Origin: a virus
Direction: 5' to 3' (one strand)
IMG/VR virus record: IMGVR_UViG_3300044712_000062
Coordinates: 1-43,737 of that record
Length of the DNA: 43,737 nt
Under the pieces are notes generated by a model. That model was not told the origin of the DNA. It was given only the letters and a program-made list of their open reading frames with translations, and searched no databases. Positions 1-43,737 of this stretch are shown piece by piece. The translations under genes and the position numbers were made by a program. Position 1 is the stretch's first letter. The number at the start of each line of letters is the position of its first letter.

Positions 1-429
1 TTAACACTACCTGCTCAATCAATCTTTGGTAAAGCTGAAAATGGCAAGATGCCTTTGGAAGCATACGTCCGTTTACTCGGCACAAACAATGTATCAGTGA
101 CCTCTGTAGTTACAGAGATGCGTTTTGACACGTCAAGCGCCACACCAAAACTTACTTTTAAAGCAGTACGTTATTTGGAAGCTGATGAGTTTGCTAATGC
201 ACAAGCCAAAGGCAAGACAGCTGAAGCTAAGACAGCGATTGGTGCTACAGTTGGTGAATTAGATAAATCATTACCTGCACCGACACCTGCTCCTAAAGCA
301 GAAGCAAAGCCTGCACCTGCACCAAAGGCAGAAGCTGAGCCTGTTGATGAGCCAGTAAAGCGCCCTGCAAAGAAAGCGGATGCTGAGCCACCAAAAGACA
401 TCAACACTGTTTTAGACGACTGGACTTAA
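1..429 (+). CDS. Partial conserved phage protein, possible ssDNA-binding role (5' end outside window)
   Basis: The frame is open from base 1 with no start codon that fits, so the N-terminus lies outside the window; the ATG at 49 is internal. The visible part begins with LTLPAQSIFGKAENGKMPLEA, then a beta-type segment (VVTEMRFDTSSATPKLTFK), and from about residue 95 of the visible part a low-complexity Pro/Ala/Lys/Glu linker. It ends in an acidic tip, DINTVLDDWT. A folded domain, a disordered linker and an acidic tip with an aromatic residue is the layout of single-stranded DNA-binding proteins, and the gene sits two genes upstream of a primase-helicase. The role is inferred from layout and position; the fold is not proven. 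Confidence 0.6.
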   Translation, partial: LTLPAQSIFGKAENGKMPLEAYVRLLGTNNVSVTSVVTEMRFDTSSATPKLTFKAVRYLEADEFANAQAKGKTAEAKTAIGATVGELDKSLPAPTPAPKAEAKPAPAPKAEAEPVDEPVKRPAKKADAEPPKDINTVLDDWT

Positions 430-433
430 GAAA

Positions 434-455
434 GGTGGGGGGTACGCCCCCCTTC
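434..455 (+). promoter_or_regulatory. G6/C6 hairpin between the Shine-Dalgarno and the start codon of the HTH gene
   Basis: Six G (437-442) and six C (447-452) are separated by the loop TACG, with G434-C455 as a possible outer pair. The only purine-rich ribosome site, AAGG at 432-435, lies 24 bases before the ATG at 460, which is too far. If the hairpin folds, the unpaired spacer becomes about 8 bases. There is no T-run after the hairpin, so it is a poor intrinsic terminator. Confidence 0.5.
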
Positions 456-459
456 AAAT

Positions 460-690
460 ATGATTGGTTATTCACAACAACTAGTAAAAGCTAATAAAGC
501 TGCCGACCAAACACTCATGGGTGTACGGTTAGGGGCACTGTGTATTGAAAAAGACGTGCCTGTTACAAGGGTTGCGAAAGAGTTTGGTGTATCGAGGACA
601 GCTGTATACGCATGGTTTAAAGGCGAAAGCGAAATCCAGTCATTCAGACTCGTACGAGTATCAAAGATTATTAAAAAACTAACGGCGTAA
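460..690 (+). CDS. Small helix-turn-helix DNA-binding protein
   Basis: A 76-residue protein. Residues about 31-58 (VPVTRVAKEFGVSRTAVYAWFKGE) form a classic helix-turn-helix: a first helix with Ala in the usual position, a Gly turn, and a recognition helix starting SRTAVYAW, as in Cro/MerR/transposase-type HTH units. The C-terminus is basic (KIIKKLTA). It likely binds DNA, perhaps as a regulator of the early or replication region. It lies 30 bases after the SSB-like gene and 66 bases before the primase, so the three are probably co-transcribed. The start is uncertain because of the hairpin described at 434-455; an internal ATG at 517 would cut off the first 19 residues but keep the HTH. Confidence 0.7.
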   Translation: MIGYSQQLVKANKAADQTLMGVRLGALCIEKDVPVTRVAKEFGVSRTAVYAWFKGESEIQSFRLVRVSKIIKKLTA

Positions 691-720
691 GCCAACCGTT
701 GAGCCAGGTGCCACTGGCTT
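681..720 (+). promoter_or_regulatory. Tandem inverted repeats between the HTH gene and the primase
   Basis: Two inverted repeats follow each other around the HTH stop codon. AACGG (681-685) pairs with CCGTT (696-700), and AGCCAG (702-707) pairs with CTGGCT (714-719) around the loop GTGCCA. Neither is followed by a T-run. They could be an RNA structure controlling primase expression or an operator for the HTH protein; the sequence alone does not decide. Confidence 0.35.
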
Positions 721-756
721 GAAGGGATTATTGTCGGCGGAATTAGAGGAATAAGC

Positions 757-3597
757 ATGACCTCATGGAGTTCTTTTCTCTCCACGGTGCTACCCGAAGA
801 AGGTACTGGGTACTACTGTATAGGGAGTTTCAAAAAAGGAACGACGCCTCGCCAAGATTTTGCAGATACGATTGAAGGTGCTGAAAAGTTAATCCAAAGT
901 GTGCTCGATGAAGAGCGTGATGTTTACTTTGGCGTATCAAAATTTATCACCAACGAAAATAGAAAAGCAATAAATGCTGGGTGGGTAAAAGCGTTTTTCC
1001 TAGATTTAGATTGTGGACAGAAGTACGTAGACGAAGGAAAGGGTTACTTAACACAGACTGAGGCATTAGCCGAGCTAAAAAGATTTTGTGACGAATTAAA
1101 ATTACCGAGACCGAACATCGTTAGTTCAGGTAACGGCATACACGTATCTTGGGCTTTGACCAGTACGTTGCTAAATACTGATTGGAAAGCTACTGCTGAG
1201 CTATTAAAGCGTCAAGCGGTGCAACGTAAGTTATTGACTGACCCATCTAAGGTTACTGACCTTGCGATGGTGCTACGTGTGCCTGACACATTAAACTTTA
1301 AGACCGACCCACCTAAAGAAGTTACGTGGTTGAAGAAGGCTGAAGCAGTAGACCCTGCTGAGTTTAAGAAGCTAGTATCAGAAGGCTTGGATAATCTTGG
1401 GCTTGATTTAACCAAGGCACCACGTCGCCCTATGGATGACACAACCCGTGCATTGTTGGGTAACTACGTGTCTAACTTTGGTGACATCATGAAGTCAGGT
1501 GGCTGTGCTCAGTTGATGCACATGTATAAGAACCAAGCTACGATTGAGGAGCCGTTGTGGCGTGCAGGTTTAGCGATTGCTCAGGTTTGTGAAGACCGTG
1601 ACTCAGCTATCCACAGGATGTCAGACAAGCACCCAAATTACTCAGCAAGAGAAACTGAGGAAAAGGCTAACTCAACAGGTGGTCCTTATAAGTGCAGTAC
1701 GATTGAGACGCTGAACCCAGGCGGTTGTGACGGTTGCCCAAACAAAGGCGTCATTACTTCACCTGTGCAGTTGTGCAAGAAGATTGCTAAGGCTACTGAA
1801 GAAGACAACGTCATCATCATGCCAAGCGTGGCTATTGGTAAGGAAATTACTTATAAGATTCCTGAGTTTCCACACCCATACTTCCGTGGCAAAAATGGTG
1901 GCGTGTACAAGCTAGGCTTCATTGATGAAGAAACAGGTGAAGTTAAAGAAAAGGACAGGCTCATCTACAAGTACGACTTTTATGTGGTGAAACGCATGGA
2001 AGATACTGAGTTGGGTTCTATGGTGTGGTTGCGTTTGCACCTTCCAAAAGACGGTGTTAGGGAGTTCGCCCTACCTGCAACTAGCATCATGGCATCTGAT
2101 GAGTTCAAAAAGATTGTTGCCAAGCAAGGTGTAATCGGCAACGCAAAACAAATGGCGGATGTAATGGAGTACATAACAAAGTTTGCACAAGAGCTACAAG
2201 ACCGTGAAGAAGCGGAGAAGATGCGTAACCAATTTGGTTGGTGTGATGATGACACTAAGTTCATTATTGCTGACCGTGAGATTTCTATTGATGGTATCAA
2301 CTATTCACCACCTTCTAACCAAACGCTAGCTACAGTCGGGTCACTCAAGCCACATGGCACTATGGACAACTGGCAACGAGTTATCAAGGTGTATAACACC
2401 CCAGGTAATGAAGCACGTGCGTTCTTGTTCTTTGCAGGGTTAGGTGCACCTATATTTACGTTTACCAAACTTAAAGGCTTGATATTTTCTATTACGGAAA
2501 ACGAATCAGGTACTGGTAAGACGTCTATTCAGCGTGTGATTAACAGTATTTATGGACACCCAACGGACACCATGTTGATTAAGCGTGACACCATGAAGTC
2601 CAAGTATCACCAAATGGGTGTGTTTAAAAACTTGCCTATCTGTATTGACGAGGTCACGGCTATGAAGCCCGAAGAAACTTCTGAGATTGCGTATGCGATT
2701 TCTCAAGGGCGCTCAAACAACCGTATGAAGAACACCTCTAACGAGATGCGTGTCAATAACACCACATGGTCTTTGCCTTGCTTCATGTCAGGTAACGATT
2801 CTATGCACGAGGTTATTGCGGCTTTGAAGGCGACACCTGAAGCTGAGCAACTGCGTATTGTTGAAGTTGAGATTCAGAAAGACCCATCCTTAACCAAGGA
2901 AGAATCTGATGAGTTGTTTGACCGTGTATTGGAAGAAAACTACGGGCATGCCGCAGACATATTGCTACAACACTACGTGTCTTATTTGCCTGAAGTTAAA
3001 GAGCTTTTGTTCAAGACCCAAAAGGCTTTTGACAAGGATGCTAATTTATCTCAGAAGCAACGCTTCTATTCAGGTGGTGCGGCTATGGCTTTCACAGGTG
3101 CAATCATCGCCAAGAAACTAGGCTTGCATGATATTGACGTAGACCGTGTTTGGAAATGGGCTATCGGACACTTCAGCGACCTAAAAGAAAGCGTTAAACC
3201 TGCTAGCCGTGATGCGTTGGCTACACTGGGTCAATACTTGAACACCCATAACCGTAACTTGTTAGTTGTGGATTCTACTAGCGACAAGCGTACTGGCTTA
3301 ACTAAAGCACCATTACGTGAACCGTTTGGCGACTTGCGGGTTCGTTTTGAGCCTGACACAAGACATCTGTATATCGACCACGACCACTTGCAATCATGGT
3401 GTGTGGAAAGGCAGATTTCGTTCAAGGGCACTGTACGAGCTCTGAAAGAAAAGGCAAATGCAGAAGTCACTAAGAAGGCTATGGCTAAGGGTACGGCACT
3501 AAGCACCCCTGCTATCCCTGCAATTAAGATTGACGACAACCTCCTAAACCTAATGGATGTGGAGGCGTTCAAAGAAGCACCAGTTGATGATAAGTAA
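757..3597 (+). CDS. Primase-helicase fusion (archaeo-eukaryotic primase plus DUF927-like ATPase)
   Basis: A 946-residue replication protein that likely makes primers and unwinds DNA at the phage fork. The N-terminal part carries the AEP primase signature: an acidic pair in FFLDLDCG (D83, D85), a GIHVSW segment with H129, and the downstream motif VLRVPDTLNFK. Four cysteines (C313, C324, C327, C340, spacing C-x10-C-x2-C-x12-C) suggest a zinc or iron-sulfur site between the domains. The second half has a Walker A, ESGTGKTS (K588), and a Walker B, ICIDEV (D631, E632), in the style of DUF927 helicases. The start ATG is preceded by AGAGGA at good spacing. It ends overlapping the next small gene. 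The family call is by motif recognition and the helicase assignment is firmer than the exact primase subfamily. Confidence 0.88.
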   Translation: MTSWSSFLSTVLPEEGTGYYCIGSFKKGTTPRQDFADTIEGAEKLIQSVLDEERDVYFGVSKFITNENRKAINAGWVKAFFLDLDCGQKYVDEGKGYLTQTEALAELKRFCDELKLPRPNIVSSGNGIHVSWALTSTLLNTDWKATAELLKRQAVQRKLLTDPSKVTDLAMVLRVPDTLNFKTDPPKEVTWLKKAEAVDPAEFKKLVSEGLDNLGLDLTKAPRRPMDDTTRALLGNYVSNFGDIMKSGGCAQLMHMYKNQATIEEPLWRAGLAIAQVCEDRDSAIHRMSDKHPNYSARETEEKANSTGGPYKCSTIETLNPGGCDGCPNKGVITSPVQLCKKIAKATEEDNVIIMPSVAIGKEITYKIPEFPHPYFRGKNGGVYKLGFIDEETGEVKEKDRLIYKYDFYVVKRMEDTELGSMVWLRLHLPKDGVREFALPATSIMASDEFKKIVAKQGVIGNAKQMADVMEYITKFAQELQDREEAEKMRNQFGWCDDDTKFIIADREISIDGINYSPPSNQTLATVGSLKPHGTMDNWQRVIKVYNTPGNEARAFLFFAGLGAPIFTFTKLKGLIFSITENESGTGKTSIQRVINSIYGHPTDTMLIKRDTMKSKYHQMGVFKNLPICIDEVTAMKPEETSEIAYAISQGRSNNRMKNTSNEMRVNNTTWSLPCFMSGNDSMHEVIAALKATPEAEQLRIVEVEIQKDPSLTKEESDELFDRVLEENYGHAADILLQHYVSYLPEVKELLFKTQKAFDKDANLSQKQRFYSGGAAMAFTGAIIAKKLGLHDIDVDRVWKWAIGHFSDLKESVKPASRDALATLGQYLNTHNRNLLVVDSTSDKRTGLTKAPLREPFGDLRVRFEPDTRHLYIDHDHLQSWCVERQISFKGTVRALKEKANAEVTKKAMAKGTALSTPAIPAIKIDDNLLNLMDVEAFKEAPVDDK

Positions 3598-3787
3598 CGA
3601 AGGTATCCCAGTAGTAATCGAATGGCACAAGATGAGGCTGGGAACTTCTTTTTTCATCCCTGCGTTGGACACTGAGCCATTAATTACGCAAGTAGTTAGT
3701 GCAGGTAAGCAACGTGGGATAAAGCTAGTGTACAAGGAAGTTGTAGAAAATGGAAAAATCGGTATCCGATTCTGGCGCAAAGAATAA
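3587..3787 (+). CDS. Small unknown protein after the primase
   Basis: A 66-residue product starting MISNEGIPVVIEW and ending GIRFWRKE. The chosen ATG overlaps the last 11 bases of the primase gene, which suggests translational coupling. An ATG in the same frame at 3557 would add ten residues but lies deep inside the primase gene with no better ribosome site. The sequence is an alternating hydrophobic alpha/beta pattern with one Arg/Lys-rich end; I do not recognise a family. It is the last + strand gene before the terminator. Confidence 0.6.
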   Translation: MISNEGIPVVIEWHKMRLGTSFFIPALDTEPLITQVVSAGKQRGIKLVYKEVVENGKIGIRFWRKE

Positions 3788-3806
3788 TTTTAGGTTATCC
3801 TTCGCC

Positions 3807-3825
3807 TGTAAACCCCTTGTTTACA
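3807..3825. repeat. 7-bp inverted repeat in the convergent junction
   Basis: TGTAAAC (3807-3813) and GTTTACA (3819-3825) are perfect inverted copies around the loop CCCTT. The element lies in the 91-base gap between the last + gene and the end of the - strand operon. It could be half of a bidirectional termination region or a protein-binding site. Confidence 0.45.
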
Positions 3826-3851
3826 ACCTCCTTTGTAATACGTGAGTTGAT

Positions 3852-3876
3852 ACCCCGCCTAGTGCGGGGTTTTTTT
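3852..3876 (+). terminator. Rho-independent terminator of the + strand replication operon
   Basis: CCCCGC (3853-3858) pairs with GCGGGG (3864-3869) around the loop CTAGT and is followed at once by seven T (3870-3876). On the opposite strand the hairpin has no T-run, so it should mainly stop transcription of the + strand operon before it runs into the convergent late genes. Confidence 0.88.
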
Positions 3877-3878
3877 GT

Positions 3879-6800
3879 TTAGAAGTCAGCTTTTCTTCTA
3901 AGCCCTTGCACGAGTGGCGCCAAACGGTCTTTGCGTTCTTTAAGAATGGCTAACTCAGTTGCTTTCTCTTCTGCCGACATACCTTTTTCAGGGTTCTTTT
4001 CTCGGCTTGGTAGGTTACGCACGTAATTTTCCCTACGCTTTATGTTCTCCAACTCTTTAACTGTGCCAGCAGGATTGTGCATAAGGTCTTTGTACTTGTC
4101 ACGGTACGCTTCAGCCGCTTTGTTGTCGGTTTCGTTTAGCTTTTTGTACGTCTTTAACGCACGGTCAAACTCTTTTTTGGCTTCGTACAAATCTTCTGCG
4201 ACAGCCATATTTTCATCTCTGCTAAACGAAGCACCAACGCTAGGTAGCTTTGCCAATACTTCTTTTGTTGAGCGGGCAGGTCTAGGTATGTCACGGGCTT
4301 CTGAAATCAGCCCACCAAACAACATGTCAAACAACTGTGCTGTCGTACCAAAATAGCCTTTAACAAAGTGCTCAATCATCAACGGAGATGTATTTGTTGC
4401 GGCGCCTATAGCCTTTGCGTATTCAGCAGTAGTAGCGTTGAACTGTAGTCTAGGCTCTAAAGCTTTCATGTGCTCAGGCACAATGTCTTGCCCAGTATGG
4501 ATGTTGACACCCAACGCACCTTCAATAGTCGGTTTAAATAGCTGAGGCACACCTTCGCTAGGAGGTATAAGCGAGTTCAATGCAACGTTCTTTAGAGACC
4601 CCTTCAAAGATTTTGTATCTACGCCACGGTCTTCTAACTCACGGAACATATTTCTGTAAGCGTACTGCGCTAAAATGTGTGGCAACACATACACGTCTTC
4701 ACGAACTGCAAGACCCATACCATCTGTGCCAGGGATGTTAAAGATGCGGTTCTTAGCGGCACGACTGCGTTTTGCGTATTCATCTTCCTCATCAGCCATA
4801 TCACTGAGAGCGGCTAACAAGAAACTAAATGTAGCAATCTTAGCGGACACAATAGCTAAAGTTGCCAATCCCTGCGCACGTGTTTGGTAAGTGATACCTT
4901 TGCCTGATAGGGTCTTAAGTATGAGAGCCGCAGATTGTAGGTATGAGTTAAAGAAGATAACTGAACTGCTTAGTGAGTTAACGCCTTTGATACCGCTCTT
5001 GTTGCGGAAGTTCATAATCTCAACCACAGCAGTTTCAGCTTTTTGTGGTGTTGCACCTTCACTGCGTAGCTGGTTATAAACGGCTTGACGGATTATGTTT
5101 TCAGATGTTGCACCGAATCTATCTAATAAGTGCATTACTCTGCGGTACGCACTAGGTGGAACAATGTCTTGGGCATACTTAATTGAGTCTTCATCAAGCT
5201 GAGCGTTGTACTCGTGCGTGCTCAAAAGACCACGTCTAACTAAGTCTTTACGTGTTTGGCTCATACCAACAGTTGTTTTGACTGCTTCGCTAAGTAAGCG
5301 TACAACAAGAGCACCTGGGTTTCTAATACCTGATGTAAACATAGCCGCATACAAGTCGGCAGGGATTTGACCCACGGAGAACAACGGAATACGAGTGATG
5401 TTCTTTCTAGCAATATCGCTAGCGCCCTTGGCGATGCTCATCAATGGGTAGATGTACGCACCTTGCTGTACAAACGCTTGCGCAATTTCAGGGCTATCTA
5501 CGTTGTATGTACGTTCAACACCGTTTTCCATTACAGTGAAGTTACCCTTGTTTGGGTCTCTGCCTTCACGAACTTCGTCTGGTAAGTATGCCTTGTACTG
5601 GTCAAGCATACGTTTAATTTGGCGGTTACTTATAGACCCAGCAATAGCCCATTGCATCCACTGACGCATATTGGAAGTCACACTGGTTACTTCTTCCATC
5701 GAGCCTTTGTACTTAGCACGTAACGGTGCCATGGTCTCACGCAAACCTTTAGTCATTATTTGCTGAGCTTCTTCAGTTGCACTCTCGACATCACGGAAGA
5801 ACGGTACGTAGGCAGCCTCATCAAGCCATGTTTGGGCTTTTTCTTCTGTAAGAAGCCCTGTCTCTACCATTAAATCAACTACACGCTGACGCATTACGTT
5901 CCACACCCTAGTCGCTTCTTGGATTTCAGGGTGGTCGTTGTATAGCGCCATACCTGCCTTAATATTGGCACGGTCTTTGTGCATCATTTGGTCGGTGTAC
6001 AACTCGATACGTTCTTTGAGTTCTTTGACCAATTCTTTTTTAAGGTTAAGTTCTTTACGTGCTGTATCAATACGAGCATTTTCAGCTCTGTCAAAAGCTC
6101 TTTGTTCAGTTGCTGTGCGAGTGCCCGCAGGGGTTCTTTGACGTTTTACATCGTTCTCAAGGAAAGCAACACGATTTTCTGCACGAGTTAATTCTGACTT
6201 AGCTTTTATCAGCTTGTCATCTACGCTTTGTAAGCGGTTAGCTTCAAGGGCTTGGTCAATATAACTTAGAGCAACTTCAGGGGTAACACCTAAGCGTTTA
6301 GCTAGGGCATTAGCCAAGTCACCAAATACAGCCATGTTATCTTTATCAGCCGTTGGGTCGTACGTGTTTGTGATGGGGTCGTACTTCCAATTACCTCTAT
6401 CCATCATCTGCACGGCTAACTGTGCACGTTGTGTAATCTGTGCACCAATCAAACCAAGCATCGTGGCTTCAGCTTGTGCGTGGGTAATAGAGCCTTTCTT
6501 TTCTAGCTCCAAAGTTTCTTTACGCATCAAGTTTAAGAACGCCTGGTTATTAGCGGCGAAGTTTTGTAGGTTACCAAATACTGCACTACCAACGTTTAAG
6601 TTGCCATTTCTTACGGCTTGTAACTTATTAAGCGTACGTTTAAAGAAACTTGCTTTAGGTACTGGACCAGCACTTGCGGCAAACGCCGCTGAATCTTTCT
6701 CAGCTTTCTCAGCTTCAGGGGTACGTTGTACTTTAGCAACATCTAAATCAGCTTGTTGGCGTACACCAGCCTGCACATCTTCTTGCACCTTACGGCCTGT

Positions 6801-9371
6801 GGAAAGGGCGCCCTCGACAGCCATCAATGCACCCGCTAAAGCATCAATATCAGCAATACCAGATTGGTCAGGGCTAATACCCATAGCACGTAAAACAGCC
6901 CTAGCAAACTCAGTAAATACGTTTGAACGGCGGTATGGTGTATTGCGTAAATCGTTTTGGAAGTCAGGGTTAGACATGGCTTCTGAGGCAAACTCAGATA
7001 GGTCTTTCATGCCGTACTTGTCAATTAAATCAGGACGTGTTTTCTTAACGTGGTTGTACACATCTTTAAGGCTATTTAAACGAGTGTTACCGCCTAAGCC
7101 TCTAGCTTCACGTGCTTCAGATTGCCTAATCATAGCGTGCAAGAAACCATGCGTTGTTTCATGTAACACTGTATGGGAATCAATATTTCCAGTAGTAATC
7201 TGCACCGTGTCGGTGTTTGGGTCGTACTGAGCTGGGGCTCCATTAGTAACGTCTGGCGTTACTATTTCTACTTTAGGTAAGGTCTTGGCTTGTAATAAAC
7301 GTCTAGCTACTAACTTATCTAATGGAGTGTACTGGTCACTTGTAGCAATCTCTTCAAGCGCACCTTTAAGGTCACCCTGCGTAATGCGGTCTGCTAAATT
7401 GATTGTAGCCTTACCTTTTAGCTCACCCTCAATTTTAGGTGTTTTGGTTAGTGTACCCTGCCCAGTTTGGTCAACAACTCCTGTTCCTGCAACAGGTCCT
7501 CCAGCAGTTGGCTCAGTGCCAGCCAGTCCTGTAGTTGTAGGTGCTGTAGTTCCTTCGGCGGTTCCAGGTTGTCCACTAGGCATAGAAACGCTTGGCTCAC
7601 CTGTTCTGGTTTCAGCGATAGGTACTGTTCCTGTTTGCTCAACTGGGGCCTCCTGTCTTTGCTCAAATGCGTTGAGGTAATTCTCAACCGCAGCCATATC
7701 AATTTTAGCTTTCTTGATTGTATGCTTATCTACAGCATCAATAAACTTTTGCCTGTCTTCAGGGTCGGTCATATCAAGATTTAACAACTCTTGGCGAATC
7801 GGTGCTTTAGGTGCCAAACCAAACTTAGCTAGCACTTTCTTATTAACAATAGGTGACGGACCTTTTAGGTCAAGGTCATCCTTGGTCTTGTCAAATGAAA
7901 CGCCTTCTTTCTCAAGTTGTTTGCCTTCAGCACTAAGTTCTTCTTGGCGTGCAACAACCTGCTCAATCTGTGAATCAATAGCTTTAATCTGCTCAGTGAT
8001 AGCAGCTTTGCCATCTAGAGTTTTTTCAGCGTCACGAGCCTGTTCTAACTCAGCTTTTTGTTGGCCAAGTGCAGTGCCCTTGCGGTATAGCGTAACAAAC
8101 TCTTCACCTAAACGAATAGCTTTTTGTTGCCCAGTTTCTTGAACAAGTGGTTCAAGTTTGGAAATGTCGTCACGAATCGCAGCTGCTTGCTGTGGGTCTG
8201 TTGTTTCAGCTAACTGTTGTTTTAATGCAACAATCTGTTCTTCTGCACGGTCACTTGCTTCTTGACGTGCTTGTGCCTCAACGCTAACGTCGCCAGGTGT
8301 AACCTGATACGGCGCTTCTTCTTTAGTAAACAATTCACCCTGCTTAGTTAACGGAGCGGCTTGTGTAGTTTCGGTAGTTTCAGTCTGTACAGGGCGTAGC
8401 ACACCTGTCTGTGGGTCAATCTCAAACTTTGGCTCTTCTGTTGTAGAGGTAGTAGGCGGTGTTTTTGGACGAAAAGCTTCTCTAGTTCCTTGAGCACCTG
8501 CACCTAAACCGCCGCCTACAATAGCACCTTCAATCATTTGCTCGGCTAAGTCGCCGTAATCAACACCTCTTTTAGTGCCAGCTGTTCCGCCTAAATACCC
8601 AATACCTTCTTCAATAGCTTCTGTGCCCGACTGAATTGCGGTTTCTTTACCAATACGCCCAGCACCTGTTTTTGCGGCAGTTGGTTTAAATAGACGACCA
8701 GTAGCAGTTTTTTCTAAATACGTTTCTAAAAGCGCCGCCCCTGCTGCTGTAGCAACATCACTTATAGTTGCGTCTTTTAATTTCTTTTCATCGTTCTTAA
8801 TTCGCTCATTAAGAATTTCGTTTGTGCGAGCCGTTACATATGCTGGGGCAAGAGTTACGGCAGCTGCCATATCTGGCGTAGATGTAATTACACGCTCAGC
8901 AATAAACGGTATCAGTTTAAGTGGGTTTCCAGGTAGTTCACCTAGTTTTGTAGATGGTGAATACCCAATATCAGCACCCCAATTTTTTAAATTAGTTGCA
9001 GTGCTTTGTAGGTTTTTATAGGTATCAGGGTCAAAATTAATAGTCGGTACGGAAGACTTTTCTCTTAAAGCCTGCATACCCGCACGCTCTTCTTCCGTAA
9101 GGCTACCTTCCATTTTTTTACCAAGAGCTTCTGCGCCTCTAGTAAAACCTTCAAGACCTTGCCCAAGAACGGTAGAACCCCGTGCTAACAAACCCATTAA
9201 TGGGTTAGTAGTTTTAGTCTCTGTCTGTTGACGTTCAACAGGTACCTCTTCCACAGGTGGTACAGCAGGTGGAGCAGATGCGCCTAAGTAACTTAAAATC
9301 TTTTCTTTGGCTGCGTTGACGTCATCTGTAGCGACTTCATATCGCTGACCTTTGTATTCGTAGATAGGCAT
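3879..9371 (-). CDS. Giant polyvalent internal virion / ejection protein with HETTH metallopeptidase-like motif
   Basis: A 1830-residue protein, last gene of the late operon. The N-terminus (MPIYEYKGQRYEVATDD) is a short module also seen on other phage ejection proteins. Residues about 363-490 are a Gln/Glu-rich coiled coil, followed by a Pro/Thr/Gly linker (about 580-650). Residues 737-741 are HETTH in a VLHETTHGFLHAMI context, a zinc-peptidase-type motif. A second charged coiled coil lies near 1049-1126. Around 1454-1525 is a segment (FFNSYLQSAALILKTL, then a hydrophobic helix) resembling large polyvalent protein associated domain 38 (LPD38). Such proteins are packaged in the capsid and enter the host with the DNA. 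AAGG lies ahead of the ATG. The peptidase activity is inferred from the motif only. Confidence 0.8.
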   Translation of the reverse strand: MPIYEYKGQRYEVATDDVNAAKEKILSYLGASAPPAVPPVEEVPVERQQTETKTTNPLMGLLARGSTVLGQGLEGFTRGAEALGKKMEGSLTEEERAGMQALREKSSVPTINFDPDTYKNLQSTATNLKNWGADIGYSPSTKLGELPGNPLKLIPFIAERVITSTPDMAAAVTLAPAYVTARTNEILNERIKNDEKKLKDATISDVATAAGAALLETYLEKTATGRLFKPTAAKTGAGRIGKETAIQSGTEAIEEGIGYLGGTAGTKRGVDYGDLAEQMIEGAIVGGGLGAGAQGTREAFRPKTPPTTSTTEEPKFEIDPQTGVLRPVQTETTETTQAAPLTKQGELFTKEEAPYQVTPGDVSVEAQARQEASDRAEEQIVALKQQLAETTDPQQAAAIRDDISKLEPLVQETGQQKAIRLGEEFVTLYRKGTALGQQKAELEQARDAEKTLDGKAAITEQIKAIDSQIEQVVARQEELSAEGKQLEKEGVSFDKTKDDLDLKGPSPIVNKKVLAKFGLAPKAPIRQELLNLDMTDPEDRQKFIDAVDKHTIKKAKIDMAAVENYLNAFEQRQEAPVEQTGTVPIAETRTGEPSVSMPSGQPGTAEGTTAPTTTGLAGTEPTAGGPVAGTGVVDQTGQGTLTKTPKIEGELKGKATINLADRITQGDLKGALEEIATSDQYTPLDKLVARRLLQAKTLPKVEIVTPDVTNGAPAQYDPNTDTVQITTGNIDSHTVLHETTHGFLHAMIRQSEAREARGLGGNTRLNSLKDVYNHVKKTRPDLIDKYGMKDLSEFASEAMSNPDFQNDLRNTPYRRSNVFTEFARAVLRAMGISPDQSGIADIDALAGALMAVEGALSTGRKVQEDVQAGVRQQADLDVAKVQRTPEAEKAEKDSAAFAASAGPVPKASFFKRTLNKLQAVRNGNLNVGSAVFGNLQNFAANNQAFLNLMRKETLELEKKGSITHAQAEATMLGLIGAQITQRAQLAVQMMDRGNWKYDPITNTYDPTADKDNMAVFGDLANALAKRLGVTPEVALSYIDQALEANRLQSVDDKLIKAKSELTRAENRVAFLENDVKRQRTPAGTRTATEQRAFDRAENARIDTARKELNLKKELVKELKERIELYTDQMMHKDRANIKAGMALYNDHPEIQEATRVWNVMRQRVVDLMVETGLLTEEKAQTWLDEAAYVPFFRDVESATEEAQQIMTKGLRETMAPLRAKYKGSMEEVTSVTSNMRQWMQWAIAGSISNRQIKRMLDQYKAYLPDEVREGRDPNKGNFTVMENGVERTYNVDSPEIAQAFVQQGAYIYPLMSIAKGASDIARKNITRIPLFSVGQIPADLYAAMFTSGIRNPGALVVRLLSEAVKTTVGMSQTRKDLVRRGLLSTHEYNAQLDEDSIKYAQDIVPPSAYRRVMHLLDRFGATSENIIRQAVYNQLRSEGATPQKAETAVVEIMNFRNKSGIKGVNSLSSSVIFFNSYLQSAALILKTLSGKGITYQTRAQGLATLAIVSAKIATFSFLLAALSDMADEEDEYAKRSRAAKNRIFNIPGTDGMGLAVREDVYVLPHILAQYAYRNMFRELEDRGVDTKSLKGSLKNVALNSLIPPSEGVPQLFKPTIEGALGVNIHTGQDIVPEHMKALEPRLQFNATTAEYAKAIGAATNTSPLMIEHFVKGYFGTTAQLFDMLFGGLISEARDIPRPARSTKEVLAKLPSVGASFSRDENMAVAEDLYEAKKEFDRALKTYKKLNETDNKAAEAYRDKYKDLMHNPAGTVKELENIKRRENYVRNLPSREKNPEKGMSAEEKATELAILKERKDRLAPLVQGLRRKADF

Positions 9372-9379
9372 CGCTAACC

Positions 9380-11314
9380 TTAATCTGGGATTTTAATTAC
9401 TTTTGTATTTCTAACGTAGTCTTCAGCTTGTTTCCGTGCCGCAGCAATTTGGTCTGCACTTGGGTTTGTGTTACCTGTACCTAAAAATACCTTAGTCCAC
9501 TCACGAATTTGAGTTTCTTCTCGGTTTTTAGCAGCATCAGCCTTAGCATCTTCACGTCTACCAGCTTCAATACCGCGTATAGCTGCATTATGTTTAGCAG
9601 CTTCAAGACGTCCTTTAGTAGCTTCGTCAGCGCTAACCGCAGATGTTGCGTAACGTAATAAGTTGGCACGCTCTGCACCTGTAAGTTTAGCAAGGTCAAT
9701 CTCACCACTGCGCAATTTGTTGAGCATATCTTCTTTACGAGCTTCGCCCTTCATGTACTGGCCTAAACCAGATTCAAGACCTTCACCGATATTAGATAGG
9801 GCGTACTGAGATTTGCCTTTCATGGCACCAATACCACCTGCCATAACTGCCTGCCAAAGATTCTTACTATCATAATCCTCGCCTAAATTTTTTCTGGCGT
9901 CGGCGATACTTGCAGCAATAGCTTTAGCTTCAGGAGTTTGCTCACCAAAACCTTTAGCTTGTAAGTAGCCTAAATAATTACCTGTTGTGTCTAAAGCACT
10001 ACCAGGTTGAATGTTGTACTTTTTGCGTAGTTCCGCTTCATCAACATAGCTACCGTCTTCAGTATCACCAGCAAACGCAACAATACCACCACTAGCCATG
10101 CCAATATCATCAAGGTTGCCAGCTGGTGCGCCTTCCAAGCCCATAGACTGAGCTTGTCTTTCTTGTAACTGTTTAGCAGCGGCAATACGCCCAGCCATCT
10201 CACGAATCTGCTCGCTTGGGTTTGTTTTAGCAATCTGAACAAGCTCTGGTACACCTTTACTCATAAGCTGACGTTCAATACTTCCAGCAACACCAGTAGC
10301 CCCCGCACCCATATCACTAGAGGCTACACCACCAGCCGCATACGACTTCACTTCACCGCCCTGAGCCGCACGGAAACCACCAGCCGCACCATAAGCACCT
10401 AAAGCTGTAGCACCAAGACCGCCTAATTGTGAAATGGCGCTAGGAGCGGCTTGATACCCTTGGGTTGTCATAGCCTGCATAGGTAAACCACGTAACAAGT
10501 TACTCATTGTTGACAACTGCATAAACGGATACTGCTGTTGTGTAGCGTAATCCTGGATAGCTTGGTTGATGATGCCTTGTTGGAACTGCTGCTGTTGACC
10601 ACCTAATTGGTTCTGTAAACCTAGACGAGCAATATCAGCTTGCTGCTGAGCACCACCTAATTGACCTAACATACCAGCTGTTTGTGACGCGCCAGATAAA
10701 CCTTGAAGACCTAAGTTAGCACCAAACTGCTGCTGTCTTTGCGCGTCTTCAAAAGCTTTTTGCGTACCAGTAGCCTGGATGCTTTGTAACTGGCTCATTA
10801 AATTACGTTGAGCTTCAGCATTCTCAATAGCTGAGCGTGAACCACCAAACGCACCTTGACGTACCTGTTGGGCTTGACGCATAGGTTGAGCGACTTGGAA
10901 ATCACGAAGCGCAGATAATTTCTGTGTATCCACCACGTTTTGCATAAATGGAGACATGTATGCTTGAATTGCAAACGGGTTTGTAGCTTGTTGTTGAAAT
11001 TGACGACCTGCACCCATCTGGCCCATAGCAGCTAAACCGCCCAAGCCAGTAGCCATACCGTATTGCCCAGGGGTCTGCATGCCAGCAGCTTCATTATAAG
11101 TAGACTGTTGTAGCCCAGAAGGTCCAGCAAAGTAATCTCTTGGGTCAGAGCTGTATGCTTTATACGGTCTAAATGACGTCATGTCATCGTTGTATATCTG
11201 CTTTTGAGCAGCGTTGAGCATATTCTCAACATACGGCTTTGCGTATTCTGGTAGATTGGTTTGATATGCCGTTGTTGTTTGTGGTTGACCGCCACCACCG
11301 CCGCCTTTACCCAT
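9380..11314 (-). CDS. Internal virion protein, Gln/Gly/Ala-rich
   Basis: A 644-residue protein starting MGKGGGGGGQPQTTT and containing TNLPEYAKPYVENMLNAAQ, a start shared by many podovirus-type virion proteins. Residues about 150-280 are Gln-rich and helical (AQQVRQGAFGGSRSA, QLGGQQQQFQQG), and a Gly/Ala-rich weakly hydrophobic stretch lies near 310-345. It then carries copies of the double-glycine motif (AAGGVASS, ASGGIVAFAG). It sits between the gp13-like protein and the giant ejection protein, so it is likely an ejected core protein that helps form the DNA channel. The start has AGGAG seven bases upstream, overlapping the preceding stop region. The exact homologue in T7 or P22 cannot be named from sequence alone. 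Confidence 0.75.
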   Translation of the reverse strand: MGKGGGGGGQPQTTTAYQTNLPEYAKPYVENMLNAAQKQIYNDDMTSFRPYKAYSSDPRDYFAGPSGLQQSTYNEAAGMQTPGQYGMATGLGGLAAMGQMGAGRQFQQQATNPFAIQAYMSPFMQNVVDTQKLSALRDFQVAQPMRQAQQVRQGAFGGSRSAIENAEAQRNLMSQLQSIQATGTQKAFEDAQRQQQFGANLGLQGLSGASQTAGMLGQLGGAQQQADIARLGLQNQLGGQQQQFQQGIINQAIQDYATQQQYPFMQLSTMSNLLRGLPMQAMTTQGYQAAPSAISQLGGLGATALGAYGAAGGFRAAQGGEVKSYAAGGVASSDMGAGATGVAGSIERQLMSKGVPELVQIAKTNPSEQIREMAGRIAAAKQLQERQAQSMGLEGAPAGNLDDIGMASGGIVAFAGDTEDGSYVDEAELRKKYNIQPGSALDTTGNYLGYLQAKGFGEQTPEAKAIAASIADARKNLGEDYDSKNLWQAVMAGGIGAMKGKSQYALSNIGEGLESGLGQYMKGEARKEDMLNKLRSGEIDLAKLTGAERANLLRYATSAVSADEATKGRLEAAKHNAAIRGIEAGRREDAKADAAKNREETQIREWTKVFLGTGNTNPSADQIAAARKQAEDYVRNTKVIKIPD

Positions 11315-11317
11315 CTC

Positions 11318-11740
11318 TTACTCCTGTTCAATAGGCAACTCGTAAGTTACCCAAGTGGCTTTATAGCCGTCATTTTGAAATACTTTAGCCCATCCTGGGC
11401 GACCTGTCGACTCAATTCCTTCACACCCTGAGTCACGGGCAAATCTTTTTAACAAATCAAGCATTGGTTGCTTCCAAAGCTTTAGTTCTTCACCACCACA
11501 AAACTGCATACACAAAATTCTTTTTTGTGGGTAATTCATTATATTCGTAACTACAGCGCCTTTAAAGTCTTTTCCATCATAAGCAACCCAAAGTTGGTAA
11601 TCACCATCCATGACCATATCATAAATGTTACCGACCGTATACCTGCCGTATGTGTACTTAGCTGCTTTTTCTATAAATTTATCTATCTTGCCCCAGCAAG
11701 TATCAACGTACTCGGCAGGTACAAGGGAGACTTCAATCAT
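11318..11740 (-). CDS. T7 gp13-like internal virion protein with GNAT-type fold
   Basis: A 140-residue protein with the alternating beta/alpha pattern of GNAT acyltransferases: YQLWVAYDGKDFKGAVVTNIM (beta strands), LDLLKRFARDSGCEGIE (helix and strand), and a closing GWAKVFQNDGYKATWVTYEL segment. Proteins of this size and pattern occur beside ejection genes in T7-like and marine podoviruses, and T7 gp13 (DUF2833) is of this type. The usual acetyl-CoA loop (Q/R-x-x-G-x-G/A) is not clearly present, so it may be a structural use of the fold rather than an enzyme. It overlaps the stop of the 467-aa gene by four bases, implying coupled translation. Confidence 0.65.
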   Translation of the reverse strand: MIEVSLVPAEYVDTCWGKIDKFIEKAAKYTYGRYTVGNIYDMVMDGDYQLWVAYDGKDFKGAVVTNIMNYPQKRILCMQFCGGEELKLWKQPMLDLLKRFARDSGCEGIESTGRPGWAKVFQNDGYKATWVTYELPIEQE

Positions 11741-13140
11741 GCTGGCATGTATTTTTCAGGTTTGATTTGCTTACCTTGTTTCTTAGTACCAGTGCGGGCT
11801 TTACGAACTTTGTCCATCATTGCATATAACCGTTTAGCACCAGCATCAGTAGAACCATTACCAAGATGTGACACAACATCAGCAGGGACAACAAACTCAC
11901 CATCAGCCAAACGGGCCGGTTGTTTGTTACCAATAACGCCAGGGATAGAATCAGACATGCCATCCCCAGGACCCTTAAGCATGCGTCCACCATCTGAGTA
12001 GCCTCCAATTGAACCGCCCATAGCAGCTCGTTTTACTGGACCAACTTCAATTTCGCCTAAGCTCTCAACATTGGTCTTTGGCATCTTTGCGTAAGGAACC
12101 TTGTTCTTTTTAGCGGCGGTTTTTGTGTAATACTCGGCGGCGTCAGCTGCACCAAGGTTAGCGGTATTTGGGTTTGTGTCTTTAAAAATACCACTTTTTA
12201 TTTCTACTTCTTTTGGGCTTAAAGTTCTACCGCCACCGCTAAATTGAGGGATGTTGCCATCCGTAGTTGTCATTGGTGAATAGCCATCACGCACGCCTTG
12301 AATTGCAGCCAAACCACCATTAGGCATCCGTTGCATTGGGTCTACTTGCCCACCAACTGCATAACTTAAATCGTCAGGCATTACACCACCTTCCGCTGCA
12401 TACCCCAAACCAAGCGGTCTGTAATATGGGTCTGGGCGTTGTGGTACATAAGCTTGAAAATCTTTAGAAATGTATTTACCTGAAGATGGCTCTTCTTTAA
12501 CTTCTGGAACTTTATATTCCGGGGTCATAGCAGAAGCTGCTGTTGTAGCAAGGGCTGGGAATGTACCTGTTGGGGCAGCACTATATATAGCTTTTGGCCC
12601 TGCGCTAAATCCAGCACTCATTTTGTCAAACCCAGTCATAGTAGCTGGGTTAGCATTTGGGGCTAAAGTTGGGGCGTTAAAACCAGCTGTACCCATTTCA
12701 CGAGCAATTTCACCGCCAGTTAATTGTGGGTTTGCCGCTACAGTTGCGTCAGTTGCTGCTTTACCAGCCGCTTGTGTGCCAGCTGAAGTTAAACCGCTTG
12801 TTAGTCCAGCACCGCCATAAGCACCTAGACCAGCCATCAAGCCTTTACCTAAATCACCTGTTCGTACACCCTCAAATCCACCAACAATCATACTTGCTGT
12901 TAACGGGTTAATCATGCCACCAGAAAGACCTGTAAGCGCCGCACCAGCTACCATAGGTAGAATACGCTTTAGGAAGTTAGCTTCTACTAGGCCTGTATCA
13001 GGGTTAATAGTCAGTGAGCCACCATGAGCCATTGCGAGGGCTTGCAGGCCCTTTACTTCGCTTGGAGCCATGTGGACAAGTGTTGAATCGCCGTCGCGAC
13101 CTTTAGATGCTAAATGTTGTGCTGCTACTTGTAGGCTCAT
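11737..13140 (-). CDS. Virion / internal protein with repeated double-glycine motifs
   Basis: A 467-residue protein. Residues about 55-130 are Gly/Ala/Thr-rich and mildly hydrophobic (LPMVAGAALTGLSGG, GLMAGLGAYGGAG), resembling membrane-interacting parts of ejection proteins. The middle and C-terminal parts carry many short motifs of the form A-x-G-G-x-hydrophobic (AEGGVMPDD, YAVGGQVDP, AMGGSIGGYSDGGRM). The C-terminus has a conserved block, LADGEFVVPADVVSHLGNG, followed by a Lys-rich tail (KARTGTKKQGKQIKP). The LADGEFVVPADVVS block is familiar from many aquatic phage virion proteins of unknown function. A role in DNA ejection is inferred from position. Confidence 0.7.
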   Translation of the reverse strand: MSLQVAAQHLASKGRDGDSTLVHMAPSEVKGLQALAMAHGGSLTINPDTGLVEANFLKRILPMVAGAALTGLSGGMINPLTASMIVGGFEGVRTGDLGKGLMAGLGAYGGAGLTSGLTSAGTQAAGKAATDATVAANPQLTGGEIAREMGTAGFNAPTLAPNANPATMTGFDKMSAGFSAGPKAIYSAAPTGTFPALATTAASAMTPEYKVPEVKEEPSSGKYISKDFQAYVPQRPDPYYRPLGLGYAAEGGVMPDDLSYAVGGQVDPMQRMPNGGLAAIQGVRDGYSPMTTTDGNIPQFSGGGRTLSPKEVEIKSGIFKDTNPNTANLGAADAAEYYTKTAAKKNKVPYAKMPKTNVESLGEIEVGPVKRAAMGGSIGGYSDGGRMLKGPGDGMSDSIPGVIGNKQPARLADGEFVVPADVVSHLGNGSTDAGAKRLYAMMDKVRKARTGTKKQGKQIKPEKYMPA

Positions 13141-13197
13141 TGTTGCCCCGCTGAGTTAATTATGTTGAATGTTATCATTTTTAATTGCTTGTGCATA

Positions 13198-13860
13198 CTA
13201 CCCGCCACAAAACTGGATACGAATTGCGGGTACATAAACAGTAGGTGTTACGCCAGGTAAAGTCTGAGTTTCTAAAATAGGGCCAGAACTGCTGGCATAT
13301 ATGTAGTAACGAGTCTGTTCACCTGCCGCTCTGTACACAGATTGAGCATTTACAAACTGCACATCAACACCGTTGGTTAACTTGTAAGCTTTACCTGAAT
13401 TAGTGTTATTTGTCCATCCTGAACCCACGTTTCTTTGTGCGTACACATAGGCTATTTGGTTTGCATTACTGGCTTTAATATTTAAAGAAATGCCCAAGGA
13501 ATACACGCCTTCATATTGGAAAGTAAACACGCCTGTCAGTGGGTCGTAAGTAATACCTTCACTTACTGGCGGTAAGAAACTATTTGGAATTAATAAAGCA
13601 GGCGTTGTTCCTATGGCAATAGAAGTCCTACGGTCAAATGCCTCTATGTAAGATGGCTCCCAAGCAGTGGTTTGCTCAGTTCCATCAGGAAACGCTATGC
13701 CATCAGTTGTAACACGCTGAGCTACAGTTTGATTAAGGTTGTCAATCTGGTTGTAATACAAACGCTGGGCGTTATTTAGCTGCTCGTGATACCTAGGCTC
13801 ATACTGCGTAGGCGGAGCCAGCAATAGGTTGGGGGCCTTTGGCGGGATTAAAATAGACAT
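13198..13860 (-). CDS. Beta-rich tail-associated protein
   Basis: A 220-residue protein. The first 45 residues contain a Tyr/Gln-rich helix (YHEQLNNAQRLYYNQIDNL). Next comes the motif IAFPDGTEQTTAW, typical of phage fibre and tail accessory proteins. Residues 85-220 are a beta-rich domain (VFTFQYEGVYSLGISLNIKA, then QIAYVYAQRN), reminiscent of C1q/TNF-like jelly-rolls used in trimeric receptor-binding proteins. Its start overlaps the stop of the upstream 630-aa tail gene (TAATG). It is probably part of the tail tip or hub. Confidence 0.6.
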   Translation of the reverse strand: MSILIPPKAPNLLLAPPTQYEPRYHEQLNNAQRLYYNQIDNLNQTVAQRVTTDGIAFPDGTEQTTAWEPSYIEAFDRRTSIAIGTTPALLIPNSFLPPVSEGITYDPLTGVFTFQYEGVYSLGISLNIKASNANQIAYVYAQRNVGSGWTNNTNSGKAYKLTNGVDVQFVNAQSVYRAAGEQTRYYIYASSSGPILETQTLPGVTPTVYVPAIRIQFCGG

Positions 13861-15752
13861 TAACGGCGTCCGTCTGGGCGAATATCAATACGTGGGGCGC
13901 CAAGCTGCCATGCAGTGCCTAAGTCAGCAGACTCAATACGGAACGCCATTTGACGGCCGCGGATGCGGGTATAAACCTGACCAGTAAACTGCTCAACAGG
14001 GTAGGCTTGTGTTCTTACAACCGTTTCAGCATTTGGTGTGCCGTAGTTTGTGCCTGAGTTTGTTCTTGGCTTAACGACCATTGTGCAGCTAGGATTAGTA
14101 GCTGAAGACCCTGCAAAGGTTACGTCTGGAAGGATACGCCATACAAATCCAAAGTTATGCCCGTCACCAATATCAAAGTCAGATGACTGAATATAAGCGT
14201 CAATAGGCACAGCGCTAGGACCTGATACGTCGTCTACACCATTCTCATGGTTCAACAAATAGCCGTTATACCCAGCAGCAATAGGGTATTGTAAAACGCC
14301 AGAATCAAGCCATGCTGTACGCGCCATTGTGCCGTAATACCATACACGGTCTAAGTAGTTGTACACCACATAGCTGTCCACAGTGGTTGAATTTTTAGAA
14401 CAGTAGAACCACCACACCTCTGAATACTGCTCGTTAGATGCAGCAAACACCTGATATGACTGGTCTTTATTTAAGTTTTGGAATACAAACTGACGCACGG
14501 AACATGGTAGCGTTTCTACACGACCTGAATACGCGAAAAACTTATCAGCGCCCATCCAATACGTAACGTTATTAATCGTAATAGCCGCTTTTGGACCCAT
14601 AACAGAAATGTTGTCTTGCAAAAGCTGGAAGCCGTAAACATAAGGAGGCCCTAAATACTGCATTGAATAAATAGCGGCGTCAGTTAAAACCAAAATCTCT
14701 TGACGGGTATTAACAGCTGTAACAATCTGAGACCCAATAGAAAGTCTTTGCTCACCAGACTGGTTAGTAGCAGTTGGCACCCAGTCAAATGGGTTTTCTT
14801 GGTCAGACCAACGAACTAATAATGGGTCGAATGTAGTATTAGGAACAAGTGGGTCGTATGGGTTAGCACCAAAAGCAATACAAAAACGCTGAATGGTTGA
14901 AGAAATAATCTGATATGTTTCAGTTGGTACAAACTGCCCAGCATAGCCGTTATTAGTAGAAACGGTTTCAAGAGGAAGGCCACGGAAGTTTACACCTGTA
15001 GTTGCATCCCAATAGAAAATCTCACCTCCACGTGGGGCATAGATAAGGTCTTCACCAAAGTTATCTTGAGTCCATAAACGCAACTGCTGGCCAATACCAA
15101 TCGTAGCTGCTGAACCCCAACCACCACGAGACCATGGACCTGCGCCCCAACCTAAACCAAATGTATAAACGTTTAAGCCTGATGGGTATAAATAAGTACC
15201 TGTTACTGTTGCCCCACCTTTACCTGTATCACTAGCGTTTGCAGTTACGGGTAATTGGATTTGATAGGTTGTAGAGCTTGGCACGTTTACAACTTGGTAT
15301 TCTTGGTTTAAAACAGTCGCCGTGACATTACCACCTAAACCTACAGCCCCAGAAAAAATTACGTAATCCCCAAGCTCTGGGTTATAAGACGTATCAGTAA
15401 TTGTAAGAATGTTGCTACCATTTACAGCAGTGAAAGGACCTGCGGGAGCACCTATGTTTGTAGATGTATGGTAAACAGGGGTAACGTCAAAATAAGCGCC
15501 ACCCTTACTAATGTAAAACTTTACGTTTGTGCCTAAACCTAAAAGAGACTCACCTGATAATGTGGTCCACTGGTTTAAAGAACGGCATACCCCTAGGAAT
15601 TGGTTATTAGATAGACGTGTCCAGCCTCCAATTTTTTCAGGGAAGCCAGAACGAAAACGCACTTTGTCACACTCGTACCAGCCTTGTTCGTTGGCATAGT
15701 TAGTGTTTTCTCTGTTGACGCCTGGTCGAAATACTAGTTTCTGTAATGGCAT
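13860..15752 (-). CDS. P22 gp10-like packaged-DNA stabilisation / tail hub protein
   Basis: A 630-residue protein beginning MPLQKLVFRPGVNRE and containing YECDKVRFRSGFPEKIGGW, a signature of large beta-rich tail proteins in short-tailed phages that are often annotated as phage stabilisation protein or gp10-like. The body is rich in Tyr, Trp, Asn and Gly in a repeating pattern (QWTTLSGESLLGLGTN, FEWWYFCSKN-like blades), consistent with a beta-propeller or hub. It probably closes the tail tube after packaging and holds the fibres. The gp10 analogy is inferred; the virion role is well supported by family resemblance and position. Confidence 0.65.
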   Translation of the reverse strand: MPLQKLVFRPGVNRENTNYANEQGWYECDKVRFRSGFPEKIGGWTRLSNNQFLGVCRSLNQWTTLSGESLLGLGTNVKFYISKGGAYFDVTPVYHTSTNIGAPAGPFTAVNGSNILTITDTSYNPELGDYVIFSGAVGLGGNVTATVLNQEYQVVNVPSSTTYQIQLPVTANASDTGKGGATVTGTYLYPSGLNVYTFGLGWGAGPWSRGGWGSAATIGIGQQLRLWTQDNFGEDLIYAPRGGEIFYWDATTGVNFRGLPLETVSTNNGYAGQFVPTETYQIISSTIQRFCIAFGANPYDPLVPNTTFDPLLVRWSDQENPFDWVPTATNQSGEQRLSIGSQIVTAVNTRQEILVLTDAAIYSMQYLGPPYVYGFQLLQDNISVMGPKAAITINNVTYWMGADKFFAYSGRVETLPCSVRQFVFQNLNKDQSYQVFAASNEQYSEVWWFYCSKNSTTVDSYVVYNYLDRVWYYGTMARTAWLDSGVLQYPIAAGYNGYLLNHENGVDDVSGPSAVPIDAYIQSSDFDIGDGHNFGFVWRILPDVTFAGSSATNPSCTMVVKPRTNSGTNYGTPNAETVVRTQAYPVEQFTGQVYTRIRGRQMAFRIESADLGTAWQLGAPRIDIRPDGRR

Positions 15753-15760
15753 GGTTTACC

Positions 15761-16237
15761 CTAAGATTCGTATAGGGCTTTTTCGCCCCTGCGACGTTTA
15801 TCTAACCCTTTTAGCACTTTACCACCAGCTTTGTTCCACTTCAAGAACTCTTCTGCCGCACCTTCAAAATCTTTACGATTGTGCTTCATGCGTAGGGTGC
15901 TGTTTTGTAAGTTACCAAGACCCACATTAAACGAGAAGCTAACCAAAGCATCAAACTGACCTTGTGTCATATCACCTGGGCACAAGCGGTGAACACCCGC
16001 TTCAAAGCGGGCTAGGTCTTGCTTAAGAATGCTGTTGACTTCATCCATGCTTAGAACACGATTCCAACCTTCAGGAATAGGTAATGCCTTTCGATTAGCC
16101 AACGGCACTCTAGCATGGTTAGGGTCAATAACATGGCCGACGCCCACGGTCCATAACAGAGCGGGGCATTGGTAAGGAGACGTTCTAACACCTTCATCAT
16201 GTTTCACCATCTCAATAAGCTTATCGCTTACTTTCAC
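15761..16237 (-). CDS. Endolysin, GH24 lysozyme (muramidase)
   Basis: A 158-residue T4-type lysozyme that cuts the glycan strands of peptidoglycan at lysis. The catalytic triad spacing is E15-x8-C24-x5-T30, inside KHDEGVRTSPYQ and LLWTVGVGH, equivalent to T4 E11/D20/T26. A Cys in place of the Asp is a known variant in lambdoid-type endolysins. The C-terminus has GLDKRRRGEKALYES, a typical GH24 end. There is no signal peptide or SAR helix, so it should need the holin encoded just upstream, whose stop overlaps this start by four bases. Confidence 0.92.
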   Translation of the reverse strand: MKVSDKLIEMVKHDEGVRTSPYQCPALLWTVGVGHVIDPNHARVPLANRKALPIPEGWNRVLSMDEVNSILKQDLARFEAGVHRLCPGDMTQGQFDALVSFSFNVGLGNLQNSTLRMKHNRKDFEGAAEEFLKWNKAGGKVLKGLDKRRRGEKALYES

Positions 16238-16737
16238 TTTTTAGACCACCCACGTGAACCGAACCAGTAGCCGATAATACCGCCAAGCATAGCCATCTCG
16301 TCATCACTGAAAATTTCATCAGAAATTCTTAGCAAGTCATCAATACCATTAATAACGCCTGGGTGTGTAAATACATAGATACCAATACCTACGTTAATCA
16401 CGAACAACTCAGCCACGAACAAGTATGTCACCATCGGGCGCACAGTAGCCACAAATGTAGAAGCCCACGGAGCTGCCTTAGCTAACACCTTAGCATCATG
16501 CTCATAAGCAGCCTTAGTCATGTCAGCATCTGTCTGCATCATCACCTGGTCGGTGCGAATCTCTTCCATCTTGGCTTGCGCCAAGTAGCCACGCTCTAGC
16601 ATCTGTAGCTCACGCTCAGTCTGCATTTTGGCAAGCTCTAGCTCATGCGCCTTGTCAGACTTATCTTGAAAGAAGCCCAATACGCTTGGCAAGCCTGATA
16701 TTAGCAAGCCGCCTAGTGTTGAAATTAGCGATAACAT
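16234..16737 (-). CDS. Holin, three-TM gene-transfer-agent type
   Basis: A 167-residue membrane protein. A hydrophobic N-terminal segment (3-22), a charged helical stretch (25-80), a long hydrophobic region (about 93-123, FVATVRPMVTYLFVAELF) and a C-terminal hydrophobic patch ending YWFGSRGWSKK match the layout of the 3-TM GTA-type holins. It forms the membrane hole that releases the endolysin. It is adjacent to, and overlaps, the endolysin gene by four bases, and directly follows the coiled-coil membrane protein gene. Confidence 0.8.
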   Translation of the reverse strand: MLSLISTLGGLLISGLPSVLGFFQDKSDKAHELELAKMQTERELQMLERGYLAQAKMEEIRTDQVMMQTDADMTKAAYEHDAKVLAKAAPWASTFVATVRPMVTYLFVAELFVINVGIGIYVFTHPGVINGIDDLLRISDEIFSDDEMAMLGGIIGYWFGSRGWSKK

Positions 16738-17190
16738 TTAGTTCCCCAATCGGTTAGTTGTTGCACGTTTTAGTGTATTCATCTCAGAGCGTAGAGTAGA
16801 ACTTGTCACATCTAGCTCAACTTTTTGTGCGGCTAAGCCAGAACGTAGTTCTTTCTGTGTGCTTTCTGCAACAATTTTTGCTTCACGAGCCGCCATTAAT
16901 GCTTCGGCTAAACGTTCCTGCATCTTAGCAATCACTTCACGTTGGTCAGCTACCTTTTCTTCTAGTATCTTGACCTTGCGCTCTGCGCTGGATGCGGATG
17001 AGGCAGTGTCGCTATAGCCTTCATACATCTCTTTGACTTCGTTGAACTTGGTAATGCCTGTATAGCCAGCACCTAAAATAGCAGGTACGCCAGCAATAAT
17101 GAAGCCAGCTACCATGGTGTTCTGCTTGGCCCAAGTCACCCACTTCTCTACGAAGCCCTGTACCTTATCTAATTTTTCTAAATCGCTCAT
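16738..17190 (-). CDS. Membrane-anchored coiled-coil protein, possible inner-membrane spanin or holin partner
   Basis: A 150-residue protein with one transmembrane helix at about 26-46 (MVAGFIIAGVPAILGAGYTG) and a long charged coiled coil at about 65-140 (KVKILEEKVADQREVIAKMQ). One N-proximal TM plus a long periplasmic coiled coil is the layout of Rz-type i-spanins. It lies immediately before the holin in the lysis cassette. Its ATG overlaps the stop of the 338-aa secreted protein (ATGA), so the two are translationally coupled. No obvious lipobox-bearing o-spanin is visible next to it, so the spanin label is an inference. Confidence 0.6.
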   Translation of the reverse strand: MSDLEKLDKVQGFVEKWVTWAKQNTMVAGFIIAGVPAILGAGYTGITKFNEVKEMYEGYSDTASSASSAERKVKILEEKVADQREVIAKMQERLAEALMAAREAKIVAESTQKELRSGLAAQKVELDVTSSTLRSEMNTLKRATTNRLGN

Positions 17191-18203
17191 TGCTCAAATC
17201 CTAAGTCTGGTGCATCAAATGGTTGGTTATAGCTTGGTTGTTGCAGCAGGTCCATCATTATTAAGTCCTGCGTCAGTATGTTGTTTGGTACCCCACTCAC
17301 TAGCTGTGGTTCTGAGAATACGTTCGCTTGTTGTAGTCCAGGTTTCGCAAATAGCTCCAACGACAACACAAGGCCAACCGCTGACCTTACTTTGCCCCTT
17401 GGTGGAGGGGATGGGGATACCTGTGTAGTCGATGTTGTCTGCGAACCCGTCTTTGTCTCCGAGGCACTCGTTGGGGCAGACCCTGTCGTTGCAGATGAGC
17501 CCGCTGTCGGGGCATCGCTTGTTTCCGTCGACGATGTTGTCGGGGTTGCTGCCGAGCTCAGCACAGAATTTGGGGTCGACGCAGTTACAGGTGAGGATTG
17601 GATTGTTGGGGCAGATATGCTCGAAGTTGGACTCAATGGGCTCACAGGCGACACAGGATTGGTCGGATTGTTTATCGACTTCTTGCAAGTGTCTGATGTA
17701 GTCACCCAAGGTTGCCACTGCGGGCTTCCGTACGGGTTCGGACACGTCGAGGAACGAGTCTGGGTAATGCTCCCCGTATAACTGGTCTGGCATTGAAGCG
17801 TCTGTTGTTGGCTGCTTACTTGGCATGTTGGCGGGTTCGGCGTGCAGGTGTTGCTGACTGTTTGCCACTCTGTCCACGTACCGCTGGGGCAGATTTTGGT
17901 TTTGCTTTGCGTGATGATGCCGCTGTAGTTTGCTGGGCAGCTTTGGGTTTGGAACTGGGTTTCGCTGTTACAGACTTGGACTGGCGGCGGGGCTTGGTAG
18001 TTGGGACAGAAGGCTTGCTGCCAGCTTTGCGAGTACGCGCCTGGGGCACAGGCCCAGCAGTCGGCGTTGGCTGTACAGGAGTTTCCGAAGGTTGTGTTTG
18101 GACGCCAAGCAGACGTGCAATAGCAGTAATTAGATTGCGCAAAAACATCATTGCTCCTTGGTAGGGTTAGCAGTAAGGTCAACAAGAGGAGGAACCGAAC
18201 CAT
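17187..18203 (-). CDS. Secreted Cys-rich protein with thrombospondin-like repeats and Ser/Thr/Pro-rich stalk
   Basis: A 338-residue product with a clear signal peptide (MVRFLLLLTLLLTL, cleavage predicted after VFA at about residue 22). The mature N-terminal part is Cys-rich and carries at least two repeats of the form QTQSCPANYSGIITQ...W...TC and QTLQCQTSYTGSITQ...W...TC (about 85-173), resembling thrombospondin type 1-like modules. A Ser/Thr/Pro stalk follows (about 178-270), then a short C-terminal region. The start lies within the end of the 163-aa gene with only a weak ribosome site. The stop overlaps the next ATG (ATGA). Two other frames inside this gene are also gene-like (17816-18151 and 17227-17826), so the C-terminal half may be overprinted or bypassed by frameshifting. 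Confidence 0.7.
   Translation of the reverse strand: MVRFLLLLTLLLTLPRSNDVFAQSNYCYCTSAWRPNTTFGNSCTANADCWACAPGAYSQSWQQAFCPNYQAPPPVQVCNSETQFQTQSCPANYSGIITQSKTKICPSGTWTEWQTVSNTCTPNPPTCQVSSQQQTLQCQTSYTGSITQTRSSTCPNPYGSPQWQPWVTTSDTCKKSINNPTNPVSPVSPLSPTSSISAPTIQSSPVTASTPNSVLSSAATPTTSSTETSDAPTAGSSATTGSAPTSASETKTGSQTTSTTQVSPSPPPRGKVRSAVGLVLSLELFAKPGLQQANVFSEPQLVSGVPNNILTQDLIMMDLLQQPSYNQPFDAPDLGFEQ
17227..17826 (-). CDS. Candidate overprinted Cys-rich protein nested in the secreted-protein gene
   Basis: A 199-residue frame starting at the ATG of MPSKQPTTDASMPDQ, which overlaps the stop of the nested 111-aa frame by 11 bases. The frame stays open further upstream, to a GTG at 17877. It has an amphipathic stretch (LGDYIRHLQEVDKQS) and nine cysteines, eight of them clustered (for example CVACEP, CNCVDPKFC, RCPDSGLICNDRVCPNECLG). 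From about 17640 to 17430 most codons in this frame end in C or G (GAC, AAC, TGC, ATC, GTC), a strong third-position bias typical of coding DNA, whereas the 338-aa frame over the same bases is a low-complexity Ser/Thr/Ala run. No Shine-Dalgarno precedes the ATG. It may be reached by coupling or frameshift, or be a C-rich accident. The function is unknown. Confidence 0.4.
   Translation of the reverse strand: MPSKQPTTDASMPDQLYGEHYPDSFLDVSEPVRKPAVATLGDYIRHLQEVDKQSDQSCVACEPIESNFEHICPNNPILTCNCVDPKFCAELGSNPDNIVDGNKRCPDSGLICNDRVCPNECLGDKDGFADNIDYTGIPIPSTKGQSKVSGWPCVVVGAICETWTTTSERILRTTASEWGTKQHTDAGLNNDGPAATTKL
17816..18151 (-). CDS. Candidate overprinted basic protein with amphipathic N-terminus
   Basis: A 111-residue frame nested in the secreted-protein gene. 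It begins MMFLRNLITAIARLLGVQT, an amphipathic or membrane-active helix, then a long Pro/Lys/Arg/Ala/Ser-rich basic tail (RKAGSKPSVPTTKPRRQ, SSRKAKPKSAP). Its start is the best in this locus: AAGGAG lies two bases before the first ATG and five before the second, and the ATG overlaps the stop of the 163-aa gene as ATGA. The basic tail might bind nucleic acid or lipopolysaccharide; this is a guess from composition. The open frame could also reflect the base composition of the overlapping gene. Confidence 0.45.
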   Translation of the reverse strand: MMFLRNLITAIARLLGVQTQPSETPVQPTPTAGPVPQARTRKAGSKPSVPTTKPRRQSKSVTAKPSSKPKAAQQTTAASSRKAKPKSAPAVRGQSGKQSATPARRTRQHAK

Positions 18204-18639
18204 ATAATTTCACAAACTTTTCAGGATAACGTTTAATCCACTCATTGCGAGCTGCATCACCAATGAGACCATCTATCGGGCAAGGGGTTCCTGACAACAT
18301 CATGGCTTGCCAATTTTCTTCTTTTGCCTGACACGCAACAGCCACAGCTGCTACTTTAAGACCTTGGTTGGCTAAGAATGTAGCCCACTTACGGCTAGAG
18401 CAATCCTCATCCATTTTGTAAGAACCACCAGAGAAACCAAACACCGTAGAGCTAACAGCACCTGAGACGGCAACTAAACAATTGTCTTGGCTGAAAGAAC
18501 TTATAGACGGCGCCATAGCAGCTGCTGGAGGCTGCCCACGGTAATTAATCGTAGTGTCTTGGGCCATCGAAGCGGCGACTAAACCACCAAGAATGATGCC
18601 CCCAAGAAACCAACAAGTTAATTGAGCTATTTTTACCAT
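18148..18639 (-). CDS. Secreted or membrane-anchored Cys-containing phage protein
   Basis: A 163-residue protein with an N-terminal hydrophobic segment (residues 5-26, ending VAASMAQ) that reads as a signal peptide or anchor. The mature part has four cysteines in two pairs (DNCLVAVSGA, DEDCSSRKWA, VACQAKEEN, GTPCPIDG) and a helix with AxxLANQGLKVAAVAVAC. I recall similar hypothetical proteins in phages of beta-proteobacteria but no function. The ATG overlaps the stop of the zinc-ribbon gene, and its own stop overlaps the nested 111-aa start, so it belongs to a translationally coupled string that leads into the lysis cassette. Confidence 0.65.
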   Translation of the reverse strand: MVKIAQLTCWFLGGIILGGLVAASMAQDTTINYRGQPPAAAMAPSISSFSQDNCLVAVSGAVSSTVFGFSGGSYKMDEDCSSRKWATFLANQGLKVAAVAVACQAKEENWQAMMLSGTPCPIDGLIGDAARNEWIKRYPEKFVKLYGSVPPLVDLTANPTKEQ

Positions 18640-18830
18640 AAAATACCAATACTAGATACAGATGTTGCAGCGATAGTCACGGACTGTTTTGGCTTAGAAA
18701 GGTATTGACCGCAGTCATTACACTTTTGTGCTGCTAGTTCGGTTTCATCTACATCACGGCTACAGCTAGGGCAATAGATTTCAACTTTGTGCGCTACGTC
18801 ACCAGCTTCTGCTTGTTTCTCAATAATCAT
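18633..18830 (-). CDS. Small zinc-ribbon protein
   Basis: A 65-residue protein with two Cys pairs, CPSC (about residues 20-23) and CNDC (about 37-40), spaced as in a rubredoxin-like zinc ribbon. The C-terminal third is a hydrophobic Ser/Thr/Ile stretch (VTIAATSVSSIGILW) that might associate with membrane. The ATG overlaps the preceding stop (ATGA), so it is coupled to the 68-aa gene. The role is unknown. Confidence 0.6.
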   Translation of the reverse strand: MIIEKQAEAGDVAHKVEIYCPSCSRDVDETELAAQKCNDCGQYLSKPKQSVTIAATSVSSIGILW

Positions 18831-19033
18831 GTTCGCTCCGTATAGGTTGCCACCGTTCCGTCGGTGTAATACAACGTTAGGGTTTTCCCCGATATAACCA
18901 TACGTGCCTGTTCACTGCGGCAGCACACAGGGGTATCCCATTCACCATCTTTTAAATTGTTTTGGAACTTGTACATGTCATACAAGACTTTTGCTTCGTT
19001 ATCGCAATGGCAATCAGCAAAATTACTACTCAT
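18827..19033 (-). CDS. Small unknown protein
   Basis: A 68-residue protein with CHC near the N-terminus (residues 8-10) and CC in the middle, then a short beta pattern (ARMVISGKTLTLYYTDGT). The start directly abuts the stop of the tail-type gene before it and the stop overlaps the next start, so it is part of the coupled string 19657 to 17187. I do not recognise a family. Confidence 0.55.
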   Translation of the reverse strand: MSSNFADCHCDNEAKVLYDMYKFQNNLKDGEWDTPVCCRSEQARMVISGKTLTLYYTDGTVATYTERT

Positions 19034-19657
19034 TTAATACCCCAAACTTGTCCACGTTAAAGTTAATGTCGTGCCACCAAAGTCTTCTATAAAACCGTTC
19101 CACCAGTTTGATACTGAAATACTTGTACCTGTATCACCTGTACCCCATGCGTTAGGGTAGATTGTGATTTGAACGCTGTTAACAGAGTTACGCGTAATGA
19201 TGTAGGTGTACTCAACTAATGTATATGGCCAGTTTGGCGCACGAGTTTGCGTGCTGTTACCAACACCTAAAGTGCTTAAATTGACCTGCCAAACGTTGGT
19301 CCATCTTGGGTAGTTAGAACCGTTTGTTGCACCGCCAAATTGTAGGTATTGCCAAGGTACAGTCTGGCAGTTTGGGGGGTCTGTAGGCCACGCCCCCATG
19401 GTCAAGAAAATATCACCAGCCGAACCGTAGCGGTCTACTGAAAATCCAGACTGGGCTGAGAAGCAACGGCCTTGAGATTGACGACCTGTAAGATTTAATA
19501 CCCAGGTTTTGTTCTGCAAGTTCTGCATAGTCACTGGGCCAGTGACCTGACCCGCTAGGCGTCTTACGTTTTGCTGATTTAAGTTAATACCGATGTCAGT
19601 AACACTTAGCTCAGTGGCCACGTTGGTCATTGATATTGTTCCGCTAGGCGTAGTCAT
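19034..19657 (-). CDS. Tail/receptor-type protein with TTPSGTISM start
   Basis: A 207-residue protein beginning MTTPSGTISMTNVATELSV and containing RRLAGQVTGPVTMQNLQNK. This N-terminal pattern (short Ser/Gly motifs with ISM and a LAG...I/V-SM repeat) is common on phage tail and baseplate fibre proteins. The rest is beta-rich with many Trp and Asn residues (WQYLQFGGATNGSNYPRWTN). It is last in the fibre cluster, and its start overlaps the stop of the 264-aa fibre gene by one base. Confidence 0.65.
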   Translation of the reverse strand: MTTPSGTISMTNVATELSVTDIGINLNQQNVRRLAGQVTGPVTMQNLQNKTWVLNLTGRQSQGRCFSAQSGFSVDRYGSAGDIFLTMGAWPTDPPNCQTVPWQYLQFGGATNGSNYPRWTNVWQVNLSTLGVGNSTQTRAPNWPYTLVEYTYIITRNSVNSVQITIYPNAWGTGDTGTSISVSNWWNGFIEDFGGTTLTLTWTSLGY

Positions 19658-20451
19658 TAGATGCTTCCGAAAGCAGTCACGTTACCTGTTAAAGTCAAGT
19701 TGCCTGATGTATCTAAACGCATACGGTTTGTACCACCGCTTCTAAATAGCAGCGCACCACCTGATTCAACAACCGTCCAGCCACCACCTAGAGCAACCGT
19801 AGTCGCTGTAACTGTAGTGCCTGTGATTGCTGCTGCATTAGAACCGCCGATTACTGCACCATTAATTGTGCCACCTGTAATAGCTACGTTATTTGCGTTT
19901 TGGCTTGACATAGTCCCAAGCACTGTTGCAGATGCAGCTGTTAGACGACCCTGTGCATCTACGGTTACTGTAGCTGCTGGGTATGTTCCTGGAGTAACGG
20001 CTGTATTAGCCAAAGAAACTGTAGCACCTGATACGACGATTCCTGTGCCTGCAACTACACCTGAAGCCAAGAAAAACTCTGTGCCGTCGCAATATACGGT
20101 TTGTGTTGCTCCTGTTGGAATGGTCACACCTACGCCACTTGATGTTTTAATAGTTACGCCAGCACCAGTATCGTTACGGATAATATATGTTTTCTCAACC
20201 GCTGGGGCTATTAGTTGGCGTGTAACCGTGTTTGTACCAGCAAGAACTAAAACCGCGTTACGTGCCTGGTCTGGTAACCCGTTAAACGCAGTCAGCGTAT
20301 AGTTCGCATCAGCAAACGTAATAGTTTCAACACCTGTAATCGCTGTTTCAAGCAAGGTGCCCAAATTAAGGTTAGTGGTATCACCCCAAACACCTGATTG
20401 TTCACCGTTTCCGATAAGTTCTAAGCGTAGGGTTGTTGAATACGTTGACAT
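19657..20451 (-). CDS. Tail fibre protein
   Basis: A 264-residue fibre-type protein. The start STTLRLELIGNGEQSGVWGDTTN is a recurrent phage fibre N-terminus. It is followed by a beta-rich module (ARNAVLVLAGTNTVTRQLIAP, VEKTYIIRNDTGAGV) and then a repetitive Ala/Thr/Val/Gly shaft (TPGTYPAATVTVDAQGRLTAA). The end (GGTNRMRLDTSGNLTLTGN) matches fibre tips. It should bind the host surface or form a shaft for other fibres. Confidence 0.75.
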   Translation of the reverse strand: MSTYSTTLRLELIGNGEQSGVWGDTTNLNLGTLLETAITGVETITFADANYTLTAFNGLPDQARNAVLVLAGTNTVTRQLIAPAVEKTYIIRNDTGAGVTIKTSSGVGVTIPTGATQTVYCDGTEFFLASGVVAGTGIVVSGATVSLANTAVTPGTYPAATVTVDAQGRLTAASATVLGTMSSQNANNVAITGGTINGAVIGGSNAAAITGTTVTATTVALGGGWTVVESGGALLFRSGGTNRMRLDTSGNLTLTGNVTAFGSI

Positions 20452-20460
20452 GTTGCTTCC

Positions 20461-21156
20461 TTATGAAGGTATTTGAACCCAAGTAGGGTCTTCAGATGTT
20501 GTAATATTAGCCCAAGTTGGTGATTCTGTGGTAGTTATTTGTGTCCAGTTAGGTATCTGCTCGTCATCAATTAAGCCCCATACCAAAACTTGAGCCACAT
20601 AACCAGTAGCACTAACACCTGTTACTGTGACAATTGCTTTACCTGTAACTGTTACATTACCTAAAGCGGTGGTTCCCACTACCCCAGTAGCACTTGCTGT
20701 TGCATTAGCTGATACATTAGCCGTTCCTAAGAACGTTGTACCTACAAGGCCTGTTACATCAATAACAGCTTTACCTGTAGTAGTAACATTTCCAATTGAA
20801 CCAACAGCTTGCAAACCAGTGAGGGTAACAACCGCAGCTGCATTAGCAGTGGCCGTACCTAAAGCAGTAGTGCCTTGAACGCCTGTAACTGATATAACCG
20901 CCCGACCAATAACACTTATATTGCCTAGCTGGCCTGTAGCTTGTAAGCCTGTAACATCAATATTAGCTTTACCAGATACAGAAACAGTACCTACAAATAC
21001 AGTGGCTTCAACCCCTGTTGTATCTGTCTTACCCCGACCGATTACCTGTACGTTGCCAACTTGGCCTGTAGCTACCACACCTGTTGGGTACGCAAATGTT
21101 CCTGACGAACCAACATCAGCAAATGCAGCACCGGAGAATGGGGTAGATGAAAACAA
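20461..21156 (-). CDS. Repeat-rich tail/virion protein with eight 22-residue repeats
   Basis: A 231-residue protein read from a TTG start (AAAAGGGA lies ten bases upstream). Residues 25-200 are eight tandem units of 22 residues, each starting TG(V/L) and holding a central L/V-G turn and an alternating Val/Thr beta pattern, as expected for a beta-solenoid or stacked beta structure. The C-terminus (208-231) has Trp-centred repeats (PNWTQITTTES, PTWANITTSED, PTWVQIPS) often found at the end of phage structural proteins. It is likely a fibre or decoration element; the host target is unknown. Confidence 0.65.
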   Translation of the reverse strand: MFSSTPFSGAAFADVGSSGTFAYPTGVVATGQVGNVQVIGRGKTDTTGVEATVFVGTVSVSGKANIDVTGLQATGQLGNISVIGRAVISVTGVQGTTALGTATANAAAVVTLTGLQAVGSIGNVTTTGKAVIDVTGLVGTTFLGTANVSANATASATGVVGTTALGNVTVTGKAIVTVTGVSATGYVAQVLVWGLIDDEQIPNWTQITTTESPTWANITTSEDPTWVQIPS

Positions 21157-21193
21157 TTAGTATTTCCCTTTTACAAAAAGTTCGGTTTGTTTT

Positions 21194-21784
21194 TTAATAG
21201 CCATTAATATTTATTACAAGCCTAGGCCCTTTTGTCGGCAGACCACCAGCATGTAAATAATTACCGTTAAATACAACTAACCTACCGCGTTTTGGAGCGA
21301 CTCGTTGTTTTAAAGTAAGGCCGAGTTTATGACCCCTTTTTTCATTAAATATAAATGTATCACCATCAGCATCATTTATGTAATAAATACCAGTTAAATA
21401 GTCTTCTTCAATACCAGCGTCAACATGCACAGGGTTGTGCGACTCCGAAGTAGTGCCGGGCGTTGGAGTTGTGATGTTTACTTTAACCCTCAATAGCTTT
21501 GTCATGGCATGTGGAATAGCTTGGATGACTGGGAATACTGCATCTAAATGAGCTGATGATTTTGTATGATTAAAAGCGCAAATATGCGTCATCAACGGCG
21601 TATCAATCATTTTATCTGTTTGGGGAAAATCGGGCGCGCCGCCCAACAACTTACCCCCCACATACAAGCTACTTGGGTTAAAAGCCCAAGCTACGTTTGG
21701 GGACATAAAAAGGTTCTCAATCTGCACCTGCATTTCTTCAGGTACAACATCATCCAACACGAGAACTTCATCAAATAAAGCCAT
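21194..21784 (-). CDS. 2-oxoglutarate/Fe(II)-dependent oxygenase
   Basis: A 196-residue enzyme of the prolyl-hydroxylase-type double-stranded beta-helix fold. The iron-binding triad is visible: H120-x-D122 in PVHVDAG and distal H178 in NYLHAGG; R188 in GPRLVINING should bind 2-oxoglutarate. Length and motif spacing fit the family. It lies inside the fibre cluster, with its start abutting the 260-aa fibre gene, so it might hydroxylate fibre residues or act on host or phage DNA or protein. The substrate is not shown by the sequence. Confidence 0.8.
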   Translation of the reverse strand: MALFDEVLVLDDVVPEEMQVQIENLFMSPNVAWAFNPSSLYVGGKLLGGAPDFPQTDKMIDTPLMTHICAFNHTKSSAHLDAVFPVIQAIPHAMTKLLRVKVNITTPTPGTTSESHNPVHVDAGIEEDYLTGIYYINDADGDTFIFNEKRGHKLGLTLKQRVAPKRGRLVVFNGNYLHAGGLPTKGPRLVININGY

Positions 21785-22566
21785 TAGAGTTGAATAGCCG
21801 ATACAAAAAACTGCTGATTACCTAAGTTTATTGTGTCAACTCGGAACTGCAAACTGCTTGTACCCGGCGGAGTCAGCACCACAGTAATGCAGGGGGCTGG
21901 ATAAACTACATAGTTAACCCCGGATTGGATAGGGGTCCATGAGTCCGTTAAACTATTAAAACCCCACTGGAACTGAACTTGGATATAGGCATTACCGCCC
22001 TGAACACCCGCGTAGTTCATGCTTAAAATTACGGGGCGCGTGCCTGTTACAGAAAGACTGTAGGTAGTTCCAACACCATAAGTTCCATTAGTTAAAATAC
22101 CCGGTGATGCTGGTGTAGAAGACACCCAAGTTGTACCGTTTGATGTAAGAATATTTCCTGAAGTGCCTGGGCTTGTTAAACCTGTTCCACCGTTTGTAGC
22201 AGATAGGGTACCCGCTAAAGTTACGTCACCAGATGACAACGTGGCCGGGGTTAAACCTGTTGTACCCCCACTAACACGAGTTTGCGTAACAACCGCCCAA
22301 GTCTGGTCACCACGAAGATATGTAGACGAGTCAGCGGTGCCTGTAGCTAAACGAGCGGTTGGTACTGTACCTGTAGAAAGGCTAGAAGCATTAGCTGCAC
22401 CAACAAAAGAAGTAGCACTAACAGTATTAGCAAACGCGGCATTCTGGGACGCGTCAATAGTCACCGCAGTTACGTTAGCCGTTTGTAAAGCTAAGACGCC
22501 AGTACTATCAGCTTCTTGAACGATTGCTGGAAATGGTGTGACTTGTGCGTTAATTGTTGATGGCAT
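21784..22566 (-). CDS. Tail fibre protein
   Basis: A 260-residue fibre-type protein. The N-terminal region has repetitive beta motifs (LALQTANVTAVTIDASQNAAF). The centre has STGTVPTARLATGTADSSTYLRG-type shaft repeats and the module NGGTGLTSPGTSGNILTSNG, which is shared almost base for base with the 377-aa fibre at 24976-26109. The C-terminal 100 residues are a distinct beta domain (YIQVQFQWGFNSL, SLQFRVDTINLGNQQF) that may contact the receptor. The start overlaps the stop of the 113-aa gene. Confidence 0.75.
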   Translation of the reverse strand: MPSTINAQVTPFPAIVQEADSTGVLALQTANVTAVTIDASQNAAFANTVSATSFVGAANASSLSTGTVPTARLATGTADSSTYLRGDQTWAVVTQTRVSGGTTGLTPATLSSGDVTLAGTLSATNGGTGLTSPGTSGNILTSNGTTWVSSTPASPGILTNGTYGVGTTYSLSVTGTRPVILSMNYAGVQGGNAYIQVQFQWGFNSLTDSWTPIQSGVNYVVYPAPCITVVLTPPGTSSLQFRVDTINLGNQQFFVSAIQL

Positions 22567-22907
22567 TATTGTTCTACCCAGTTAAGTGTTTGCTCGTTCC
22601 AACTATATACTTTACCATCTGTCGGCCTTGTTGTAGGTGCTTCCCATAAGCAAGTTTCTTCATTAAGAACCCAGCTTGGGTACGGTTTTGGTGCCATAAA
22701 AGCATCGAGTATAGGGTCGTACCGCCCACCGATAACTGCGTAGTTTTTACGGAACGGTACGCCGCCTAACCTATGCTCACCACCATAAGTGTTGTAACTT
22801 GTTTGAACCCACGAACTTGAGTCTGGTAAGGCGTCAATAAAGTCTTGTTCAGCAACAATAACTCGTTCAACTATACCCTGTGCATTAATTCTAGCAAAAT
22901 GAGCCAT
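22566..22907 (-). CDS. Conserved small phage structural protein (MAHFA type)
   Basis: A 113-residue protein starting MAHFARINAQGIVERVIVAE, with WVQTSYNTYGGEHRLGG, FRKNYAVIGGRYD and PYPSWVLNEETCLWEAP. Proteins with this set of motifs are widespread in cyanophages and other aquatic phages near tail-fibre genes, where their function is unknown. The repeated Trp-containing motif at the end (YSWNEQTLNWVEQ) resembles the last part of the 88-aa protein at 24700-24966. It is likely a virion accessory protein. Confidence 0.7.
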   Translation of the reverse strand: MAHFARINAQGIVERVIVAEQDFIDALPDSSSWVQTSYNTYGGEHRLGGVPFRKNYAVIGGRYDPILDAFMAPKPYPSWVLNEETCLWEAPTTRPTDGKVYSWNEQTLNWVEQ

Positions 22908-22913
22908 GTGTTT

Positions 22914-24086
22914 TTATCCTATGTAGGTGCCTGAAGAATTAAACGTATGGTATGTGTACCCGCCAGCAGAAGTTACTACACCGCCAGAACCTTTTTGTGC
23001 GCCCAAATAGCGGACAATAACTACGCCAGAACCGCCGGTTCCACCTGAGAAGCCTGGGTTATCGCCACCACCACCGCCACCACCACCTGTATTAGCCGCA
23101 CCAGCACCGCCGCTACCATCTCCACCATTACCACCACCGCCAGAGCCACCAGGACCGCCTGAGTTACCAGCAAATTGTTCACCGCCACCGCCACCACCAG
23201 CATATGTAGTGCCATTTAACCAAGTTAAACCGTTACCACCAGCTCCGCCATTAGCACCGCTTTGGTTTGCACCAGCCGCACCAGCACCACCACCGCCAGC
23301 ACCGCCATATCCGTTAAATGCGCCACCGCCTGAGTTACCTTGCCCAGAAGTGCCTGAGCCACCAGAACCGTTACCACCATCAGAAGAACCGCCGCCACCG
23401 CCTGAGCCACCACTTGCGCCATTCCCCTGGGCACCGCCACCGCCGCCACCTGATGTGCTAGTACCAAAAGCTGAGCTACCAGAACCGTTATTACCGTCAC
23501 CAAACTCACCGCCGTTAGGTCCACCGCCGCCACCAATAATAATTGAGTAGCTAGTTCCTGGAGTTACTGTTAGTGAAGAAGCTATGTATCCACCAGCGCC
23601 ACCACCGCCACCGCGTTTATTACCACCAGCACCGCCACCAGCAACGACAAGGTACTCTGCTGTATATAGCTGAATTGCTGTAATAGAATTACTTGAACCA
23701 CTAGGCGCCCCTGTACCAAATGCGTTTGTAGCACGCACTGTAAAAGTGTAAGAAGTGCCTGGGGTTAACCCACTAACGGTTACGGGCGAAGACGCGCCTG
23801 TACCTGTAATATTGCCTGGGCTAGAAGTTACGGTATAACTTGTAATTGTAGAACCACCATTATCTGCTGGCGCTGTAAAAGTTACTGTCGCATTTGAGTT
23901 TGTTCCAGCCGTCGCAGTTCCAATAGTAGGAGCGCCAGGGGGTGTTTTTTGTATAGGAAAGTTACCACCAGACACCTGTTGAAGGGCCTGAGTGGTTGTG
24001 TATACGCCCTGTGCGTTCCCAGACTTACCGCCAGTAGTTGTCGGTCTAGTTTGGTTAATTAATCCACCGAACCAACGATTTGACAT
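22914..24086 (-). CDS. Adhesin with fibronectin type III domain and glycine-rich tip
   Basis: A 390-residue protein. The N-terminus starts MSNRWFGGLINQTRPT. Residues about 48-138 form a fibronectin type III domain (PPGAPTIGTATAGTNSNATV, then LTPGTSYTFTVRATNAFGTG). Residues about 148-355 are extremely Gly/Ser/Ala-rich with poly-Gly runs, as in T4-like gp38/S16 adhesins that fold as a polyglycine-II lattice and recognise outer-membrane receptors. It closes with a short beta segment (GGYTYHTFNSSGTY). It is a likely receptor-binding tip. The Gly-rich DNA gives long false open frames on the other strand. Confidence 0.75.
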   Translation of the reverse strand: MSNRWFGGLINQTRPTTTGGKSGNAQGVYTTTQALQQVSGGNFPIQKTPPGAPTIGTATAGTNSNATVTFTAPADNGGSTITSYTVTSSPGNITGTGASSPVTVSGLTPGTSYTFTVRATNAFGTGAPSGSSNSITAIQLYTAEYLVVAGGGAGGNKRGGGGGAGGYIASSLTVTPGTSYSIIIGGGGGPNGGEFGDGNNGSGSSAFGTSTSGGGGGGAQGNGASGGSGGGGGSSDGGNGSGGSGTSGQGNSGGGAFNGYGGAGGGGAGAAGANQSGANGGAGGNGLTWLNGTTYAGGGGGGEQFAGNSGGPGGSGGGGNGGDGSGGAGAANTGGGGGGGGDNPGFSGGTGGSGVVIVRYLGAQKGSGGVVTSAGGYTYHTFNSSGTYIG

Positions 24087-24469
24087 TAGCTAATCTCTTC
24101 CCAAGAACAAGTAATAACTAAATCATTTGCGATGCTTGCAACTGCACCGATAGATTTATCTTCTAATAAGTAAATACCAGTCGTCTTATCCATTACAACC
24201 AAAGAAGCATCCGCAGGTACTGAAGCTGTTGAAATCAGAGCTGTGCCAGTGCCACCCAAAGCGGCCTGTGAATAAAGTCTGACTGTTACATCAACCGCTG
24301 TAGTGCCATCTATGTTAGCCACAACAATCGAATTAATTTTAAAAACTTTATTGCTGCCCGCTGGATTACTGATTAGGGGTGTCGCAAAAGGGTCAGCTGT
24401 AGAGCTAATTAGAATAGACGACGTGTTACCGTAAATTTGAGATACGTTAACGATATTAGGGTTTGCCAT
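24086..24469 (-). CDS. Small tail/virion protein
   Basis: A 127-residue beta-rich protein (MANPNIVNVSQIYGNTSSIL, then NKVFKINSIVVANIDGTTAV, GIYLLEDKSIGAVAS). Similar proteins of this size occur next to fibre genes in aquatic phages. The ligand-like beta strands suggest a jelly-roll or collar domain. The start follows the 71-aa fibre fragment by one base, and the stop overlaps the adhesin start. Confidence 0.65.
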   Translation of the reverse strand: MANPNIVNVSQIYGNTSSILISSTADPFATPLISNPAGSNKVFKINSIVVANIDGTTAVDVTVRLYSQAALGGTGTALISTASVPADASLVVMDKTTGIYLLEDKSIGAVASIANDLVITCSWEEIS

Positions 24470-24470
24470 T

Positions 24471-24686
24471 TTATCCTCCGAAAACTATTGCCATGGCGAT
24501 GGCTTTACCTGTTGTAACCCCACCCAAATTAGATAAGGCTGATGAAGCTGTTGTTGCATTTGTACCACCGTTAGCAATTGCCAAAGTGCCAGATGTAATA
24601 GCGGCTGCATTACCAGTAAACGCGCTGGTTTGGTCTGAACCGTCTGGGAACTCTAGACCTGTTGACCCGTCAATAATCATTGTCAT
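24471..24686 (-). CDS. Short fibre-type protein
   Basis: A 71-residue product, MTMIIDGSTGLEFPDGSDQ..., with the FPDGSDQTSAF motif seen also in the 220-aa tail protein, followed by one IANGGTNATTASSALSNLGG fibre repeat. AAAGGC precedes the ATG. It looks like a stand-alone shaft fragment, perhaps a relic of a larger fibre or a small trimerising adaptor. Confidence 0.6.
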   Translation of the reverse strand: MTMIIDGSTGLEFPDGSDQTSAFTGNAAAITSGTLAIANGGTNATTASSALSNLGGVTTGKAIAMAIVFGG

Positions 24687-24699
24687 GGTTTAATTGCCT

Positions 24700-24966
24700 T
24701 TAGTTTGTTGGTGGTAAAGGGTCTGCTGGTTTAGGAGCGTTTAATTTTTCACCATCCCAAACATCGGAAATACCACCTGAACCAACCAATCCTTCACATT
24801 CAACCCAAAGATTAGTTTCTCTGTCTAACCGCCAGCTCTTGCAGGGTGTAACTGCAAGGTCTAAAACAATATACCCCTCAACAATCACTTCGGCCGCAGG
24901 TCTACTGTCTTCAGTAACATTTTCACAAACCATTGTTTGTTGATTAATAAGGGCTAATTTAGTCAT
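24700..24966 (-). CDS. Small conserved fibre-cluster protein
   Basis: An 88-residue protein with LINQQTMVCENVTEDSRPAAE, CKSWRLDRETNLWVECE and a Pro-rich C-terminus (APKPADPLPPTN). It resembles phage proteins that accompany tail fibres and carry a W...D/E...LW motif, as the 113-aa protein does. The function is unknown; it may be a chaperone or a virion accessory. Confidence 0.6.
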   Translation of the reverse strand: MTKLALINQQTMVCENVTEDSRPAAEVIVEGYIVLDLAVTPCKSWRLDRETNLWVECEGLVGSGGISDVWDGEKLNAPKPADPLPPTN

Positions 24967-24975
24967 GTTATTTGT

Positions 24976-26109
24976 CTACCAATATGTAAATCTTACTTGC
25001 CCAGGTGCACCAGCACCACCAGCAGGGCTGTTTGGCCAATCCCCGGCACCGCCACCGCCACCAGGAGCTATACCAGGAGAACCAACGCCATAAAAACCAC
25101 TTGCGGCTCCGCCATTACCACCCATGAAAGAAACACCGCCAGGAGTACTAGCAAGTCCACCGCCACCGCCACCGCCGTAATCTGAGGAACCTCCGGCTTG
25201 GTATGGACCACTTCCACCACCACCACTTACGTTAACTATACTTGTATTCGCTCCACCACCGCTAGTGCCATTACCATTATTAAACCCTTGTTGCCCACCA
25301 TAGGCAATAAATGTTTTGGTCGGACCACCAGCATAACTAGTTACAGTGACTGAGCTACTTCCACCAGGGTTACCACTTTGCCCCCAAGACGTCCTTGCGC
25401 CACCGCTGGCTACTGTATATGTAATTGTGCTAGGTGCGTAAGACGCAGGGAATAAAATTCGTAAATACCCACCGCCGCCACCGCCACCAGCATCGCCACC
25501 GCCACCGCCACCAGCAGCTCCACTACCACCACCACCCCAAAGTTCGACTTGAATCCAGTTTGCAGTAGCTGGTTTTGACCAAGTAACGCCCGTGCCTGAA
25601 GTAAATGTTTGTATTGTAGGTACACCAGAATTAACTGCAGCTGATACCCAGCCTGTACCGTTGGATGTAAGTACGTTACCTGAAGTTCCTGGGCTTGTTA
25701 AACCTGTTCCACCGTTTGCCGCCGCAACTACACCTGTGACATTTGACGCTGTACCCGTAGTGTTTTGGTTTAAAGTTGGCACATCGGCAGCTTGAATAGC
25801 TGACATAACCACATCTGTACCATTACCACGCAAATATTGACCGCTTGTAACCGCACCAGCTAGGGCATCCATAGCACCTTGGCGAGTTGTTGCACCTGTA
25901 CCACCGTTTGCTATTGCGACTGTACCTGTTAAAGTTGTTACGTTAACGTTAGCAGTTAATAAACCATTAATAGTAACACTCTGGTTAGCACCAGAAATAG
26001 TCATGGCAGTTGTATTAGCCGCGCCGGTCTTAATAACTAAGTCACCAGTCGTGTCACCGGTCTGAACGAGGGCCGTAGTAAGGGTTGTTCCGCTTGATAT
26101 AGTACTCAT
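24976..26109 (-). CDS. Tail fibre protein with glycine-rich C-terminal tip
   Basis: A 377-residue fibre. The first half has shaft motifs (VAIANGGTGATTRQGAMDAL, GQYLRGNGTDVVMS) and the module NGGTGLTSPGTSGNVLTSNG shared with the 260-aa fibre. The second half is a Gly-rich domain (GGGGSGAAGGGGGGDAGGGG) with interspersed beta strands (YLRILFPASYAPSTITY), again like gp38-type adhesin tips. It probably forms one of several alternative host-recognition tips. The start overlaps the preceding fibre stop. Confidence 0.75.
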   Translation of the reverse strand: MSTISSGTTLTTALVQTGDTTGDLVIKTGAANTTAMTISGANQSVTINGLLTANVNVTTLTGTVAIANGGTGATTRQGAMDALAGAVTSGQYLRGNGTDVVMSAIQAADVPTLNQNTTGTASNVTGVVAAANGGTGLTSPGTSGNVLTSNGTGWVSAAVNSGVPTIQTFTSGTGVTWSKPATANWIQVELWGGGGSGAAGGGGGGDAGGGGGGGYLRILFPASYAPSTITYTVASGGARTSWGQSGNPGGSSSVTVTSYAGGPTKTFIAYGGQQGFNNGNGTSGGGANTSIVNVSGGGGSGPYQAGGSSDYGGGGGGGLASTPGGVSFMGGNGGAASGFYGVGSPGIAPGGGGGAGDWPNSPAGGAGAPGQVRFTYW

Positions 26110-27818
26110 TAGATAATCACCAATCTTTGTCCTGAAGCAATCGTAACACTCACACCGTTAGCTGTTGCCATTGGGCCAACAATAAAACCGTTCTGACCTG
26201 TGGCAATAGTTACGTTAGAAGATACGGTTGTGTCGTTTACCCAAATAGCACCACCTGACGCACGGGCTGCTGGGGCTGGAGCGGATGTCCAAGCTGTACC
26301 ATTTGATAGAAGAACATTATCTGCTGTACCTGGAGCTACACTAAACGCAACTGTTGGGTTACCAGCAGAGCCATCACCATTAGTTACAGTGATTGTGTTA
26401 CCAGCAGTAATAGTTCTAGGTGTAACTGTGTTTGCTGCACTGCGAGCCAACATACCGTTTGTAGCCACATCAGCCAAGCTTTGTAGCTGTACGCTATATG
26501 CCTGAACGTTTGAGCCAATTACCAAACCTAGATTACTTCTAGCATCAAGCGCGTTAGTCGCACCTGTGCCACCATAAGATACAGCGATTGTATTAGCCGC
26601 CCAAGTACCGTTAGCTAAAGTTCCTACACCCGTAACGCCAGTGTATTCACCAGTTAAACGACCTGTTGGAAGCGTGCCAGATGTAATGTTTGAAGCATCG
26701 GTTGTATCTATTGTTGCTGAAGGCGCCAATCCAGATACGTTAGCCGCTGCGATACTAATAGCTACGTTAGAAGCCGAAGTAACTTGACCTTGAGCATTAA
26801 TAACCACTTGTGCTACTTGGCTAGCACTACCATAAGTTTGGGCGGTTACACTTGTATTAGCTAAACTAAAAGTAGTACCTGAAAGATTTAAACCTGTACC
26901 AGCGGAATAAATTTGAGCGGAGCTAATTTGCGCAAATGTAATGTTTGTTGTACCAAAAACAATTGTGCCAGTGGTATTACAAGTATAAGTTTCACCAGCA
27001 CCCGTTGCACCTTGTTGTACAAATACGGTAGAGCCTTGGCTTAAACCATCTGGGCTTGCGTTTTGAAACGTATCAGCATCGGTCGAACGGGTAAGTACCC
27101 AGTTCGTAGCCCCAGAACCTACGTTAGTAACTGTATAAATACCGTTTTGGATTTGGTTAGTTTGGGTATAAATCAACACCCGGTCGTTAACACTAACTGT
27201 AACCCCGTCAATAACTAAAGCGGCTTGAGTACCAGCATTTGTAAGCGTAGCCCCTACACCAACACCAGCTCCACCAGGTTGATTGTATGTCGCATTCAGG
27301 TTGATAGGTGATTCAACGCGTACAGGCTCATGGAAATGGATACCCGAAGATGCTATTGTGTCAACGTATTGTTTGTTAACAATATCTGTAGCTACGTTTG
27401 GTGTAGCAGTAATTGTGCCTGAAGTTAAGGTGGCTACGTTAATAGTAGCTGTAGAAGACACCCCGATATTTACAAAAGAAGTCGGCTCTATATTGCCAGT
27501 AGCATCTTGATAAACAGCTTTTTCAGCTGGGTAAGTAACAAATACCTCTTTTGTACCCGCGGTAAAAGTTACTAAAGCCCCACCTGCTGATGACTCATAA
27601 ACAGTATCACGGCTAAGTGTAGAAGGGGCTGTGAATGTACCTAGACCAACTTCCCACTCATTACTACCCTGACCAGCAATACAGTAGTACACCGTCGACC
27701 CGGTAGGAATAGCGGTATTAAATGATTGGTAACCTACTACGGCTCCAAGGAGGGTAGCACTACCCGTCCCCGTTACAATCGAGGTTTCCTTTACACGGTC
27801 TTTCAGCACAAGAGCCAT
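26109..27818 (-). CDS. Main tail fibre protein
   Basis: A 569-residue protein. Residues 1-105 (MALVLKDRVKETSIVTGTG, YQSFNTAIPTGSTVYYCIAG, WEVGLGTFTAPSTLSRDTV) are a widely shared virion-binding N-terminal module of phage fibres. The middle has a domain with VNKQYVDTIASSGIHFHEPV, another hallmark of fibre and neck proteins. The rest is shaft repeats (VVINAQGQVTSASNVAISIA, ANGTWAANTIAVSYGGTGAT). This is the best candidate for the fibre attached directly to the tail. Confidence 0.8.
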   Translation of the reverse strand: MALVLKDRVKETSIVTGTGSATLLGAVVGYQSFNTAIPTGSTVYYCIAGQGSNEWEVGLGTFTAPSTLSRDTVYESSAGGALVTFTAGTKEVFVTYPAEKAVYQDATGNIEPTSFVNIGVSSTATINVATLTSGTITATPNVATDIVNKQYVDTIASSGIHFHEPVRVESPINLNATYNQPGGAGVGVGATLTNAGTQAALVIDGVTVSVNDRVLIYTQTNQIQNGIYTVTNVGSGATNWVLTRSTDADTFQNASPDGLSQGSTVFVQQGATGAGETYTCNTTGTIVFGTTNITFAQISSAQIYSAGTGLNLSGTTFSLANTSVTAQTYGSASQVAQVVINAQGQVTSASNVAISIAAANVSGLAPSATIDTTDASNITSGTLPTGRLTGEYTGVTGVGTLANGTWAANTIAVSYGGTGATNALDARSNLGLVIGSNVQAYSVQLQSLADVATNGMLARSAANTVTPRTITAGNTITVTNGDGSAGNPTVAFSVAPGTADNVLLSNGTAWTSAPAPAARASGGAIWVNDTTVSSNVTIATGQNGFIVGPMATANGVSVTIASGQRLVII

Positions 27819-27830
27819 GTCAGGCTCCTA

Positions 27831-28265
27831 TTAAGCGATGCGGATGATAGCTGTTGTGTTCGTAGCAGCTGGGAACTGAACAGTAAAGTCACCGTCAGTA
27901 GAAGTTTTATCACTACCAAAGTCCAACACAGCAACCGCAGAATTACCCTGGCTGCTGTTGTAAATCAATGCGCCACGAGCTGTGATTGTTGCAGCAGACC
28001 AAGTTGTATCAGCAAAGTCAATAAATGCTGTTGTACCTGAACCGCCGTTAGTTGGGGTTGTAGTAACCGATAAAGTGTTTCCGCCAGTAACATAGTTACC
28101 ACCTGCGGCTACTTCGCCAGAGGTCGTATACGCTGTTGTATTAGCATCCAAAGTTGCTGCGTTTGTGTACAGAGCAATCTTAAATGTATTAGCTGAAAAG
28201 TTTTGCAAGCCGTTCAAGAGTTGAATCTTGAAAGACGTTGGCATGTAGTTCCCTGTAAAGGCCAT
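27831..28265 (-). CDS. Conserved phage structural protein
   Basis: A 144-residue protein: MAFTGNYMPTSFKIQLLNGL, then NTFKIALYTNAATLDANTTAY, a Gly/Thr-rich beta stretch and ITARGALIYNSSQGNSAVAV. The motif set (TFKIALYT, the DFxDTxW-type segment, ARGALIYN) is common in small virion proteins of aquatic phages located between adaptors and fibres. AGGAGT lies at good spacing before the ATG. It is probably a tail or fibre-connecting component. Confidence 0.7.
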   Translation of the reverse strand: MAFTGNYMPTSFKIQLLNGLQNFSANTFKIALYTNAATLDANTTAYTTSGEVAAGGNYVTGGNTLSVTTTPTNGGSGTTAFIDFADTTWSAATITARGALIYNSSQGNSAVAVLDFGSDKTSTDGDFTVQFPAATNTTAIIRIA

Positions 28266-28278
28266 GTGTTACTCCTGT

Positions 28279-28959
28279 TTATAACTTGTTGTACTGCAAA
28301 CTGGTTTGTCCAGCTCGGTAGGCATCGTTGCGCTCCAAACCATCGCCAAGACGTTTTAATTGACCAATAGCTTCTTGGTATTTTGCTTCGATGTTAGCAA
28401 TCATATCAGGTTCACCGCGCATGTAAATATAGGCTTCACGAAGAGCGCCATATAACAATACTGGGTCGTAATTATCACCAAGCCAGCTAGTGCCAGCAGT
28501 AACAATAGACTGCGGATAGAAGAAATAATGGAGCTCAACATCTAAGTTAGCGCTTGGCGTTGGGCCAAGAATGAAGGCTAACTCTGTTGGGTTCGCAGAA
28601 CGAGGGCCAAACAAAGCATAATATTTAGGTGTGCCCTTATCATTTGGATTTGGGTAAGCCTGGCGAATGAAGTTTACATCCTTATTAAGAAGGTACTCAT
28701 AGTCGCCGTTAGCACCAATAACCGCCATTGAATACACTGAAAGGAAGTCGCTAGGACAAGCCAAGTATTTATTGTCCATGGTCACCGTGCCTGTTACGTT
28801 TTTACGTAGAGCAGGGATTTGAACACTGTTGTAAATACGTTCTTCAGCTTGCTCAACAAACGTAGCTATCTGCTCAGCAGATGACAAATTACCAGCCGAA
28901 GCTGGGAAGTCGTTTTCAGCGTACGCTTGAATCCTAGCGGATAACTCTGTGTAGTTCAT
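28279..28959 (-). CDS. Head-tail adaptor-like protein (second)
   Basis: A 226-residue protein. The helical N-terminus (YTELSARIQAYAENDFPAS, IATFVEQAEERIYNSVQIPAL) is followed by a beta section (VTMDNKYLACPSDFLSVYSM) and a helical end (YGALREAYIYMRGEPDMIANI). This helix-strand-helix layout is typical of adaptor or tail tubular A-type connectors in short-tailed phages. The start overlaps the 86-aa gene stop by one base. The exact equivalence to T7 gp11 or P22 gp4 is not proven. Confidence 0.65.
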   Translation of the reverse strand: MNYTELSARIQAYAENDFPASAGNLSSAEQIATFVEQAEERIYNSVQIPALRKNVTGTVTMDNKYLACPSDFLSVYSMAVIGANGDYEYLLNKDVNFIRQAYPNPNDKGTPKYYALFGPRSANPTELAFILGPTPSANLDVELHYFFYPQSIVTAGTSWLGDNYDPVLLYGALREAYIYMRGEPDMIANIEAKYQEAIGQLKRLGDGLERNDAYRAGQTSLQYNKL

Positions 28960-29219
28960 TAGGCCATTGGTCCACGAGCTTTAGTGCCTTTAGTAGCCGC
29001 ACCGGTACCACGAATCTTCATTTCGCCGTGTTTATTAATAACATCATTGGTTTTTTTGGTGTAACCGCTAACAGACATGTTAACTTGGTCAACGCCATTA
29101 CCTGGTTTAGTAACCACGTCTTTTAGGTTCTTCATCTTTTTACCATCCATAGTATGTGGCTCAGCATACACAGAAGCTGGGCCTACTTCTTTCCCGCCTT
29201 TTTTCATGCTGTAAGCCAT
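28959..29219 (-). CDS. Small basic phage protein
   Basis: An 86-residue Lys/Gly-rich protein (MAYSMKKGGKEVGPASVYAE, NVKDVVTKPGNGVDQVNMS-type centre, KGTKARGPMA end). It is co-located with other small basic proteins (29222-29416, 30731-32586). It has AAAGGC before the ATG and follows the 64-aa gene by two bases. It is likely virion-associated or DNA-binding; no family is recognised. Confidence 0.55.
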   Translation of the reverse strand: MAYSMKKGGKEVGPASVYAEPHTMDGKKMKNLKDVVTKPGNGVDQVNMSVSGYTKKTNDVINKHGEMKIRGTGAATKGTKARGPMA

Positions 29220-29221
29220 GA

Positions 29222-29416
29222 TTAGCCTTTCTTCTGAGCAGCAATCTTAGCTAGATTGCGACCCATTTTTTTCATATCAGCATTAGTTTTGCCACCCTTG
29301 CTGCCTGAATGTTTAGGACCTTTTTCGATGCCTACTGATGGACCTGAGTCACCCAAGTTACGACCTTTAGTCTTACCTTTTTTAGTGATGCCGTCCGCTG
29401 CGCTTTTAAAACCCAT
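29222..29416 (-). CDS. Small basic phage protein with ADG...GKTKGR motif
   Basis: A 64-residue Lys/Gly-rich protein. Residues 5-20 (SAADGITKKGKTKGRNLG) are a degenerate copy of the ADGC...GKTKGK motif present in the proteins at 31256-32586. The rest is Lys/Gly/Ser-rich (KGPKHSGSKGGKTNADMKKM), so it probably binds nucleic acid or packs in the head. AGGAGT precedes the ATG. Confidence 0.55.
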   Translation of the reverse strand: MGFKSAADGITKKGKTKGRNLGDSGPSVGIEKGPKHSGSKGGKTNADMKKMGRNLAKIAAQKKG

Positions 29417-29425
29417 GATTTACTC

Positions 29426-29818
29426 CTAATTAGTAATTACTGTTACTGTACCAAGTTGTACACGTGCAATCAAGTTATTTGGCGTTAATTCTGTATCAAA
29501 ATAACTTGCCCCTCCAACAGGGTTCCAGCCCCATTGAAAAATCCTACTACCACCACCTGCATCACCGTTTACGGTTAACCCAGATACTTCATAGCTGGGG
29601 CTATCTGGTCTAGGGTTTCTAACCGCTTGCGGGTCATCCACTGGGTACATACCTAATAGCAACTGTGGCTGGTCAGGTTCCCAACACTCTGGGCAAACCA
29701 AGATGTTGATGTTCTTGGTTTTAATAATTAACCGTTTCAGTTCTTTCAGCTTGTAGCGGAAGTTACATCTATCGCACTGGGCAATAGCGTACTTACCAGA
29801 AGCAAAACGATTAGGCAT
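29426..29818 (-). CDS. Zinc-ribbon phage structural protein
   Basis: A 130-residue protein. The N-terminus carries a four-cysteine zinc site: CDRC (residues 15-18) and CPEC (residues about 42-45), spaced by a Lys-rich strand-turn-strand (FRYKLKELKRLIIKTKN). The C-terminal half is beta-rich. It is encoded between two adaptor genes and its start overlaps the 307-aa gene stop, so it is likely a connector accessory. Similar ribbon proteins accompany adaptors in other aquatic phages. Confidence 0.65.
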   Translation of the reverse strand: MPNRFASGKYAIAQCDRCNFRYKLKELKRLIIKTKNINILVCPECWEPDQPQLLLGMYPVDDPQAVRNPRPDSPSYEVSGLTVNGDAGGGSRIFQWGWNPVGGASYFDTELTPNNLIARVQLGTVTVITN

Positions 29819-30734
29819 AGAAGATTGTCCTTGGAACGAATCTTATCGGCGCTTTTTCACGGTCTTCTTCTGATGCTAACTGGAACTGCTGTTCATAATC
29901 AGCTTTTAACATGGCAATACGGTCAGGAGCTACTTCAGGCTTCTTCATAGCAATGTAGTAAGCCAAGCCAGCTACCATGCACGGTACAAATCTAAATGGG
30001 ATGTCTTGCTCAGTAACACCGCTACCAGCGTCCTGCATACGGCGTAAGCGGTAGTACACAAACACATAGCCGCCACCAGCATTAGGAGTAGGCCATACGT
30101 TGATTGAAGGCAGGTTCTGAGTAAACACGGATGCCCCAGTCAAATGAGAAGCTGCCGTAGTATTTGCTTGACCACGAGAGCAGTTTAAAAGCTGGTTACC
30201 ACTGATGTTTGAGTAAACAATTGTTTCGTTATCAATTTTGATAAAACCTGATGTAGCCAAACCAACTGTTGAAGTTAAATCAATTGTGGTTGACGTTGAG
30301 GACACGTTAGCGCTCAAAGTCGTAGACGCCACAGCATTTGTCTGACCAGATTGGCGGTTAATCCACACCTGAATAGGGCGACCTTGGGTCAACTTATTAG
30401 GAATGGTCATGTATGTAGGTTCAGAAATACGACTGATGTTGATGTCAATCTGGTTCTGTGTACCGTTGTTTTGACGGATGGTCTGGTCTAAAAGGTCAAT
30501 CGTATCGTTAGGCAAAGCGTACGTAGCCTGCCCAGTATTCATAACGATTTGCCCCTGCTCAACTGTCCATAGGTTGATGCCACGATTCGCCCACTCTACA
30601 GTCAGCAAATTCAATGAACGTCTAGCTGTACGGAAGTCGTAACCAGTACGTAATTCAAGGCCGCAACGCTCAAACGCCTCTTCGATTAAATCGTTGAGGT
30701 CTAAATTAAAAGCTGTTGTGCTAGATGTTGTCAT
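29811..30734 (-). CDS. Head-tail adaptor-like protein (P22 gp4-like)
   Basis: A 307-residue protein. The N-terminus LNDLIEEAFERCGLELRTG, ARRSLNLLTVEWANRGINL is the helical signature of gp4-like and tail-accessory adaptors that dock under the portal. Residues about 140-200 are an inserted beta module (GFIKIDNETIVYSNISGNQ, LLNCSRGQANTTAASHLTGA) which I recognise as a recurrent insert in aquatic phage adaptor proteins. The C-terminus is a helix ending REKAPIRFVPRTIFYA. It should seal the portal after packaging. Confidence 0.7.
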   Translation of the reverse strand: MTTSSTTAFNLDLNDLIEEAFERCGLELRTGYDFRTARRSLNLLTVEWANRGINLWTVEQGQIVMNTGQATYALPNDTIDLLDQTIRQNNGTQNQIDINISRISEPTYMTIPNKLTQGRPIQVWINRQSGQTNAVASTTLSANVSSTSTTIDLTSTVGLATSGFIKIDNETIVYSNISGNQLLNCSRGQANTTAASHLTGASVFTQNLPSINVWPTPNAGGGYVFVYYRLRRMQDAGSGVTEQDIPFRFVPCMVAGLAYYIAMKKPEVAPDRIAMLKADYEQQFQLASEEDREKAPIRFVPRTIFYA

Positions 30735-30979
30735 TTGACTTTCCTATACGGTTTTACTTTAGCTTTAATGCTTTTTGGCTGGGCTACAAACTGCTTACCA
30801 GCCGCCTTGCCAGCACGCTTAGCTCTAGCAGTTGCTGCGTATTCCTGCGGGCTCAAAGCCTTAATCGCTTTCTCAGGCAAGTATCTTTCACCTGTTTCAG
30901 ATGACTTCTTGCCAGACTTGGTTGTCCATTTCTGGTCGCCCCAAGCTTTTAAAGAGCGTTGGCTTTTAGCTAGCGCCAT
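30731..30979 (-). CDS. Small basic phage protein (DUF5872-like)
   Basis: An 82-residue Lys/Ala-rich protein containing TKSGKKSSETGERYLPEKAI and SPQEYAATARAKRAGKAAGK. I recognise this block from phage proteins labelled DUF5872, which lie near adaptors; the function is unknown. The start overlaps the stop of the 90-aa gene by one base, and its own stop overlaps the adaptor start by four. The strong positive charge suggests nucleic-acid contact or head packing. Confidence 0.65.
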   Translation of the reverse strand: MALAKSQRSLKAWGDQKWTTKSGKKSSETGERYLPEKAIKALSPQEYAATARAKRAGKAAGKQFVAQPKSIKAKVKPYRKVK

Positions 30980-31251
30980 TACTTATATCCGCCACCAGCG
31001 GCTTTGTATTTCTTAGCTACAAGCTGAGCTTTACGGGCTGACCATTCGCCAGCTCCAGTGCCATGCGTTGCAGCAGCTTTTACTTGAGACACAATACGCT
31101 TACGAAGTTCAGGCTTAGTGTAGTTTCCCGCGGCGTTGACCTTACCACCTTCAGCGTACATATCTACGTCTTGAGGGTTGTCTTTACGTTTGATAACTTT
31201 CTTACCAGGCATTTTGCTTGGATTGATGTCACCCATACCACGAGAAGCTCT
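30979..31251 (-). CDS. Small basic phage protein with YAEGG motif
   Basis: A 90-residue protein starting MRASRGMGDINPSKMPGKK. The ORF can be extended to 31296 but that part lies inside the upstream gene. The ATG at 31251 has AGGGC close upstream and starts four bases after the previous stop, so I chose it. It contains MYAEGGKVNAAGNY, a copy of the double-glycine motif, and a C-terminal basic helix (LRKRIVSQVKAAATHG, WSARKAQLVAKKYKAAGGGYK). It belongs to the small-basic-protein block. Confidence 0.65.
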   Translation of the reverse strand, partial: RASRGMGDINPSKMPGKKVIKRKDNPQDVDMYAEGGKVNAAGNYTKPELRKRIVSQVKAAATHGTGAGEWSARKAQLVAKKYKAAGGGYK

Positions 31252-31255
31252 CATA

Positions 31256-31672
31256 TTAAGCCCTAGTCTTTCCACGGATTGCGCATCCGTCAGCACGCTT
31301 AGATGCTGAAGATACTTTACCGCCTTTTTTAAACTCTTCGGCTTTAACAGCTTTTGATTTTTTACCCATGTTTAGCGAACGTAGTTCAGAACCTTCGCCA
31401 CCAACAGGGCTAAACGCAGCTCTATCGGCAACATATTTAAACCCTTTGCCTTTACCTTCCGTAGACGCTAATGCACCAACTTCACCTTTAATTTTTTTAG
31501 GTTCAAAATCTTTTGCGTCTTTACCAGTAGCTGCATCATACATACGCTTAGCAGCATCAACAGCCGCACGTGCAGGTTTAGCGACCAGTTCACGGTCTTC
31601 TTCGTTCTCTTTACGTTTCATGCGGTCTACCATTGCCTGTGGCAACTCGCCGCCTTCAGCATACTTTTTCAT
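31256..31672 (-). CDS. Small basic phage protein with GG and ADGC motifs
   Basis: A 138-residue Lys-rich protein. The N-terminus is MKKYAEGGELPQAMVDRMKR, then a helical middle (PARAAVDAAKRMYDAATGK), then FKKGGKVSSASKRADGC AIRGKTRA at the end. Two double-glycine motifs and one ADGC...RGKT motif link it with the neighbouring proteins. A head-assembly or DNA-packing role is inferred from charge and position. Confidence 0.65.
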   Translation of the reverse strand: MKKYAEGGELPQAMVDRMKRKENEEDRELVAKPARAAVDAAKRMYDAATGKDAKDFEPKKIKGEVGALASTEGKGKGFKYVADRAAFSPVGGEGSELRSLNMGKKSKAVKAEEFKKGGKVSSASKRADGCAIRGKTRA

Positions 31673-32031
31673 TAGCAGGCTCCGCCTTTTTTCATAGCAA
31701 CCATCTTACCTTTGGTGTGACCTTTAGTTACGCAGCCGTCAGCGCGGGTTACACCGCCTTTAGCGTAGCCTTTACACATGCCACCTTTTTTCATACCGTG
31801 CATTGATTTCTCGTGGGCTTTAACCTCTTCTTTAGCCACTTTCTTCATCATCGGTTTGTCTTTAGCCATATCTGAATGTTTCATTTCGCCACCTTTATTA
31901 AATTTACGGCCTTTATCGGCCTTTAAAAATTCCTCACCTACTGAGGATTTAATTCCAACCTTTTTAGCAAAAGCTGGGTTCTTGGCTACAGCAGCCATAA
32001 AGTTGTGTTGTTTTTTAGATGTGCTCGGCAT
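31672..32031 (-). CDS. Small basic phage protein (SKKQHNFMAAVAKNP type) with GG and ADGC motifs
   Basis: A 119-residue Lys/Met/Gly-rich protein. The ATG at 32031 (MPSTSKKQHNFMAAVAKNP) is preferred over one 18 bases earlier because it follows the upstream stop by one base and has GGAA upstream. The first 35 residues match a conserved phage module (SKKQ-x-FMAAVAKNPAFAKK, DUF3008-like). The rest has FNKGGEMKHSD, MKKGGMCKGYAKGGVTRADG and a final TKGHTKGKMVAMKKGGAC, so it carries both recurrent motifs. Confidence 0.7.
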   Translation of the reverse strand: MPSTSKKQHNFMAAVAKNPAFAKKVGIKSSVGEEFLKADKGRKFNKGGEMKHSDMAKDKPMMKKVAKEEVKAHEKSMHGMKKGGMCKGYAKGGVTRADGCVTKGHTKGKMVAMKKGGAC

Positions 32032-32032
32032 G

Positions 32033-32269
32033 TTATTTCCAGTGACCAACTACCCAAGTAATAGCACTACCAACTACTCCAGCAGCGCCGCCAACAGCTA
32101 ACAACATCTTCCAACCACCCTTTGCTTCTGAAAGGGTTTTGTTGATTTCGATAATAGCCTTTTTAATTTCTTCCATGTCTTCAACCATTTTGTCCATATC
32201 TGATTGTAGATGTCTAATTTCAGACGCATGCGTGGCTAGCTCCCTAGCCTGTTCCATTAAATCGCTCAT
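32033..32269 (-). CDS. XhlA-like coiled-coil plus TM protein
   Basis: A 78-residue protein with a coiled-coil N-terminus (EIRHLQSDMDKMVEDMEEIK) and one hydrophobic C-terminal helix (MLLAVGGAAGVVGSAITWVV). This is the architecture of haemolysin XhlA-type holin partners and of small virion membrane proteins. It is not near the lysis cassette but among head-tail genes, so it may be a second lysis factor or a virion protein. The start overlaps the 106-aa gene stop by four bases. Confidence 0.6.
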   Translation of the reverse strand: MSDLMEQARELATHASEIRHLQSDMDKMVEDMEEIKKAIIEINKTLSEAKGGWKMLLAVGGAAGVVGSAITWVVGHWK

Positions 32270-32586
32270 ACCATCTTACCTTTAGTTTTACCGCGAATCT
32301 CACAACCGCCGCCACGAACTGTACCACCTTCTTTGCAATTCCAAGCACGTAAAGACTTGTTGATGCGTGAATCTGGGTCGTTCGCTGTTTTAGCTGAAGT
32401 AAGTTTCTTCTTCATGCCTTTCATGCGAGCGCAGAAAGAATCACGACGTGAGCCACCCTCTGGTTGAGGACGCTTAAGCCCAGGCTTACCTGGGTTAGCC
32501 GCGTTGTAAGAAGCCCTGCCCTTGGCATTTAAGCCGCCTTCAGGGTTCTTACCTTCTTTACGAGTCCAAGCTGGTGACTTAGCCAT
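32266..32586 (-). CDS. Small basic phage protein (DUF6321-like) with GGGC...GKTKGK end
   Basis: A 106-residue protein. PAWTRKEGKNPEGGLNAKGR and SFCARMKGMKKKLTSAKTAN are blocks of a widespread phage family (I recognise it as DUF6321-like). The C-terminus CKEGGTVRGGGCEIRGKTKG KMV carries the recurrent motif of this gene block. The strong basic charge suggests contact with DNA or a packed virion role. No enzymatic residues are visible. Confidence 0.7.
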   Translation of the reverse strand: MAKSPAWTRKEGKNPEGGLNAKGRASYNAANPGKPGLKRPQPEGGSRRDSFCARMKGMKKKLTSAKTANDPDSRINKSLRAWNCKEGGTVRGGGCEIRGKTKGKMV

Positions 32587-32594
32587 AGAACTGA

Positions 32595-33209
32595 TTACGC
32601 GAACGAAATAGATGTAAATACATAACCTGGGTCTGGCATGATACCAAAGTTATTCGCCACAATATATGCGTTACTTGGGTCTACTACTTGGTATGTGCCC
32701 GCGATAGTGACCGTAAAGGTTCCCTGACCAGCAACTACTAAAGATACTGTATCGCCTGGGGATAAAGTATTCATGGCTGAAGTAAAGGCACCGCTATATG
32801 GGCCGTAAAAAGCCAATCTAACTTGGCCTGGGCCGTTGTTGCCTAAATCTGTTCCACTGTAGTCAGTGCCTAATGAATAGGTAGTTACTACTGGACCTGG
32901 AGGTGCTACTGGTTTAGCGCCACCTACATATATCAAGCTTGCGCTTGCAACATCTGCACCTAAATCAGCGTAAATACCGTTTGTAAATAAAACGCCGCCG
33001 TCTGGAATGATGACGTTATGTGCACCGGCAGAGGCTGGCGTAGCGATTGAAACTAATGGGTCACCTGAAGCAGTCGTGCCATTATATAAATCAATCGTTG
33101 AAGCTGAACTTCCGCAGGTGTAATACAGCCCATTTAAACGAGTTCTATCGCTAACTGCTTGGCCAGAACCTACCAACGTAGTCATTTGAACATTACTTGC
33201 AAAGCTCAT
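32595..33209 (-). CDS. Beta-rich virion protein
   Basis: A 204-residue protein with an alternating beta pattern. Residues 1-95 (MSFASNVQMTTLVGSGQAVS, TRLNGLYYTCGSSASTIDL) and the later part (PGQVRLAFYGPYSGAFTSAM, GDTVSLVVAGQGTFTVTIAG) form two beta domains joined by a Pro-rich linker (KPVAPPGPVVTTY). It is likely a surface or fibre-associated protein. AAGGA lies ahead of the ATG, just downstream of a terminator-like hairpin. Confidence 0.6.
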   Translation of the reverse strand: MSFASNVQMTTLVGSGQAVSDRTRLNGLYYTCGSSASTIDLYNGTTASGDPLVSIATPASAGAHNVIIPDGGVLFTNGIYADLGADVASASLIYVGGAKPVAPPGPVVTTYSLGTDYSGTDLGNNGPGQVRLAFYGPYSGAFTSAMNTLSPGDTVSLVVAGQGTFTVTIAGTYQVVDPSNAYIVANNFGIMPDPGYVFTSISFA

Positions 33210-33224
33210 AATAAAATCCTTTTA

Positions 33225-33240
33225 AGGGGCCGAAGCCCCT
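33225..33240 (-). terminator. Terminator-like hairpin between fibre protein and beta-rich protein
   Basis: On the - strand AGGGGC, loop TTCG and GCCCCT form a perfect six-bp stem. The following bases TAAAAGGATTTTA hold only a broken T-run, so termination may be partial. The GGGGC-TTCG-GCCCC core is the same as in the stronger terminator at 35202-35224. Confidence 0.6.
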
Positions 33241-33246
33241 ATTTGT

Positions 33247-34887
33247 TTAGATTAGTGTGATTGATTCAACCTGACCACCATAAGCTAGTGTACTGTTGAA
33301 GTATAAGGAAGCGCTCATACCCGGCATGTAGCTACTACTATCTACTGGGAGTGTCTGAGTGGCATATCCCCAACTAATCGTAGCTGTTTTGCCCGCTGCA
33401 GCGTTACCTGATGTAGCATCAATTAAGCGATTACTTGGTCCAGAAATACTCAATGAAGCACTCATGCCGCCCATCGTACCCGGGAAGCTGCCATCTACAC
33501 CATTAGTAAATGTTTGACCTTGGGATGTATTAGTAAACGCCGCCACCTCAGTAGAGCTGCCCGCTGGGTTTGTAACAACAACATCTACCGCAACGTTATA
33601 AGTAGAGCTTGGTGAGGCAACCACAATCTGCGTAGCTGAACTACTTATAATGGTGGCTTGAACACCGCCAAACGTTACTGTAGACCCACTAAAACCAGTA
33701 CCTGTAATAGTTACCTGCGTACCCGCGTTACCACTAGATGGAGAAACGCTAGTAATGTTAGGTACCGATAAAGCCGTTAATGTAGTAACGTCATAGGCAC
33801 CGCCACCTATGTTGTAATCAATATAACCAATATAAATGTTGTTATTAGCTCGGGTTAGACCACAGTTAGGGTTGTTGAAGCCTCCGTTTGTATCCATATT
33901 GCCATACACCCAACGTGTTGCTTGGTAGTATGAAGTTTGAATAGTGCTGGTGTCGTAGGCTGTGCCTAGTCTAAATTCAAACATGAACGCGGAAGGAGAA
34001 GCACCGCTAGTGCCAGATGTTGATACAAACATAGTTGCGCCAGTTGAATCAAAAGCTAAACCATACGCTTTTGGATTTTCAAACATGCCTTCTGCAGGGG
34101 TGAAGAATGGAGCTATATCTGTACTTTGGCTACTTGTTCCAGTTGATGAACCAACATCATACGGTACAGGCAAATCTACTGTTCTGACAACACCAGTGGA
34201 GCTGCCGGACATTTGATTCTGTAGAGTAAATATTAATTTAGCACCATCTGAAGAAATTTCAAACGACATTACACTCAACTGCTCCATCATTGATGCAAGT
34301 TGAATTAATACTGGCATCTCTGCTGTTGCTGTATTAATGCTTAGTAAGTCATAGGGCGTATTTAAACTAACTCTTGTTGCGTATACCATACCGGCGCTTT
34401 GTTCCAACACAGTAATTTTTGTGCCGTCGCCATTAATATATGCGCCTAAAGAAGTGTTGCCAGAAGCAGATATTGTAAATGCTGTAGTCGGCTGCGCGTC
34501 GTTTAAGTTGTAGGGGGTGTTTAACGTAGTAGTTAATATGTACACAGCTCCAAAAGCATTAACAGTACTTAGTACTTGTGTGCCTGAAGCATTAAACAAA
34601 AGTTTTGATGCCGCTGGGTTACCAGCTGGATTAGCTAAAGCTGAATATTGTGTATTTTGTGTTAATAGGTACGGGAAGCCGCCTGCGCCACCTCCACCAC
34701 CAAATGCTGAATCCCAAGTTGGTTGTGGGCCGCTAACTGTACATACTTCGTATGTATTTGTGTCGGTGTTATAGATTAGTAACCCTGGTTGTGGGTCAAC
34801 AATTGCATCACGTTCGGCTGTTGTAAATGAAGAGTCAATGAACCCGTTTTGGGAAATCACTGGACCCGTAAATGTAGTTTGTCCCAT
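33247..34887 (-). CDS. Fibre/spike-type protein with IPT/TIG domain
   Basis: A 546-residue protein. The N-terminus (MGQTTFTGPVISQNGFIDS, FTTAERDAIVDPQPGLLIYN) is paralogous to the whole 55-aa protein at 34902-35069, a module common on phage head or tail fibres. Residues about 65-370 are beta-rich with repeated N-T-P-Y-x-L/V strands (ASGNTSLGAYINGDG, SSDGAKLIFTLQNQM) resembling a beta-propeller. Residues about 374-455 form an IPT/TIG immunoglobulin-like domain (ITSVSPSSGNAGTQVTITG). It is likely a surface adhesin. AGGAG precedes the start. Confidence 0.7.
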   Translation of the reverse strand: MGQTTFTGPVISQNGFIDSSFTTAERDAIVDPQPGLLIYNTDTNTYEVCTVSGPQPTWDSAFGGGGGAGGFPYLLTQNTQYSALANPAGNPAASKLLFNASGTQVLSTVNAFGAVYILTTTLNTPYNLNDAQPTTAFTISASGNTSLGAYINGDGTKITVLEQSAGMVYATRVSLNTPYDLLSINTATAEMPVLIQLASMMEQLSVMSFEISSDGAKLIFTLQNQMSGSSTGVVRTVDLPVPYDVGSSTGTSSQSTDIAPFFTPAEGMFENPKAYGLAFDSTGATMFVSTSGTSGASPSAFMFEFRLGTAYDTSTIQTSYYQATRWVYGNMDTNGGFNNPNCGLTRANNNIYIGYIDYNIGGGAYDVTTLTALSVPNITSVSPSSGNAGTQVTITGTGFSGSTVTFGGVQATIISSSATQIVVASPSSTYNVAVDVVVTNPAGSSTEVAAFTNTSQGQTFTNGVDGSFPGTMGGMSASLSISGPSNRLIDATSGNAAAGKTATISWGYATQTLPVDSSSYMPGMSASLYFNSTLAYGGQVESITLI

Positions 34888-34901
34888 TAGAAGCTCCTAA
34901 A

Positions 34902-35069
34902 TTAAACCCAAGCAGTGCCGTTATAAAACGTAATCGCGCTTGTAGTTGAGTTGTAAACCATCAAGCCCGTAGCTGGGTTAGCAATAGCATTGATTTCTGC
35001 TGTGGTTAAAGATGGGAGTTGGAAGCCGTTTTTAGATACAACTGGGCCGCTGAACGTAGTATTTGCCAT
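34902..35069 (-). CDS. Short fibre-type protein paralogous to the IPT/TIG protein N-terminus
   Basis: A 55-residue product starting MANTTFSGPVVSKNGFQLP and containing LTTAEINAIANPATGLMVYN. It aligns along its length with residues 1-50 of the next gene's product. I chose the ATG at 35069 because GAAGGA lies ten bases upstream; the longer frame starts at 35090, before that ribosome site. It may be a free trimerising base of the fibre. It is the first gene after the structured leader and probably begins a transcript. Confidence 0.7.
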   Translation of the reverse strand: MANTTFSGPVVSKNGFQLPSLTTAEINAIANPATGLMVYNSTTSAITFYNGTAWV

Positions 35070-35096
35070 GCTAAATTGTCCTTCATACAAAGTTAA

Positions 35097-35139
35097 GCTT
35101 ATTAGTCTTGTATGCGTCTGCCGGGGCAGTCTAATAAGC
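35097..35139 (-). promoter_or_regulatory. Compound inverted repeat in the leader before the fibre genes
   Basis: A perfect 9-bp outer stem (GCTTATTAG at 35097-35105 with CTAATAAGC at 35131-35139) encloses an inner CTGCC...GGCAG stem (35118-35129) and a 12-base bulge. The DNA is non-coding and lies between the capsid gene terminator and the fibre start. It could be an RNA structure controlling the fibre mRNA or a binding site. Confidence 0.5.
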
Positions 35140-35159
35140 CGGTTCGCCCGGTTTTCCTA

Positions 35160-35199
35160 ATATTACTCTATTTTAAATAAGTTGCAACTATTTTTACAA
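35160..35199 (-). promoter_or_regulatory. Possible sigma70-like promoter for the downstream late genes
   Basis: On the - strand, TTGCAA (35182-35187) is followed after 16 bases by TAATAT (35160-35165). An alternative pair is TTGTAA (35194-35199) with TAAAAT (35170-35175) at 18 bases. Both are imperfect matches. The AT-rich context directly after the capsid terminator makes a new transcript start likely. Confidence 0.35.
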
Positions 35200-35201
35200 A
35201 T

Positions 35202-35224
35202 AAAAAAGGGGCCGAAGCCCCTTT
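35202..35224 (-). terminator. Rho-independent terminator after the major capsid gene
   Basis: On the - strand AAAGGGGC, loop TTCG and GCCCCTTT form a perfect stem followed by T-rich bases (TTTTTTATTTG). It lies 18 bases after the capsid stop and should end the head operon or reduce read-through into the fibre genes. Confidence 0.9.
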
Positions 35225-35241
35225 CCGTTCGCTAGTGCAGA

Positions 35242-36153
35242 TTACGCCGCACCAGATGAACCGAACATACCCAATGGGTCTGAGTAACCGAATGAATAAC
35301 GCTCACGAGCTTTGTAACGTACGTTACCAGTGTCGAAGTCGCCATCCATGCCAGTTGCCATAGGTGTACGAACAAAGTGCTTCATACCGTTAGGTACATC
35401 AGTAGTCAAATACCAACCGTTGCTATCTGTCAAGAAGTGGTTAACTGTGTAACCTTCTGGGATAGAACCGTTGTTCTTGATTGCGTTGATGTCGTTATCG
35501 GCTGTACCAACACGAAGTTCAGTTTCCAACAAGCGTGTTGCAACGAATTGCAATGCAGGTGGAACAATCAACTTACGTGGTTTAGCAGCAATCAAAAGAC
35601 CACGCTCATCTGTCCAAGCAGCGATTTGAATAACAGCATTTTCCAATGATGTTTCGTTCAAGTCTGATTGAGTAGATGGTGTGTTGCTGTTAACGCCACC
35701 TGATACTAGTGGGTGGTCTGTAGCAAACAAAGTCTTACCGTCGCCACCAACATAACCAGCTGTGAAGCCGTTGTTGATAACGTTAGCAGCTTTAACTTGC
35801 TTAGTGTAAGCCATTGAACGAGCCAAAGCTTTCGTGTAACGACCAGACAAGCTGTCATACAAGTTATCTTCAATAGCTTCTTCAGTCAAGCTGAAGCCCA
35901 TTGCGATAGTCTCGTGTGTATAGCGAGCTGTCCAAGCTTCTTGACCATTGTCATAAGCGATGGCTGAGCCTTCGTTTTTAACAGGGGCAGCTGTGAAGCC
36001 TGAAAGTTTTGTTTCTTCTTCAAAAGAACGCTCAGAAGTCTCTGTTTCGTAGATTTCTTTGTGCTCTTCACCGTAACGTGCATATTCCAATCCGAACAAT
36101 GCGTTCAAACCAGGTAGTAACTCTTTTAAGAGTTGGGCGCGAGAAATAGCCAT
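35242..36153 (-). CDS. Major capsid protein, Mu GpT-like
   Basis: A 303-residue HK97-fold capsid protein of the Mu GpT type: MAISRAQLLKELLPGLNALF at the N-terminus, AFSLTEEAIEDNLYDSL-type spine region (GFSLTEEAIEDNLYDSLSGR), LFATDHPLVSGGVNSN loop, and RKLIVPPALQFVATRLLETE followed by HFVRTPMATGMDGDFDTGNV. Length is right for the family (about 300 residues). No N-terminal delta domain is visible; the scaffold is a separate gene upstream. AGGAGC lies before the start. It should be the most abundant virion protein; the strong terminator follows. Confidence 0.88.
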   Translation of the reverse strand: MAISRAQLLKELLPGLNALFGLEYARYGEEHKEIYETETSERSFEEETKLSGFTAAPVKNEGSAIAYDNGQEAWTARYTHETIAMGFSLTEEAIEDNLYDSLSGRYTKALARSMAYTKQVKAANVINNGFTAGYVGGDGKTLFATDHPLVSGGVNSNTPSTQSDLNETSLENAVIQIAAWTDERGLLIAAKPRKLIVPPALQFVATRLLETELRVGTADNDINAIKNNGSIPEGYTVNHFLTDSNGWYLTTDVPNGMKHFVRTPMATGMDGDFDTGNVRYKARERYSFGYSDPLGMFGSSGAA

Positions 36154-36165
36154 TTAAGTAGCTCC

Positions 36166-36789
36166 TTATGCGAAGTCGTTACCAGCAGCGCGGGTAAGCT
36201 GTGGGTTAGTCAAAACAACCAAAACTTCACGGAAGTTAGTTGCGTTAATAGCTGTTTCTGGAACAACTGCGATTACCTTAGCTGGTAATGCAACGTTGCT
36301 GCCTGAGCCAGATGTTGGAGCCACAATAGCGAGGCCAGAGTTACCAGTAGTTGCGGAACCTGCACCTTGTTCAACTTGAACGTTAACGCCAATAGCGCCT
36401 AGTGTTGTTGAAGATAGGTTTCCAGTAGGTGTTCCACCAGATACAACAGCTACTTTAAATGCTGCATTAGCATCAACTACCACATAAGCGATAGGAGAAG
36501 AAGCTGCAGCGTTACCTGGGTAAAACTGAGACTGAACTGTTTGACCCTGAGTGTTTACGTATTGACAACCTACGAACACACCTGCTGTCAAGTTGCTACC
36601 GAAAGTAGCGTCTGATGTTACTGCTGATTTAGCGATTTGCCCATTAGAGATATAAACTAGGTCGCCGTTGTAGATAGCAGCATTGCTAGAAGCGACTACA
36701 TATTGTGTAGTAGCGCCAGCGTATGCCATACCGTCTTGACGGTTAACTGGTTTAAAACCGTATGGAGCGCTTACTGTTGGATAAGCCAT
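36166..36789 (-). CDS. Capsid decoration-type protein
   Basis: A 207-residue beta-rich protein, MAYPTVSAPYGFKPVNRQDG..., with a SAPYGFKPV start seen on phage proteins encoded immediately upstream of the capsid gene. The body is Ala/Val/Gly/Thr-rich (LVYISNGQIAKSAVTSD, AFKVAVVSGGTPTGN). Size and position fit a head-stabilising decoration protein. AAGGAG lies before the ATG. Direct evidence for capsid binding is lacking. Confidence 0.65.
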   Translation of the reverse strand: MAYPTVSAPYGFKPVNRQDGMAYAGATTQYVVASSNAAIYNGDLVYISNGQIAKSAVTSDATFGSNLTAGVFVGCQYVNTQGQTVQSQFYPGNAAASSPIAYVVVDANAAFKVAVVSGGTPTGNLSSTTLGAIGVNVQVEQGAGSATTGNSGLAIVAPTSGSGSNVALPAKVIAVVPETAINATNFREVLVVLTNPQLTRAAGNDFA

Positions 36790-36814
36790 TTAATACTCCT
36801 TAAATTAATAAAAA

Positions 36815-37264
36815 TTACTTGCCTTTACCAAACGATACGCTTGACTTCTTGTCGTTAAACAATGGCATGCGTGGGTCGTTGGCTCTCATCAAGCTATTAT
36901 CTACAGCCGCCGTTTGGTCATCTGTTAGCTTCTGGAAATGTTGATTCCGTTGCTCAACAAACTCAATTGGGGTCTTGCAAAGTAATAACCCGCCGACTTC
37001 AATGTTGTCTTTAAAACGACTATTTGGGTCGACTAGCAGTTGTAATGCAGGTTGTTCTTCAGCTCTAACAGGCTCCCAACCTTCTCGTAATTTGGCAGAG
37101 AGGTTACGTGGGTCAGCGTTGTTAAGCATCGAAACACGAATCCAGCGGTAAGCAAAACCGGCTTGCTTGTCAGGTTCTGGCAAGAGCTCCGCGGGCGCCC
37201 ACTGCTTTGGACGTGCGGTTGTTTCACGAGTTTCGGTACTACGTGGTTTACGATTCTGTTCCAT
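36815..37264 (-). CDS. Conserved head-region protein
   Basis: A 149-residue protein with QWAPAELLPEPDKQAGFAYR, LREGWEPVRAEEQPALQLL, VGGLLLCKTPIEFVEQRNQH and NSLMRANDPRMPLFNDK, a motif series that I recognise in many aquatic phages between scaffold and capsid genes. The basic N-terminus (EQNRKPRSTETRETTARPK) is disordered. A role in head assembly is inferred from consistent position. The ATG overlaps the scaffold stop by one base. Confidence 0.7.
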   Translation of the reverse strand: MEQNRKPRSTETRETTARPKQWAPAELLPEPDKQAGFAYRWIRVSMLNNADPRNLSAKLREGWEPVRAEEQPALQLLVDPNSRFKDNIEVGGLLLCKTPIEFVEQRNQHFQKLTDDQTAAVDNSLMRANDPRMPLFNDKKSSVSFGKGK

Positions 37265-38259
37265 TACTGGTTTCCTTTCATTTGTTCAGCAACCTTTTTG
37301 GCGTATAGCTCGAGTGGCACTCCCAATTTCTTGGCAATTGCTACCTGAGATTTAGTAAGTTTTACCTTACTTGGAGCAGTACTACGAGTGGCCGGAGCTA
37401 CTACGTTACTTGCTGGCTTGGCACGAGCTTGAGGTTTTTCCTCTTCCTCGGAGTTATCTTCTGGTACTACGCTCCCGAAGTATTCGGGGAAACGACGCTT
37501 CATAGTGTCGTCGATGGTCTTAAAATATTCTTCCGAACCGATGTATTGCTTTCCGAATTGTTTCTCTAACTTCTTATGCAATCCAAGGGCTGAAGCACTC
37601 ATTTCATCATCATCGCCGTACCAAGGGTTTTCATCTAGCCACTTAGCCGTACGAGGGTCAACTTGAGGTTGCTGCTGCTCTTGAACGTCGTATGTTGGTA
37701 TTTGTACATCAAATTCTTTAGTTTGTAAAGGCTTTAATGAATCAGCTTTATCCATCTTCAAAGTTGCTTGCGAGATTTTAAACTGGGCTTCAGCTAATAA
37801 ATCGCTGTCACCTGCCTCATAAGCCTCTTTAAATTGGCGTTTTGCAGCTTCCAATTCCATTTGAGCAGCTGATTTACCTTGGTCGATAAACATTTTGCTG
37901 CCTTCTTCGAGCTGCTGCTGTAGCTTTTTAGCCTCGTCAGCCATAATCTTAGCCGCACGGATAGCCTCATCACGCTCGCGCTCTGCCGCTTCTTTGGCAC
38001 GGCGCTCATCGTGGTAACCCTTAGTAAACTTCTTCATACGAGCTTGGATGCTCTCGTCGTACTTAGATAGCTTAGCTTCTGGGATTTCTTCTGGGGTCTC
38101 ACCAGGCTGACGGCCACGGTCCTCTGGAGGTGTGTCGTCTACGATTTCAATCTCTGACTCAGGTTCTGCTACGTTAGCAGCGTCTTCTGCTTCCGCTGTA
38201 GCTTTCTTTTCCTGTTCTAGTTCGTCAGGAAACTTAAATTCTTCCATAAATTCTGCCAT
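37264..38259 (-). CDS. Capsid scaffold protein
   Basis: A 331-residue acidic, helical protein. The N-terminus is Glu/Pro-rich and disordered. Residues about 75-170 are a long coiled coil (KEAAERERDEAIRAAKIMAD, EAKKLQQQLEEGSKMF). Residues about 207-262 hold a conserved phage scaffold motif (KWLDENPWYGDDDEMSASAL, FKTIDDTMKRRFPEYF). The C-terminus is basic (SKVKLTKSQVAIAKKLGV), as needed to bind capsid subunits. The position between portal and capsid supports the call. No protease is visible, so the scaffold may exit intact. Confidence 0.82.
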   Translation of the reverse strand: MAEFMEEFKFPDELEQEKKATAEAEDAANVAEPESEIEIVDDTPPEDRGRQPGETPEEIPEAKLSKYDESIQARMKKFTKGYHDERRAKEAAERERDEAIRAAKIMADEAKKLQQQLEEGSKMFIDQGKSAAQMELEAAKRQFKEAYEAGDSDLLAEAQFKISQATLKMDKADSLKPLQTKEFDVQIPTYDVQEQQQPQVDPRTAKWLDENPWYGDDDEMSASALGLHKKLEKQFGKQYIGSEEYFKTIDDTMKRRFPEYFGSVVPEDNSEEEEKPQARAKPASNVVAPATRSTAPSKVKLTKSQVAIAKKLGVPLELYAKKVAEQMKGNQ

Positions 38260-38289
38260 TTACTGCTCCTTTTGCACGCTTATAGCGGG

Positions 38290-38688
38290 TTAAACACGTT
38301 TAATACCACGTGGGTCTTCAACAACTCCCTCTACGGAATCGTCATTAATAATTCGGAACTCACGGCCATGAATCTTTAGACGTGTGCCTGAATTTGGACG
38401 AGCCAAGATGAAATCACCTACCTTACACCAAGCACCACTTGGGAAACGAGCCGGGTCTTTGTAACAGTCCGGGCCCATTTTGACTACAAAAAAGACCGTT
38501 GATAGGACTTCTTCATAGTGCATGGTTGAGTCAGCTTTAATAATGCCGCTGTCATACTTTTCCTCAATCTCTGGAATTGCACAGAGAATGCGGTAGCCAG
38601 ACGGTTCTGGCAGTTGTGTTGCTTTATCTTCATCGGTCTTATCGAGTACAGCAGATAAGTCGACAGCTTGTGACAAATCAATCGTCAT
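38290..38688 (-). CDS. GroES-like co-chaperonin
   Basis: A 132-residue protein. Residues about 31-125 match the Cpn10 fold: GYRILCAIPEIEEKYDSGII (start strands and mobile loop region), then SGAWCKVGDFILARPNSGTR, KIHGREFRIINDDSVEGVVE at the end, matching the GroES pattern VGD-x-V-L-F...G-x-x-V...G-x-E-Y-x-I-L-x-x-x-x-I. It might replace or modify host GroES so that the chaperonin can fold the capsid protein, as T4 gp31 does. Its place among head genes supports this. GGAG lies before the ATG. Confidence 0.75.
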   Translation of the reverse strand: MTIDLSQAVDLSAVLDKTDEDKATQLPEPSGYRILCAIPEIEEKYDSGIIKADSTMHYEEVLSTVFFVVKMGPDCYKDPARFPSGAWCKVGDFILARPNSGTRLKIHGREFRIINDDSVEGVVEDPRGIKRV

Positions 38689-38869
38689 CAGAGTTCTCCA
38701 GTCTTTGCACGAGGTCTTTGGTTATTTGAATAGCAGACTCCAGACCTCGGATTGTGCCTACTACCTGCCGGTATTCCTCGATGTTCTGAGGCCTACCAGC
38801 TATGATTGACTGAGCATGAACGTTTAGTTCATCCTGAAACTCTTTAATCAGATAATCGAAGTTGTTCAA
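38678..38869 (-). CDS. Small helical protein between portal and GroES-like gene
   Basis: A 63-residue acidic helical protein (NFDYLIKEFQDELNVHAQS, VVGTIRGLESAIQITKDLV). It starts at TTG; GGGGGA lies six bases upstream and the TTG overlaps the portal stop (TTGA). Small helical proteins of this size follow the portal in many aquatic phages; the function is unknown. It overlaps the GroES-like gene start by 11 bases. Confidence 0.65.
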   Translation of the reverse strand: MNNFDYLIKEFQDELNVHAQSIIAGRPQNIEEYRQVVGTIRGLESAIQITKDLVQRLENSDDD

Positions 38870-41361
38870 TCATCCCCCTTTTTATTGGGTTGTTGTACCT
38901 TCTGGCGATTTTGTGCAGCCATCTGGGCCCTGTCTCTAGCAATATCTTTACCGATACGTAAACCTTCTATTTGGTTGCGTGAGGCAAGTTCTTCCTTATC
39001 CTTAGCAACCTTGGCACCAACCTGCATGCCAGCGATTTCTTTCTGAGCTGCAATACGCTCTTTCTCAACTTCAATCTGGTCGGCCTTAGCGGCTCCATCC
39101 ATGATGTCTTTCTGCTGCTTGCGTGCAAGCTCGGCCTTCTTAATAGCCAACTCTTCCTGCTGCATTTGGATGAGTGGGTCTGCGGCTTGTTGAGCTGCTT
39201 GTTGAGCTTGTTGCTCTTGGACGTTTCTCTGCAACAACTGCTGAGCTGCTTGAGCAGACATCTGAGCGACTTGAGCCGCTAGCATTGGGTTCATCGGAGT
39301 AGCGTCTTCGCCTGGTTCTGGCATTGGAGGCAACGGCATACCAAGAGTAGCTTCGATTTGCTTTCTGTACTCGAAGCCTAAGTGCTCTGCAATGTGAGCT
39401 GACATCGCTGCACCAATCTGCTGAGCCAACGGGCTTGACTGAACCAACTGCATAATCTTCGGGTCCTGCATAGCAGCCATGTGGACTGCGATATGCGCCT
39501 GATGGTCCTGCTCGATAAACGCCTTCACAGGCTTCATCTTCAGAATGTTCTGGTTCTCGGACACAGGGTCTGTCGGCACCATGTCATCTTCCATCGGAAT
39601 AAGTTTGGCCGCGTTCTTGATGCCGAGGACCTCGACCATCTGACGGTGTAGGAGCGGGAGGTTATAGAGCTGAGGTGCTGATTGTGCCAACTGCAATACC
39701 GCTTGGTACTGAACAATCTTCTGCGCCATCGTTGCTGCATTAGGGTCACTGACAGGAATAACTTCGATGTCATCGTAGTCCGCTTTCTTCGCGGCGCGTG
39801 AACCTTCTTCTGGCTGGTAGTCATATTCTTCCGGTGTGTAGTCAGCAATAATGTTCTTCAACAGCTTGAACTCAACCTTCATGGCGTAGTGCACGCGAGC
39901 CTGAACGGCTGACATCACCTTGAGTGTTCTTTCCAAGATTGCTAATGTAGTACCGACTGGAGCTTGCGCACCCATGTCGCTAATCTTCGCATCACCAGCT
40001 GTAGCGAACGCACGGCCTTCTGCCACAATGTTCTGGAACAAGGTGTAGAGTACCTGACTAGGTTCCTTGTATGGTAAAGGAAGAATGTTGTCCCTGATTG
40101 AACCGCTAGGTACGTCTACATCTCTGAACTCGCCTGGGGCGATTGGTGTGTCATCGCCTTTGACTCTTAGACCCCTCGACTTAAGTCCGCCAGGTAAATT
40201 GCTAAGAGTGCCAGCATCAACGAGCTGGCGAATAATACTAGTGGCAGAACGGGCATAACCGCCAATAAGGTGAATAAGACCATAACCGTAGAAACCAAAC
40301 CCAGGAATGTACTGATAATGAACAAAATGGTTGCGCTTAAGTTTAAGAACATCTTCTTCATACCAATTTCTCCGAATGGCTAACACAGTGCCTGACTGCT
40401 TCTCAATAGTAATCACGTATGGCAAACCGATGTCGGTATCTTCGCCATCTTTCTTGTCCTCGTATCCAGGCAAGTTAAAGTTCACGTGCATCTCAAGGAT
40501 GCGGTAACGGTTGTCAGTTGTCGCACTGTAACCAGTACCTTCTGCTTTGCGTTTCTCGATGTCGTCTAGTTCACCCGTTGGCTCTGGCAAATCTACATCA
40601 CGGTAGAAGCCAGCCGCCATGAGCTTTTTCATCTCGTTCTTCGTCTTACGCATCTGATGTGTAACACGGTCCGCCGTCTCTAAGTTAGCTGCGCCGTAAG
40701 GAACAACCAAATCTTCAGCTGGGATGAACATCGCTACTTGACGGCCTAATGATGGGTCGTAGTAAACCTTCTTGAATGCTGAACCAGCCAATGGCAAGTT
40801 CCATAATAACTTCTCGTGCTCTGGGCGGTACTCGGTCATCTGCTCAGTCAACTTATAGTTCATGTCATCACGAACGCGTGTCGCTGCCTGTTCTTTCTCA
40901 CGAGTTTCTTTACCAATAATCTGTGTACGCACTGGACCCGCTGCTGGGAACGTCTCCATGATTGATTCTGATTGGAAGCGTACAACTGACTCAGTCAGCA
41001 TTGGGTGGAACACACCACATGCGCCTTCCCATGGCTCGGTCTTTTCTTCAATCTTAAGACCTAAGAGCTTCATACCTTCAACGTATGTGTCAGCCCAATC
41101 TTTACGTGCGGCGATGTCCGCATCAAACATACCAACTAAATCACTAGCAATTTCTTGTAGCTCGCTGTCATCCATGTCTTCGGCGAGGTTCTTGCCAAAC
41201 TCAGGTTCTTCTTCCTCTTGAACCATCTCAAGGATTGGCATACCGTCTATGCCGATTGATACAGACTCTGGGTCCTCAATCTCAATCTCCAACTCAGGCA
41301 TGTCTTCTGCCATCTGTTCGATACCCATTGGGGCTTGGTATAAACCTTTATCAATTGCCAT
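38866..41361 (-). CDS. Portal protein
   Basis: An 831-residue portal of the P22/T7-like superfamily. The acidic N-terminus is followed by the core (RKDWADTYVEGMKLLGLKIE, PWEGACGVFHPMLTESVVRF, WNLPLAGSAFKKVYYDP), the clip and wing region (FVHYQYIPGFGFYGYGLIHL, ARSATSIIRQLVDAGTLSNL) and a long C-terminal Gln/Lys/Ala-rich coiled coil (about 690-820) like the barrel of P22 portal. It forms the dodecameric DNA channel and the site of packaging initiation. AGGTAAATT precedes the start. The gene follows terminase and precedes the scaffold, as usual. Confidence 0.87.
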   Translation of the reverse strand: MAIDKGLYQAPMGIEQMAEDMPELEIEIEDPESVSIGIDGMPILEMVQEEEEPEFGKNLAEDMDDSELQEIASDLVGMFDADIAARKDWADTYVEGMKLLGLKIEEKTEPWEGACGVFHPMLTESVVRFQSESIMETFPAAGPVRTQIIGKETREKEQAATRVRDDMNYKLTEQMTEYRPEHEKLLWNLPLAGSAFKKVYYDPSLGRQVAMFIPAEDLVVPYGAANLETADRVTHQMRKTKNEMKKLMAAGFYRDVDLPEPTGELDDIEKRKAEGTGYSATTDNRYRILEMHVNFNLPGYEDKKDGEDTDIGLPYVITIEKQSGTVLAIRRNWYEEDVLKLKRNHFVHYQYIPGFGFYGYGLIHLIGGYARSATSIIRQLVDAGTLSNLPGGLKSRGLRVKGDDTPIAPGEFRDVDVPSGSIRDNILPLPYKEPSQVLYTLFQNIVAEGRAFATAGDAKISDMGAQAPVGTTLAILERTLKVMSAVQARVHYAMKVEFKLLKNIIADYTPEEYDYQPEEGSRAAKKADYDDIEVIPVSDPNAATMAQKIVQYQAVLQLAQSAPQLYNLPLLHRQMVEVLGIKNAAKLIPMEDDMVPTDPVSENQNILKMKPVKAFIEQDHQAHIAVHMAAMQDPKIMQLVQSSPLAQQIGAAMSAHIAEHLGFEYRKQIEATLGMPLPPMPEPGEDATPMNPMLAAQVAQMSAQAAQQLLQRNVQEQQAQQAAQQAADPLIQMQQEELAIKKAELARKQQKDIMDGAAKADQIEVEKERIAAQKEIAGMQVGAKVAKDKEELASRNQIEGLRIGKDIARDRAQMAAQNRQKVQQPNKKGDD

Positions 41362-41368
41362 AATTTAC

Positions 41369-42910
41369 CTATACGTTGTAATAGCCGGGATTGCGCTTTG
41401 ACTTAAAATATTTAATATCTTCGGGCTCATCCGTGGGGAGCCTCATGAACCCACCCTGCCTAAATCGCATCAAAGCTAAAGTCATCGAGTCTGTTAAGTC
41501 ATCATGCTCGCCCGCAGGGAACGCAGCAACTTCATCAACCAGTTCTTCAGCCCAACGTGTAGCTGGTGCCCATACTTTACCAGATGCAAATAAATCTGCA
41601 ACACTATTTAATCGACTAATCTTATCTTGGCCTTTGCCTGGGCTATACTCCGTGGCCGAAATACCCATCCTTCTGAGCTCTTGGATAAGAGGAGCTCCCG
41701 CAGCTTTTTTCTCAACAAGGAACGCATCCGGCTCGTAGTCCTGGTACATCTCGAACGCTTTTTTCTTGAGTTCCGGAAACTCCATGCGAGCCTTAAAGGC
41801 ATCGAGAAGTATGATATTCGGTAACATGTTGTCTTCCTCGTAGTACCAGACGCCCCACGTCGTACACGCCGAATAGTCGTTAACGGTCTTCTTCTCATGC
41901 GCCGTATCCCATGCCTGAATTATGAACTCGCAAGGTGGTGGGTCGTCATGCTCCCATATCTGCCACCACTCACGCTTAATAATAGCTGAGCTGTCTGACA
42001 CTGGGTCCTGCATGTACTGAGCCATCCACTTGCTGTTGGGCAACTCGTTCCGCAACACTTCCAATTCTTTTAGTGACCAGAACTCTGGCCAGAGCGGCTT
42101 GCCCGTAGGTAATATCGCTGGGAAGTCAATCACTCGCCACTCGCTACCACCACGCTGGGCTTCTGCCTTAATCACCTGCGCCGTCAAATCTCTTAGACCC
42201 CAACGCGTCATAACGATGACAATCGCACCACCTGGTTGTAGACGCTGACGTGGACCTGAGGTATACCATTCATAAGTCTTGTCGTAGATTTCGGGGTTGA
42301 ACGCGGCTAGCGCCGCCTCTTGTTCTGAGTGCGGGTCGTCAATAATGAGCAGGTCCGCGCCTTTACCTGTAACAGCGCCACCCACACCAATAGCGAAATA
42401 ATCACCACCGAAGTTAGTGTTCCAACGACCAGCAGCCTTAGAATCAGACTGAAGCTCGACAGCTGGGAATATCTTTTTGTAAACATCTGAGTCTACCAAG
42501 TTACGTACCTTACGACCGAAGCCTACAGCTAGCTCGGCCGTGTGTGATGTCTGAATGACCTTCTTTTTCGGAAACTTTCCCAGGAACCATGAGGGTAGTA
42601 GGTATGAGGCAAACTCCGACTTCGTATGACGAGGTGGCATGTTAATAATAAGGCGCTTACACTTCCCACTAGCTACATCCTCAAACGCCTCAGCCATCTG
42701 GGCGTGGTGTCTACCCGCAATAAAGTCAGGCCATACCTGCTCAACAAACGCCAAGAAGTCTGAATCGCACAACTCCCGCATTTCGCGGATTTCAATTTCT
42801 TCAACAATCGCTAATAAGTCAGCCTTCTCTTCTTTTGGCATCGCTTCGAGCATCGCATTACGCTCTGCTTCTGGCATTTTCCTAAAAGCTTCGATGAACG
42901 GGTTACTCAC
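41369..42910 (-). CDS. Terminase large subunit (ATPase-nuclease)
   Basis: A 513-residue DNA-packaging motor and nuclease, numbered from the chosen GTG start (GTGAGTAA overlaps the small-subunit stop; GGGAAG lies upstream). An in-frame ATG at 42943 would add 11 residues inside the small-subunit gene. ATPase: Walker A-like NMPPRHTKS (K97), Walker B LLIIDDPH (D191, D192), coupling motif TRW (235-237). Nuclease: D335 in QAWDTAHE, E400 in FLVEKKAAG, and D470/D471/D474 in GEHDDLTDS. The R-x-T-K-S loop lacks the usual GKT, a normal variant in this terminase group. It cuts and pumps phage DNA with the small subunit and portal. Confidence 0.93.
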   Translation of the reverse strand: MSNPFIEAFRKMPEAERNAMLEAMPKEEKADLLAIVEEIEIREMRELCDSDFLAFVEQVWPDFIAGRHHAQMAEAFEDVASGKCKRLIINMPPRHTKSEFASYLLPSWFLGKFPKKKVIQTSHTAELAVGFGRKVRNLVDSDVYKKIFPAVELQSDSKAAGRWNTNFGGDYFAIGVGGAVTGKGADLLIIDDPHSEQEAALAAFNPEIYDKTYEWYTSGPRQRLQPGGAIVIVMTRWGLRDLTAQVIKAEAQRGGSEWRVIDFPAILPTGKPLWPEFWSLKELEVLRNELPNSKWMAQYMQDPVSDSSAIIKREWWQIWEHDDPPPCEFIIQAWDTAHEKKTVNDYSACTTWGVWYYEEDNMLPNIILLDAFKARMEFPELKKKAFEMYQDYEPDAFLVEKKAAGAPLIQELRRMGISATEYSPGKGQDKISRLNSVADLFASGKVWAPATRWAEELVDEVAAFPAGEHDDLTDSMTLALMRFRQGGFMRLPTDEPEDIKYFKSKRNPGYYNV

Positions 42911-43517
42911 TAGCGTTTCTTCCCAACTCTTTGTCCAAATCAATAATCATTGCTTTGCGTTTTGCCTTGACGGGTGCCTCGACTACATCAACCGAGCCCA
43001 TGTACCTACTTAATTTCTTGGCAAGCTCTTCTTCTAGCTCAGCTGTGCTCTTCATATTGACTGAAATATCAATTTTGTCCGCAAACATACCCAAATCTGA
43101 CAATTTTCCAAGACTTTCCAGCGCTTTTAGACGGTCAGAAGCCTTTTCGCCCAGTGTATTTGGGTCAGATTCTTCAATTAGTCGTGTTTTTACGTAGGTT
43201 CGTAGCTTGATTGAGTCTTCAACCACCTGATTGTGGTACTTATCGACCAGGTTATTTAGCCACAAAGTTGTTTCGGAGTTAAAAGGTCTGCGTTGTGCAG
43301 TAGGGTGACCAGTAAATTGCTTCGCCGCCTCACGTGCAGCCCACTCAATATACTTGCGCTCTTCTGGATTTTCAGGATTTGGCGGAACTAAGCCGTTATC
43401 AAGCAAAAATGTTCGTGTACGGAAAGCAGCTTTGGCTCTTTCTTGGACGGTCTCCATCTCCTGTGGGGTCAAATCCACTGGAATCGGAATCGAAAACTCC
43501 GGCGTAACAACAATCAT
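42903..43517 (-). CDS. Terminase small subunit-like protein
   Basis: A 204-residue protein immediately upstream of the large subunit and overlapping its start. It is mostly helical (LTPQEMETVQERAKAAFRTR, KYIEWAAREAAKQFTGH), with a coiled-coil-like C-terminal half (DRLKALESLGKLSDLGMF, STAELEEELAKKLSRYMG) and a basic patch (KAKRKA). Position, size and helical make-up fit a DNA-recognition subunit, although a clear HTH cannot be pointed out. A weak AGG lies upstream of the start. It is the first gene after the late promoter. Confidence 0.72.
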   Translation of the reverse strand: MIVVTPEFSIPIPVDLTPQEMETVQERAKAAFRTRTFLLDNGLVPPNPENPEERKYIEWAAREAAKQFTGHPTAQRRPFNSETTLWLNNLVDKYHNQVVEDSIKLRTYVKTRLIEESDPNTLGEKASDRLKALESLGKLSDLGMFADKIDISVNMKSTAELEEELAKKLSRYMGSVDVVEAPVKAKRKAMIIDLDKELGRNASE

Positions 43518-43555
43518 ATTTTTGGCAACCTGAATTTAGCAAGGCGATGTGCGAA

Positions 43556-43596
43556 GTGTACACGTGTTTTGTTTTTGTGTGCAAGTGTTTTGCACA
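43556..43596 (-). promoter_or_regulatory. Cluster of palindromes in the late-operon leader
   Basis: GTGTACAC (43556-43563) overlaps ACACGTGT (43560-43567). TGTGCAA (43578-43584) and TTGCACA (43590-43596) form a 7-bp inverted repeat with a five-base gap. All lie in the untranslated leader between the late promoter and the small terminase gene; they could be operators or mRNA structure. Confidence 0.4.
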
Positions 43597-43671
43597 TATG
43601 GGGGGTTGCATCGTTTATTCACTCACCGGCACCGACGATGCGCGCGGTAGCATGGAGCTTATTCAAAAAAT

Positions 43672-43700
43672 AATATACCCCCTGGGGGTGTGGGAGTCAA
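43672..43700 (-). promoter_or_regulatory. Sigma70-like late promoter upstream of the terminase operon
   Basis: On the - strand TTGACT (43695-43700) is followed after exactly 17 bases by TATATT (43672-43677), each one mismatch from consensus. The spacer contains the palindrome CCCCCAGGGGG (43678-43688). It is about 155 bases before the small terminase start and should drive the head operon. The rest of 43518-43737 holds no gene that I can support. Confidence 0.7.
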
Positions 43701-43737
43701 GTAAAAGTAAGGGGGTGGGTTTGCTGTACTAGATAAG

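Follow-up and report, generated by a model that had tools for sequence, protein, structure and literature searches.

A 1-kb stretch of a viral genome probably carries three same-strand genes in a coupled, overlapping layout

Three predicted protein-coding genes, p338, p111 and p199, most probably share a 1-kb stretch of the minus strand in a coupled layout, a reading to which we assign a probability of about 85% from comparative sequence analysis. The window analysed here, 43,737 bases long, is a virus record from IMG/VR, and the stretch lies in a minus-strand series running p163, p338, p150, a holin-like gene (p167) and an endolysin (Table 1). All three frames, which had been pointed out in an earlier note on this DNA, are intact ORFs with exactly the coordinates given in the table. 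They had also been described as overlapping over about 1 kb, and 981 of the 1017 nt of p338 (96%) are indeed common to p163, p111, p199 or p150; because p111 and then p199 are placed in succession along p338, however, the coding is mostly two-fold, and it is three-fold only at 18151..18148 (4 nt, p163/p111 junction) and 17826..17816 (11 nt, p111/p199 junction). The 3' end of p163 holds the start of p338, 52 nt upstream of the p111 start, which itself sits on the p163 stop (AAGGAGCAATGATG), and p199 overlies the second Cys repeat and the disordered linker of p338. Two coupled chains had been drawn through the locus, 163-338-150 and 163-111-199-150. The first is tight at p338/p150, where stop and start overlap as ATGA, whereas the second is loose at its last step, where 36 nt separate the end of p199 from the p150 start, and only p338 has a tight stop-start junction with p150.

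No named phage was found by a DNA similarity search with the window. Its portal and stabilisation proteins most resemble those of phage DSL-LC04, Pelagibacter phages HTVC027P/HTVC023P and Planktothrix phage Pag-Yong1, a likeness suggestive of a podovirus of the 57-65 kb type. Elsewhere in the window, a 298-aa ORF (6334..7230, plus strand) lies antisense to an 1830-aa gene (9371..3879).

Table 1. Features of the overlapping locus and its immediate context in the window.
Feature	Coordinates	Strand	Description and evidence
p163	18639..18148	-	Small exported protein with conserved Cys; PHROG_20531, E=2.5e-6; ORF; alignment; 594 matching stretches in IMG/VR
p338	18203..17187	-	Host frame of both overlaps; ORF, 42 homologous loci, purifying selection, AF2 model
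p111 ribosome-binding site and start	18144..18164	-	AAGGAG...ATGATG overlapping the p163 stop TGA
p111	18151..17816	-	Nested, +1 frame of p338
ATGCCAAGTAA	17816..17826	-	p199 start overlapping p111 stop; three-fold coding
p199	17826..17227 (from first ATG)	-	Nested, +2 (-1) frame of p338
p150	17190..16738	-	One N-terminal TM segment and coiled coil; ORF, hydropathy peak at residue 25, pelagiphage counterparts
p167, holin-like (context)	16737..16234	-	phrog_6637, E=1.3e-15; phrog_3427 holin, E=5.9e-5
Endolysin (context)	16237..15761	-	PF00959 Phage_lysozyme, E=6.9e-38

Scanning viral contigs with p338 brought up 42 loci, and 33 non-redundant homologous loci were compared. In about 40 of the 42, tblastn places p338, p111 and p199 in the same frames relative to one another, down to 45-50% p338 identity, and where p338 carries extra Cys repeats (L015, L019 and L039) the p111 frame lengthens alongside to about 160-200 codons and is still open. 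A second scan, with the p163 alignment as query, gave 594 matching stretches in IMG/VR and returned 80 loci, and those with enough sequence have p163, then p338, then p150. The p111 frame is open with an ATG and at least 93 codons in 68 of 76 loci, and is broken or lacks the ATG in L042, L067, L091 and L098. p199 is absent from a sister clade, described below, and from L042, L067, L071, L075 and L091; it is truncated or altered in L026, L029, L032 and L037, and is therefore not indispensable. Weak p199 profile matches in the distant loci L098, L107 and L068 may echo conservation of p338 and were not taken as proof. The earlier note had named a kept p338 with broken nested frames as the pattern that would tell against it; this was seen in L042, L067 and L091 and, as regards p199, in the sister clade, all of them outside the window's own clade.

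Several loci deserve mention in their own right. At L107:4628-5350 the frame in the p199 position is open for 241 codons and strongly acidic (-26 over the final 205 codons); its sequence bears little resemblance to that of p199, and it may be an independent or very divergent overprint. In the C-terminal half of the p338 homologues of L067 and L091 the +1 frame is much more basic than expected from recoding (z +3.6 and +4.8, respectively) and has stops at the expected level, which perhaps hints at other overlapping frames there. At 5364-7114 of L044 (GenBank MW202481), the annotation omits p163, the p111-like gene and p150, and the p338 homologue is labelled 'transport protein tonB'.

The p111 start usually overlaps the p163 stop or lies within a few bases of it, and is preceded in most loci by a strong Shine-Dalgarno sequence (median -5.8 kcal/mol vs a background of -2.2). 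Such a sequence is also present ahead of p150 (median -4.5), the value at the p338 start is near background (-2.7), and an energy scan over the loci found none for p199 (median +0.7). In most loci of the clade the p111 stop is overlapped by the p199 ATG or is no more than about 30 nt away from it, with an 11-nt overlap in most, and stop-start overlap at the p163/p111, p111/p199 and p338/p150 junctions is found across relatives. Endonuclease genes lie exactly between p163 and p338 in two loci (L058:484-1152, GIY-YIG/NUMOD3; L029:4373-5035, NUMOD3/I-HmuI-like); the start of p338 is contained in their 3' ends, which terminate on that of p111, and both p338 and p111 keep their starts and frames despite the insertion. 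The tail of the L058 endonuclease, NPTKEQ, is identical to that of p163 in the window. As predicted from these signals, ribosomes finishing p163 would start p111 at the strong Shine-Dalgarno sequence on the p163 stop and, on finishing p111, would re-initiate at the overlapping p199 ATG without one; p338 would be initiated separately and more weakly at its ATG within p163, and p150 would be coupled to the p338 stop.

Alongside overprinting, the earlier note had allowed for recoding. This could take the form of a programmed frameshift that carries translation from the exported N-terminal region of p338 (or from p111) into the Cys-rich frame of p199 and gives a secreted fusion. p199 does combine many Cys with the lack of a signal peptide, its frame can be reached from p338 by a -1 shift, and in some loci frame 2 stays open a long way upstream. 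However, the p199 ATG is fixed in most of the clade while the p111 stop drifts relative to it, from 13 nt upstream of the ATG to a 32-nt overlap; upstream of the ATG, frame 2 is not maintained as an open stretch, ending just short of it in L010 and L014; and no slippery heptamer was seen by eye at the junction. The pattern of start sites, including that at the two endonuclease insertions, favours coupled initiation and argues against frameshifting, which we regard as very unlikely.

The number of stops expected in the nested frames was obtained by recoding p338 with synonymous codons. The p199 frame contains no stops in any of 29 loci, against 6-15 expected per synonymous recoding, and none in the window taken alone, where about 14 are expected; the +1 control frame across the p199 region has stops mostly at or above prediction. 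Region ends were set at the ORF limits, which biases single loci but too little to explain the p199 effect across all loci. For p111 the test is weak in the window's clade (0.4-4 stops expected), because few p338 codons can make +1 stops, and in the window alone the absence of stops is expected (0.4 predicted) and was rejected as sole proof of p111. In the sister clade the p111 slot is open in 21 of 21 loci vs 2.9-4.6 stops expected. The net charge of p111 is +22, against a recoding null mean of +14.8 (P=0.003), and that of p199 is -13, against a null of +10.6 with an sd of 4.7 (0/3000; 5 SD); since both lie beyond the recoding null, these charges look selected in the window's clade. Acidity was rejected as a family-wide trait of p199, as it is strong mainly around the window's clade, L064 and L107.

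For frame-specific selection, single changes whose local context was otherwise identical were counted and sorted by what they do in each of the two frames; these context-matched counts were used because plain codon-position divergence left the frames unseparated. Over 14 independent pairs and transition weights (kappa) of 1-4, NN/NS was 0.29-0.48 for p199 (P 1e-15 to 1.1e-6) and 0.34-0.45 for p111 (P 2e-5 to 1.4e-3), whereas the control frames gave 0.85-1.17 and 1.59-2.46. All-pair values for p199, 0.31 (0.18-0.51) and 0.29 (0.19-0.45), agree with the independent pairs. Close pairs gave 0.32 (0.14-0.58) for p111, and the effect is weaker in distant pairs, at 0.75 (0.36-1.58) and 0.59 (0.29-1.07). 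The p338 frame shows purifying selection too, with NN/SN of 0.15-0.26 in the window's clade and 0.09-0.19 in the sister clade. Synonymous constraint in this frame, which had been suggested as a check, is borne out by fourfold synonymous differences that are lower in p338 (0.20 and 0.23) than in p163 (0.46), p150 (0.29) or p167 (0.40) in the same pairs. These substitution patterns indicate that p338, p111 and p199 are all under purifying selection in the window's clade. The codon usage of p338 is uncorrelated with that of the phage (0.08 and -0.08), compared with 0.49-0.60 for its neighbours; being anomalous in every frame, it was uninformative as a pointer to the ancestral frame.

The sister clade is well supported in the p163 tree (19 rows, support 100) and includes GenBank MW202481. 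NN/NS for its p111 is 0.40 and 0.37, whereas no second constrained frame is seen in the region matching p199 (NN/NS 1.1-1.5). Because only the p111 slot is constrained there, p111 is common to both clades and p199 is not, and the clade is an internal negative control. Its p111 is hydrophobic as well as basic, with a hydropathy maximum of about 2.0-2.7. p338 is the core gene, since some loci have it but lack p199 and, more rarely, have it but lack p111. In the window's lineage p199 was probably overprinted on p338, the alternative being that the sister clade lost it; the deep branching of the p163 tree is poorly resolved, and the p199 state needs at least 6 changes on it.

These results bear on the view that p338 is the sole gene, its T/N/Q/S/P-rich composition having produced the nested open frames as a by-product, with few stops and basic +1 residues. 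The open p111 frame of the window and part of the p111 charge are indeed to be expected from that composition, but it cannot give the stop avoidance and acidity of p199. Nor does it fit with NN/NS lowered in both nested frames and not in the control frames, with a sister clade showing constraint in p111 and none in the p199 region, or with the strong Shine-Dalgarno sequence ahead of p111 in most loci, and we consider it highly improbable. Both nested frames exceed chance, p199 from its stops alone and p111 from substitution patterns and the sister clade rather than from stops in the window. Overprinting is thus strongly supported by stop avoidance and by frame-specific substitution rates, the two checks that the earlier note had proposed. 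The converse view, that p111 and p199 are true genes and p338 a spurious frame, would suit the better start signals of p111 and the near-background Shine-Dalgarno value of p338, but is close to untenable given the NN/SN of p338 in both clades, its persistence where p199 or p111 is absent, and the confident fold of its Cys repeats together with an N-terminal signal-peptide-like helix.

The p338 protein comprises a signal peptide, a Cys-rich N domain, two Cys repeats, a disordered P/S/T linker (residues 184-306) and a C-terminal helix. The repeats had been likened to thrombospondin. AlphaFold (AF2) places residues 80-175 in a confident two-repeat beta domain, so that the two repeats stand, whereas the thrombospondin assignment is unconfirmed: no Pfam TSP match at E<=0.1 was found in 31 p338 members, and Foldseek/PDB and VIA-align comparisons gave nothing above chance and no meaningful PDB match. 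Sequence searches of Pfam, PHROGs and the PDB with p338, p111 and p199 gave no significant relatives, and one viral match was obtained for p338 (H6BJ76, E=3e-8). p111 consists of a short N-terminal amphipathic/hydrophobic segment and a basic tail. p199 is acidic, Cys-rich and probably disordered or poorly predicted (AF2 pLDDT 42); disorder in one partner is common among overlapping genes (PMC8227390). Signal peptides are present in p338 and p163, and by eye there is none in p111 or p199. The suggestion that the stretch makes several small secreted or lysis-related proteins therefore holds, as to secretion, for the former pair and not the latter, and the link of the locus to lysis is positional.

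A counterpart of the p163-p338-p150 trio was found in pelagiphages HTVC202P, Mosig, HTVC033P, Baldr and HTVC115P (L126, L127, L129, L130 and L131). It consists of a p163-like exported protein, a secreted protein with an E-rich linker, and a TM plus coiled-coil protein ending in NPLG/NPLA; the genes are annotated as hypothetical, apart from one 'carbohydrate binding' label, and have either the large terminase downstream of them or a lysozyme close by. The gene order of HTVC202P gp24-25-26 and HTVC033P gp46-45-44 is the same as that of p163-p338-p150, and the middle protein, like p338, is secreted and has an N-terminal domain, a low-complexity linker and a conserved C-terminus. Unlike p338, the middle gene holds no long nested frame, with 39-86 stops in the alternative frames.

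Our guess at function, which is possible but tentative, is that p163, p338 and p150 would form an envelope module, with p111 as a cationic membrane-active protein and the acidic p199 binding or restraining it, together with the adjacent holin and endolysin. p199 would not be an obligatory antidote, because p111 occurs without it throughout the sister clade. That the locus is an unannotated cluster, spread through uncultured aquatic podoviruses, whose new opposite-charge pair, basic p111 and acidic p199, may act as lysis or envelope effector and restraining partner seems rather doubtful. It could also be read as a two-component spanin, an elaborate analogue of Rz/Rz1 with p150 as the inner-membrane subunit and p338 or p111 as the outer-membrane subunit. 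T7 keeps Rz/Rz1 just upstream of the large terminase, the position in which the pelagiphage trios sit, and p150 has by hydropathy and sequence one TM segment and a coiled coil and adjoins the holin and endolysin. Nested and overlapped architectures are, moreover, common among spanins (PMC6139136). We nevertheless consider a spanin unlikely, since no lipobox is seen at the end of the p338 signal peptide in the aligned family and none is recognisable in p111 or p199, p338 carries a long linker and extra Cys domains, the nested overlap is not with p150, and p150 gave no spanin match against PHROG and Pfam.

Overlaps on this scale are classically associated with tiny genomes. If three coupled genes do share the stretch, a mid-sized tailed dsDNA phage keeps 1 kb of which almost all codes twice, as comparison across dozens of lineages supports, and this one kilobase holds far more genetic information than standard annotation sees. 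Single-frame annotation hides such proteins: the nearest GenBank record, MW202481, annotates a single CDS, 'transport protein tonB', at a place where the evidence points to two genes. The locus bears on why genes overlap where genome size is no obvious limit and offers a setting in which to study de novo gene birth across a disordered linker, and the sister clade, which lacks one layer, can help to date the birth of the p199 layer.

In the part of the literature covered by our search, no description of this layout was found, and besides the pelagiphage trio the nearest comparisons are with three known systems. The disruptin of phage phiKT is a cationic outer-membrane disruptor. Like disruptin, p111 is small, strongly cationic and close to lysis genes, with amphipathic/hydrophobic segments, but it is about twice as long, and the likeness to a cationic lysis protein observed here lies in its charge. 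Lambda Rz/Rz1 and other embedded or overlapped spanins share with the locus a same-strand, out-of-frame nested gene beside the holin and endolysin, and such spanin genes are often missed by annotation (PMC6139136). The window differs in having no lipoprotein signal and in nesting two genes (111 and 199 aa) within a 338-aa exported protein, and its membrane coiled-coil gene lies downstream, overlapped by 4 nt only. In phiX174 (A/B/K/C and D/E), as here, several same-strand genes in different frames are overprinted on an older gene with overlapping starts and stops, and the disorder and restricted distribution typical of overprinted proteins are shared as well (PMC8227390). The window, by contrast, is a dsDNA podovirus record of 43.7 kb in which p338 is covered over 96% by four genes. 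Judged by its sequence, the locus would belong with the known overprinted genes of phiX174 and Rz/Rz1, and what appears unusual is a widespread and unannotated arrangement in which, in a tailed phage of middling size, a coupled chain covers one gene almost completely.
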